DNA from: Labia minor
Taxonomy: Eukaryota > Arthropoda > Insecta > Dermaptera > Spongiphoridae
Length of the DNA: 64,000 nucleotides
Direction of reading: 5' to 3'
Assembly: GCA_963082975.1 (NCBI GenBank)
Contig: OY720350.1
Span: forward strand, 2,627,001 to 2,691,000
In this document: positions 1 through 64,000 of the stretch, in pieces
Layout: every line of letters begins with the position of its first letter
Position numbering within the stretch: position 1 is the first letter of the stretch
The notes under the pieces: generated by a model
What the model was told of the DNA's origin: nothing
Database searches by the model: none
What the model saw: the letters and a program-made list of their open reading frames with translations, nothing else
Position numbers and translations under genes: made by a program

Positions 1-1654
1 TAATTGTTCCTAAGCAACTAAAAAATGGATGATATATAAATATATATATATTTTTTTTAAATATAATTGTGATAATTTTTAATAAATTAAAATAAAAGTA
101 CATAAATGAAATAATTTTATTATTATAAAAGAATGAATCTTTTTCATTTTTCTTTTGTAAAAAATTCAATTTAGTTTGTTATTTGTATTATGAAATATCA
201 TATTCATTCATAAACATGATTATAAATTAAAGAATTTTATAATGTTTATGTTTACAGTTGGATACGAAATGTGTATGTGTGTTGAGAAAAGAAAGAGGGG
301 CAAATAACGGGTTGTTTGGTCTCTTACAGGTTGCATGCCTCAAGGAAGCAGATTCAAGGACATACAACACCCTTCACCCTTTCCTTTCTCCTCTTATCCC
401 CCCCCCCCTTATCATTCGTCCTCCTTACTAAAAATCTACTACAATTACAGGTCTTATACTTTACACGTCCTTTCACTCGTTGACCAAACACACACACACA
501 CACACAAAGGAATGTCAACGTTGTGTGTGGATTAATTTATACTGTTCAAAAGAAAAGGTGAAATTTGAATTTTCGCGGGCTGTGTTAGTGAAAAAGTTAG
601 TCACGTTTTTTGTGTTTTTCGATTTTTTATCAAAAAAAAAAAATGAATCAAAGAATCTGTATTCAATTTTGCATTAAAAATGGAATAAAGTGCTCCAATG
701 CACTTAAAATGTTGACTATGGTATTCGGCGACATACAATTAATTCTTTGATTATTTATTACAATTATTAAATGTTACATCATTGCATCAATCTGATTAAA
801 ATGAATGGAACTTGGAGTCCTCAATAATAATAAATAATATTAATTAATAAATATTAAATAATATTTTAGTGTGAAAAAATATTAAAAATTATAAAATTAT
901 CTAAAAATTAATTAATAAAAAAAACAATGAATAAATAAATTTAAATTAGTAATTTAATAAAAAATAAACACGAAAATAAATAAAAAAAACAACATAAAAT
1001 TAACTAATAAAAATTTAGAAGAATTAACAAAAAATTAAACGACAAAACAGATTAAAAAATTTCAAATATTTTAAAGGAACATAAATAAAAAAAAATATCT
1101 TAAAAATTATGGAATTAGACATCCCTTAAATGTCCTAATGCTGCTGAATTTAACGCACTTTGCCGGTTTCAGTAAAGGTGCCTTGATCGTTTGCAAAAAT
1201 CTTCTAAACATTCTAATAACTATTCTTAAATATTAACTTATGATATATAACCTAATTATTTTTTTATTTTTCTCTTTAATTTTCCTTTTTAAAAAGCAAT
1301 GCAATTCAATTGTTTTCTTGAATTTGTCAACAGAATTCATCCGTTCACGGTCACATGGCTAATTAACTTTGATTACGTATAAAATATTATAATAAAAACA
1401 TTATTCCTAATCTATTTAATTATTAATTACACTTCTTTTGGTAGTTATATAATAATAAATAACATTGGCTCACAGATTGATTACTCATTTTCATTTTATT
1501 TTTCTAAAATAAGTAAATAAATTAGAAACGTACATATCTTCAATGTACAACTAATAATGTCTTTTTTTGTGATATATTTTTATTAAATAAACCAAACAAA
1601 ATACTTTAACTAAAAAAAAAAAAAAAAAAAAAATATAATTACTTATTTGTTAAT
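1..1654. other. AT-rich noncoding stretch
   Basis: No gene is supported here. The stretch is very AT-rich, with a short CA run at about 488-507, a C run near 400 and a poly-A tract at about 1612-1633. Short open frames are low-complexity and have neither protein-like composition nor splice context. Confidence 0.6.
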
Positions 1655-2020
1655 AGGGTAAAGCATACAGTCGTTGGCCCCCTTAAGCAACTCCTAGCAG
1701 TCTTTAATGCATATCTGGGCAAATTACGGAACAATCTGTGTCAAATTAGGTTTGCAGAATATACATAGATCATAGATACTATGTGCATTTTGATGAATAA
1801 AAAAAAAAATCATTTTTTTCATGACATTTTCAATAAACACTTTTTAAAAAAAAATCCTAAAAAATATAGTTATTGGCCTAGGTCCCTAGGTATTCTATAG
1901 TGATTATACAATCCTACAACAAAAGATTACATAACGATAGTTAATAGCGCAATTTTTAAAATAAAAATCTCTTCTTATTTGTGTTTTAGTGATAGGGGGC
2001 CAACGACTATATACTTTACC
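1655..2020. mobile_element. MITE with about 28-bp imperfect terminal inverted repeats
   Basis: The left end reads GGGTAAAGCATACAGTCGTT followed by GGCCCCCTT; the right end, read in reverse complement, is AAGGTAAAGTATATAGTCGTT followed by GGCCCCCTA. These are inverted repeats with only a few differences, enclosing about 310 bp of AT-rich sequence without coding potential. That is the shape of a non-autonomous DNA transposon. The superfamily is not recognised and the target-site duplication is unclear because the flanks are simple AT repeats. Similar but more diverged ends occur at 18574 and 19640. Confidence 0.65.
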
Positions 2021-3475
2021 TTATATATATATATATATATATATTTATATTAATTGAATTATTATTTTTATATACTTATATAAATATAAGTATATTTGTT
2101 CAATATAAAAGAATAGAATGAAACGTAGTCGGATGTTAGAACAATTATTTAGAGCAAATTTCGAAAGCGGAAAGAGGATACAGCCAACAGAGAAACAAAG
2201 AAAAGCCAATCAGTTAAATAAAATCTATAAAAAGTGTATAGATATGTAAATTAAATATATATTCATTGATTTAATTATACTAATTATGTAAAATTATTAT
2301 TATTATTATTAATTGAAAAAAAAAAATTATTTTTTTCAATTATTTATTATAACTAATCTAATAATTTAATAGGTAATACACATACATAAATTAAAATACT
2401 ACTATTTCTAATAATATAATAATAATAATAATAAATATAAAGAAAATATAAAGAAATAGTTTTAATAGTTTAATTTTTGTTTTATCTATAATATTTAATT
2501 TAATAAGATTTAAATTCTCTTTATCCAGAATATCTCTGTGACGCAATTATACTCGATGTTTCCCAATTGGTTTCCCTATAAACGATTTTTTTTTTTGTAT
2601 GAAATATCTCAATTATTTTTTCTGCAGGATTATACCTGTGTGATTTTATATTTCGATTCAATAATATTTTTTTATAAAAAAATTCAATTTCCAAATAATT
2701 ATTGGAATCTCTTTTGGCCTATTAAGTTTATTAAGTTAAGCATATTACTTGGTCATATTTTAATTTTATTAATATAGATATTATTCTTTTTGGCTTATTA
2801 CAATGTTACAATATGTGGGAGTATTTGTGTTAATATTATCAATAAATTTATGAGAAAAAGAAAATTTATTTTTTTTTTTGCCGGCGTTTGTAAGTCAATG
2901 TGTTTGTTTGGGTGTCAACTTGAATGGAATAGAAACGGCTAGAAACTGGCCCGGTGACCTCATACGACCCTATGCCCCCCCCCTCCCTCCACACTTACTC
3001 TTTCTCTCTCTCTCTCTCTCGTCTCGTCTCTTCCTCTCTTAATCTATTCATTGGATCATAAGATATTAAGGATGAACTAACTCTTCCATCTCCTTCTTCT
3101 TCTTCTCTTCTCCTTTCTCACCTACGACATTATTAGTGTTTAATTCAAAAGTCAAGAAATCAATGATATTTAGAAATATGCGTTCATGCTGAGGAAGATA
3201 GAGAGAGCCTCACACCTGAATGGAGCCCCACTGTCTGTCTTTCTCTCTTTCCTATACAGTCAAGGTCGTTTTTTTTGATTTGAAAATGTCTATCCAATTG
3301 TATTCACTACACTTGATATTGATATTTAGAAATAAAAAGGTTTTTGATCTCATAAGTATATTTATATTAGTATATTTACACATAAAATATTGTTTTTTAT
3401 TTCAAATATAACATAGGTATACCAACTAGAGAAATATTTTCAATTGTATACGATATATGTATTATTTATTCTTAT
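2021..3475. other. AT-rich noncoding stretch
   Basis: The stretch opens with an AT dinucleotide run. A pyrimidine-rich part lies near 2975-3120, including a CT run at about 3000-3020. A less AT-rich patch at 2880-2990 shows no coding frame. No gene is supported. Confidence 0.5.
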
Positions 3476-3930
3476 GGTTCAAATTTGTCTTGAAGGTGGT
3501 AAAGGAAGAGCAAGATGCGGGAATTAACTGTCAGAAACGTTCGAAATTAGAAATGGGTTAAAACAAGAAGAAGCATTATCACCAATTTTATTTAATTTAG
3601 TACTGGAATACGTTATTAAGTACATCGAGGATATATAAAACGAAATACAATTAGGAAAAAAATTCAAGTATTAGGCTACGTAGACGATTTAAAAATAATA
3701 AAAGTTTTAATACTTAAGTTCTGTAATCACAAAGGATAATAATATTCTTAAAGAAGAATTTAAATCAAGGTTGCAATCGGGTAACGCCTGTTATCATTCA
3801 GTAAAGGGGCTTATCGCGTCAAAATGATTATCAATGGTGCTCAAAATTCAAATATATAAAATAATTTTATGATTGTGAGGCATGGTCTATGACCTTAAGG
3901 GACGAGACTAGATTTAGAGTTTTTGAGAAT
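3476..3930 (+). pseudogene. Decayed non-LTR retrotransposon reverse transcriptase fragment
   Basis: With stops and frameshifts, the plus strand reads a reverse-transcriptase core: [19 protein letters not shown] (family pattern GLKQGDALSPxLFN), then QVLGYVDDLKII with the catalytic YVDD (YADD-type) box, then [16 protein letters not shown]. Near 3880 comes RHGL followed by a decayed continuation of the C-terminal region. It is a dead fragment of a jockey/CR1-like LINE. The same family appears on the minus strand at 23083-23868, and the two share nearly identical short stretches, for example around CAAATTTGTCTTGAAGGTGG. Confidence 0.8.
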
Positions 3931-4087
3931 AGAAAAGATTAATTAAAAAAAAACTTGAAAAGACTTGATAATAGAAAATGATAAAATTGATTATTTATAT
4001 AATGTATACATTAATATAAACCTCTTATAAATTTATATATTTATTTCGTGTATGGCATTCGTTTGAATGGAACAAGCCGGAATATTT

Positions 4088-4735
4088 TCCAAATATGGGC
4101 GAAATATTATTTCGTGTGTTAATTAAACATTACCATTACCTGAAAGGTAAATCACATCAGGAAATTAAAGAGAATTTTAATTAATATTATGGAGACTCTG
4201 CGTCTTAAATTGGAACATTTTACCATAAATATAATTAAATATTCTAAATATTCTAGTCGCCATGTTTCGGCTACCACTCCAAAAATCATTGATAAGATCC
4301 ATGATATAAGGTGAGGGATGACAAAAGAATGAAGGTATGTAAGAATGCTAGTTTTGTGGGCATCTGGAATGAACGGATACAACATGAACAAAATGAACAT
4401 CAATCAACATTTGCGTATAAAAAAGTTATCCGCAAAATGAGTGCCACGATTGCTCACGATTCATCTCAAACAGAAAACGTGTGAGGTGTTGGTTTTGTTG
4501 ACGGTTTGCAGCTGTTTAAGCGAAATCAACAGTACTTTAAGCTTCCTATGTCGGAACTATCGATGGAACATAAATACTCCAAAGAAGTGGAGTTGGCAAG
4601 GTGGAATCTGTTCTGGGAAAAAGTTCGGTCGGGAAGATAATGACAACTCTCTTTTGGGATTCGCAAATAATATAATAAATAATCTTTATTATTTGGAAAA
4701 GCGTAAAACGATTACAGGTTGTTGTTTATGTTATT
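4088..4735 (+). pseudogene. Mariner transposase fossil
   Basis: Conserved mariner transposase blocks appear in order but in different frames. An N-terminal helix-turn-helix block reads RVLIKHYHYLKGKSHQEIKE and is followed by YYGDSAS. Next come TTPKIIDKIHDI and then VPRLLTIHLKQK, which matches the WVPRLLT-QKQ block. The blocks end with VGKIMTTLFWDSQ and YLEKRKTITG, which match the VFWD and DYLEKGKTITG blocks. Many stops and frameshifts make it inactive. Its 3' side abuts the MITE at 4785, so the last part of the transposase is missing. Confidence 0.8.
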
Positions 4736-4784
4736 GGATTGTATACAATACAAACCGAGTTGCAAGAAAAACGCCTTTTTTTTA

Positions 4785-5108
4785 CTAACTCGCCAGAGAA
4801 AATTTTCAATGTTGAGATTTTGATGTTTTTATACGTTTTGAAGGTCCCGGAATCATTTTCACTAAGGTTGAAAAAAAAGGACTGTGTGTGTGTGTGTATG
4901 TATGTAGACAAGATTACGCAAAAACGGTTTGAGCTAGAATAATGAAATTTGGTACATGGACATTATTCAAAATTCGTAGTTTTCTATCAACTTTTGAGAA
5001 ATGTATCTCAACCGGAAGAGGGTCATTACCTACAATGTTTTGATTTTTGTTCCTCTAAAGTGACCGTAATAATTAAGATATATGTTTGATAATTTTCTGG
5101 CGAGATAG
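4785..5108. mobile_element. MITE copy A, short form with CTATCTCGCCAG-type ends and TA target duplication
   Basis: The element begins CTAACTCGCCAG and ends CTGGCGAGATAG. TA lies immediately outside both ends, as expected for Tc1/mariner-type insertion. The body contains a TG run and the family core (GACAAGATTACGCAAAAACG, then AACCGGAAGAGGGTCATTACC). It lacks the roughly 250-bp second half present in the longer copies and has the most symmetric ends of the family. Confidence 0.8.
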
Positions 5109-5110
5109 TA

Positions 5111-6015
5111 AAAAAAACAAATTATTTATTTTATTTATTTAAATATTTCATATTATACTTAATATAGATAATAAATGAGAAAAATACTTTAAAAACGAAA
5201 AGTGTGAGAAACTGTTAAAATCAAATGAACAACAACAACAACAACAATAAAAGCTAATGATATTCTTCAAATGAACCATGAACAAACATCATTTGTTGAA
5301 TTTAAAACTTAATGGTAACAATGACTTGAGGAATGTTTTATACAAGTTTCGTGACTTATTTCATAGAATAATTCATATATTTGAAGGTGCAAATAAATTG
5401 ATGTGCATTTTTAAAAGTCAAATACGTATTTACTTGAATAAAAGTAAAAAACAAATACAAAAAAAAAAAAAAAAAAAAAAATGATGAAATTATTAGAATT
5501 CATTGAGATTATAATATAATATAATAAGTATATAATAATAAAAAAAAATTAATTCAAATTGTTAACATGAATAAATGAATGAAAAATTATTCATTATATA
5601 TACCATAAATTATTATGTGTATCGATTTATTAAATTTTTAATAAATTTAAATGTTTAACTGAAACCAATAGAATGAATGATGATGATTGGATGTTAGTGA
5701 AAATCCATTGAATAATTTTCAGGTGTCTTATTTTCCAAATTCTCAATAACTTTGGGAAAAAAGAGTGGCGCTGTTATCGGGCAATGGCAATAGCAATGCA
5801 TTGCCTTCTCAACCGGTTAATTGATTGCGTTTACTTTTTTTCCGTCACTATACATTATTTTAACATAGTATTGGTAGATTTTTAACATAAGTTGAATATT
5901 TTGATATACACCTACCCCTAGAACAAAGGTTATTCACTTCCCTCTTACTATTATTAGCTAATTTATATAAATACAAAATATATTATTTCCTTGAATGAAC
6001 TAGCAAAATTTATTA

Positions 6016-6046
<31 letters not shown>

Positions 6047-6178
6047 TCTTCTTCAGAATAAATAAAAGTCATGATGGACAAATTATTATATGGATTATTA
6101 AAGAAACAGCCACATTCTTCTTTATATTCATATTCCATCTTCATATACAAATATTTTGTTTTAATTAATAGGATTTTT
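5111..6178. other. AT-rich noncoding stretch
   Basis: No gene is supported. The stretch contains a poly-A tract near 5460-5481, an ATT triplet run near 6018-6045 and a less AT-rich patch at 5755-5850 without a convincing frame. Confidence 0.5.
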
Positions 6179-6874
6179 ACGATAACGAAAATTTTCGATG
6201 TCGAGATTTTGATGTTTTTTATGAGTATGTATGCAGGCAAGATTACGCAAAAACGTTGTGTGTAGAATAATGAAATTTGGTATACGGGAATTATTCAAGA
6301 TTCGTAGATTTCTATCAATTTTTGAGAAATGTAGCTCAACCGGAAGAGGGTCATTACCTACAATGTTTTGATTTTTTTTCCTTTTGACTTTGTGCCCAAA
6401 TCCCCCCATGTGAGTGTATGTATGTAGACAAGATTACGCAAAAACAGTTTGAGAGAATCATGAAATTTGGTATACAGGAATTATTCAAAATTCATAGTTT
6501 TCTATCAATTTTTGAGAAATGTAGCTCATTCGGAAGAGGGTCATTACCTACAACGTTTTGATTTTTTTTCCTCTAAAGTGACCATAAAAATAAAGATATA
6601 GTTTTGATAGTTTTTCACATGATTAAAAATTGTATAAAACTGCCATATATAGAATTTCAGCTTGATTGAATCGCTGAAAGTACCGGAATTAATTTTTTAA
6701 CACTGCAAATCACGCGCCAACACGTGACGCAGTGCCATCAACAAAGAGTCAAACATGCGCTGATTTAATAAATTTATTAATTTTAATTTATAATTAATTA
6801 AATTTAATTTAAATATAATATATGTTAAGTAATCCAATTCAAATTTGCGAGATAGTCGAGTGGAGACACTCCAG
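6179..6874. mobile_element. MITE copy B with internal duplication, left end truncated
   Basis: A long-form copy of the 4785 family. The right end is intact (GCGAGATAG, then TCGAGTGGAGACACTCCAG), while the left end starts inside the element and lacks CTATCTCGCCAG. The core (ACAAGATTACGCAAAAAC to GGTCATTACCTACAA) occurs twice in tandem, about 6238-6372 and 6428-6560, indicating an internal duplication or recombination between two copies. Confidence 0.75.
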
Positions 6875-8210
6875 CTTTTTTTTTTTTTTTTAAGAAATCA
6901 TAGGTTATATTTACATATACATATATATATATATATACATATATATATTATTTATACTAAATTAAATATTTATTAATAGTTTATCAATGTCGCTTTCTAT
7001 ATTTGAATAATTCTAATAATAATAATCTGAATAAGTAAGGTAAAAGTTTTCCAGAATGACATCTAAATGTTGAGAAAGTGCAAATACGTGAATAATAATA
7101 ATAATAATAATTTGTGTTCATCAATTTATTTTAATTAATTTTTCATTGTATTTCTTTCTTGTTTCTATAAATTTCCAATAAATTAATTGATTTTTAAAAA
7201 GTTGATAAAAGTTGACTGTTTGTTTTATTATTAAGTAAAAAATGAAAAATAGGATTATCAATGTAAAATAAATTCTTTAAATTTAAATAAAAAGGTAATT
7301 TTTGTAAAATAAAATTATTATTCCACCGTGTTTTTATTTTTATTTTTATTAAGTTGCAATTATTTGAGTTGAATTAATTCACAGATTTAAAAACATGATA
7401 AAAACAATTGGTTGATATGACATCAGTTGTATTTTAATTTTTAAAAATATTGACAATTTATAATTTATTAAATATTAATTAATTAATTACTAATAAAAAC
7501 CTTATTTAACAAAATTATATTCACGATAAAAATATTGTAACAATTTCAAAATAAATACATAAATAAAAATTTAGTATAATTTTATTATTCTTATAGATTT
7601 TGATTTTTTTTTTTTTTTTGGAATATTAAAATATATACTTTCATAATTCTAGTAATTATAATATATCCTATATTATTATGTTTTTAGACCAATACATTTA
7701 AAAATAAATATTAATAAATATAAATATTTTTGATATAAACAGGTTAATATGATTTTGAATAAATATTTATTTATTGAAATGATGACGTCATTGAAAATAA
7801 GACCACGCCCCATCCTAAGTATTTCACATTCTTTCACATATTTCCTCCCTCCCTCTAACCATTCTTCTATTTGCCGACAGTTTATTATACTAATGACTCT
7901 AACGTTAACCAAAGATAATCATCTGATTAAATATATATTTTAATAATCATTCTATATTGTATGTAATATGTTCGTTCATATATTTATATAAATAACCCTC
8001 TTTTTGAAAAACTAACACCTATATACTCGTATCATCTAATTTTTATTTTTCTCTTCAAAATTTGAAAAAGCATACATATATGGTAATATAATTAATAAAA
8101 AATGTAATAAATAAAAATTTTATTTTAATTTACAATAAATTAATAAAAGACGATACTTAAAATGAAATTTTTCAGGGAAATTATTTTATACAAGAGGATA
8201 TTCAAACACA

Positions 8211-8242
<32 letters not shown>

Positions 8243-8905
8243 CAAAATAAAACTAAAAACAATTCGAAAGATCCGATAGATTATAATAATACTAATATAA
8301 ATAATAATTGTTTTAAAATTTTTCCCAGTAAAAATTGATAAAAATAAAATAAAAGTAAATAAAAATAATAAATAATAAGAAAAATAAATACATAAATAAA
8401 AATTATGAATATTCTTATAAATTTACTTCAATTTTATTATTAAAATCTTATAAATTAGTTAAACTTAATGTTAAATTAGCATAATAAAAAAAATATCTAA
8501 TAAGCAAATACAAAAAAAATAAAAGTTATCTTAGTTCAGCAGAAAAAGTAGTATAACACATTACAATAATATAATCTTTATTTTCCGATATGAAAATATT
8601 CCTTTAGTAAAAAAAAATAAAACACAAAAAAAAAAACAACAAAAAACAAATAGATATCATTTTACTTTTAGATCGTTTGCAATTCTCATATATCAAGTAA
8701 ACTAATTACTTAAGATAATTCAAATATTATAAGTAACATTTACATAAATCATAAAATAAAATTCAAATAGATCAATTTTTTTCCAAAATATTGCTCTAAA
8801 ATTACTAATTTTCAATTTTGCTAACAATAAGATATTTATGGGGAAAATGAATGAAATTTAAATTTCAAAATATACTTTTAATTGTTTATTAAATTTTATT
8901 TAGAA

Positions 8906-8946
<41 letters not shown>

Positions 8947-9604
8947 TCAAGTTTAAATTCAAGTAAAAATCATTTTATGTGTCTCTATCTATGTTCAACT
9001 TGTTAGTTACCATAACGTATTAATAAACGAATAAAATTTTATGAAAATAAATTATTATATTAATTTGCATTATAATATTTAAGTAAATAAAAATTGAAAA
9101 AAAAAAAATAATAATTTAAGTATTACAATAAGGTATTGTATAGGTATTTAAATTTTATCAAATTTTCTAAAATATTTAATGTAAATATTTTAGATAAAAT
9201 TATTTATTATTTTTTTTTTAATAAATACCTAAATACCGACAAGCATATTTAATAATATAATAGATTTATTATTATAAGTATTTAATTTTTATTTTAACCG
9301 GAACCGGATATTTGCAAAATGATAAAAATAAATTCTATACAAATATCATAAAAAATTTAGGTAATATTTATAAATATACATTATATACGGATTAAATATA
9401 AAAATGATTTCATACTTTAAATTTAATAAAATTCAGAAAAATCAAAGAAACCAAGCATTAAAGTCTCTTGAAAGAGAATTGCCTGAAAATGTATTTTTAA
9501 TAATGAAATACATATTATTATAATTGTATTTGTATATCAATATACAAACTAAACATTTAAATTAGATTATGACACAAAGATTAAAACACTTCTTTTATTA
9601 TTCT

Positions 9605-9640
<36 letters not shown>

Positions 9641-11100
9641 TTAATCCTTTCGTTAAGTTATATATTTTTTTATATATTAGTTATCATTTTAATTTTATGA
9701 TAATTTTAATAATAATAATAATAATAATATAATAACAGACATTGGAGAATTCGTGATATGCTTTCTCTTTAATAAATTATTATTCATTATAACTCATAAT
9801 AAATTCAAATTATAAAAAAAGTATATTTATATTTTTATGTTAATAATTAATAAATTATTCAAGATTTGTATTTTTTTTTTTAGATTATTTATATATTAAT
9901 ATATTTATATAAAATGGTTTAAAATGAAATATTAATATTTTGTTGCCTGGAATCTGGAATAAAAACAGTCTTATTCCAAAACAAGTCTTGGTATGTATAC
10001 ATTCTTTCTTTCTTTCTTTCTCTCTCTCTCTCTCTCTGTCAGTTTGTATGTGTATGTGACCTCGAAGAGAGCAAATATTTTTCCCCTCTCTTTTTTTTTT
10101 TTTTCTTTCATTGGCATCTTGTCATTCTAGAATATATATATATATATATAGATAGATAGATAAGTGTTTTAATTACAATAAAAATCCGTATTAGTTTCCT
10201 AAGATGACCCGATACCCAACACACCTCAAATCCTTGATAAAACGAATTATTTACATATAAAATTATAATATTAATATTAATATATCTCTTATCCTCTTTC
10301 TCTTTTTCGATTTTTTAAATTGTTCTTTTAAAATCTTTTAATTATTTAGCATACTTTGTTTAAAAAGGGACCAACTAGAAAATCATTATTTTAAGCTAGT
10401 TACCAAAAAAAAAAAAAAAAAATGTTATTATGTAGATTAAAGAATATAGAAATGAGAATTTACATACAATTTATGTGATTAATAATTTTTAGTTTATTTT
10501 GCTCACAAAAATTATAATATCTAAATTATATATGTTATGTATGGGTAATTTTTCTTTAAAAATTCCAAGAATGTATAAGTTTGCCCAGTTTGTATATTTT
10601 AATTGATGACCTCTTTTTTGGAACTCTGTTATAACGGATGGTATATACTCTCTCTCTCTCTCTCTCTCTCTCCTTCTTTAATATATATATATATATATAT
10701 AGTATTTTGATATGTAAAACTAACTAACAATTTTTGACACACGTCAAAACATAAAACTCGACAATTCTTAAAGTATTATGAAATTAAAATCACATAAAAT
10801 GTTTTTATAAATTAAATTTTTATTATGTATTTAATGTGTGGCGTGTTGTTTTCTCACTCAGTGGAGTCACTCCAATGTTCAAATGTGTGTTCCAATTTTA
10901 ATTGATTAATCATCGTCTTAGATGAATGAATGTCGTATACTCGTATGTACTTGTGAATAAAAGTACTCACCGTCTAATTTGTATTGATGATAGTAACTTG
11001 TGGCGTACGAATCCAACATGGTGTTTCAATAAATAAATTAATCAATCGAATTAATGAATTAATGAATTAATTGCTTTCAAAGATTGTGGCACACGGCACA
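6875..11100. other. Long AT-rich stretch with microsatellites
   Basis: No gene is supported in this 4.2-kb stretch. Visible structure: AT runs (about 8216-8242 and 10681-10701), AAT triplets (about 8911-8943), CT runs (about 9605-9638, 10019-10037 and 10649-10672), and an isolated palindrome ATGACGTCAT at 7782-7791, a CREB/ATF-type core that may be coincidental. Confidence 0.5.
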
Positions 11101-11275
11101 CGGCACTAATATCTTACAAAACAACAACAACAACATGGCCTCGACAAGCGGCACCTACGAATTCCAAACAACGAATGAAAGCGGAGACCCTCCCTTTGCT
11201 CTCTTCGGGTAAAACGGGCGGGCGGGCGGGCAGGCAGGCAGCCAGGCAAACAGCCAGGCAGGTTTCTCTCCTCTT
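11101..11275. other. GC- and CpG-richer island in AT-rich DNA
   Basis: This patch stands out sharply from its surroundings by GC and CpG content. It ends in a GGGC/AGGC tandem tract (about 11215-11262). Such islands in AT-rich insect DNA often mark exons or promoters. It contains the candidate first exon at 11135 and could equally be a regulatory element or a 5' untranslated exon. Confidence 0.4.
11135..11208 (+). CDS. Possible first coding exon of an unidentified gene
   Basis: An ATG in good context (AACAACAACATGGCC) opens a frame starting MASTSGTYEFQTTNESGDPP and ending ALFG just before a stop. A GT splice donor (CGG|GTAAAA) lies right before that stop, giving a 74-nt exon of phase 2. The composition is protein-like and free of repeats, unlike neighbouring open frames. 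I do not recognise the protein and found no convincing downstream exon in the next 9 kb. It may be a real initial exon of a long-intron gene, or chance. Confidence 0.22.
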
Positions 11276-14159
11276 TTACTACTACAACCATCATCATTTA
11301 ACATATACACAGAAGAAGAAGAAGAAGAAGAAGAAGAAGACACGAAAGAGGTATGCACACATACACACAGGCATACATAAAGAGAGAGAGAGAGATGATC
11401 CATAAATGAAGCGCACTCTACTTGAAATCATTCCATATCAAAGAAAACACACACACACACACACACACACAAAATAATCTTTATCACATTCATAAATGAT
11501 TTTATAGATTGTATTCTTTACTCCTTCTTTTCTTTTCTTCATTCAACCCTACCACTACTACTTACCTTACTTATTATTATTGTCCACACATATATATATA
11601 TTTATAGATATAGATATACCAAATACATACTGTATATAATTTAATTTTCTATTTATTTATTTATTTATTTATTAATCACTTTATATTAATAGGAGTGAAA
11701 TTGATAATTATTATTTCAACGAAGATTAAATTCAACTGGTATTTTACTCATAAAATTTACAATATGTATAACAATAATAAATCAATAATTTTGAGAACAT
11801 TATAAATATAATAAGTAGAAAAAAAAAAATTAATAATTTATTATTAATGAGTTTAATAGTATAATATAGTAGTAGGTATAATATAGAATATAGAATAGGT
11901 ACCGATGTAACTAAATGAAAGTGAAAAAAAAAAAATTCAATCTATTGAAATATATATATATATTTATTTATTTATAGATAAACTTATATATGGTTCATTT
12001 TCAATATGTACTTAGGTATTTACAATTCACAAAAACATGTAATAATAAAATTATAAGATCAAACAAAATTGTTAACCATTTACTATTGGAAAATAACTAA
12101 TTTTTCTCTTTTTTTTTTCTATAGTATTTAAGTAACCTCTGAAATGTTAATCTCATCAATTAAACTTATTTAATACTCTAACATTGAAAATTAAGGAGAT
12201 TTATGTGTACAAATATAATAATAAACAACAACCTCTTTACTAGTCTAGTCTTTATCATTAACTCGTATAATCGATTTTCTACTGTATTTGAAATATATAT
12301 AATATATATATAAAAAAAATTTAATTTATATATTATATAGGTGTATGTAAATTTTTTTTTTATATTTTTCTATAAATCTCATTTATGTTATCTATTAGAA
12401 AGATAGAAAAGTATCTTAGTATCTCATTTTATTTTATTTATTTGATGAATGTATTTCTTTGAAACTTGAAAAAAAAAATAATGTTTATCTAAGAGCAAAA
12501 TTCCATGTCGGTTAATATTAGGAAAAATGAAAGAAAAAAAAATACATTGAAAAAGTGGATGACATCATCGTAACATGACGTCAGTAATGATGAATTCATA
12601 CTCTCCATATCGGCTTCCGTAAGGATTTCTGCACAAAACAAGTAACAAGTTTAAATAGAGATTTTATTTACTTATAGAATATAAATCATATATATATATA
12701 TATACAAATAATTATATTCAAATTATTAAATTTTTAATAACCACTAAACCTTTCCCAACAACAACTACAATGTTGAAAAAAATAACAATATCACTACAGA
12801 AATACTTATAAATTTATTACAACTAGCCTATATATTATATATGCCTCTCTTCGGACCCACATGATCTTCAAGATTGACTTAAAATTTCCAAATATTATGA
12901 AAGAAAATCTAAAAAAAAAAAAAAAAGATTTCTTTCTAATATTTTCATATGTAATTAAAATTTTATTTTTAATAAGTTTTTATTGTAAAAGCACATTCAT
13001 TGATACATAAAAATATTTTAAGTTATTATTCAAATCGAAAATATTTAGAGTACAACAACCATAATCCTCTAGCAACCGTTCTTATTCATTCAATTTTTTT
13101 ATTCTATTCACTCTAGATATATGATATCTGTGTGTGTGATTTTATATAATATTAATTATTCTTTCAACCACCTCATCAACTGAGATTATTTTTCCAATTG
13201 ATATTTTCCTATGTGAATAAATAACTTTTACTTCCATTCAAGTCTAAATGACCAAGTCTCAAAAAAAAACACACCACGAATTTATAATTAGTGTTTGTTA
13301 TTTCATTTTATAAAAAATAAAATTAAAATACATATTTATATATCGATAATATGGCACTAGTGAAATTGAAAATGTAAAACAATAAAATAATTATTATTAT
13401 ATAATTATTCGGATTAACAGTTATTTATTTATTTATTATATATTTTGATTAAATTTATAAAATTTTATTATAAATAAATATTTAATACTTTTAAATTCGT
13501 ATTTAAATATTTTTATATTATATGCATTTATATAACTATGTTGATGTAAATGAATGGAAAATTCTATATATCTAATGTACATATATTATTACTATAAATA
13601 TAAATAAGAAATTTTATAAAACAACATTTTCTCGTAGACTAAATGTTTATATATAAAACCTTTTATTCCAGTAAATATTAATAAGTTAATGGGTTTTTAT
13701 AATAAATAATAATAATAATAATAATATTAATAATATCACGACTCACGACATACTTGATACCTCCGATAAAAAAAAAATATTAACTTTATTGGTTATTTAA
13801 ATTTTATTGATTGTGATTATAATTCGTTTATATTTCTTCCCTTCCATCACGTCTCTATCAACCTCAATCAGCCTTCCGGAACATCAAAATTTTGCAAAGC
13901 AGTTCTGGCACTGGCGTACACACTGTACTACAAGATTAGATAGAAAAGTTAGATATAATCTATATTGAAGAAATATTCAATATACTATGTTAATTCAATA
14001 ATATGAAAATATTTATTAAAAAAAAAAAGAAAAAGAAAAAGTAAAAAGAGGGTGCGAGAGACTTTTGCAGCTGAAAGGAAACAGACATCCCCCTCCCCCC
14101 CGCTTCTTTCTCTAAATATTGAGTTATACCTACACACGTGTTTGCCAGCCGTTTGAGGA

Positions 14160-14190
<31 letters not shown>

Positions 14191-14490
14191 TATTTTGGTC
14201 GACATCCATGACACTTTTGTTAGACTGGAGGTATGAAAGAGGATAGAGAGCGTAGACATGTCTAAGATGATAAGTGTGGGTGGTTGAAAGATGTAAATTT
14301 CCCGTTTTATAAGAGCCATTTTTTTAAATTAAAGAAATTCAAGGGCACACGGGAGCGCCTGTAATTAGGCAACACAAATCACACTATTCTACACTTACAA
14401 CACAAATACAACACACATCACAATAATATTAATGTATATATATACACACACACACATATGTATATTATATATATATATACTTTTTGTTAG

Positions 14491-14527
<37 letters not shown>

Positions 14528-14789
14528 TATGAAAAGTGTAATATGAGAATAAAAGTGAAGAAAAACAGTTGAAATAAATTAAAATGAATTCTTTTAAACA
14601 GTCTATTCGAATGAATTGTAATTGAATAATTTATAATCATCGTCAAAGATAGAAATGATTTCAATTTTATTATTTCAAAACATGCAAACTATTCATTTAC
14701 TATTGTACTATTAGAAAAAAAAACAATTGGGAAATTTCTATAAAATATTTATAATACAATTATTATTAAATAATAATATAAAAAAAAAC
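11276..14789. other. AT-rich stretch with microsatellites
   Basis: No gene is supported. Structure seen: GAA triplets (about 11312-11339), GA (about 11381-11394), CA (about 11450-11472), a TGACGTCA motif at about 12579, poly-T (14160-14185), and AAT/ATT runs (about 13704-13728 and 14494-14526). Open frames here translate these simple repeats. Confidence 0.5.
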
Positions 14790-15063
14790 CTCTGATTTTG
14801 TACGTCCTACGCAAGAACAACGCCTATCAAGTCGGTTATATAAATGATGAGGTGTCCTATGACCAGTCCACTCAACCTTTACCTTGATTTTCTTGATCGG
14901 AGGCGCTACTTTTTATCAAGTAGCTATTCCCCAATGTTGTTCCCGGAGGCTGGGTTGACTCCGTCCCATAAACTCCAGCTAGGGAAATTCCCTTCCCTTG
15001 CCAGGCCCGGGACTTGAACCCAAGACCATGTGAATGTGAGGCAGGTTCGCTACCCACACACCC
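14790..15063 (-). mobile_element. tRNA-derived SINE, copy 1
   Basis: Read on the minus strand, the element begins GTGTGTGGGTAGCGAACCTG (A-box-like) and about 30 nt later has GGGTTCAAGTCCCGGG, which matches the RNA polymerase III B box GGTTCRANYCC. A body of about 200 bp follows, with AGCTGGAGTTTATGGGACGG and a stretch ending near GTACAAAATCAGAGG. The second copy at 38264-38530 is closely similar throughout. A tRNA-like head, unrelated body and dispersed copies define a SINE. Confidence 0.85.
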
Positions 15064-15184
15064 AATTAAATAATAATAAATAACAATTTTATTTTATTCT
15101 ATCATTCATATTTTTATTTGAAAATATACCTATTTACCAAATAAGGTTAACCTTTCTCAGTTGATTTTCAAATTACTCTATACT

Positions 15185-15530
15185 CTGTTCCGGGGGGGAG
15201 GGGGGGGTGTCAAACTTTTTTGATCATAGGCCCCTATATATATACTTTTTCGAAATCTATATAATTTTTTCGAAAAATACAACTTTCTATTAGCCTTTTT
15301 TTACTTCTTTTCTACCCGAATAAATATGAAATATTGTATATGTTTATTATTATTTTATTTTCTATAAAAAAAAAATGATTTTAGGTTCATTATGAAAAAA
15401 ATTTAAAATTTTATATACGCAGAGTTTTGCGTATTAAGAACTGTTTTTCCTTCACGTCCTAATCGACCCCTACAGTTGTTAAATAGACCCCTTGGGGCTT
15501 ATATTGGCCACTTTGGCGACACCTGCTGCT
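15185..15530. mobile_element. Probable hAT-type non-autonomous element remnant
   Basis: The left side reads GGTGTCAAACTTTTTTGATC then ATAGGCCCC. The right side in reverse complement reads GGTGTCGCCAAAGTGGCC and then TATAAGCCCC. These are imperfect inverted ends of the GGGGTGTCAAAC type common to hAT elements. A G-rich tract (15191-15208) adjoins the left end. No coding sequence is present and no target duplication was confirmed. Confidence 0.4.
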
Positions 15531-16914
15531 CTACTGTATTTGTAATAAAAATAAAAGTTTATTCACATATAATATTTTTTGAAAAGAACAAAATAAGATT
15601 TCACAATTTCTAATCATTAAATGATATTCTAATAAATTGGTATTTTTTTTTTCTTTTTTCTGTTTATTCATTCCATTTAAGATAGCAATCTCATTTTAAA
15701 AATGAAAAAAGAAAAACTTGAAGCGTAACTTTATTTAAATAATTATCTTTAGTAAATGATGATGATGATGATGATGATTAATTTATTAATTAAAGCAATT
15801 ATCATTCTAAAGATGTAAATTCATTCATTTCAATATATATATATTAATAGCTAAATGAATATAGGAAACTATATAATTTTACCAAATATATTTGTGTATA
15901 AATAAATATATACATATTAAAAATAAATTATTATATTATATTATCTGTTTATAATGTATAAACATGATAAAATAAATATTTGATTTTTTTGGAATTTGAA
16001 CTTGGACTTTAATATATTCTTAATTTATATATAAATTATTTATTCATCATCTATATATTATTTAGATCATTGATTTGTTTTTGTTTTTTTTTATTTAATT
16101 TCAATGTTGTCAATACTTTTGTTAAATATTATTCCTTTTAATACAATTATTAAATCAATTTTCATAATATATAAGGGCAGTATCATTTAAATAATAAGAT
16201 TTAAAAAAACTTAAAAAAAAACTGAACCTTTAACATTATATTCTTTTGATTTTTTAAACACTTTATTTATTAGTTTGATTGATACCTGTTTACGATAATA
16301 ATTTAATAATATATATATATATTTATTTATTTATGAGAAATTATTTCGGTATAATATATTTTCATGTTTTATTATGAGATTTGAGTTTCGACGTTTTGGC
16401 GCCCATTTTGGTTGGCGCCTTATTTCATTAAGAGTGTTTTTTCTTTCAGAGAGAATTTAAAATTTTGGGTTGTCTGGCTTCAGTATGACAAAGATCACCC
16501 ATCCAGTTATGCGCACGACATTTACTTCCATTTGAACAGAACGCTATCGCTCAAATTTCTTAACGTTGAACAGCAATACGCGTTCAAGTATCACTTTCAA
16601 TTAATTCACTAACGAATACCATGATATATTTAACATTTTTTTTTTTTTTTTTTTGTTAATAACTTTTTATATGTTGTTCACTTGTCACCAGTTATCTTAA
16701 ACCACAGTCAACAATAAACGTTATGGCACTAACAATGGGAATCACAACAGTTGATAAAATGATAAAAACACGATTACCAACCGACAAATGACAAAATGGC
16801 TCTAAATTCAAATTCAATCATTACCATATATTCAAAACTTTTCATTTTATTTCTGTCTCTTTACCTTTTTTGATTTTTTTTTTAAATTATTTATTTAACT
16901 ACAAATACTTACGA
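15531..16914. other. AT-rich stretch with one open patch of unknown nature
   Basis: Mostly AT-rich with a GAT run (about 15756-15779). The patch 16390-16620 has a balanced composition and an open frame without an ATG start, running to a stop at about 16612. It follows a CTTTCAG acceptor-like site and contains HPSSYAHDIYFHLNRTLSLK. I do not recognise it. A GGCGCC...GGCGCC pair sits at its left edge (about 16400-16417). It may be a transposon fragment. Confidence 0.35.
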
Positions 16915-16922
16915 ATTATTTA

Positions 16923-17203
16923 CAGTGGTGCATTGGGAGGGGAACGCGGGGGAACGACGTTCCCTTACCTTTTTTTCAGAACGGGAATGCGTTCCAGTAC
17001 TTTTTCATATCCCGACAACTTCCACTTAAATCTACTGTTAGAATTTCTTTTTTTTGTGTTCGTTAATATTTTGTATAGTAAGAATAAGAAAAAATAAAAA
17101 CTTAAATAGAAAAAAATAGTTTGCTGAAAATACCTAAGAGTTTTTTTTTTTTGCTCCCACTATGCGTTCCCTTACTTCTTCTTATTTTACCAATACATCA
17201 CTG
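16923..17203. mobile_element. hAT-type MITE with perfect 8-bp target duplication, copy 1
   Basis: The ends are CAGTGGTGCATTGGGAGGGG and, at the right, CCAATACATCACTG, which is its inverted counterpart. The element is flanked on both sides by ATTATTTA (16915-16922 and 17204-17211). An 8-bp duplication with CAGTG...CACTG ends is the signature of hAT transposition. The body contains GAACGACGTTCCCTTACC and TGCTCCCACTATGCGTTCCC but no open frame. Confidence 0.9.
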
Positions 17204-17211
17204 ATTATTTA

Positions 17212-18139
17212 TTAATAAATATGTTTGCAATTTTGATTATATATATATATATATATTAATATAATAACTTATAAAATTTAAACTTGTTTCCTTCATCATA
17301 ATATTCTACTATTCAATACACTCCAAATAATATAAAATGTAAATGTAAAAATTAAGATTTCAGGTGTAGGAGAAAGAAAAAAAAAAGATATGAAATAAAA
17401 TTGAATTAAAAGGATCAATAAACATTTATTATAATTTAGATTTAGAATAAGATAATATTATTATTTTTAATATATTATACTAGTATATAGTCGATTTATA
17501 GACTTATCAGATTTCTTAATTTAATTTTTTTTTAAAAATTCTCATTTTGATTTATAATAAATTTTTTAATGTAGCTCTTAATTCATTGTATATTTTTTTT
17601 TAAAATACAAAATACAATTAAAAACAAAAAATAAATAAATAATATCAAATATATAGGATAGATAGTATATATATTTGAGTGTGTTTGTGTTAATTGTCAA
17701 TTGATCTTTCTTTACCTTCTGCCAGCAACAGGTAGTGACCTCAAAGAGCAGGCAGCGGTCGTTGGTCTGTCTTTTTCTCTCTCTCTCTCCCCTCTCTTTT
17801 AAACTTAAACATGCAAACACATACACAAACACAATCTTTTTTGCTTTTTTATTTTGTATATAATCTAATATTTTCACTTGAACACTAAAATAATCACACA
17901 CTAGAATGTCATTAAATAACACACCAATCGATCGTATAAATAATTTTTGAATTAATATTATTTTTTTGTCTCCAATTCTATATGAGATTATTTTTTTTTT
18001 TGATAAATTATTTTTGATTTTTTGTTTTGATTTTTGTAAATTAAAAGGAGATAAATGTTGATTAGAAGGAGGTTTACGTTTAAAGATGCGTTAAGAAACC
18101 GGCTCACTTGACTTTGAATAGTCAGACAGATACACACAT

Positions 18140-18176
<37 letters not shown>

Positions 18177-18573
18177 ATATACAAATAAACAGAGTAGACT
18201 CGGCTGGTTTCGGCTTGTTTCGTTTTCTTACAATTTGAAAAACGATCACTGAACACTGACACACTAGTGACATCTCTACGAACATTGAATAAACACTTCA
18301 TCTACAAACTACAAACGCCAAAGATCAACATTTTAAGTATCGGTGAGAGGAAAGAAAGGGAATCTTTTTCAAAAATAGGTATAAATTAAAAATTTAAAAC
18401 ATTTTTTTTAATTCTACTCTTTCATAATCTTTCAAAAAAAAAAAAAAATCACAAACTATTTATTTATTCATCCAAATTTACATACAAAATATTAAAATTT
18501 GCATATAAATCGATTTACATTCTATTTAGCTACCATGTTTTATTCATTTGGCCAGCAGAGGGCTTCATGTATA
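17212..18573. other. AT-rich noncoding stretch
   Basis: No gene is supported. AT runs occur near 17239-17256 and 18154-18177. A less AT-rich patch at 17695-17800 has no usable frame. Confidence 0.45.
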
Positions 18574-18689
18574 GGGTAACAGAAACCAATAGTTGCCACC
18601 CGTAAGCGAAATTTACCATTTATTTAGCAATTTCAGGCGTTAGAGTTGCATTTAATCATCTAATTACTCACAATGAATATCATTAAGAA

Positions 18690-19385
18690 ATAAGTTGACC
18701 TGTGGCCAGGTCCGAACCGACCGACGGTTTGAAGTAAATTAATTTCTAGCTACAGAAACAATTTCAAATAATTTTAATATATCTATTAATGTAATAAAAA
18801 ACAGATATGAATACATAAATAATAAATATAAACCTTTTTAATTTTATTTTATTTATAATATATATGTAAGACCAGGCTGTGACGTCATGAATGGCTGGAT
18901 GACGTCATATAATTTTAAATCAAGAAAAAACTAATAAATATGATTTTCCCGAGGATAAAACCAATACAAAGTGTATGATTCGTGGTGATATATAAAAAAA
19001 TCTCCTCATGTGAAATTAGGTGTGAAAATAACCCTTCCCTTCCTATCGTCGATCGCTAATACTACCACTTCCGGTTTCCGGATTTGCACCAAAAGTTGAT
19101 CAATTCATCCCACTGATGCATTAAGTAAATATACCAAATTTCATCAAAATCGGTTGAGCCGTTCAGGCTGTACACATCTATACGGACGGACAGACGGACA
19201 GACGGACGGACAGACGGACGGACAGACGGACGGACAGACGGACAGACGGACAGACGGACGGACAGACATCATGCTAAAAATACTTTTTTCTGTTTAGAAA
19301 ATGCATGATTCGTGGAGATATGTAAAAATCTCCACATGTGAAATTTGGTGTGAAAACAATACCTCCCTTACTATCGTCGGTCGGT
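18690..19385 (+). mobile_element. ACCGACCGACG-ended MITE, copy 1
   Basis: Subterminal left motif AACCGACCGACGG (about 18715) is matched at the right end by CGTCGGTCGGT (to 19385). Similarity to the minus-strand copy at 51581-52240 continues left to about 18690. Features in order: two TGACGTCA palindromes about 23 bp apart (about 18880 and 18901), ATCAAAATCGGTTGAGCCGTTC, a GGACGGACA minisatellite, and TCTCCACATGTGAAATTTGG. No coding frame is present. More diverged copies lie at 44090-44460 and 52780-53208. Confidence 0.8.
19183..19266 (+). repeat. GACGGACA-type minisatellite inside MITE
   Basis: About ten imperfect 8- and 4-bp units built from GACGGACGGACA and GACGGACA. The same tract, in reverse complement and of different length, occupies about 51700-51758 in the minus-strand copy, so it varies in length between copies. 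Confidence 0.85.
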
Positions 19386-19640
19386 AAAAAAATTTACTTT
19401 CAAAATTTACCAAGAAGATATATTAACTTAATACAAATACATGCTGCAGAAAAAAAATATAAAAATAAAAATATAAAAATACAGTAAGTGCCACCCTAAG
19501 TATACATAGGCTGTATACTGTATACCTATTATTAGCAACGTTTCAACCAAAAAATCACTAAATTCACATCACATCTTCTCCGCCATATTCTTATTTTTTA
19601 CTTTTACGAAAAGGTGGCAACGACTAGTAGAGTGTTACTC

Positions 19641-20823
19641 AACTATATATTATTATAAAAGATCAAAAGGTATATATATATATTACTCAAATTAATTGAT
19701 TGATAAATAATTAATTTACTGATTAAATTAAATAAATAGATATCTGTTTTATTGAAATAATGTAAGTATATTTGGTAAAACGGAGGTATATGACGTATTT
19801 TCTATATCTCAAAAGGTAGACCTTTTGGCATGGGAAAGGCATTGGTGGTGTCCACAGGAGTCATATAAACGACCAGATGAAGCGGGTCTAATTTAGTTAT
19901 TAGAAAATAAATGTAAGGATGATATATTTTGTCTGCCATCTTGAAGATCAACAAAAGCAATATTGCGTGATATTTATTTCAAAGGAGCATAATTTATTTC
20001 CTTTTGCACATTCTTTAAAAATTAATATTAACATTTTTTTTTATTCCTATATCCTTTCCTTAAACTATATTAAAAGTGTGATATGACCCATTGTGTGTGT
20101 GCGAGGGATATGGTGTGTATTTTACCTCTTGAAAAATGGAACTCTCCAAACAATTTAGTAAAAACGAGGAAAAAATATTGATAGTCTTAGACTTTAGACT
20201 TGTGTAAATATATTATTTAAGTTATATATATTTTTTTAATTCTTAAAATTAAAATCCTAATTAAATATTTAAATATTTCAACTTTATGTTTTTTGTTTTT
20301 GTTTTATATGTAATTTCCTATAAGCAATACCTTTCGCACCGGTTTTGCAATATCACCACTTCTGTTAGGGATATTTCCGAAAAGTTGACTTTTTTATTTT
20401 TGCAAATTTCACTAGTTTTTAGTTTATGAATAAAGCTGTGCAATTTGTGCTACTATGATTACCTTATTAGTCCTAGTTACCATTAACGCCATGTCATGAT
20501 TGGTATTAATTAGCGTTGAAGACCTTAAGATTTAGCCGAAAAACCCGAAATGTGTGTCTTAACATAGATATTTTGCAATTATTGTATGTATAAATCATTA
20601 ATCAAAAATATTCTCTATATACGAGAAATGAACAGATATATTAGATATTTATAAATAATCTTATTTTTTCTTTATCTTAAATCTCATAATCATTAAATTT
20701 CAATTAAAACTTATCAATCGATATATATATATATATATATTGTAAACTATTGTGTGAATGTGTGTGCGATGGCTTTATTAAAAGAAAATTTTGAATGAAT
20801 TATATATACATTTCTTTTATAAT
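19641..20823. other. Region upstream of the serine protease gene
   Basis: AT-rich sequence. A short upstream frame MALLKENFE (20770-20799) precedes the protease start, and TATATATAC at about 20801 could act as a TATA-like element, but AT runs are so common here that neither is strong. The promoter cannot be defined. Confidence 0.35.
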
Positions 20824-20884
20824 ATGAAGAAATTATTTATCTTCGTTCTTATTATAATAATGAATCATTTTATCAACATTCAAG
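20824..20884 (+). CDS. Serine protease exon 1: signal peptide
   Basis: Encodes [20 protein letters not shown], a short Lys-positive start followed by a hydrophobic core, typical of a secretory signal. The donor is CAAG|GTAATT and the exon ends in phase 1. The ATG is chosen because the hydrophobic segment starts directly at it. Confidence 0.8.
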
Positions 20885-23800
20885 GTAATTAATTGATGAT
20901 TATAATTGACCATTAGAAAATTATAAAATTATAAAATTATTTTTACAATCTACCTTATTACTTTATTAAATATAAATATGTACCTACATTTATTACACTA
21001 ATTGTAAGTATAGGTATATATATATATATATTATTATATAATTATGATAATTGTTTAGATTTATAATCAATATTTATCCTTTCTAATTATGTTTCAACTT
21101 TCACTTAGCTTTAGTATCCTAGAATTTATATGGGATACTTTATCTTTTGTAGTATTTTAAATATTTTAAATTCAATCAAAATTAAAGACATTAGTTTAGT
21201 CTTTTCTGGTATCAAAGATCGTTTTTATTTAACATTGTAAAAGTTGTTGTAATATTCTATGTACGCCTTTATATAATAGAAATTAAATATTAATTTCTTT
21301 TTTTAAATTCAATTCTACATTTTTTTTTTAAATCGAATAAATGATATATATTTCTGAGAATGTCCACTAGATGGCACTGATTATATCTGAAAAATTTTCT
21401 TTAGAAATAAATGAATAGGAGATAATAAGACGCCTTAATATAATAATAAAACATCTTTATAATAAATTAACAGTGGTGTATTGAGAGGGGAACGCGGTGG
21501 ATCGACGTTCCCTTACCTTTTTTCAGTTCCAGTCCAGTACTTACTTTTTCATGGCCCGACAATAATAATATCTTTCTGGTTTTCATCATTTTTTGAATTT
21601 CTTTTTTTGGGGTTCGTTACTAATTTGTATAGTAAGAATAAGAAAAAATAAAAATTTGTATGGAAAAAAATAGTTTAGTTTGCTGAAAATAGGACTTTTT
21701 TTTTTGCTCCCACTATGCGTTGTTCGTTCCCTTACTTCTTATTTTACCAATACACATCACTGTAAATTAATTAAAATAGATTATAATTTAAAATTGGTAA
21801 TTTTCAGATTGTATTTCAGTAAATAATTTTAAATACAAAAGCAACAATTCATTAGGAGCATTAACACCGATTACTTTTAGACCACCTCTACAAACTCAGA
21901 CATATTTAAGGCAAGTATTTTTATTATTATTATTATTATTATTTTATTTTTTTTTTTTTAAATTTCCTTAGTATATCATATTAATTATGTAATGATATCT
22001 ATATAAATAAAGATAGAGTATATATATGGGGTGGCCACACTTGGTGATACTTATGATACTTAGAGCCATATTGAAAAATCGAAAATGTTTAAGAGCCAAA
22101 TCGGAAAAAATTTGAATTGAGCGACAATAAACTCGAAAAGAACCACATATAGCTCGCGAGTCATGGTTTGGCCACCGAGACCATAGATGAAATTAAATAA
22201 ATTTAATTTAAACAAAAAATAATCTTAATTTTTGATTACCAGCATACTAAGGCAAGCTGATGACAAAAATTTCAATAAATCAAGTAAATCTATTATGGAA
22301 TTAAAAAATACCAAAGAAGGCAAATTATTTAACTGAAAATAATTTGAATGTTTTAAAATCCAAAATCAGATTACATGAAGCTAATATTAAGGTAAATGAT
22401 AGGAACTAACTAACTCGGATTCAGAAATTAACGATCTACAGAATTTCGAAGAGACTTAATGCAACAACAACAACAACAACAACAACAACAAAGTGAGAGG
22501 AAATAACCAAACTTCTTAATAGTAGAAGTAATACTGTCATCACTGTTGTTGAAAACAAAAATCTCATACCCATTTAATAATTAAGTGAATTTTCAGAAAT
22601 GAATGGCGCAAAGGATTGGTAGAAAATATATAACTTTCTTCTTCTCATGCTGCTCATGCTACAACTACAAGTCATCAAATGCTAATAACACTAAATATGC
22701 TTTTTAGGACCACTCCTGTATTTCTGTATGAGTATTTTTTTTTATCCATTTGCCATTTGGGGGGGGGGGGGGCGCCATAGGAAGGTGAAACGGCTAGTCA
22801 ACCCCCCCCCCCCCCCGCTCAGGATCAAATCCTGGTTGCGCCACTGACTATAATAATAACTCGTAAAAAAAAAATTATGTAATTTAAACAAAAGAGAAAT
22901 TTTTAGTGGTAAAACAAAAAACAATCCGTGAAAAATTATTGATTGATTGAAAAGTTGTAATAATAAAAATCGAATTTGATTAATAAATTGAAATGTAAAA
23001 AATAATATTAACAAATAGGTAAGTCCTTGGTACCATAACATAAAATAAATAAAAATTAGATTTATTTATACAGAAATTAATTTTAAATAAAACGTTTCCC
23101 AATCGGTCTCCCCACCAATATATTTTTTGGCATTCTTTCCTCTCCCATTCTAGCCACGTGCCCTGCCCATCGCAACCTTCTCGATTTTATAACCCTGACT
23201 ATATCTGGAGATGCATAGAGATCTTTGCCATTCCCCGGTGACCTGATCTTTCTTTGGCCCATAAATGCTTCGCAGAATCCTATACTTCTCAAATATTCTA
23301 AATCTACTCTCGTCACCTAAGGTCAATAGACCATGCCTCACTCCCATATAATACAACCCGTAAAATAATTATTTTATATATATATATATTTTGATCCCTT
23401 TTGATAATAATTTGGACGCGATAAGCCCCTTTACTGCATGATAACAGGCGCTTCCCGATTGCAACCTCGCTTTAAACCTTCTCGAATATTATTATTTTTC
23501 GTATTTAAATTTTTCTATATTTTTATGTTAAGACTTTGTGTGTTAATATACTATTCCTCTCTCTTTTACTAAATATTTTGTCTTATCATCATTAATTTCA
23601 AGATCCACCTCATTCTTTTCCTGCTTCGATTAATTTTTCTACACTATCTTTAATTGCATTTGCCGAATTTCCTATTATAAATATTTCAATCGTCTGCGTA
23701 ACCTAATATTTGAATTTTTTGCCTAATTGTATTTCGTTTTATATACTCTCAATGTGTTTAATTACTTATTCTAGTACTAAATTAAATAAAATTGGTGATA

Positions 23801-25283
23801 AAACAGTTGATTCCCACATCTTGCTCTTCCTTTACTACCTTCAAGACAAATTTGAATCATATTTTCATTAATTTATATCTTTTCTTTTTCAGTGTACAAT
23901 CTCCTGTGATACGACCACCATTGATCCCACAAAGGTATGTTAATAATATTTGATAATGTAATAATAATTTTTAATTTTAATATATTTGATATACATATGT
24001 ATAATATATTATTAATACACTTAATATGATAGTTTTGATTATTTTATAGTATTATAATTATTTAAATACATTTTACAATAACAGTTTAGTTAAAATAAAA
24101 AAAAAACAAAAACAATTTTTTATGAATTAATAGAAAAGAGAGAGAGAGAGAGGTACAGAATGAATGAAATTTTTTTTTCTATTTTATTATAAAAATTATT
24201 AATGTTTTTTTTTTTTTTAATTTGATTCCAGTCCAATTGGATACGAAATTCCTTGTGGAATCCGACATTCGAATACAGAACGCATTGTGGGAGGATCCAG
24301 TGCTACAAAAGGTTAATTATTTATTTAAATTTCGTATAAATAATCTCAAATTATATTATTTTTAATTTACAAAGCCTGTAGAATGAAGTCATAAAAATAA
24401 ATTGTACTTTATTTAAAGTTTCCTTTCTCTTCTCTATGGAGAATATGTCCTGGAACATTTATTTTTGTCATTACTTTTTTTTTCTAATCTTGGTCCTTTT
24501 GGGCATGGATAATGAGAAAAAACAAGTCAACAAGTGACATAAGGAGATGAGCTAGGTCAGGTGAGTAAAGTGGGTGTTCGGTGTTGGTACAAGAACTCTC
24601 AAGTTTAGTGTACTGAATGCATTGGATGGAGGGAGCATGGAGCGTTATTGTGATACAAATAAATGTAATTTCAATTGTGTTTGTTAATCCCAGGTGATTT
24701 TCCTTGGCAAATCTCTTTACAACTGATTAGTGGATTTACCTCGCGACATATTTGTGGCGGTGCTCTCCTTTCCGCTCATTGGGTTGTCACAGCAGCCCAT
24801 TGTGTTAATGGTCTTCGGCCTGAACAATTACATCTTGTCGCTGGTGAACATGATCTTTACTCACTTAGTGGTATTTGTTTCTTTTTTGTTTTTGTTTCTT
24901 TTTTGTTTTTTTTTATAAATCTAGATGACGTTAATACAAATTAATTAAATATTATTCACACAAGTTTTTATATTTATATCATTCTCAAAAGTATTAAGAG
25001 AAATCTCACAATTATTAATTAAAAAATTAACAAAACTAAATAATATACTCGTAAATAGTAAAAATGTAGGTATAATATCTCTTTCATTGGCAACCTACCA
25101 TTTGAACTTAATATTTAATGTTATTTATAATACATTAATTTTATTGTTCTTAATGTAATTTCATCAGAGTTATTATAAATAAATATACAATTTCTATATA
25201 TTTAATAAAAAATTATTCATAAATTCAAAAATTATATCAATAAAATAAAAAATGAATTCAATGTAAAGATAAATGCTTAAGTA

Positions 25284-25319
<36 letters not shown>

Positions 25320-28300
25320 ATGCTCATGTATGAAATATACGATAGTAGTTAAAGTTAATCTTGTTTCTATCCATCATCACTTTCTTCTTCTTCTTCTTCT
25401 TCTTCTTCTCCTCCTCTCTCTCTTTTATTTTTTTTTTTTATTTATATTTTAACGTTGGGGCCTTCATCCATATTCTATACTCTATATATTTAATTATATA
25501 TATATATGATATTTATTTAATTTATTTGTTTGTTTGTTTTTCAGGTGATGAACAACGTCGTTGTGTTATTCGTATTGTTTTAAATGATTTCATTGCTGCT
25601 AATTTTTCTCGTGATATAGCATTAGTACAGGCTGATAAACCATTTACATTACATTCTGAAACAGTGGCACCAATATGCCTACCACAACATTTACGGATGT
25701 ATAATTTAGGTAAAGTATGAATGAGAATGAATGAATGAATGAAAATATCATTCCAAAAGTACTTAATTGTATAAATTCAAATGCGTGATATAAACTCTCA
25801 ACTTTTGAAAGATTCTGATAAATAATTTATTTATTATGTTTGTTTAATGTTAGTATTATACTACTTAGTTTGAGTTTTCAATCAATCAATCTTATTGCTA
25901 TGTTTATCGTTTGGAATGTCCGTCCATCCACGCTGAAATGATTGAACAAATCAACCAAATATTCATAATTTGAAGTGATCAATCAATCAAAAAGTGTGGT
26001 GTTTTCAAGTTTGAATTGAAAAAAAAAAACAAATAAAAAAGCAAAATTGGCAGTGGTGGGACTGGCCGACAGAAGTGAAAACTTGTGCGTAAGAAATTAG
26101 AAAGCAGACGGAATGCGCACCAGCTTCACGAGAAAAATGAATTTTATATACGTATATAAAATTCATAATTATTTTGTTTTTTCAACAAAAATATTAAAAA
26201 TACGATGTTGTATGAATAGAAAATAACCTCATTTATATATTAAAATATAATACATATTCTTTTATTTCTTTTCCGTACAAAATTTTTACATCTATAATTT
26301 ATATTACAATATAATATGCTTTTATTGCAATATTTAAAATTTTATATTTATACTTTTGAAAAATTAACTAACTTTCATGTAGAGATTTAGAGTTTCAACA
26401 GTACGTACTTTCAACCATGTTGACGACCATCATCATCATCAATTTGTAAAACTGATACAATAGGTTTATGGTAGCTAAAGTAAGCTAAGTGAACAATTTT
26501 GATTGAAATCCATGTAAATGTCTTAAGTAAAGATTGCACATCGATTGTAGTTTTATATTTCGTAGTACTTAGATTGCGATCATTTGACATTTTTAAACCA
26601 AATTCATTATTTAAAAATTCAATTAATGAGATATTTTTATCGTCTGCAAATCTCCCCACTCAAAATCATTGGCAAATCATCAAATCTTTTTCCAATTTTT
26701 TTTTTTTTTTTTTTTTTTTGAAGCAATGCAGATGCGTCATGAGAATATATAAATAAATTTTCATACAAAAAGTCTTGTATAGCACGTAATGACTTATCCG
26801 GAAAAATATAAACGGCAACCATAATGACTATCACCAGTGATCACCAGAGTGGCAACGACATATTCACATCAATTCACATATCGCCGATAGCAGAAGTAGT
26901 AGGTGTTGAATATTCTGGCGTATTGCGCATGCGTATATCTCGCGGTGTCGGGTCGGTCACGCTCACGCGAGTTCTATACTTTTTCCCCATCCCACAAAAG
27001 AGCTCAACGCCGCTAAAGAAGTTTTCACTTCAAAAAAAATGATTTTGAACAAAATCTTGGTAAGAAAAAATTTAACACATTTTTGTAATTAGGAGAATAT
27101 AATGGGTTCAGATTTTTTTTTTTTTTTTTTTTTTTTTTATAAAGGAGATAACAAATAAAAACAAATTTATCCAAAAGATTTTTTATTTTTATAAAATTTT
27201 TATTTTTCTAAAGAATTATTTAAGTAATGAACTTTGAAATCTATTTTTTTTATTATTGAGAATCGAAATACTCAAATTATTTAGAAAAATTTCAATGAAT
27301 TTAGTAAAAATTGAACGATATTCAAAATAATAATTTAATTTAATAAAATAAAACAAACATCGACCATAAATTACGAACACATATCGATTGTATACTTTGT
27401 ACTTATATATTCTGATTATATAGTATTACTCTTTTATATAATATAAGTATATTTTTTAAGTTTAAAAAAAAAAAAATTGTAATTATTATACCTCTGAATA
27501 TAATATATAATATAAAAATAAATGAATTGGTTATAATATATATATATATAATATTATTTATATATATATAGATTTAGATATAGATATTGAGATTAGATCG
27601 AATATATTACAAATATAATATTATTATATCTAAAATTAATTAAAATGATAATATAAGCACAATTGTGATATTTTAGGTAATGCTACGGTTTCTGGATGGG
27701 GTCGATTGACTGAACATGGAGCCACACCACATATTTTACAATTCGTTACGTTGCCGATTATAAAACGAAATGTTTGCCATAAGGCATATAAAAGGGAGGG
27801 TTATGCCAACTATTTAAATAATTGTCAAATGTGTAGCGGATTAATTGAAGGTGGAATTGATTCTTGTCAGGTGAGTTGTCTATTTACTAGTACTTTTCTC
27901 TTAGAGGTTATTTTTATTTATTTATTTATTTATTTATTCAAATTTAAAATTCAATCAAAGAGCTAGTGTATTTTTTTTTACATATATATTAATTATATCA
28001 TAGAAGTAATATACACTTGAAGAATTTTTTTTTTTTTTTTCACATGACTAAAACAGATCCATGCATATATATATATTAGATTTATGTTATTTAGCCTTGA
28101 AATATGAAACCATTCATGATTTTGCTCAACTCAATTAAAACTGTCATGCAATATGGAATCGTAAAATAGTTGAACAAAAAAAAAAAAAAAAAAAAAAAAA
28201 GTTTTTTTTCATTGGCTACTTAGAAAAATTATTCGATTTAATTAGCTTTCAACTAAGTAATAAGAGAGAGAGAGTAAAGTATATATATATATATTTTTTT

Positions 28301-29543
28301 TATTTTATTTTTTAAATGAGAATATTTTTCGAATGAGATCATTCCTATATATTATGTATATTTGAGTTCAATCACACTAACTTGGAACGAATTGGCTTTT
28401 TTTTTTTTCTTTCTTTCTTAAAAACCCTTCTGAAATATGTATATAGTACAGCCTAATTTTGTTATTTTCAACTTTGATGTCTTTGATGGCTGATTTGCTT
28501 GAGAATAGCGAAACAAATTACATTTTCACACATTTAACTAAATATACTCATGGACAATTAGAGGAACACAAGAAAAATAAAAGCTAAAATTCGATTTAAT
28601 TCGGCTCTTATCTTTTCGTTTCTTAATTAATGTGAATTTTTTAATCTTATTTTAATTAAATAATTCACATTAATATTGAATTTTTCCTAAATTTCACATT
28701 TTATTTAAATTTTATCAAATAATAATTATTAATTTACTTATCCACTTGGAATTATTATTTATTTTTAAATAAAGTTAATTTTTTATTTTTAATAATTGTA
28801 TTTAAATTTTATAAAATGTATCATTTGTGATATTGGTTCGTCAGAGATTAAACTCGAGATTAAATGCAAAATGAATGACCTAAGCGAAATTGATGTAGCC
28901 AAAAATGTTACGTTAATTGATAATTGCAATAGAACGAATCAAGAAGTTGCTGAAATACTCGGAGTATCAAAATCTACAATACATCGTGTTGTTCAACGAA
29001 ATCGGGACAGTGGCCAATACAAGAAACTCGAAAAACAAAGATGAAAAAAATCTGGAGTGTCTCCACTTGACTATCTCGCAAATTTGAATTGGATTAAATA
29101 ACATAATATATTATATATTTAAATTAAATTTAATTAATTATAAATTATAAATTATAATTAATAAATAATTATTTATTTATTAAACCAGCGCATGTTTGGC
29201 TCTTTGTTGATGGCACCACGTCCCGTGTTGGCGCGTGAGATTTGCAGTGTTAAAAAATTATAATACTGATACTTTTAACAATTCAATCAAATTTAAATTC
29301 TATATATAGCAGTTTTATACAATTTTTAATCATGTGGAAAAACTATCAAACCTATATCTTTATTTTTACGGTCACTTTAGAAAAAAAAAAATCAAAACGT
29401 TGTTGGTAATAACCCTCTTCCGGTTGAGCTACATTTCTCAAAAGTTGAGAGAAAACTATGAATTTTGAATAATGCCCGTGTACCAAATTTCATGATTCTA
29501 GCTCAAACCGTTTTTGCGTAATCTTGTCTACATACATACACAC

Positions 29544-29574
<31 letters not shown>

Positions 29575-30770
29575 GACATTTTTCTCAACCTTAGTGAAAA
29601 TGATTCAGGAACCTTCAAAACGTATAAAAACATTAAAATCTCGACATCGAAGATTTTCGTGATCGCAATACTCTCTCTGGCAAGATAGTAAAAAAAAGGC
29701 TACATCTGCTAGGAAAATTTCAACTCATTTTTTCGTGGTTCCGCTAATTTTGTACCATGAGTGTATATTAAATATTGCATTAGGAGATTGTTTGTTTTTA
29801 ATATTTTAATAGTTATGTATATAATAAAAGAATCTCTTTTTTAATTATTTACACATCATATTTTAAAATTAAATTTAGTCACACTTTTTTGAGACTACAA
29901 AATTTATTTATATTGTTCAATTCTCTCCTTTTATGTATTTTTCTTATCTATTAATAAGTTTTGAATCTAATCTTGTAATAGTAATTCTCTTATTAATAGT
30001 AAAACAAAAATATTGTAGTTGTTGATCTCTGTGTCTATCAATCTCAATCTCCAGACATCTCGTTTATAAATATGTAAGTAAGTATGTATATTTATGTAGT
30101 TTTCGAGTAATAAATTCAAGAAGGTTACAATGGCCAAAACACTTTGCAATGAATAATGATAATAGAGTGATGGTAGACTGGCGAAAAATAGATTGGTGGA
30201 AAAACCGATTGGGAAATGTCTTCTTGGAAGACCGAGGGTGATGTGGTGAATGGATAATGTAGGAAGGGACGTGTGAAGGATGGGAGTAGGAGTTGGATGG
30301 GTGTAGTAGCTTAGAATAGGGATATTTGCAGGAAAATGTGGTTGTTGCGGCCAAAAACATTCATAGTTGCATAGAGTCACACAGATAGATGAAGAATTGT
30401 ATACAAGAATATAATAATTAAATAATATAAATAAATAAATAAAACCAATAAAAGTAAGTAATTTAATCTTTTCATAATAACACAATTAAGCATGATTATT
30501 ATATGATTATATAGAAATCCAATGTTTTAGGGTGATAGTGGTGGTCCATTAGTATGTATGCATGCAGATGGTCGTCACTATCTTTGCGGTGTTGTTTCAT
30601 GGGGCGTAGGCTGTGCCCGGCCAGGATTGCCAGGTGTCTATACGAGTGTGCCATGTTTTAGTCCATGGATATCGAGGGTGCTTCACAATATTGGCCACGA
30701 ATTGGATCCCAACGATTATCAGGAGAATGATTTTCTAGCAGATGATGCTTATATCGCAGACACTTTTTGA
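20824..30770 (+). CDS. Secreted trypsin-like serine protease (S1 family), 8 coding exons
   Basis: Exons joined by frame continuity: 20824-20884, 21808-21910, 23893-23934, 24232-24311, 24694-24870, 25545-25709, 27677-27870, 30531-30770; 353 codons plus stop. The product is predicted to cleave secreted substrates after Arg/Lys outside the cell. Order: signal peptide (1-20), Pro-rich pro-region with two RPPL motifs (to about residue 76), PCGIR with a Cys likely to stay disulphide-linked to the catalytic chain, activation site R86|IVGG, then the catalytic domain. The triad is His131 (TAAHC), Asp178 (RDIAL) and Ser277 (GDSGGP). Asp271, six residues before the Ser, and SWG...GVYT predict trypsin specificity. 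No clip domain is visible. An acidic tail of about 24 residues follows the domain. AATAAA at 30770-30775 overlaps the stop codon. The physiological substrate is unknown. Confidence 0.9.
21471..21762. mobile_element. hAT-type MITE with perfect 8-bp target duplication, copy 2
   Basis: Same family as 16923-17203: begins CAGTGGTGTATTGAGAGGGG and ends CAATACACATCACTG. It is flanked by TAAATTAA on both sides (21463-21470 and 21763-21770). It sits in protease intron 1, its right end 45 bp before exon 2. Confidence 0.9.
21808..21910 (+). CDS. Serine protease exon 2: pro-region, GC splice donor
   Basis: Begins after TTTTCAG and encodes a short linker with [13 protein letters not shown]. The donor must be AAG|GCAAGT, a consensus GC donor. 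The GT four bases further would put exons 3 and 4 in the wrong frame and destroy the IVGG activation site. Confidence 0.75.
22029..22176. mobile_element. hAT-like MITE remnant in protease intron 2
   Basis: The left end reads GGTGGCCACACTTGG; the right end in reverse complement reads CGGTGGCCAAACCATGACTC then GCGAGC. The body has AGAGCCATATTGAAAAATCG. The GGTGGCCAAACC / GCTCGCGAG pattern is typical of a widespread hAT group. No coding frame is present. Confidence 0.5.
22750..22855. repeat. G14...C15 foldback element
   Basis: Fourteen consecutive G (22759-22772) are followed 29 nt later by fifteen C (22802-22816), so the strand can fold into a GC stem. The right edge in reverse complement reads AGTGGCGCAACCAGGATTTG, resembling the end of a MITE. 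Homopolymer length is likely to vary or be mis-sequenced. Confidence 0.6.
23083..23868 (-). pseudogene. Non-LTR retrotransposon reverse transcriptase C-terminal fragment
   Basis: The minus strand reads [20 protein letters not shown] and [14 protein letters not shown] in one frame, then [20 protein letters not shown] followed by [18 protein letters not shown] in another, separated by a frameshift. This is the well-known C-terminal region of jockey/CR1-type LINE polymerases. Further upstream on the minus strand lie remnants of the polymerase core, including [12 protein letters not shown]. It is the same family as 3476-3930 and ends about 25 bp before protease exon 3. Confidence 0.85.
23893..23934 (+). 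CDS. Serine protease exon 3: 42-nt pro-region exon
   Basis: Encodes [13 protein letters not shown], echoing the RPPL motif of exon 2. Acceptor CTTTTTCAG, donor AAAG|GTATGT, phase 2 on both sides, so the exon could be skipped without a frameshift. Confidence 0.75.
24232..24311 (+). CDS. Serine protease exon 4: activation site
   Basis: Encodes [20 protein letters not shown] then GGSSATK. Contains the pro-chain Cys77 and the activation cleavage point after Arg86. Phase 2 in, phase 1 out. Confidence 0.85.
24694..24870 (+). CDS. Serine protease exon 5: catalytic histidine
   Basis: Encodes [10 protein letters not shown] through [17 protein letters not shown], which carries His131 and its disulphide pair, and then [13 protein letters not shown]. 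Phase 1 on both sides. Confidence 0.9.
25287..25320 (+). repeat. AGT triplet microsatellite
   Basis: About eleven AGT units in protease intron 5; a TTC triplet run follows at about 25381-25410 in the same intron. Confidence 0.85.
25545..25709 (+). CDS. Serine protease exon 6: catalytic aspartate
   Basis: Encodes [20 protein letters not shown] with Asp178, followed by VAPICLPQ; the Cys in PICLP is the usual partner of the pro-chain Cys. 55 codons, phase 1 on both sides. Confidence 0.9.
26411..26700 (-). pseudogene. Fragment resembling the endonuclease-like domain of Helentron/PIF1-type mobile genes
   Basis: The minus strand reads [20 protein letters not shown] followed by [15 protein letters not shown], then after a disturbed stretch [12 protein letters not shown] and DDDD. 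This resembles the end of the endonuclease/exonuclease/phosphatase-type domain fused to helicases in some insect Helentron or PIF1-like elements (pattern LxFLxxxFxLxxxxDxxxSTTxxxTxID). It is a fragment with a probable frameshift in protease intron 6. The assignment is from memory of the family pattern and is tentative. Confidence 0.4.
26701..27676. other. Rest of protease intron 6
   Basis: A GC- and CpG-richer patch at 26840-27020 (with GCGCATGCGTATATCTCGCG) adjoins the endonuclease-like fragment and may belong to the same mobile element. The remainder is AT-rich, with a T run at 27115-27139. No exon is supported. Confidence 0.35.
27677..27870 (+). CDS. Serine protease exon 7: VSGWGR to DSCQ
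   Basis: Encodes [14 protein letters not shown], the LPII..NVC block and [14 protein letters not shown]. Asp271 is the S1-pocket residue that gives trypsin specificity. The exon ends in phase 0 directly before GDSGGP. Confidence 0.9.
28871..29044 (+). pseudogene. Truncated Tc1-like transposase, N-terminal helix-turn-helix
   Basis: Starting at [19 protein letters not shown], the frame contains [20 protein letters not shown], a classic paired-like helix-turn-helix of Tc1-family transposases. It stops after KKLEKQR, 7 bp before the nested MITE. The second DNA-binding helix group and the DDE catalytic domain are absent, so it cannot be a functional transposase. Confidence 0.75.
29052..29688. mobile_element. 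MITE copy C, nested in the Tc1-like element
   Basis: Inverted long-form copy of the CTATCTCGCCAG family: begins CTGGAGTGTCTCCACTTGAC then TATCTCGCAAATTTG and ends CTGGCAAGATAG followed by TA. It contains the core GGTAATAACCCTCTTCCGGTT and a short AT/CA microsatellite (about 29541-29574). Confidence 0.8.
30165..30375 (+). pseudogene. Decayed LINE polymerase C-terminus
   Basis: The plus strand reads [16 protein letters not shown], then MDNVGRDV and RMGV, and in a shifted frame [12 protein letters not shown]. These match the end of jockey/CR1-type LINE ORF2 (KPxGKRxxGRPRxRWxDNVxKDxxxMGV). Stops are frequent. It lies in protease intron 7, about 155 bp before exon 8. Confidence 0.6.
30531..30770 (+). 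CDS. Serine protease exon 8: catalytic serine and acidic tail
   Basis: Encodes [20 protein letters not shown], then [16 protein letters not shown], the C-terminal helix FSPWISRVL and a tail rich in Asp and Glu ([18 protein letters not shown]) ending in a TGA stop. The 2.7-kb intron before it carries two nested transposons. Confidence 0.9.
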
Positions 30771-30775
30771 ATAAA
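30770..30775 (+). terminator. Polyadenylation signal of the serine protease gene
   Basis: AATAAA begins at the last base of the TGA stop codon. Further AATAAA-type motifs follow (for example near 31007), so the 3' UTR could be very short or slightly longer. Confidence 0.4.
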
Positions 30776-31605
30776 ATGCATTTATTCATTTGTTTTTTGT
30801 TTTTTTTATGTATTAAAATATATTATAATTACATTTTCTATTTATTTATACTATCTACTATCTATTATTATTGTTATTATTATTATTATTATTATTATAA
30901 AAATATTTTCTAATCAAAAATTTCATATAAAATATATAATTACTAGGTATTTGAATTGAATGACAAAAAAAAAAAAAAAATAAAAAAAAAAATTCTGATT
31001 TTGTTCAATAAAAATGAAAAAAAAAAATTGACCTCAAATTATCATCATTATTTTATTCTTATCACTATGATTTTTCAAATCAGTATTCATTAACAAATGA
31101 TTAAATACCTAAATATAAATGAATTGTGCAAGTTTAATTGTGAAATATAATTGTATAACTTACATATAATACAAGTAAATATGTACTATCAAATTATTAT
31201 TAAATTAATAATCAAGTTCAAAAGTACAATTAAAATACTCAATTTATAATTATATATACGCGTATACAAACTACTATATTATAAGTCGTATTATATGTTA
31301 TATATTATATTATAGAAACAAACAAGTTTTTCAATAGTTTCGCCATTTCTATTTACACAAAGAATACAAAAAAAAAATACTTATACAATTAAAAAACATG
31401 ATTAAATATTTACTTAAATTATATACCTATTCCTTTCTTATAGAATTTACTATAACAAGTATAATATTTTATACAACCACAAAATGTTTTTAAATTAAAT
31501 ATTTACTAATTATGATAACTACATGATATAATAATTTATAATATTAAATTATATAATTGGATCAATACTATTTTACTTCTTATTCAGTAATATATATATA
31601 TATAT
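30776..31605. other. Intergenic, AT-rich
   Basis: Follows the protease stop. It contains ATT triplets (about 30867-30897), poly-A tracts (about 30965-30990) and nothing gene-like. Confidence 0.5.
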
Positions 31606-31870
31606 AATAAATTTAAGTAAAAAGAAATCTTTTTAAAAAATACACTTTACTTAAAATTGCACTAAAAAGTAAAAAATAAAATCACTTTAAAGTGTATGCG
31701 CTCAAATTATAATAACACCAAATGGAAGCAAATGTTTTAGGGTGTTAAATGTTTTGTTGAGCGTTTTAATTTGAGCGCATACACTTTAAAGTGATTTTAT
31801 TTTTTACTTTTTAGTGCAATTTTAAGTAAAGTGTATTTTTTAAAAAGATTTCTTTTTACTTAAATTTATT
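31606..31870. repeat. Perfect 104-bp inverted repeat with 57-bp spacer
   Basis: The arm at 31606-31709 and the arm at 31767-31870 are exact reverse complements by eye over 104 bp (left arm starts AATAAATTTAAGTAAAAAGA and ends GTGTATGCGCTCAAATTA). The spacer contains AACACC and GGTGTT, extending pairing imperfectly. There is no open frame. It could be a foldback or MITE-type element with very long terminal repeats, and a transcript would form a long dsRNA hairpin. No clear target duplication is visible. Confidence 0.9.
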
Positions 31871-32066
31871 TTATACTTTTTAGTCGTATTCAGCGCCTCT
31901 AGAACTGCTATCGCCATCTATGATTGAGATAGTGAACTATTCCATCTTCCGCATATGAAAGTTTAGTTAATTAATTACCACTAATAGATAAATAATTCAG
32001 TGGATTTTTTAATTGATTTGTGTATTATAAGCAGGAGCAATTATAAAATTATAATATAATGATTAT

Positions 32067-32130
32067 AAAATGCCGCGTACAAATAAATGGACAACCCGCG
32101 TACAACCGGACAGAGTGAGTTAAGTAAAAG
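32067..32130 (+). repeat. Short dispersed repeat shared with 40182-40235
   Basis: Contains AACCGGACAGAGTGAGTTAA and AATGCCGCG. The minus strand at 40182-40235 carries the same words (AACCGGACAGTGTGAGTTAA and AATGCCGCG). Probably ends of an unrecognised mobile element. Confidence 0.5.
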
Positions 32131-32739
32131 TGTATAAAAAGGGAAGGTTATTATTGACGATTGGGTTTCTAAAATGGCCACAAGCTTAATTTCCTAGTAG
32201 TAGATGATAAACATTATCAAATATTCTAATAGTCCACAAGTGTAACAATTCCGCATTACCAAAGGATAACAATTTTAGTTTTATTAAGTTGATGATTCAA
32301 TTAGGTAGAAAAAAAGAACTCTCTCTCTCTCTCTGTAATTGAAAAAAAAAAAAAAAAAAAAAATAAAAATAAAAACTGTTAATGTGACAACAAGATATTA
32401 ATATAAAAGTTATGCAGGCAATATTTTAAAGTTCCTGTGGCTGGCTGGCTCTTGTTTAGAAACGATGCCATATTAGTTGCCTGAAATGAGCGATTATATT
32501 TGCGCGCCTTTGTACAAGTACAACCACCGAGTTTCATAGCAAACAAATTAAAAAGAAACCTATGAATAATAGTCATAACCGATTGAATAAAAATCAACGA
32601 AAATTATTTAATCTAATAAAATTTAAAGTGTACAAATGAAATGAAATGAATTTCATTCACAATTGAATGAAATAATAAATTAATAATTCGAACGACATGG
32701 TTAAGCCCTCTGTTCTTATTTGTTCCTTGGAGTTAGTGC

Positions 32740-32776
32740 GGGGTGGGTGGGTGGGTTATGAGGGGGGGGGGGAGGG
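32740..32776 (+). other. G-rich tract with quadruplex-forming pattern
   Basis: GGGGTGGGTGGGTGGG followed by an 11-G run and GAGGG. Four or more closely spaced G runs fit the G-quadruplex pattern. It lies about 1.1 kb upstream of the hemicentin-like start and is striking in otherwise AT-rich DNA. Confidence 0.6.
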
Positions 32777-33347
32777 AACTGCCCAGGTCAATTAAGAAAA
32801 TCAGTTGCCAAATTAAATGAGCTGATAACAAATTTGATTTATTTTTCAAATAACTCATTAACATTCAATATTTATTACTACTTTATCTAGTATAATAAAA
32901 AAACAAAACAACAACAACAATATATAATGTATCTAAGATTGCACATTAACAAATTTTATATATTGTACACATATTTGATATATTACTCGTATATTATCAA
33001 AAAATGGATGATTATATTGTAAATTTCTTTAAAGTTGTCCGTCCATCCATCGCGAAACATATTATCCTAAATATACTACTATACATACCATATATAAGAA
33101 TAATTTAAAATTTTCTTTTTTCTATATTAATAAATGAACAAAGTTTATTTAATTTTAATTTTTTTTCTCTCAATAAAATTCAATTTCTCTCTCTATTGAC
33201 CTTTCATATAAAATGATAATTAAAAACTTAAGTCAAAAGTTTATCAATAGAAACAAAAAATGAATGTAACCATGTCAAGAATCAAGAATCAAGAAACAAA
33301 GAAGAAAATAAATTATTCTATGGGCCTTAGAAATAAATTGTTGTGCT

Positions 33348-33394
<47 letters not shown>

Positions 33395-33713
33395 CTATAA
33401 TTATTTTTTTTATATATATATATTTAATTATATAAAAACTTAAGTAATAAATCTAATATAAGTATAATTTTATAGTTACTTTTTTTTTAAATTTTTATCT
33501 AATTAATTAATTAATGTGATGATGATGATGATGATGATGATTATATGTTAATTTTTAAAATGTTTATATAATATATATATATAATAATAAAGTTTTTATT
33601 ATAAATATTTCCGTTGAAAGAGATGATTTGAAAATTACTTGTAACTTGTAATTATGAGAGAATATAATTTATTTTGTAATTATAGAGTATAGTGATCGTG
33701 AATAGTGATCGTA

Positions 33714-33917
33714 ATGACAAATTTTGTTAATAGTATGTGGAAAACTCGCGGCGATGACGACGATGAGGGAGACGACGATGACGGCGACTACGGAAAGCCA
33801 GTCGCATTGAATGCTCCGAGAAGCCTGGATCTCTTTTCATGGACCAAACTTACACTCTCGCTTCCTTTTAAATTACAATGCGATCGTCATATTATCAAAA
33901 TAGTTATCTCTTCTTAG
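33714..33917 (+). other. Upstream ORF overlapping the hemicentin-like start
   Basis: An ATG at 33714 opens a 67-codon frame, with an acidic stretch RGDDDDEGDDDDGDYG, that ends 40 nt past the main ATG in another frame. If transcribed it would reduce main-ORF initiation. The product is low-complexity and there is no evidence that it is functional. Confidence 0.3.
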
Positions 33918-34400
33918 TAATTTGTCTTGTTTTCAATCGTGTTTTATTAGCTCATGGAACAACAACAACAACAACAACAACAATAACAACAACAATGACA
34001 ACAACAACCATGAATGATGATGATGATGATGAACTTTACGATCATCTCTATTTTCAAATGAAAAATGATAGTTTTTTTACAAATGATGTGATGAACGATG
34101 ATTCCATTCAAGAAATACAATCGGATGGTATTGAAGAATATAATATTAGTCAATTGTCAGAATATTTAAAAGAATTAGAAGAGAAAAATCGTAGAATGAA
34201 AGAGGAACAGGAGAAAGAGCATCAACAAATAAAAAGAAATTCGTCAGTCAGTTTAGCATTTGTCTTTGATTCTACTGGATCCATGTGGGATGATTTAGAA
34301 CAACTGAAGGATGGTGCCAGTGCCATTATGTCTACGATGATGGAGAGACAATTGGAGAATCCCATCTACAATTATATTCTGGTGCCATTTCATGATCCAA
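33878..34400 (+). CDS. HMCN: Hemicentin-like exon 1: signal peptide, low-complexity extension, start of VWA
   Basis: Residues 1-27 form a signal peptide with core [18 protein letters not shown]. An almost pure Thr tract and an Asp run follow, encoded by ACA and GAT triplet repeats. An acidic segment comes next, then a charged helix [20 protein letters not shown]. The VWA starts near residue 126 with [21 protein letters not shown]131-S-T-G-S is the metal-site motif. Known hemicentins go from signal peptide to VWA with less intervening sequence, so this extension of about 100 residues is unusual. Ends in phase 1. Confidence 0.9.
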
Positions 34401-35203
34401 GTAAGTTTTACTATTTCTTTTCTTTTCTTCAACTATTCAATAATAATCTTGAAAAACTTTTTTTTTTTTTTTTAAAAAGATGATTAATTTTAAAATAATG
34501 ATATAATAAAATAACATAAAAAATGTATGATATTTAATTTATTTTAGATATATCAAACCATTTTTTATTTTTTTATCAAATTAAATAAGCTGGAGTGTCT
34601 CCACTCGACTGTCTCGCAAATTTGAATTGGATTAAATAATCTAATATATTATATATTTAAATTAAATTTAATTAATTATAAATTATAAATTAAAATTAAT
34701 ATATAATATTTATTAAATCAGCGCATGTTTGGGTCTAAGTTGGCACGTGAGATTTGCAGTGTTAAAAAATTAATTCTGGTACTTTCAGCGATTTAATCAA
34801 GCTGAAATTCTATATATAGCAGTTTTATACAATTTTTAATCATGAGAAAAATTATCAAACCTATAGCTTTATTTTTACGTTCACTTTAGAAGAAAAAAAA
34901 TCAAAACGTTGAAAGTAATGACCCTCTTCCGGTTGAGCTACATTTCTCAAAAGTTGAGATAAAAATATGAATTTATAATAATGCCCGTGTACCAAATTTC
35001 ATGATTCTAGCTCAAACCGTTTTTGCGTAATCTTGTCTACATACACACACCCATACACATACACACACACAGGCAGACATTTTTCTCAACCTTAGTGAAC
35101 ATGATTCTGGAACATTCAAAACTTATAAAAACATTAAAATCTCGACATCGAAAATTTTGGCGAGATAGTAAAAAAAAAAATTAAATTAATTTTGTGTCTC
35201 TCA

Positions 35204-35237
<34 letters not shown>

Positions 35238-35344
35238 TTTTTTTTTTTTTTTTTTTTATTTTTTTTATTATAAGATGATATTTTCAAGGTTAACAATATT
35301 ATTATTATTATTCTTTTTTTGATAAGAATTTTATTCTTTGATTT

Positions 35345-35387
<43 letters not shown>

Positions 35388-36822
35388 TAGAGAGTGGGTA
35401 ATCTTTGACCATGGGATTATATCATTGAATATCATTGAATTGATGATTGATAATTAATTAAAGAAAAATCACAAATATTATTGGCATAGAACAACAAACA
35501 GACTGACAGAGTTCTAATAACACGCTTTGCCCTGTGAGCATAATCAGTTCAGTGAATGGGGTGTGAAATAATTTTTTTACTTGGCAAGAACTTCTACTAG
35601 TACTTTAATATTACACATTACTTAGTGAAATTGAAATGAGATTTACCTATGAACACGGTTCAATTGTGTTCCACGTGAATTTGAAGTTACCTTTTGCTTA
35701 GTTTTTTTTTTTTATAAAATATTTGGAGCAAATTGTTTTGAATATAAATTTAAAATTGTGATTTGACAATCTTTTATTATCTCTTAGACAACATTTCGGC
35801 AAGTTTTTAATTCAAACGAGGAAAAGAAGAATAGCTTAAAGAAGAAATGTTCAAAAGGACACTATGACCTTAGTTACAAAGAAAGCCTTAAGCAAATTCG
35901 CGTCTGAGTTTGCTAGCTAAACTTTTATTTTCGCGATATTCTTCAAGTTGGAATGACTATGCAAGACTGACTGACTGTCTGATTGACTGGTTGGGGGGGG
36001 GGGGGGGTGGCTATGACTTTCTTGAAGTGGTGAAGGAATACTAAGAAAGGTATACTTACTTATATTCCTTCGCTAGTGAAGCAGAAACTTGTTTGAAGAG
36101 AAGAATGCAAAAGAAGACAAAAAGAAGAGTAAAGACGAAAAGAAGAAAAAGAAAGAAAAATGAGAGGAATTGAAGGAAGAAGTGAAAGGGGTAAAAGGAA
36201 ACAAACGGGTAGTGTATGAAAAAAAACTACGTTTGTTACGATGACGAATGACGAATGATTAACGAAAAAAGAAGAAGAAACAGCTACTATATCTTCAGAG
36301 TTAGTAGAAGAATTTTCATGTGGAGGTGACTTTTTACATGTAAATTTAACTAAAATAAAAAAAAAAAAAAAAACGCGACACAAGAACACCTTTCAACACA
36401 TTACACAAGAATAATTTTCATATCATTGTATCATAATTGAAAGCAATTTTATTAAACTTAAAAAACTTAAATTTAAGTATTACTAGTTTAATTAGTCCGT
36501 CATCCAAATGATATTAAAATGTTGCGAACTTTCAGCTTGAAAATAAATAAATAAATGAAAATAAAATAAAATATTTACTCTAATCTTCTTATTGTTAGAT
36601 CAGTCAATGTTATTTTTTCATAAACCTTGAAATAAAAATGAAATTTTGTCCAATAGATTGGTTATGTACATATATTGGTTGTTCCACAACTGAGAGAAAT
36701 TTGAAGATCATATCTTTGTCTCAAAAGATATGCCATTCATCACTGACCCTTTTAAATTTTAATTAAATTTTATATTATCAAGTTCAATGTTTTCTAATAT
36801 TATTATTATTTTTTGATTTTTG

Positions 36823-36899
<77 letters not shown>

Positions 36900-39800
36900 A
36901 CACTGTTATGAATTTATTACTATCTCGCCAGAGATAAATAATAATGCGATCACAAAAATCTTCGATTTCGAGATTTTGATGTTTTTATACGTTTTGAAGG
37001 TTCCTGAATCATTTTCACCAAGGTTGAGAAAAATGTCTGTCTCTGTGTGTGTGTATGTGTGTGTGTATATGTATGTAGAGAAGATTACGCAAAAACGGTT
37101 TGAGCTAGAATCATGAAATTTGGTACATGAGCATTATTCAAAATTCGTAGTTTTCTATCCACTTTTAAGAAAGGTAATTCAACCGGAAGAGGGTCATTAC
37201 CTACCACGTTTTGATTTTTTTCCTCTAAAGTGACCGTAAAAATAAAGATATAGGTTTGATAGTTTTTCACATGATTAAAAATTGTATAAAACTGCTATAT
37301 ATAGAATTTCAGCTTGATTGAATCGCTGAAAGTACCAGAATTAATTTTTTAACACTGCAAATCTCACGCGCCAACACCATCAACAAAACAACCAAACACG
37401 CGCTGGTTTAATAAATAAATAATTATTTATTAATTATAATTTATAATTTATAATTAATTAAATTTAATTTAAATATAATCTATTATGTTATTTAATCCAA
37501 TACCACTCGCACTCCAGCTTTTTTATTCACCTATTGATTATCAATTTTTAAATGTCCAAACTTGTTTAGAATGTCTTGAGTAATCCTTTTCAAAAAGTAA
37601 TTACTTTTGAAAATCTGTCTAACACAACAAAGCTATAGCGAATATACAATTTTGTTCAAATGTGACAAGTATTATGGAACGGTGGTAGTATAATAAAGTT
37701 GTTGTTGTTGATTTTTAATAAAATTTGATATTTTTATTTATTAAGCAATTGGTCCAGTGACAGTGACACGTGATCCACATATATTTTATGATGCACTTGA
37801 AATGCTTCATCCTCATGGTGGTGGGGATTGTCCAGAAATGGCTGTTAAAGCTATCCTTACAGCCATTGATATTGCCCTACCAAATTCATTTATTTATGTA
37901 TTTACGGATGCCAGAGCTAAAGATCCTACAATACTTAATCAGGTTATTCCTATTATACAAAGAAAAAAAGCACAGGTACACATAATACGATTTTTTTTTT
38001 TATTTATCATATAATTATTACTATATATTATTATTATTATTATTATTATTTTATAAAGGTGGTTTTCTTATTAACTGGTGATTGTCCTGAATCAGATATC
38101 GATGGAATTGATGTATTTTATAAAATTGCTCAAATCAGTAATGGCCAAGTATTTAATATTAATAAAAATAATGTTAAAGAGGTAACTAATGAATTTATTA
38201 TTTTTGTTGTTATTGTTGTTGTTGTTTTATTTATTATATATATATATAAATAATGAAGGCGCCTTTGAGTGTGTGGGTAGCAAACCTGCCTCACATTCAC
38301 ATGGTCCCGGGTTCAAGTCCCGGGCCTGGCAAGGGAATTTCCCTAGCTGGAGTTTATGGGACGGAGTCAACCCAGCCTCCAGGAACAACATTGGGGAATA
38401 GCTACTTGATAAAGATCAAGAAAATCAAGGTAAAGGTGGAGTGGACCCGTTCTACTGATCAAGGGACACCTCATCATTTATATAACCGACTTGATATGCG
38501 TTGTCCTTGTGTAGGACGTACAAAGTCAGATAATTTATATATATATATATATATATATATGTCAATAATAATAAGGAAATGCCTATTTTAGGTATTGGAT
38601 TTTGTCCGTATCTCATTGGATGATCGTCGTGTTCAATTAGTGTCTGTATCCGCCTCAGGACCAATGGAACATCGACTCAATATTGATAACACAATTCAAG
38701 AATTACAATTGGCAGCAGCTGGTGAAAAACTTAATATTAGTTTAGTATCGCCTGCTAAGAATATTACACAACAATTAATTCCAGATGAATCTGAAATGGA
38801 TACATTTTCAATTAAACCTTTGCTTGATTTAAAAAATGTTAAGGTTTGTTTATAAAGATTTCTTAAATATATATAATAATAATATATATATATATATATA
38901 AAACTAGTTTATTTATTTATTTATTTATTTAAAGGTGGTTCATGTGGTGGATCCTCCACCAGGAGAGTGGCGTGTTCAAGTAGAAAGTGAAGCTGGACAT
39001 TCATTACGTGGTACAGGAGTATCACCTTTGAAATTTCATTTCGGTTTTACACAAGATCCACATTTAAAAGTACCTACCTCTCTATATTATATTTATTACA
39101 CCTATATATCTTTAACTTTAATATTAATATTAACTTTATTTTATTATTATTAATTTATATATATTAAATAATTTATTATTAAAATATTAAAATGAAAAAA
39201 ATATTACTTACTTATAAAATCTAATCGTGATATTAATGAAAGTTTTATTATTTATTTAACAAATCAATTATCTATATAATGATTTTTTTATATGTGGGAG
39301 GATTTGGCAGGGGAAAATTTTAAGAAAAATAAGAGTTTGGTCACAAATGTGTAATGGACAAGGTTGAACTTTGACTCGGCGTGAACTGACCCGGAGATCT
39401 GGACTTAAAAAAAGAGAAAAAAATTAAATTCAAACTTAAGAATTAAAAATTTATTATAAGATTTATTATATTTAATGTTTAAATATAAACTTTGTGAAAA
39501 CCTTTAGATTTAAATGTAAATCTTTTAATTATAATTTTATATATATTACAAAAAAAAATTACTTTAATATTTTTTATAAAAAAAGAGAAAAAAAAGACAT
39601 TTTATAAAAATTATAGAGAAATCAATATTTGTTGTGAAACAAAATTTTTTTATTATTCTTAGATTAAAAAAATTAAAAACACAATATTTCTTGTTAATGA
39701 TATATGTATCGTTATATGTCCTTATAATATTATAAGCGATAATCAGTGGACTGGTGAATGGTGGTCCTTTTGTCCTCCCCCCCCATAAAGTCCATCTACT

Positions 39801-40836
39801 CGGGACGCTAGCTACTGCACGAATCCTCCGTCTGACTTTCCAACAACTAGTCTCTTCAGGGGAAACGTATTACAATCATAATCCTTCCACAAATAAATTT
39901 ATTTTTAAATAAATTTTTTCTATTCCTAAAACAAAAGAGACCTTTTTTTAGAACCATATTAAAAAAAATTGAAAAAATCGAAAATGTTCACAAGTTTGGC
40001 CACAAAATCATCTTACCATTTTTTTTTAAAACCATATTGAAAAGAAATCGAAAATTTTCAAAAGTTTGCAGGCAGGGGGGCGCGCCCCACAGGTTGAGAA
40101 TCACTGCTTTAAAATTACAATAATTTTTTGGATCATCATAAATATTATTCTTCTAAATATCTATTCTTTTTAATACACGTTACTTAACTCACACTGTCCG
40201 GTTGTCCGCGGTTTGTCCGCGGCATTTTATTTAAAAAAAAAAAAAAACAAAAAAAAAAAAAAATTGGTTAACTCTACTTCTATTATTATATTTTCTTTAT
40301 TAGTTTGATCAAATGATTTAAAAAAAAATATTTTTTTCTTATTTTCTCATATATATCGATATTACTAAATACTTACTTAATTTAAAAAAAAAAAATTAAT
40401 TTTTTTTCCAACTTTTAGGATTTATCTAAAACTTATTTTCGTCCATTATTTCATTCTAATACTAGTTTATTAATTCGTGTAACACCATTTGAGGATGTTG
40501 CAAACGTAACGAAATTACGTCTACTGGATTTTACGAGAAAACCACTTGAAGAATTTCCATTAATTCCAATTGAAGATGATTATACCGATTATATTGGAAT
40601 TTATAGAACGGATCCATTTTTACCACCCGATGATTATTTCTATTTGGAGGTAAGAACCAATTGTAAATTTTCTATCCTACATCAACTATTTCTACTCGTT
40701 TTTATGAAAATGAATCAATTAATAAATTCTTTTCTTTTTTCTATTAGATTAATGGATATGGAAAAGATGGCTACCCATTTCAACGTGTTTCATCAAGCGC
40801 TATTAGTCCAGATAATCCAGGTGAATTTTATTTTTT

Positions 40837-40868
<32 letters not shown>

Positions 40869-43800
40869 TTTATTTGAAATTTGCTAATGTGTGTGTGTGT
40901 GTGGGGATATTGTAACAATATAACAACAAATAAAAAAAAAAGAACAATTGTTTTTTTACTATCTCGCTAGACTAAGTTCAACTAAAATAAGTTTGCAAAA
41001 AATGTGTGTGTGTGTGTGTGTATGTAGACAAGATTACGCAAAAATGTTTTGAGCTAGAATTAAGAAATTTGGTATACGGGCATTATTCAAAATTTGTAGT
41101 TTTCTATCAACTTTTGCATAATGTAGCTCATTTGGAAGAGGACCATTACCTGCCACGTTTTCATTTTTTTTTCTCCTCTAAACTGACCGTAAAAATAAAG
41201 AAATCGGGTATGTTTGATATTTTTTCACATGATTTAAAAATTGTATAAAACTGCTATAATATAAAAATAATTTCAGTTTGATTGAATCACTAAAAGTACC
41301 AGAATTAATTTTTTAAATTTTTTTAACACATTGACTGCCAATCACGCGCCTACAAGTGACGTGGTTTCATCAACAAAGACCTGCAGCGTGTCTCAGAAGC
41401 CAATTTAAAATTAAATTTCTCGATTTCTTCTTCAAAAGTATCGATATAATATAATTATAATAATTGTGTTATACGATTATATAAAATTATATCCCTGTTT
41501 AATATCAAAACACTATGATAAAAGCAGTTGAAAACAAATGTTATTATTTCATAAATTTGAGCAACTTACAAAAAAAAAAAAAAATAGTATTAAGCCAAAG
41601 TCTTTTTAATTCAATAAAATGTTATCATTGAAAATGATGTTAAAAACCTTAAAAATCCTATGATCGGATAGAATACAATTTTAATTAATTTTCAAATATA
41701 TTGAATAAAAAACAAAAATTTGCGAGATAGATGAGTAGAGACACTCCAGATTTTTTTTTTTTAAAAATGTAATTAATTTATTATTATAATAAATAAACAG
41801 AATTACCATTAGTAATTAAATTAAAATTAAATCATAAAAAGAATATTTACTGGTACATATATTGTTTTAGTGCCTCCTGTTGTCCAGTTGATGTCAAATA
41901 TAAATGGTTGGGTTGGACAACAAATTGTATTACGTTGTCGTGTTGAAAGTGGTGTGGCGGTTGGTGTTGAATGGATAAAAGAAAATGTAATTTTAAAACA
42001 AGAAAAATTCATGTAAGTTAAATTCAAACTACTTAAATATTATAAAAAATTTATTAATTAATTTGTTTAACTTTCTTTCATTGATTTATCAATTTATCTA
42101 CGAATTATTACGAAAATTAAATTTTATTAAATTAATTTTAATTAAGCATTACTTTTTTTTGCTTATTTTTTTTTTTTATTACAAAGGAAACCAATTGGGT
42201 AAAGAACACGAATGGGTATTTAATGGATGAATTTGTTCGTTTGTTTGTTTTTTTAGACAATCGGGTGATTCTTACCTTTCGATTGATTCCCCTGATCAAT
42301 CATCTGAGGGAATTTATATTTGTAAAGCAAGCAATATTGCTGGAAATAATAAAAGAAATATTACTGTTATGATCAATGGTGTGTAAATTATTATGTTATT
42401 CATATAAATTTATATAATTCATATAAAATATAAATATTATTATTATTATTAATGTTGTTATTATAATTCAAAGGACCGCCACCAAAAATAATAACAAAAT
42501 CGCAGATTGTAACATTAACAGGAAAATACATTGAACTTGTATGTAATATTCAAAGTAAATTAGATTTTAATGTAACGTGGTTTAAAATACCGAATAATCG
42601 AACAGGTAAGATTTTTAATTGAATTTTTATAAACATCATCACATTGAATTATGATAAAACGATAATTTTTTATTTTTTTTTTTTCATTTTATTTTTCATT
42701 TTAGAAGAATTATCACCACTTAAACAAAACGAACGAATAATTCATATAAATAATAATAATAGTTTAATTATCCATGATGTTAATTTGAATGATCAAGGCT
42801 GGTATTTATGTCAAGCCTCAAATAAAGGTAAAAAAAAAAGAAAAAAAAATCAATTAATTAATTATCATTTATTTGATTTCAAACTATTATGTAATATTTA
42901 TACCCAAATTATGTTTTACATACTAAATACTATAATATTAACATTAAAAACATAAAAAGGAGAAAAAAATGATTCTAACTGATGAACATTTTATAAAATA
43001 GAAGATAGATTGTTGGAGGTGATGTTTGATCCTGACAACGGCTCCTTTCCATTTTTTTTTTTTTGTTTTCCTTTTGATTTTCTTGATCGCGCGGGAACTT
43101 CTACCTACCTCATATTTCAAAAATAAATAGCTTGCACTATAAAAAGATAAATTCCTTTGTTAGTTCCAGACAATGCCATGAAGTATATATAATATATAAA
43201 CATAATTATTATAATAATAATAATAATAAACATGTATTAAAATAAATACTTAAATAAATAATTAAAATATATATATGTATCTCTATATAAGTCTGCTACC
43301 TTTCGATTTTAGATTATAAAATATAAAATATAAAATTCATTATAATTTCCTTTTAATCATTGATTATTTTAAAATATGTACTATATAATATATGAAATAT
43401 AGAAATATATACATATTATTATTATTATGATATGATAATCCAAAAAATATAAATACTTAAACATTATATTTATTAGTTTTATTTTTATTATTATTATTAG
43501 TATTATAATTATTATTATTGTTATTTTAGGTGGCATCGGTGCTGGTAAAACATATTTATTTGTTCGACAACCAATTGAAACATTTATTAGTTCAGGTAAA
43601 GAGATTCTTTATCAACAGCAAGATACAATTCAATTGGAATGCAATGCAACGGGTTATCCATTGCCTCACGTGGATTGGAGAAAAAAAGATAATCCAACTT
43701 TGCTCTTACCGGTTAACAAAAAAAAAAAAATAAATCATATTTTATTAATTTATGTTTTATTCAATATATATATATATATTTATTTATTTAATTATTTATC

Positions 43801-44999
43801 TTTTATAGAGTCTTAAAAAAAGATATACAAATCGTGTTATAGCAATTTTAGAGTTATTTGCTGTAGAAGAATCGCATCAAGGAGATTATGAATGTATCGG
43901 ACAAAATGATATCGATATGCGTATGTTTTTTTTTTTTTTTTATTATTATTTATATTTAAGTTTACAAAAGTTTACAAAAGAGATCAATATTCTTCTTTTT
44001 TTTTTTTTTTTGGATTATAAAAATAATAATTTCATAAAAATACTCGTAAAATCAAAATCATTTTTCACCAATTTCTCGGAGTTTTTATAGTATAAAGTCT
44101 AAAAAAAAATATGTATATAAAATTATATTATCTTGGTTTGTATTTTTAATTTAATTATTCAATTATTCTACAATTTCTACTATATTCTGTTTTAAATGAA
44201 ATATTTTCCGAGAATGAATATCAAATTAATATTTTGTAAACGAACCACTTCTGATTTCTGGATATACACCAAAAGTTGATGAATTTATGTTACTGATGCA
44301 TTAAATAAATATATTAAATTTTATCAAAATCCGTTGAGTCGTTCAAGCTGTACAATTCTATACGGACACACAATGGACAGACGGACGGACAGACATCATG
44401 CTAAAAATACTTTGTTTCTGTTAACATGTTAAAATGCATGTTTCATGGAGAGATTATTGATATGTGATAGTTGGGCATTTGAAAAGACGCATTTAATGTC
44501 ATTAATAGATATGCCCTGGTTTATTCTTCGAAGATGAAAATATTTAAAAAAAAAAAAAAAAAAAAAACATGTTACGATTTCTTTCAATGCGAAAAATAAT
44601 ATTTTTGAACGATTTGCAAGGGGAGACCCATCTAGCATCTAGCATCTAGCATCTACGTACAACGAAGAAAAGGAGAAGTATTTTGTCCCAAACACACAAT
44701 AACAGTCACTCTGCCCTTCTATTTTAATGATTTCTTCAAAAATGTATCTGATACGCCGTTAGGCCCTTTTTAATCTCTTTAAATATTGAAATTGTGGATC
44801 TGTTAAAGATCAAAAATGCTTCAGATCGACGTTGTCCGTACCAACTTGCTAGTAAATAGTAAATATCACGTCTTTTAATAAGTTAAATGCTTCTTTTGTT
44901 GTTTCACTGACATTGTCATTTGAAACAACAATTTTCCTCTGAATCACACAATCAGCCAATAAACTATCAAATCCATAATTCTTTAACACACCCAATTGA

Positions 45000-45033
<34 letters not shown>

Positions 45034-46452
45034 TGTTTTTTTCTTTAATAGATATTTCAACAATAAAATTAATTTATCAAGAAGCACCTACTGTACTTGC
45101 TGACAAATCATTTTATAAAGTATCAACACAATCGGATCTTATTTTAAATTGTAAAATTACAGGAAATCCAAAACCGATGATTAAATGGACAAAAAATGGT
45201 GTATTAATTGAATTTAATGAACATATAACAGTGAGTTAATTTTTATTGAAATGTCATAATTATTATATTATTATTACCACACACATTTTACTATAAAAGT
45301 TTAACAAAATTCTTTCTTGTGTTCTGTTATTGGTTATTAAAATCAATTTAAATTAAATTCATTTATTCAGTTGAATGAGAATAATTCATTAGTGATAAAA
45401 TCAGCTGATATTAAAGATAGTGGAGAATATTCTTGTAGTGCATTTAATGAATTTGGATCAGGTGATGCTTTTATGCAAGTGAAAATTGGTCAATCACCAA
45501 AACCATTACATTTCCATCAAGGTATTATTATATTATATTTCTCTTCTTTTAGTTTTATTCTACTTTTATTCTATCTATAAATACTGTAAATATTGTAAAT
45601 ATTGTAAATATATGTCAATTGTAGAATTTGTAAAATTAATATCGAATCGTAATATCATTTATAACATTTTTTCTTTTTCTTTTTCTATTCTATATATTCA
45701 AGATGTTTATATAAAACTTGGTGAAGAAGGATGGATTGATTGTTTAGCAAAGGAAGGTGATCCTCCAGTAAAATTATCCTGGTCACGTGAAAATGGTAAA
45801 ACATTTTCCAAAGATCATATCACCACCGATGATGCACATGGACTACTTATTATTCAAGGTATATACGATACGAGGGTGGGAGTGAAAAGTTTCCGGCCTG
45901 ACCAAGAAAAACGATGTTTTTTTTGTTTTTTTTTTTTGCTTTATTTTTCAACATTCAAGTTAGCTGAACGTGTACGAAATATTTTGCACAAGCCTTTGAA
46001 CAAGGAAAGCTGTGTGCAACGTGGGTGCCGCGTTTGCTAACGTTTAACCAAAAACTGCTTCGAAAAACCATTTCAACCGCTGTAGGCGTAATCCAAACGA
46101 ATTTTCTCGTCGATTCATAACTGTTGATGGGACTTAAATTAAATTAAATTAAATTAATTAACTAAATTCGAACACCGTTATAAGAAATGTATCAGTGTTG
46201 ATGGAGATTTTGTTAAAAAATAAAGCAAAAAAATTAAAAACATCGTTTTTCTTGATCAGGCCGGAAACTTTTCACTTTTTACCTTCGTAAATACACTTTT
46301 GTATATTTACATATATTATCTTATATTATATATATATACAAAAGTAGTAAACATATTCATATATAATTATAATATTTATAATATAGATAGATAGATAGAT
46401 AGAAATATCTTAATATATTATATTATAATTACACAAAAATGGAAAAAAGTAA

Positions 46453-46483
<31 letters not shown>

Positions 46484-46522
46484 GCAAAAAAGCAAAATTG
46501 TAGATACCAATAAGACAATTTT

Positions 46523-46560
<38 letters not shown>

Positions 46561-49500
46561 CAATTAATTAATTAATTAATAAAATTGAAATGTTTCTCTA
46601 TTTAGATGCAACATTAGAAGAAGCTGGGAAATATATTTGTTCATTGGATAATGAATACGGCCATTCTGAATTGAATGTCAATGTTATTATAACTGGAGCA
46701 GGTTCGTTTATAGTATATTTTGAATTTTACAAAAAATTTATTTATTTATTAATATATTATATGGATTGTTTTTATAGTGAGTCCAATGTTAGATCCAGCA
46801 TCGATTATGTCTAATCCGACTGGGAAATTAACGACATTATCTGGCCATTCGGTACGATTGCCTTGTCGTATTCTCCTTGGGCGACCTGAGCCTTCGATTT
46901 CTTGGTTACGCGATGGTGAATTACTTGAGAAATCACAAATGGATCATGAAGGAATTTATATTTCCAATGAAAATAATCAAAATACATTGATCATTGGCGC
47001 TATTGATTCTGACATACATTCAGGGACATACGAATGTGTGGCAAGGAATCCACTCGGTGCAGCAAGTCACGCCATTACCCTTGTTATTTTGGGTAATTTT
47101 GAGTTCATTCATTAGTTCATTAAAAACAAACTACTAATACAAAATGACTGATAACAACATAGGTGTACCAACATAACAAAAAAAAAAATATATATATTAT
47201 AGGGTATTACTTAATAAAATAAATACTTAACAAACAAAATTAACAATCTTTAATCGTAAATAAACATAAACATAAAACGTCCGTTACATTCATCTGCAAA
47301 CATAAGAGTGGACTGGAACATAAAACATCCACCGGTCGCAAGTATCGTAACATAGAGGTCGCTTACATAGCCTTCACACAGCGCCCTCACTTAACTTAAA
47401 CTTTAAATGAAATAATTTAAATTATTTCCTACAGTTTCGGCCTTCCTGACATCAATCGACCTCGATTGTTTATTAATCACTTAAAATAAAAGTTTAACAA
47501 ATAAAAACATTATAATACTTATTACTTTAGATTCACAATTCATACACAATTCATTACAATATCACTTTTTTTATTATTTACTTAATTAGATGAATTACAA
47601 ATCATGGAAATCATTGAAGAAGTTCACGCTCTGACAAGTTCACTTCAGAATTAATATTTCCAGGCAACCAAGGCCTGATTCTAGAAACATCATAATTACC
47701 CTTAAATGGGACTCGCGAATGCTGAAATCCCTGTATGTCTCTCAATAAGTACCTATCATTTGGTAAAACGGTTTCCTTAATTGTATCTTCTTTAAATTTT
47801 TTCTTTTTCTTTTTCACTTGAATAATATCATTTTGTAATTGTTCGTCGAGTTTAATTAAATTATTATATTGTTCATTTAACTTGTCACTATTTACTTTCA
47901 ATTTATCATAAATTTTATTTAAAGATTGAGTTTCTTTCATTATTTTGTTTTTACCATCTTGTAATTCTTTTAATTTTTCTAAAATAATTTCATTTTCTTT
48001 TTTTAAAATATTTATTGAATCTTCTAATTCTTCAATAGTATTTTTATTAATAAATAAATATTTTTGAAGTAATACATTTTTCATCATAATAATTTCATTT
48101 TCTATACATTTTTTGGAATTAAAATTTTTCGATAAACAATCTAATTTAGTTTTATATTGAGCGGACATACCAGGATTTACGACATAATTTAAATCTTTAC
48201 CTTCAAATAAATCTTGATCTATTAATAACAATTCAGCTACTGAGGTGGACTCGTCAGTGTTCCCTTCTTCTATTTTTTTAGATATTTTCAATTGGCCATT
48301 AAATTCTACTTTCACTCCTGGAGAAAATATAAAGTTTCTTCCTAAAAGCAAATCATGACTCATAGTGTGATCTGGAACTACATGAAACAGAATTGAGAAC
48401 AATTGATTATTTATATAACATTTAGTTTCAAAAATACATAAAATTTTCAATGTCGAAGAATTAATTCCAATAAATTTTTTTGAATCTAAATATGGTTTTC
48501 TTAATGAACTAGGCACCAAATAAGATTTGATGATATTAATAGGGCTACCCGTATCAATCATTCCATTTGCTTTTACCGACCTTGAGCCATTTTCATAAAT
48601 AAGTTTAGTTTCCACGTCGCATTCGGTTTTTGTATCCACTAAATACGTAGATGAAGGTGTAGATGTTGAAGATTTGTTTTCTTCCCTCCTATACATTGGT
48701 TTTGATGAACAATTTTGGCTTATGTGCCCCATAACTCCGCATGTAAAACATGAACCAGGGGCCCTTTTAGACTTCCAGCATTGAGAGACAAGGTGTTCAA
48801 TTTTATTGCAATTAAAACATCTCTTCTCCGCACTTTGAATGTTAACTGTTTTAATGGCACTGGGTGGATACTTTTTCTCGGGCTCATACTTCTTTGTTGT
48901 TTTTCGCTCCGAGTCTAATATTTCTTGGTAAATATTTAATTTTTCTTTAAATTCTCGGATATCTTTCGCTCCATAAAGAATAATTTTATTTGCCTTGGTG
49001 TCGGGAATACCCTCAATTATATATTGCATAAGGGATTTATTATCAATATTACCCTTCTCTGCAATTTCCTTCATAATAATAAAATATTCCCGCACTGATT
49101 CTTCCTTTCTCATAGTTCTTAAATTTAATTGCTTATGAATATCAGCAGGACTTACTTGTTTTTTGAATTCTTGAAGCAAGATTTCTTTCATAATCTTCCA
49201 AGAATTTATCTGCTTTTCAGAATTAATAAACCTTTTAGCAAGGCCCTCTAATTTCTTTTTTGCATAAACTTGCTTTTGCAAATCAGACCAATTAAATAAA
49301 ATGGCATTTTCCTCAAAATCTCGAATAAATTTTTCTATCGAGTAATCATTGGTGCCATTGAAAGGAGATATGGTATCCTCTATGTCTCTAAAATTGAAAG
49401 AAAAGTTATTATTAGAACTCTGAAAACTAACCTCCGATACCGTTTCGTGATATTGTGTTCTTTCCATTTCAGAGTCATAATGATTTTGTTGATTAAAATT

Positions 49501-52500
49501 TTCATTTTTATTTTCCCTCAGTTCTTCTATATTATCAAAATTCACCAAAGCAGACTGGATTCGAGTTGCCAGTTCTAGAGAGGTTCCATCTGTTTCGAGG
49601 GTTAATAAATAAGCACATGCTTTCAATTTTTCTTCAGAAAAAGAAGAAGCCATTTTTCCAACTGCCGTAATAAAGGTCTCCGAATCTTCTTCTATATCGT
49701 TGAATCCTTCAAATTTTAATATTTTCTTGCGGTTGAGCCTTGCATCGGATCCAAACACAATATTATTCAACACGTGCACTTCTTCTCTAGAAGCATCAAA
49801 AATCCTTTGTTTAATTCCAGGAAATGCTTCAAGCGTTGCCATAATAAATTGAAATATTTTATCTGCTTAATTCGTAAAATGTTGTTCTTAACCCCACACC
49901 TGAGATAATTATAGGGTATTACTTAATAAAATAAATACTTAACAAACAAAATTAACAATCTTTAATCGTAAATAAACATAAACATAAAACGTCCGTTACA
50001 TTCATCTGCAAACATAAGAGTGGACTGGAACATAAAACATCCACCGGTCGCAAGTATCGTAACATAGAGGTCGCTTACATAGCCTTCACACAGCGCCCTC
50101 ACTTAACTTAAACTTTAAATGAAATAATTTAAATTATTTCCTACAATATATATATATTACTTATTATATACCAACTCGTAATTAGAAATATATTTAGGGA
50201 AATTATTTTTTTTTTTTTTTTGTATTTTAGAGCCACCAACATTTATTGAATCTCAACAAAACCAATTAGAAAGAAGGGCAATTATAGGACAAAAAATTAT
50301 TATTCCTTGCCCTTCTCAAGGGCAACCTACACCACTTATTACATGGACTAAAGATCAATTGCCAATTGTATTTAATCAAAATATGTATGTACCATACTTT
50401 CACTTTTTATTTTCTATTCTTCTATTCTTATATAATATATATTATAATTAATTTAAAAATATTATAAAATCAAATGATATATTCACATTACTTACTTACC
50501 AGTACATTATTAGAAGATCAAAGTCTTCATTTATTAGCTCCAACAGATCGAGATAGCGGTTTATATCAATGTACAGCAACAAATGCAGCTGGTTCTGCAT
50601 CGCAACAAATGGCATTACTTGTACAAGGTTGGTTTTCATTTTATGTAGTTGATTGATTGAAAAAAAAAAAAACTTGTTGTTTTATGTTTAAAGGGCCACC
50701 AATCATTTCCTCTCCACATTCTAATAATTTAGCAGTGATATCTGGTCAAATGATAACGTTAACATGCATTGTGACTGGAGTGCCTGTACCAGAAGTCAAT
50801 TGGTTTCATAATGGAATACGATTACAATCAGGTGCTGGATTACAATTAATACAGTGGCCACATAATAATCAATATACACTTAGGTAAGTTATTATTATTA
50901 TTATTATTATTTAATTATTATTTAATTATATATAAAGGAATTAATAAGTAATAACTAAATAATAGAATAGAATAACTACGAGAGTTTCTAATTTCTATTT
51001 CTGGCTTAAAAATGAAAAATGAAATCTTAGTTTATGTAAGTAAGTAGTACCGTTTTGGAATTCACACACACACAAAAAAGACGTGCAAAGATATCGGAAT
51101 TATTTTTATTTTTACATGAAATCCTGTACCTTAATCTACTTTTCTACATAATTTCCGTCAATATTGAGGCACTTGTCATATAACGTGGCACCAGTTTTTG
51201 AATACCCCCCCCCCCCACACACACACATAAAATTCTGCCCCCTGACTTGTTAACCACGGTATCATAGCTGTTTTGACTTGGCATTGATTGTCTCATTACG
51301 AGGCAGAAATTCCACAAGCAATACTCCTTTGCTGTCCCAAAAAACTGTGCACATGATTCTCCGGGCAGAAATTCTTTGCTTAAGCTTCACTTTTTTTGCA
51401 AAGAATCAAAACTTAATTTTTTTTTTTTTTATTTCGAACCATTTTTAATTATGAGCAATCTCAAATATCTCATATAAGACGGTTACAATAATCAATCACA
51501 TTGGATCACCATCACCTGTGGCAATTTTATGTACTTGCCTTATCAGTTCAAAATACAGAATTGATGTTTTTTTCTTTTTTACCGACCGACGATAGTAAGG
51601 GAGGTATTGTTTTCATACCAAATTTCACATGTGGAGATTTTTACATATCTCCACGAATCATGCATTTTCTAAACAGAAAAAAGTATTTTTAGCATGATGT
51701 CTGTCCGTCCGTCTGTCCGTCCGTCTGTCCGTCCGTCTGTCCGTCCGTCTGTCCGTCCGTATAGATGTGTACAGCCTGAACGGCTCAACCGATTTTGATG
51801 AAATTTGGTAGATTTACTTAATGCATCACTGGGATGAATTGATCAACTTTTGGTGCAATTCCGGAAACCGGAAGTGGTAGTATTAGCGATCGACGATAGG
51901 AAGGAAAGGGCTATTTTCACACCAAAGGAGATTTTTTTATATATCACCACGAATCATGCACTTTGTATTGGTTTTATCCTCGAGAAAAATCTTATTTATT
52001 AGTTTTTTCTTGATTTAAAATTATATGACGTCATCTAGCCATTCATGACGTCACAGCCTGGTCTTGCATATATATTATAAATAAAATAAAATTAAAAATG
52101 TTTATATTTATTATTTATGTATCCATATCTGTTTTTTATTACATTAATAGATATATAAAATTATTTGAAATTGTTTCTGTAGCTGGAAATTAATTTATTT
52201 CAAACAGTCGGTCGGTTCGGACCTGGCCACAGGTCAACTTATTTTTCTTATCCTAGAATCAACGTCGACCAAGATTAGAATTTGTTATAAAATATTTTTA
52301 TTTTATTTATTCTATTAATATATATGAATATACATATTTCAAAGTTTTGGTTTTCAAATAATTTATTATATAGGTATAAATATATATATATATATATATA
52401 AATATATAAATGGAATTTTGTAAATAAAACCACATATCGATATTTGTTATTGTAAATTTATTCAAAAAAAAATACAAAAAATACACAACGTTTCGATTGC

Positions 52501-55500
52501 TACTTCTATAATCGTTTTCAAGCGACTGCACTGTCCGAGCGTCCAATGCCGACTGACGACTGATAGTTAATATAAGACCTTATGTATATATTTATATAAT
52601 TTATTATATTCTTTAAAAAGGGAATAAATAATAGAGATGAGAATAGTAGAGAAAGAGAAAGAAGAAGAAGAAGAAGAAGACGAAGTCTTTTCTCTATTAA
52701 GCCAGTAATTGATGATTATTGGTACATTTTTCAATGTAAATACATTTTTGAGCCAAAATAAAAATAAAATATGAACTGTGATCAGGCACAGAACCAACCG
52801 ACGATTTGTAATAAATTAATTTCCAAACAACATTATATACCATATATATATATATATTATTAAGTATATATAAAATATAAAAAAAAAAAAAATTAAAACT
52901 TGAATTAAAATGACTAAATTATATTATTTTAGTTTATATTTTTAGTTTAATTAATCAATTATTAATTAATACTATATTTTAAATGAAATATTTTCCGACA
53001 ATGAATATAAAATTAATATTTTGTAAACGAACCACTTTCTATTTCCGGATATACACCCAAAAGTTGATCAATTATGTATTAAATAATGCATTAAATAAAT
53101 ATATGAAATTTTATTAAAATTCGTTGAGCCATTCAAGCTGATAATCTCCATATGTGAAATTTAGTAGTGTGAAAACAAGGAAATTCTCTTACTATCGTCG
53201 GTACGGTAAAAAGATAAAACATAAAATCAAATCCAATTCAATTATATTTGAAAAAATAAAATATGGATTGCTAATACTTTTACAACGTTTATACGTATGT
53301 AGAAAATAAATATTAATTAAGTATGCAAATTTATTTATTTTTCAAGTGTTTTAGCACGTCCCGAGCATGTTGGGGTTTATTCTTGTGAGGCATCCAATTG
53401 GGTTGGAGTTTCTACACATGAAATACATTTGGATATTTTCAGTAAGTTATAAAATATTAAAATATACACTTATAATAAATATGTATTTGTATCAAATTCA
53501 AATTCATTGAAATGTTGGTTTTGTTTGTTTGTTTGTTTTTTGTTTTGTTACAGTGCCACCTCAAATTTATCCTCCTGAGGACGAATGGCATCGTATCAGT
53601 TCCGGACAACAACTTATACTTAATTGTCATTTAACATCGGAACCAAAAGCAACCATTCAATGGTTTAAAGATGGCCAATTAATAAATCTCAATCAATCAC
53701 TTAATAATAAAATTTATCAAGAAATGGACAACGAGCTTTCTACAACGTAAATTACATTAGTATATCATTTCAATTTCATATAATAATTTATATAATAATT
53801 TGTTGTTGTTTTTAATATTATATACTTGATAGAATTGAAAAAAAAGATGATCCAAATTTTGGTGAAAGTTTAATATTATCATTGGCAAAGAATTCTTCAG
53901 CAGGTGTTTATATATGCATGGCAGAAAATAAAGCCGGTATGGCACAAAAAGCATATTACGTTGATATTTTAGGTATATTATAAAATTTTTTTATTCCACT
54001 CTCAATCTATCTTGGAACATTCCTATAGAAATAGAAATCTTTTATTCATTTTTTTATTTTTCAAGAACCACCACATATAATTGATGAAATCCCTCATAAT
54101 ATAAGCATAATGGAAGGAGAAGATTATGCATTAGCATGTCAAGCGGAAGGAAAACCTTTACCAGCTATTCGATGGTTACGTTCTGGTAAACCCATTCATA
54201 TTGCTGTTAATAATCAGGAAGCGTTTGAACAAACAGGTATGTTGTTGTTGTTGTTGTTGTGTGTGTCTCTTCTATTCTTTTAAATATAGAAAAATACATT
54301 TTAATTTTGAATAAATAAGGAATATTATATTATTATATTATTATATTATATATGTATATTTGTGCATTCTAAATGTATTCTGTTTATGCCCTGTGGTATG
54401 GTTTTTCATTTTCCAGGGGGGCTATTTATTTATTTTTTTTATTTAGAAAGCTATAAAAAAAATTATTTATTTATTTATTTATCTGGTTAAAAGAAGAAAT
54501 ATCAATCAATTTCTATTTTTACTATCTCGCCAGTGATAAATAATATTGCGATCACGAAAGAGATTTTGATGTTTTTATACGTTTGTGAAGGTTACTCAAT
54601 CATTTTCACCAAGGTTGAGAAAAATGTCTGTCTGTGTGTGTGTGTGTGTGTGTGTAGACAAGATTACGCAAAAACGGTTTGATCTAGAATCATGAAATTT
54701 GATACACGGGCATTATTCCAAATTGGTAGTTTTCTATCCACTTTTGAGAAATGTAGCTCAACCGAAAGAGGGTCATTACCTACAACGTTTTGATTTTTTT
54801 TTTCCCTCTAAAGTAGTGATTCTCAACCTGGGCAACACCGCCCCCTGATAAGATTTTGCTATTAGAGATTTGATGATGTGGTGCCGTCAACAAAGAGTCA
54901 AACATGCGCTGGTTTAATAAATAAATAATTATTTATTAATTTTAATTTATAATTTATAAATAATTAAATTTAATTGAAATATAATTGATATATGTTATTT
55001 AATCCAATTCAAAATGCGAGATAGTCGAGTGGAGACACTCCAGCTTATTTATGTTTATAATTAATATATAACTAAACTAAATTTAAATTTATTTTTATAA
55101 TATATATTTTACAAATGTATTTATTCTCTTAATATGTATGTATTGAGAAGAAGATTATAATAATGCATGGAAAATTGAGATTAACTTATTCTACATTTAT
55201 ATTTATAATAATTATTTTTTCATATTTTAATTTGAATATTAACAGCATAAAGAAATGAGTTTTATAATTTATGTTTATAAAATGAATTTAATAATAGAAA
55301 AAAATCTTAACGGAAAAATTTATATATAAGATTTATGGCCAGGTGGGTGGGTGATTAAGATTTTAAAACATACATACATAAATATGTATATTTATAATAA
55401 TATAGGATAGTGAATTGTCATTAAATATAATACATAAGTATTTAATTATTATTATTATTTTTTTTTTTTTATTGTTTAGAAGATCAAGATGTTGTAGTAT

Positions 55501-55617
55501 TAGAAGATGGAACTTTATTATTAAATGCAGCAACTATTAATACATCTGATATATATACATGTTTAGCTGAAAATCCTCAAGGGATGGATCAACGACATGT
55601 GCTTGTTCAAGTACTTG
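33878..55617 (+). CDS. HMCN: Hemicentin-like extracellular matrix protein, 5' 26 exons (partial, continues right)
   Basis: Exons traced to 55617 give about 1,494 codons with every splice phase consistent. Order: signal peptide; Thr/Asp-rich extension and coiled coil; VWA domain; the conserved hemicentin region after VWA; ten I-set Ig domains. The signature YILVPFHDP...[30 protein letters not shown] and [12 protein letters not shown] closely follows animal hemicentins, secreted proteins that organise tissue and basement-membrane junctions. Vertebrate and worm family members are several thousand residues long with dozens of Ig modules and a C-terminal EGF/fibulin end, so most of this gene probably lies beyond the window. 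The last exon ends in phase 1 and the 162-bp satellite follows. Exon coordinates are in the domain entries. Confidence 0.92.
34590..35168. mobile_element. MITE copy D in hemicentin-like intron 1
   Basis: Inverted long form: begins CTGGAGTGTCTCCACTCGAC and ends TTTTGGCGAGATAG then TA. Core words GACCCTCTTCCGGTTGAGCT and TTTTTGCGTAATCTTGTC are present; CA microsatellite at about 35043-35071. Confidence 0.8.
35169..36819. other. Middle of hemicentin-like intron 1
   Basis: Noncoding: ATT triplets and poly-T (35206-35257), AT then GA runs (about 35345-35388), a 15-G run (35993-36007) and a purine-rich stretch (about 36090-36200). No exon is supported. Confidence 0.45.
36825..36902 (+). repeat. 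Long CA dinucleotide microsatellite
   Basis: An almost pure CA run of about 75 bp, one of the longest in the window, lying just before MITE copy E. Confidence 0.95.
36920..37517. mobile_element. MITE copy E in hemicentin-like intron 1
   Basis: Starts after TA with CTATCTCGCCAGAGATAAAT. It contains the full core and the second half (CACATGATTAAAAATTGTAT, TCAGCTTGATTGAATCGCTG). The right end is decayed to CACTCGCACTCCAG and lacks GCGAGATAG. Confidence 0.8.
37746..38181 (+). CDS. HMCN: Hemicentin-like exons 2-3: rest of VWA domain
   Basis: Exon 2 is 37746-37975 ([45 protein letters not shown]) and exon 3 is 38059-38181 ([34 protein letters not shown]). Together they complete the VWA fold; the Asp of FTDARAKD is a metal-coordinating candidate. 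The 83-bp intron between them is a simple repeat. Both exons end in phase 0. Confidence 0.92.
38264..38530 (+). mobile_element. tRNA-derived SINE, copy 2, in hemicentin-like intron 3
   Basis: Same family as 14790-15063 but in plus orientation: GTGTGTGGGTAGCAAACCTG, B box GGGTTCAAGTCCCGGG, body with AGCTGGAGTTTATGGGACGG and end GTACAAAGTCAGA, followed by an AT microsatellite tail. Because it carries B-box-like promoter signals it could be transcribed by polymerase III in the sense direction of the host gene. Confidence 0.85.
38592..40820 (+). CDS. HMCN: Hemicentin-like exons 4-7: conserved region between VWA and Ig domains
   Basis: Exon 4 38592-38843, exon 5 38935-39069, exon 6 40419-40649, exon 7 40748-40820. 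Recognisable family blocks: [58 protein letters not shown] and [20 protein letters not shown]. This matches the hemicentin segment with its GYDKDDY-FQRVSS motif just before the first Ig. Exons 4-6 end in phase 0, exon 7 in phase 1, from which all later Ig modules follow. Confidence 0.9.
39070..40418. other. Hemicentin-like intron 5
   Basis: AT-rich. Less AT-rich patches at 39290-39410 and 39735-39860 are not recognised. Around 39945-40110 lies a hAT-like fragment ending GGTTGAGAATCACTG, the inverted form of the CAGTGATTCTCAACC end also visible near 54813. A short repeat at 40182-40235 matches 32067-32130. Confidence 0.4.
40959..41749. mobile_element. MITE copy F in hemicentin-like intron 7
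   Basis: Starts after TA with CTATCTCGCTAG. It contains the core and second half, then about 300 bp of extra AT-rich sequence before the right end TTTGCGAGATAG, ATGAGTAGAGACACTCCAG. It is more diverged and longer than the other copies. Confidence 0.75.
41871..42378 (+). CDS. HMCN: Hemicentin-like Ig domain 1 (exons 8-9)
   Basis: Exon 8 41871-42012 and exon 9 42257-42378. Key pattern: [27 protein letters not shown]. The internal intron is phase 2 and the module boundaries are phase 1. Confidence 0.9.
42474..42827 (+). CDS. HMCN: Hemicentin-like Ig domain 2 (exons 10-11)
   Basis: Exon 10 42474-42605 and exon 11 42705-42827. Begins [10 protein letters not shown]; pattern [23 protein letters not shown]. 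All boundaries are phase 1. Confidence 0.9.
42961..43529. other. Hemicentin-like intron 11, AT-rich
   Basis: Noncoding; simple AAT/ATT repeats near 43205-43230 and 43415-43520, and a small balanced patch at 43010-43110 without a frame. Confidence 0.5.
43530..43920 (+). CDS. HMCN: Hemicentin-like Ig domain 3 (exons 12-13)
   Basis: Exon 12 43530-43711 and exon 13 43809-43920. Pattern [29 protein letters not shown]. The internal intron is phase 0; donor CCG|GTTAAC is weak but required by the frame. Confidence 0.85.
44090..44460 (+). mobile_element. ACCGACCGACG MITE family, partial copy 2
   Basis: Contains the family core CCAAAAGTTGATGAATTTAT, TTATCAAAATCCGTTGAGTC and a short GACGGACGGACAGACATCAT tract, but neither terminal motif is present. 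It is a truncated, diverged copy in hemicentin-like intron 13. Confidence 0.65.
45052..45521 (+). CDS. HMCN: Hemicentin-like Ig domain 4 (exons 14-15)
   Basis: Exon 14 45052-45230 and exon 15 45371-45521. Pattern [35 protein letters not shown]. Internal intron phase 0. Confidence 0.9.
45703..46701 (+). CDS. HMCN: Hemicentin-like Ig domain 5 (exons 16-17)
   Basis: Exon 16 45703-45858 and exon 17 46606-46701. Pattern [35 protein letters not shown]. Its intron holds a mariner derivative beginning 12 bp after the 5' splice site. Confidence 0.9.
45871..46287 (+). mobile_element. Mariner deletion derivative with TA target duplication
   Basis: The ends are CGAGGGTGGGAGTGAAAAGT with TTCCGGCCTGACCAAGAAAA, and the inverted match TTTTCTTGATCAGGCCGGAA then ACTTTTCACTTTTTACCTTCG; TA lies outside both. 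Inside, in two frames, remain the transposase blocks [18 protein letters not shown] and [20 protein letters not shown]. Most of the transposase is gone. The 417-bp element starts 12 bp after the exon 16 donor. Confidence 0.85.
46531..46558 (+). repeat. GA dinucleotide run near the 3' end of hemicentin-like intron 16
   Basis: About 14 GA units, preceded by a poly-A tract (about 46459-46483), shortly before exon 17. Confidence 0.9.
46778..47092 (+). CDS. HMCN: Hemicentin-like Ig domain 6 (single exon 18)
   Basis: A 315-nt exon carries the whole module: [37 protein letters not shown]. It is the only one of the ten Ig domains not split by an intron. The next intron holds the LTR retroelement. 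Confidence 0.92.
47197..47433 (-). repeat. 3' LTR of the retroelement
   Basis: 237 bp; reads as identical to the copy at 49909-50145 by eye. Confidence 0.9.
47611..49842 (-). CDS. Gag-protease-coiled-coil polyprotein of LTR retroelement (743 aa)
   Basis: Uninterrupted frame. Residues about 60-110 resemble a SAP-like segment ([18 protein letters not shown]). About 155-320 is a retrotransposon Gag capsid-like region ([18 protein letters not shown]). Two CX2CX4HX4C zinc knuckles follow at about 340-375 ([28 protein letters not shown]). A retropepsin-like domain has the catalytic [11 protein letters not shown] at about 427 and LLLGRNFI at about 497. Residues about 585-690 are a Lys/Glu/Asn-rich coiled coil where reverse transcriptase to integrase would normally be. 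The last 50 residues ([26 protein letters not shown]) look like the tail that follows integrase in Ty3-type polyproteins. I infer that pol was removed and a coiled coil now bridges the gap without breaking the frame. Gag, knuckles and DTG are clear; the SAP and Pol-tail calls are tentative. Confidence 0.88.
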   Translation of the reverse strand: MATLEAFPGIKQRIFDASREEVHVLNNIVFGSDARLNRKKILKFEGFNDIEEDSETFITAVGKMASSFSEEKLKACAYLLTLETDGTSLELATRIQSALVNFDNIEELRENKNENFNQQNHYDSEMERTQYHETVSEVSFQSSNNNFSFNFRDIEDTISPFNGTNDYSIEKFIRDFEENAILFNWSDLQKQVYAKKKLEGLAKRFINSEKQINSWKIMKEILLQEFKKQVSPADIHKQLNLRTMRKEESVREYFIIMKEIAEKGNIDNKSLMQYIIEGIPDTKANKIILYGAKDIREFKEKLNIYQEILDSERKTTKKYEPEKKYPPSAIKTVNIQSAEKRCFNCNKIEHLVSQCWKSKRAPGSCFTCGVMGHISQNCSSKPMYRREENKSSTSTPSSTYLVDTKTECDVETKLIYENGSRSVKANGMIDTGSPINIIKSYLVPSSLRKPYLDSKKFIGINSSTLKILCIFETKCYINNQLFSILFHVVPDHTMSHDLLLGRNFIFSPGVKVEFNGQLKISKKIEEGNTDESTSVAELLLIDQDLFEGKDLNYVVNPGMSAQYKTKLDCLSKNFNSKKCIENEIIMMKNVLLQKYLFINKNTIEELEDSINILKKENEIILEKLKELQDGKNKIMKETQSLNKIYDKLKVNSDKLNEQYNNLIKLDEQLQNDIIQVKKKKKKFKEDTIKETVLPNDRYLLRDIQGFQHSRVPFKGNYDVSRIRPWLPGNINSEVNLSERELLQ
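49909..50145 (-). repeat. 5' LTR of the retroelement
   Basis: 237 bp; identity with the other LTR suggests a recent insertion. It contains the promoter in the minus orientation, opposite to the host gene. Confidence 0.9.
50231..50627 (+). CDS. HMCN: Hemicentin-like Ig domain 7 (exons 19-20)
   Basis: Exon 19 50231-50384 and exon 20 50503-50627. Begins [10 protein letters not shown]; pattern [35 protein letters not shown]. Internal intron phase 2. Confidence 0.9.
50694..53441 (+). CDS. HMCN: Hemicentin-like Ig domain 8 (exons 21-22)
   Basis: Exon 21 50694-50883 and exon 22 53347-53441. Pattern [36 protein letters not shown]. The 2.5-kb intron between them is filled with transposon remnants. 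Internal intron phase 2. Confidence 0.9.
51050..51395 (-). pseudogene. Mariner-type transposase fragment (minus strand)
   Basis: The minus strand reads [20 protein letters not shown] then [18 protein letters not shown], a transposase catalytic block (VFWD...). After an internal deletion it continues with [14 protein letters not shown] and a stop, the usual C-terminus. A C-run/CA microsatellite (51207-51229) lies at the junction. It belongs to a mariner lineage different from the fossil at 4088. It is inactive and lies in hemicentin-like intron 21. Confidence 0.8.
51581..52240 (-). mobile_element. ACCGACCGACG-ended MITE, copy 3, minus orientation
   Basis: Starts ACCGACCGACGATAGTAAGG and has the inverted end motif CAGTCGGTCGGT at 52216, with similarity to the 18690 copy continuing to about 52240 (GGACCTGGCCACAGGTCAAC). 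It carries the CCGTCCGTCTGT minisatellite (about 51700-51758) and both TGACGTCA palindromes. It is close to copy 1 over its full length. Confidence 0.8.
52241..52779. other. Between MITE copies in hemicentin-like intron 21
   Basis: AT-rich with an AT run (52380-52400). The patch 52487-52565 contains ACAACGTTTCGATTGCTACT and TCGTTTTCAAGCGACTGCAC, reminiscent of ends of Penelope-like elements but not sufficient to call one. An AGA triplet run lies at about 52661-52682. Confidence 0.35.
52780..53208 (+). mobile_element. ACCGACCGACG MITE family, diverged copy 4
   Basis: The left motif ACCAACCGACGAT and right end CTATCGTCGGTACGGT frame a shortened body with CCCAAAAGTTGATCAATTAT and TTGAGCCATTCAAGCTG. 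The minisatellite and the TGACGTCA pair are missing. Confidence 0.65.
53554..53972 (+). CDS. HMCN: Hemicentin-like Ig domain 9 (exons 23-24)
   Basis: Exon 23 53554-53746 and exon 24 53833-53972. Pattern [36 protein letters not shown]. Internal intron phase 2. Confidence 0.9.
54066..55617 (+). CDS. HMCN: Hemicentin-like Ig domain 10 (exons 25-26)
   Basis: Exon 25 54066-54236 and exon 26 55480-55617. Begins [10 protein letters not shown]; pattern [34 protein letters not shown]. Exon 26 ends in phase 1 with donor CTTG|GTAAAT, so at least one more exon must lie beyond the window's right edge, past the satellite. Confidence 0.9.
54532..55043. mobile_element. MITE copy G in hemicentin-like intron 25
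   Basis: Starts after TA with CTATCTCGCCAGTGATAAAT and ends GCGAGATAG then TCGAGTGGAGACACTCCAG. The middle is replaced at about 54813-54880 by sequence containing AGTGATTCTCAACCTGGGCA, an end motif of another (hAT-like) element, so the copy is a composite. Confidence 0.8.
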
Positions 55618-56040
55618 GTAAATATTCTTTTTCTCTTTTCCTTTTTTGTTTTTGTTTTTATGTTTTTTTTTTTTGACTAAAGTAAAATTTTACATAGGTA
55701 TAGTAGTAGTAGAAGTAGTAGTAGTAGTAGTAGTACTACATTCATATTTATAATGTACTAATTTAATCTTCCAATTAGTTAAGTACTTTATAATGATAAA
55801 ATTACATTTTTATTTTCACAAACATAATTGATAATAAATTTTATTATAAGATTACTATTACTAGTACTTTCCTTTTTTTAATTTAATTTATAAAATGATA
55901 ACATCTATGAGAGAGAATGTTAGGAAGCATTACTATCAACGAACTTTTATTCATGTTTATATCACCAAATTTATAATTGTTCATTAAAAAATTATAGTGC
56001 TGATATTATTTCCCTAATGTTTACAATAATGTCGAAACAT
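55618..56040. other. Start of hemicentin-like intron 26 before the satellite
   Basis: AT-rich with an AGT triplet run (about 55701-55735). No exon is seen. Confidence 0.5.
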
Positions 56041-59000
56041 TTCTTTGGATGTCATAGAAAAAACGACATTTTTCATTAAGATTTTAGAGAAAAAGCTACT
56101 TTTTTAAATAGAAATATAAAATTTATGAATTATATATCATTCTTATTTATTCCTTATTCTAAACACGAATCAATTGAAATTTCATCGATATCTCAATTAT
56201 TTTCGTGGATTTCATAGAAAAAACGACTTTTTTCATTAAGATTTTAGCGACAAAGCTACTTTTTTAAATAGAAATATAAAATTGATGAATTATATATCAT
56301 TCTTATTTATTTCTTATTCTAAACTCGAATAAATTCAAATTTCATCCAAATCTCAATTATTTTCGTGGATTTCATAGAAAAAACGACTTTTTTCATTAAG
56401 ATTTTAGCGACAAAGCTACTTTTTTAAATAGAAATATAAAATTGATGAATTATATATGATTCTTATTTCTTTCTTATTCTAAACTCGAATAAATTCAAAT
56501 TTCATCCAAATCTCAATTATTTTCGTGGAAATTTCATAGAAAAAACGACTTTTTTCATTAAGATTTAAGCGACAAAGCTACTTTTTTAAATAGAAATATA
56601 AAATTGATGAATTATATATGATTCTTATTTATTTCTTATTCTAAACTTGAATAAATTCAAATTTCATCCAAATCTCAATTATTTTCGTGGAAATTTCATA
56701 GAAAAAACGACTTTTTTCATTAAGATTTTAGCGACAAAGCTACTTTTTTAAATAGAAATATAAAATTGATGAATTATATATGATTCTTATTTCTTTCTTA
56801 TTCTAAACTCGAATAAATTCAAATTTCATCCAAATCTCAATTATTTTCGTGGAAATTTCATAGAAAAAACGACTTTTTTCATTAAGATTTTAGCGACAAA
56901 GCTACTTTTTTAAATAGAAATATAAAATTGATGAATTATATATGATTCTTATTTCTTTCTTATTCTAAACTCGAATAAATTCAAATTTCATCCAAATCTC
57001 AATTATTTTCGTGGAAATTTCATAGAAAAAACGACTTTTTTCATTAAGATTTTAGCGACAAAGCTACTTTTTTAAATAGAAATATAAAATTGATGAATTA
57101 TATATGATTCTTATTTATTTCTTATTCTAAACTCGAATAAATTCAAATTTCATCCAAATCTCAATTATTTTCGTGGAAATTTCATAGAAAAAACGACTTT
57201 TTTCATTAAGATTTTAGCGACAAAGCTACTTTTTTAAATAGAAATATAAAATTGATGAATTATATATGATTCTTATTTATTTCTTATTCTAAACTCGAAT
57301 AAATTCAAATTTCATCCAAATCTCAATTATTTTCGTGGAAATTTCATAGAAAAAACGACTTTTTTCATTAAGATTTTAGCGACAAAGCTACTTTTTTAAA
57401 TAGAAATATAAAATTGATGAATTATATATGATTCTTATTTCTTTCTTATTCTAAACTCGAATAAATTCAAATTTCATCCAAATCTCAATTATTTTCGTGG
57501 ATTTCATAGAAAAAACGACTTTTTTCATTAAGATTTTAGCGACAAAGCTACTTTTTTAAATAGAAATATAAAATTGATGAATTATATATGATTCTTATTT
57601 CTTTCTTATTCTAAACTCGAATAAATTCAAATTTCATCCAAATCTCAATTATTTTCGTGGAAATTTCATAGAAAAAACGACTTTTTTCATTAAGATTTAA
57701 GCGACAAAGCTACTTTTTTAAATAGAAATATAAAATTGATGAATTATATATGATTCTTATTTATTTCTTATTCTAAACTTGAATAAATTCAAATTTCATC
57801 CAAATCTCAATTATTTTCGTGGAAATTTCATAGAAAAAACGACTTTTTTCATTAAGATTTTAGCGACAAAGCTACTTTTTTAAATAGAAATATAAAATTG
57901 ATGAATTATATATGATTCTTATTTCTTTCTTATTCTAAACTCGAATAAATTCAAATTTCATCCAAATCTCAATTATTTTCGTGGAAATTTCATAGAAAAA
58001 ACGACTTTTTTCATTAAGATTTTAGCGACAAAGCTACTTTTTTAAATAGAAATATAAAATTGATGAATTATATATGATTCTTATTTCTTTCTTATTCTAA
58101 ACTCGAATAAATTCAAATTTCATCCAAATCTCAATTATTTTCGTGGAAATTTCATAGAAAAAACGACTTTTTTCATTAAGATTTTAGCGACAAAGCTACT
58201 TTTTTAAATAGAAATATAAAATTGATGAATTATATATGATTCTTATTTATTTCTTATTCTAAACTCGAATAAATTCAAATTTCATCCAAATCTCAATTAT
58301 TTTCGTGGAAATTTCATAGAAAAAACGACTTTTTTCATTAAGATTTTAGCGACAAAGCTACTTTTTTAAATAGAAATATAAAATTGATGAATTATATATG
58401 ATTCTTATTTCTTTCTTATTCTAAACTCGAATAAATTCAAATTTCATCCAAATCTCAATTATTTTCGTGGAAATTTCATAGAAAAAACGACTTTTTTCAT
58501 TAAGATTTTAGCGACAAAGCTACTTTTTTAAATAGAAATATAAAATTGATGAATTATATATGATTCTTATTTATTTCTTATTCTAAACTCGAATAAATTC
58601 AAATTTCATCCAAATCTCAATTATTTTCGTGGAAATTTCATAGAAAAAACGACTTTTTTCATTAAGATTTTAGCGACAAAGCTACTTTTTTAAATAGAAA
58701 TATAAAATTGATGAATTATATATGATTCTTATTTCTTTCTTATTCTAAACTCGAATAAATTCAAATTTCATCCAAATCTCAATTATTTTCGTGGAAATTT
58801 CATAGAAAAAACGACTTTTTTCATTAAGATTTTAGCGACAAAGCTACTTTTTTAAATAGAAATATAAAATTGATGAATTATATATGATTCTTATTTATTT
58901 CTTATTCTAAACTCGAATAAATTCAAATTTCATCCAAATCTCAATTATTTTCGTGGAAATTTCATAGAAAAAACGACTTTTTTCATTAAGATTTTAGCGA

Positions 59001-62000
59001 CAAAGCTACTTTTTTAAATAGAAATATAAAATTGATGAATTATATATGATTCTTATTTATTTCTTATTCTAAACTCGAATAAATTCAAATTTCATCCAAA
59101 TCTCAATTATTTTCGTGGAAATTTCATAGAAAAAACGACTTTTTTCATTAAGATTTTAGCGACAAAGCTACTTTTTTAAATAGAAATATAAAATTGATGA
59201 ATTATATATGATTCTTATTTCTTTCTTATTCTAAACTCGAATAAATTCAAATTTCATCCAAATCTCAATTATTTTCGTGGAAATTTCATAGAAAAAACGA
59301 CTTTTTTCATTAAGATTTTAGCGACAAAGCTACTTTTTTAAATAGAAATATAAAATTGATGAATTATATATGATTCTTATTTCTTTCTTATTCTAAACTC
59401 GAATAAATTCAAATTTCATCCAAATCTCAATTATTTTCGTGGAAATTTCATAGAAAAAACGACTTTTTTCATTAAGATTTTAGCGACAAAGCTACTTTTT
59501 TAAATAGAAATATAAAATTGATGAATTATATATGATTCTTATTTATTTCTTATTCTAAACTCGAATAAATTCAAATTTCATCCAAATCTCAATTATTTTC
59601 GTGGAAATTTCATAGAAAAAACGACTTTTTTCATTAAGATTTTAGCGACAAAGCTACTTTTTTAAATAGAAATATAAAATTGATGAATTATATATGATTC
59701 TTATTTCTTTCTTATTCTAAACTCGAATAAATTCAAATTTCATCCAAATCTCAATTATTTTCGTGGAAATTTCATAGAAAAAACGACTTTTTTCATTAAG
59801 ATTTTAGCGACAAAGCTACTTTTTTAAATAGAAATATAAAATTGATGAATTATATATGATTCTTATTTATTTCTTATTCTAAACTCGAATAAATTCAAAT
59901 TTCATCCAAATCTCAATTATTTTCGTGGAAATTTCATAGAAAAAACGACTTTTTTCATTAAGATTTTAGCGACAAAGCTACTTTTTTAAATAGAAATATA
60001 AAATTGATGAATTATATATGATTCTTATTTCTTTCTTATTCTAAACTCGAATAAATTCAAATTTCATCCAAATCTCAATTATTTTCGTGGAAATTTCATA
60101 GAAAAAACGACTTTTTTCATTAAGATTTTAGCGACAAAGCTACTTTTTTAAATAGAAATATAAAATTGATGAATTATATATGATTCTTATTTCTTTCTTA
60201 TTCTAAACTCGAATAAATTCAAATTTCATCCAAATCTCAATTATTTTCGTGGAAATTTCATAGAAAAAACGACTTTTTTCATTAAGATTTTAGCGACAAA
60301 GCTACTTTTTTAAATAGAAATATAAAATTGATGAATTATATATGATTCTTATTTATTTCTTATTCTAAACTCGAATAAATTCAAATTTCATCCAAATCTC
60401 AATTATTTTCGTGGAAATTTCATAGAAAAAACGACTTTTTTCATTAAGATTTTAGCGACAAAGCTACTTTTTTAAATAGAAATATAAAATTGATGAATTA
60501 TATATGATTCTTATTTCTTTCTTATTCTAAACTCGAATAAATTCAAATTTCATCCAAATCTCAATTATTTTCGTGGAAATTTCATAGAAAAAACGACTTT
60601 TTTCATTAAGATTTTAGCGACAAAGCTACTTTTTTAAATAGAAATATAAAATTGATGAATTATATATGATTCTTATTTATTTCTTATTCTAAACTCGAAT
60701 AAATTCAAATTTCATCCAAATCTCAATTATTTTCGTGGAAATTTCATAGAAAAAACGACTTTTTTCATTAAGATTTTAGCGACAAAGCTACTTTTTTAAA
60801 TAGAAATATAAAATTGATGAATTATATATGATTCTTATTTATTTCTTATTCTAAACTTGAATAAATTCAAATTTCATCCAAATCTCAATTATTTTCGTGG
60901 AAATTTCATAGAAAAAAACGACTTTTTTCATTAAGATTTTAGCGACAAAGCTACTTTTTTAAATAGAAATATAAAATTGATGAATTATATATGATTCTTA
61001 TTTATTTCTTATTCTAAACTTGAATAAATTCAAATTTCATCCAAATCTCAATTATTTTCGTGGAAATTTCATAGAAAAAACGACTTTTTTCATTAAGATT
61101 TAAGCGACAAAGCTACTTTTTTAAATAGAAATATAAAATTGATGAATTATATATGATTCTTATTTATTTCTTATTCTAAACTTGAATAAATTCAAATTTC
61201 ATCCAAATCTCAATTATTTTCGTGGAAATTTCATAGAAAAAACGACTTTTTTCATTAAGATTTTAGCGACAAAGCTACTTTTTTAAATAGAAATATAAAA
61301 TTGATGAATTATATATGATTCTTATTTATTTCTTATTCTAAACTCGAATAAATTCAAATTTCATCCAAATCTCAATTATTTTCGTGGAAATTTCATAGAA
61401 AAAACGACTTTTTTCATTAAGATTTTAGCGACAAAGCTACTTTTTTAAATAGAAATATAAAATTGATGAATTATATATCATTCTTATTTATTTCTTATTC
61501 TAAACTCGAATAAATTCAAATTTCATCCAAATCTCAATTATTTTCGTGGAAATTTCATAGAAAAAACGACTTTTTTCATTAAGATTTTAGCGACAAAGCT
61601 ACTTTTTTAAATAGAAATATAAAATTGATGAATTATATATCATTCTTATTTATTTCTTATTCTAAACTCGAATAAATTCAAATTTCATCCAAATCTCAAT
61701 TATTTTCGTGGAAATTTCATAGAAAAAAACGACTTTTTTCATTAAGATTTTAGCGACAAAGCTACTTTTTTAAATAGAAATATAAAATTGATGAATTATA
61801 TATCATTCTTATTTATTTCTTATTCTAAACTCGAATAAATTCAAATTTCATCCAAATCTCAATTATTTTCGTGGAAATTTCATAGAAAAAACGACTTTTT
61901 TCATTAAGATTTTAGCGACAAAGCTACTTTTTTAAATAGAAATATAAAATTGATTAATTATATATCATTCTTATTTCTTTCTTATTCTAAACTCGAATAA

Positions 62001-64000
62001 ATTCAAATTTCATCCAAATCTCAATTATTTTCGTGGAAATTTCATAGAAAAAACGACTTTTTTCATTAAGATTTTAGCGACAAAGCTACTTTTTTAAATA
62101 GAAATATAAAATTGATGAATTATATATGCATTCTTATTTATTTCTTATTCTAAACTCGAATAAATTCAAATTTCATCCAAATCTCAATTATTTTCGTGGA
62201 ATTTCATAGAAAAAACGACTTTTTTCATTAAGATTTTAGCGACAAAGCTACTTTTTTAAATAGAAATATAAAATTGATGAATTATATATGATTCTTATTT
62301 CTTTCTTATTCTAAACTCGAATAAATTCAAATTTCATCCAAATCTCAATTATTTTCGTGGAAATTTCATAGAAAAAACGACTTTTTTCATTAAGATTTAA
62401 GCGACAAAGCTACTTTTTTAAATAGAAATATAAAATTGATGAATTATATATGATTCTTATTTATTTCTTATTCTAAACTTGAATAAATTCAAATTTCATC
62501 CAAATCTCAATTATTTTCGTGGAAATTTCATAGAAAAAACGACTTTTTTCATTAAGATTTTAGCGACAAAGCTACTTTTTTAAATAGAAATATAAAATTG
62601 ATGAATTATATATGATTCTTATTTATTTCTTATTCTAAACTTGAATAAATTCAAATTTCATCCAAATCTCAATTATTTTCGTGGAAATTTCATAGAAAAA
62701 ACGACTTTTTTCATTAAGATTTTAGCGACAAAGCTACTTTTTTAAATAGAAATATAAAATTGATGAATTATATATGATTCTTATTTATTTCTTATTCTAA
62801 ACTCGAATAAATTCAAATTTCATCCAAATCTCAATTATTTTCGTGGAAATTTCATAGAAAAAAACGACTTTTTTCATTAAGATTTTAGCGACAAAGCTAC
62901 TTTTTTAAATAGAAATATAAAATTGATGAATTATATATGATTCTTATTTCTTTCTTATTCTAAACTCGAATAAATTCAAATTTCATCCAAATCTCAATTA
63001 TTTTCGTGGAAATTTCATAGAAAAAACGACTTTTTTCATTAAGATTTTAGCGACAAAGCTACTTTTTTAAATAGAAATATAAAATTGATGAATTATATAT
63101 GATTCTTATTTATTTCTTATTCTAAACTTGAATAAATTCAAATTTCATCCAAATCTCAATTATTTTCGTGGAAATTTCATAGAAAAAACGACTTTTTTCA
63201 TTAAGATTTTAGCGACAAAGCTACTTTTTTAAATAGAAATATAAAATTGATGAATTATATATGATTCTTATTTATTTCTTATTCTAAACTTGAATAAATT
63301 CAAATTTCATCCAAATCTCAATTATTTTCGTGGAAATTTCATAGAAAAAACGACTTTTTTCATTAAGATTTAAGCGACAAAGCTACTTTTTTAAATAGAA
63401 ATATAAAATTGATGAATTATATATGATTCTTATTTATTTCTTATTCTAAACTTGAATAAATTCAAATTTCATCCAAATCTCAATTATTTTCGTGGAAATT
63501 TCATAGAAAAAACGACTTTTTTCATTAAGATTTTAGCGACAAAGCTACTTTTTTAAATAGAAATATAAAATTGATGAATTATATATGATTCTTATTTATT
63601 TCTTATTCTAAACTCGAATAAATTCAAATTTCATCCAAATCTCAATTATTTTCGTGGAAATTTCATAGAAAAAACGACTTTTTTCATTAAGATTTTAGCG
63701 ACAAAGCTACTTTTTTAAATAGAAATATAAAATTGATGAATTATATATCATTCTTATTTATTTCTTATTCTAAACTCGAATAAATTCAAATTTCATCCAA
63801 ATCTCAATTATTTTCGTGGAAATTTCATAGAAAAAACGACTTTTTTCATTAAGATTTTAGCGACAAAGCTACTTTTTTAAATAGAAATATAAAATTGATG
63901 AATTATATATCATTCTTATTTATTTCTTATTCTAAACTCGAATAAATTCAAATTTCATCCAAATCTCAATTATTTTCGTGGAAATTTCATAGAAAAAACG
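56041..64000 (+). repeat. Satellite array, 162-bp unit, about 49 copies, continues past window
   Basis: The word GAAAAAACGAC recurs at 56057, 56217, 56377, 56539, 56701, 56863, 57025 and onward, giving a 160-162-bp period. Each unit contains TTTTAGCGACAAAGCTACTT, ATAGAAATATAAAATTGATG and TCCAAATCTCAATTATTTTC. Units differ at only a few positions (TTTCTTTC/TTTATTTC, AAACTCG/AAACTTG, TTTTAGCG/TTTAAGCG, TATGATTC/TATCATTC, GTGGATTTC/GTGGAAATTTC). The first unit (56041-56200) is clearly more diverged than interior units. There is no coding frame. The array lies inside the hemicentin-like gene if that gene continues to the right. Confidence 0.97.

Follow-up and report, generated by a model that had tools for sequence, protein, structure and literature searches.

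An LTR element in a 64,000-nucleotide stretch of Labia minor DNA (contig OY720350.1, positions 2,627,001 to 2,691,000; hereafter the window) raises the question of what can stand in the place of a retroelement's polymerase. A preliminary description of the window had reported one intact Gag-protease frame of 743 codons in which a Lys/Glu/Asn-rich coiled coil replaces reverse transcriptase (RT), RNase H and integrase, followed by a tail resembling the end of a Ty3-type Pol. Two readings were offered: a non-autonomous class with Gag and protease of its own, or an early step toward a domesticated Gag gene. We consider the element very probably to be a Ty3-type LTR retrotransposon that depends on a helper and has taken up part of a host SMC4 message.

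Structure of the element

The element lies on the minus strand at 47198-50145, its ends having been set by comparing insertions (Table 1). A direct repeat of 238 nt (47196-47433 and 49908-50145, 100% identical) is trimmed by this comparison to LTRs of 236 bp, TGTAGG...CCTATA, which are identical at the two ends. The LTRs start with TG and terminate in TA, not the usual CA. Downstream of the 5' LTR is a primer-binding-site-like sequence, which presumably pairs with a tRNA. The single intact ORF (49842..47611) encodes Gag, two zinc knuckles, a DTG protease, the coiled coil and an integrase C-terminal tail; LTRs, frame, knuckles and protease are thus all as first described. In Pfam searches the two zinc-knuckle stretches score E 2e-7; Retrotrans_gag (2.4e-4) and RVP (0.01) are both below Pfam's own cut-offs.

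Table 1. Features of the element in the window, listed 5' to 3' along the element.
Feature	Position	Strand	Basis
Target-site duplication ATAT, 5' side	50146..50149	.	AT-rich site, weak on its own
5' LTR, 236 bp, TGTAGG...CCTATA	49910..50145	-	Direct repeat and insertion comparison
Primer-binding-site-like TCAGGTGTGGGGTT	49890..49903	-	Identical 14 bases in relative L056
Single 743-codon frame	47611..49842	-	ORF
Gag, aa 1-335	48838..49842	-	Pfam, L054 alignment, pN/pS 0.25
Two CCHC zinc knuckles, starting at aa 342 and aa 365	48700..48819	-	Pfam, motif
Retroviral-type protease, DTGSP at aa 430	48313..48573	-	Weak RVP (Pfam), L054 alignment, motif
Pre-RT linker of pol	48103..48312	-	Alignment to L054 through aa 573
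Captured SMC4 coiled-coil piece, 332 bp, codons 581-690, SMC4 frame	47771..48102	-	98.5% DNA identity to L058
Integrase C-terminal tail, VLPNDRY from aa 692	47614..47770	-	L054 alignment, motif
72-bp block preceding the 3' LTR	47434..47505	-	70/72 identical to full-length relative L054
3' LTR, same as 5' LTR	47198..47433	-	Direct repeat and insertion comparison
Target-site duplication ATAT, 3' side	47194..47197	.	Insertion comparison

The same genome contains a full-length relative, L054, in which knuckles, protease region, RT, RNase H and integrase follow one another in that order. The protein of the element aligns with it over aa 1-573 (51% identity) and again over aa 677-741 (55%), with the homology broken between these segments. 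The coiled coil therefore does replace the missing pol domains, and the Pol-like tail can be specified as the integrase C-terminus. By Pfam and by alignment to L054, the element has no RT, RNase H or integrase core; no env was seen in it, and no Rfam family reaches its gathering threshold across 46500-51000. The element has paired LTRs beginning with TG and a short target duplication, and its Gag, protease and integrase parts are homologous to a Ty3-order Gag-Pol; the Ty3-type assignment rests on these LTRs and on homology to the domain order of L054, the element itself being without RT.

Origin of the coiled coil

Codons 581-690 match a host SMC4 gene, L058, in frame and with 98.5% DNA identity over 332 bp (E 6e-167). 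L058 is an intact condensin gene of 1256 codons in one uninterrupted frame, and it matches solved SMC4 in one stretch over residues 15-1253, within which the captured piece falls. In the element, the piece is flanked by the pre-RT linker on one side and the integrase tail on the other, occupying the place expected of RT, RNase H and the integrase core. The coiled coil might have been an ordinary part of a full-length element, as the preliminary description had cautioned, but it was not seen in any such element (118/118 candidates scored); in that search, the long frame that contained the piece without belonging to the family was the SMC4 gene. Judged from sequence, the coiled coil is captured host SMC4 sequence. 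With host coding sequence inside it and the donor gene in the genome, the element is a host-gene-transducing LTR element like Bs1. This host origin, like the captures in relatives discussed below, was unforeseen. An AT-rich genome could yield Lys/Glu/Asn-rich sequence from decayed or low-complexity pol, and the SMC4 gene could conceivably have taken the piece from the element; both ideas are scarcely credible given the DNA identity across the whole piece and the unbroken match of the gene, piece included, to solved SMC4.

The manner of capture is illuminated by L059, a fragmentary copy with a longer SMC4 piece (389 bp, 97.2% identity). Certain departures from SMC4 are common to the family copies and L059, which therefore go back to one capture. 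In L059, the join of SMC4 to integrase lies at a stretch in which 13/16 bases are the same in SMC4 and the L054 integrase, a manual count on the alignment that is judged against a relative only, as L054 is not the direct parent. A join at such a matching stretch is as template switching would leave it. In the mechanism that we propose, host mRNA would have been co-packaged in Gag particles, and RT would have switched template into the host mRNA and then returned to pol, with a Gag-protease-SMC4-integrase-tail polyprotein as the product.

Capture at the RNA level is not proved for the SMC4 family, as the donor frame runs without interruption. The same lack of splicing evidence would suit recombination of a provirus with the SMC4 gene at the DNA level, without an RNA step. 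We regard such recombination as quite unlikely, since the L059 join is located at a short match, the fusion, with its shared LTR ends, has multiplied in the manner of an LTR element, and a related family, L060, has five separated host stretches joined without gaps. Capture of an SMC4 message thus remains the preferred reading.

Copies, helper and selection

At least 23 full-length copies are present in the genome, each spanning the whole element and including the SMC4 piece, which rules out a single-copy deletion, the other possibility that had been cautioned against. The complete frame (741-745 codons, same ends) is found in 18 of the 23; in the other five it is shifted or shortened. Identical pairs of trimmed 236-bp LTRs occur in 18/23 copies, with L040, which is not measurable, counted as non-identical. 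A 4-bp target duplication flanks 21/23 copies, and in seven of those 21 its sequence is other than ATAT. The copies are dispersed and LTR-flanked, and most are young. A one-base insertion in Gag common to L005 and L053 was considered as proof of movement after Gag loss; it is set aside here, as the insertion falls at a homopolymer of six A and L005 and L053 belong to different LTR subtypes.

Purifying selection acts on Gag and protease (pN/pS 0.25 and 0.26, respectively, in the 18 intact copies). Together with the copy number, this bears out a non-autonomous class equipped with its own Gag and protease. Such selection could also mark a domesticated Gag gene in the making, but it is expected among mobile copies if Gag serves the element. 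A domesticated gene would be single-copy and immobile, with its LTRs lost; the copies are instead dispersed, with target duplications and LTR pairs that are mostly identical. The domestication once suggested is therefore very improbable.

As a satellite, the element would supply its own Gag and protease and borrow RT and integrase from full-length relatives, for example of the L054 type. Such a relative, sharing cis sequences, exists in the same genome: the first 19 LTR bases of L054 and the element are identical, as are 70/72 bp at the 3' end, and an L054-type element is a likely helper candidate. The full-length relative with matching LTRs and Gag that had been anticipated is thus found in part; LTR start and 3' end match, but Gag is only 51% identical. 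Among the candidates scored (120/512 and 40/195), none was an autonomous element with a closely similar Gag or with this LTR; the next-best Gag was at 51%.

The SMC4 piece itself is most likely tolerated cargo. A variant of the main explanation, rather than its opposite, holds that the coiled coil stays in frame because it gives the polyprotein a useful property, such as oligomerisation, chromatin tethering or spacing. Consistent with this, a frame-shifting gap in the piece occurs in only 1/24 copies compared (L006; the gap in L044 is of 6 bases), pN in the piece relative to LTR/UTR variation is 0.39 (0.20-0.67), and three of the five insert identities in the wider group of elements point to nuclear proteins. 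However, the pN/pS of the piece, 0.52, has a wide interval (0.27-1.83), and synonymous variation in the piece is low as well. Furthermore, every change from SMC4 common to nearly all copies alters the amino acid, and, with the integrase tail downstream of the piece, there may be other reasons for the frame to be maintained. We hold selected cargo to be possible, if fairly unlikely.

Related captures and known systems

Related Gag-protease elements carry other sequences in the same kind of slot: NASP-like, PHF3-like, acidic-protein or coiled-coil-gene sequence. One backbone is common to three of these. Donors were found at 98-100% identity for two captures, with likely donors at 96-98% for two more; the NASP-like piece has several candidate host genes. 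Candidate sources of the PHF3-like and acidic inserts lie at C1:106931640 and C1:117798793, respectively. The L060 insert joins five stretches matching a coiled-coil gene that are separated by gaps in the host locus, and for this relative the insert looks spliced, joined as in a processed message. Its coiled coil has no PDB match; the gene may resemble Girdin or Hook. From these sequence comparisons, capture of host messages by the elements looks recurrent. A bolder, and in our view unlikely, extension is that one pol-less Gag-protease lineage is a standing vehicle for host messages. Fragments of spliced host messages would fill its pol slot time after time, several from genes with nuclear products (condensin SMC4, a NASP-like histone chaperone and a PHF3-like factor), and at least some of the cargo would persist by helping the element, for instance by anchoring its complexes to chromatin.

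Accounts of host genes captured by LTR elements usually draw on a handful of examples, Bs1 and captured-oncogene retroviruses among them. A single genome here offers several captures, with donors, an earlier join (L059) and a spliced-looking insert (L060), so that capture steps, pol loss, helper dependence and cargo fate become directly testable. The observations suggest that a Gag-protease satellite can be a stable way of life in which the pol region is free for replacement, and through which retroelements could assemble novel chimeric proteins.

In acute transforming retroviruses, Gag is fused in frame to host sequence, pol is lost and a helper is needed. The present element is similar in its in-frame join of Gag with a host piece, its loss of pol and its putative need for a helper; it differs in being a germline Ty3-type element in which no env is seen, and without any indication of an effect of the cargo on cell growth. 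The maize element Bs1 is likewise without RT. Bs1 is described as having taken up pieces of plasma-membrane ATPase, xylan endohydrolase and beta-1,3-glucanase genes into a chimeric frame (PMC13317346, PMC7264820). Host-gene pieces inside an LTR element form a chimeric frame in both cases. As far as those accounts describe Bs1, what is different here is the host kingdom and the cargo, the at least 23 full-length and mostly young copies, the earlier join in L059, and the siblings with other cargo on one backbone. TR-GAG elements of plants are described as non-autonomous LTR elements whose single frame encodes Gag; transposition was shown for one of them (PMC8704663). The present element resembles them in being non-autonomous, with two LTRs and a single frame, but it is not Gag-only by that description, as the frame adds a protease, the captured SMC4 piece and an integrase tail. 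Crocodilian endogenous retroviruses, according to the portion of the account drawn on here, captured host mRNA of KIT-ligand and nectin3; nectin3 replaced env, whereas the KIT-ligand capture cost no domain (PMC4299795). There too, captured host sequence, in that case host mRNA, was multiplied by an LTR element; in the L. minor element, by comparison with that account, the part replaced is pol, and what is carried is an internal fragment, joined in frame.

The element and its copies in the genome

The minus-strand element in the window is flanked by a perfect direct repeat and has a single open frame, in which Pfam recognizes zinc knuckles and, weakly, Gag and a retroviral protease, both below the Pfam cut-offs. 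The genome searched (604 Mb in 71 contigs, with the window at G000:C9:2627001-2691000) holds at least 23 full-length copies, including that of the window, with 97-98% identity, plus fragments (DNA search, 40 of 183 candidates scored). All 23 were retrieved for comparison. Their LTR pairs, trimmed to TGTAGG...CCTATA, are identical in 18 copies and non-identical in L004, L007, L051 and L053; L040 was unmeasured and is counted as not identical. A 4-bp target duplication accompanies 21 copies (L046 and L053 have none), the word being ATAT in 14, a weak sign at an AT-rich site, and other words in 7. At least six LTRs stand without a listed partner (LTR search, 40 of 195 candidates scored).

A frame of 741-745 codons with the same two ends is kept in 18 of the 23 copies, and is shifted or shortened in L005, L006, L046, L048 and L053. 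The intact Gag-protease frame with zinc knuckles of the preliminary description is thus confirmed in the window and kept in most of the family, and the further copies sharing the coiled coil that it proposed to look for occur across the genome. Because nearby short frames look by eye like immunoglobulin-domain exons, the element may lie in an intron, in opposite orientation to the gene. The tandem array at the window end is a young satellite.

Locations of the features discussed (G000:C1 and the like are genome contigs)
Feature	Location	Strand	Remarks
Single frame of the element	window 49842..47611	-	743 codons
Sequence directly before the 3' LTR	window 47434-47450	-	GTCAGGAAGGCCGAA
Short frames like immunoglobulin-domain exons	window 45486-46040 and 46777-47115	+	
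Tandem array	window 56052-64000		162-bp unit, 49 copies, 98% matches, continues beyond window end
L054, full-length relative	G000:C1:24008000-24015800		1426-codon frame
SMC4 donor frame	L058 1572-5342	-	uninterrupted
Second SMC4-like locus	C4:58712200-58720219		exon-split
L059, fragmentary relative	C1:72791800-72798800		
Copy sharing the L059 gap	C1:20369052-20371907		
Five stretches matching the L060 insert	C9:47856368-47858749		
Likely source of L063 insert	C1:106931640		
Likely source of L064 insert	C1:117798793-117799524		
Four NASP-like segments in tandem	G000:C5:65615670-65622488		2121-bp spacing
Two PHF3-like segments in tandem	G000:C6:68801784-68806110		3631 bp apart

Source and history of the coiled coil

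The frame of L054 lies between LTR repeats whose starts are 4983 bp apart, and contains zinc knuckles, RVT_1, RNase H, and the zinc-binding and core domains of integrase. The window protein aligns with it over aa 1-573 (51% identity) and again over aa 677-741 (55%), and the part between aa 573 and 677 is without an L054 counterpart. The coiled coil therefore does replace reverse transcriptase, RNase H and the integrase core, as had been proposed; that it came from SMC4 had not been foreseen. A genome search with aa 525-743, scoring 118 of 118 candidates, showed the piece in one long frame outside the family, the host SMC4 gene at L058, which argues against the coiled coil being an ordinary part of a full-length element.

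The L058 frame is intact over 1256 codons, has SMC_N and SMC hinge domains, and finds SMC4 as its best solved match (9f5w chain B, E 6e-255 over query residues 15-1253). Element bases 2044-2375, 98.5% identical to this frame, correspond to SMC4 residues 278-389, ahead of the hinge (580-696), so that the piece comes from the coiled-coil arm. Since the exon-split SMC4-like locus is only 59-71% identical, in parts, the donor was the uninterrupted gene, possibly an old SMC4 retrogene, or its message. A genome search gave 37 rows: the SMC4 gene (1), the split locus (4) and piece-carrying places (32).

The SMC4 match is 389 bp in L059 and 332 bp in the window copy. At its 3' join, L059 passes from SMC4 into integrase at codons NKKLI, where 13 of 16 bases are common to SMC4 and the L054 integrase, an approximate figure because L054 is related to the parent and not the parent itself; this short match would fit a template switch. 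L059 shares changes from SMC4 with 24/24 and 23/24 copies (the 23 full-length ones and L036) at piece positions 149 and 307, and with 22/24 at position 84, where the window copy is one of the two lacking the change; at positions 118 and 248 it keeps the SMC4 base, and 24/24 and 23/24 copies are changed. The shared changes indicate that one capture gave both types, after which the window type was shortened further at the 3' join. Some 98 bp of the window copy are missing from L059 at the 5' join, and one further copy has the same gap.

The 18 intact copies give a pN/pS of 0.25 (0.14-0.43) in Gag and 0.26 (0.14-0.50) in zinc knuckles and protease, so that Gag and protease have been under selection during spread. 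The earlier impression of a frame open as if selected is upheld to that extent; the dN/dS-type check of the SMC4 piece gave 0.52 (0.27-1.83), an interval compatible with selection on the piece or with none, and the integrase tail 0.37 (0.10-2.06). Scaled to the variation of LTRs and UTRs, amino-acid change of the piece comes to 0.39 (0.20-0.67), but its synonymous variation is also low (0.019 vs 0.039 in Gag), which makes this a poor guide to selection. The five positions where nearly all copies differ from SMC4 all alter amino acids, which is not significant at n=5.

Probable helper elements and related captures

Of the 72 bases preceding the 3' LTR, 70 are identical to L054 (at most 46 in 200 composition shuffles), and so are the first 19 LTR bases (19/19); the last 40 LTR bases agree at only 34/42 columns, whole LTRs at 170/243 and Gag DNA at 640/1093. 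At least nine further related loci, among the matches listed, have open frames of at least 1398 codons. An L054-type element would be the likely supplier of reverse transcriptase and integrase. Against this, none of the candidates scored was a full-length element with a more similar Gag or the same LTR (Gag search, 120/512; LTR search, 40/195). Directly before the 3' LTR stands GTCAGGAAGGCCGAA, unlike a plain polypurine tract and common to L054-L057 at the same place, and perhaps similar to the 5' terminus of a leucine tRNA.

The genome Gag search (120/512 candidates scored) gave many related frames, including ones of 700-1450 codons. Ten relatives were read (L054-L057 and L060-L065), picked non-randomly by frame length, L061-L065 in their C-terminal parts only. 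L055 (912 aa), L056 (898 aa) and L057 (876 aa) have a shortened pol and an open frame, and no foreign piece was recognised in these three. They are Ty3-type elements with identical LTR repeats. L060 (831 aa) carries an insert whose bases 17-277, 277-458, 452-609, 610-879 and 875-928 match, at 98-100%, five ordered stretches lying 866, 225, 231 and 135 bp apart on C9; joined in nine element copies, they look like spliced exons. In L063 (frame 897) a TFIIS central domain is recognised (Pfam E 2.6e-30), with PHD finger protein 3 as the best solved match; the likely source, for which one internal stop is reported, agrees with the insert at 98% over 193 aa. The acidic insert of L064 (frame 915) is 96% identical over aa 7-250 to its likely source; L065 also has an acidic insert. 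Where read, the DNA of L060, L063 and L064 is 98.3-100% identical on both sides of their differing inserts, and the integrase tail of L063 is gone, as its 3' join lies beyond the L060 stop. In another family, a NASP-like segment occurs in L061 and L062 (match to solved NASP at E 1.6e-6; no Pfam name) and is present at 92-100% in 74 of 102 rows of a genome search, 73 of them over all 152 residues. The captures counted come to five: two firm ones, of SMC4 and of the coiled coil in five stretches, and three likely ones (PHF3-like, acidic and NASP-like). The tandem NASP-like and PHF3-like segments are arranged as if elements shared LTRs.

Comparison with known elements

Related published work concerns the Bs1 LTR element and template switching (PMC13317346; PMC7264820), TR-GAG movement (PMC8704663) and endogenous retrovirus capture of host mRNA (PMC4299795), with a review (PMC6431247). 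A search of open-access titles and abstract openings showed no report of SMC4 capture by a retroelement, or of serial host-gene capture by animal Gag-protease elements. The elements described here are host-gene-transducing LTR retrotransposons, probably helper-dependent. Such transducing elements are already known; the variation here is that they are young, multi-copy, and apparently the product of recurrent capture within a single genome.
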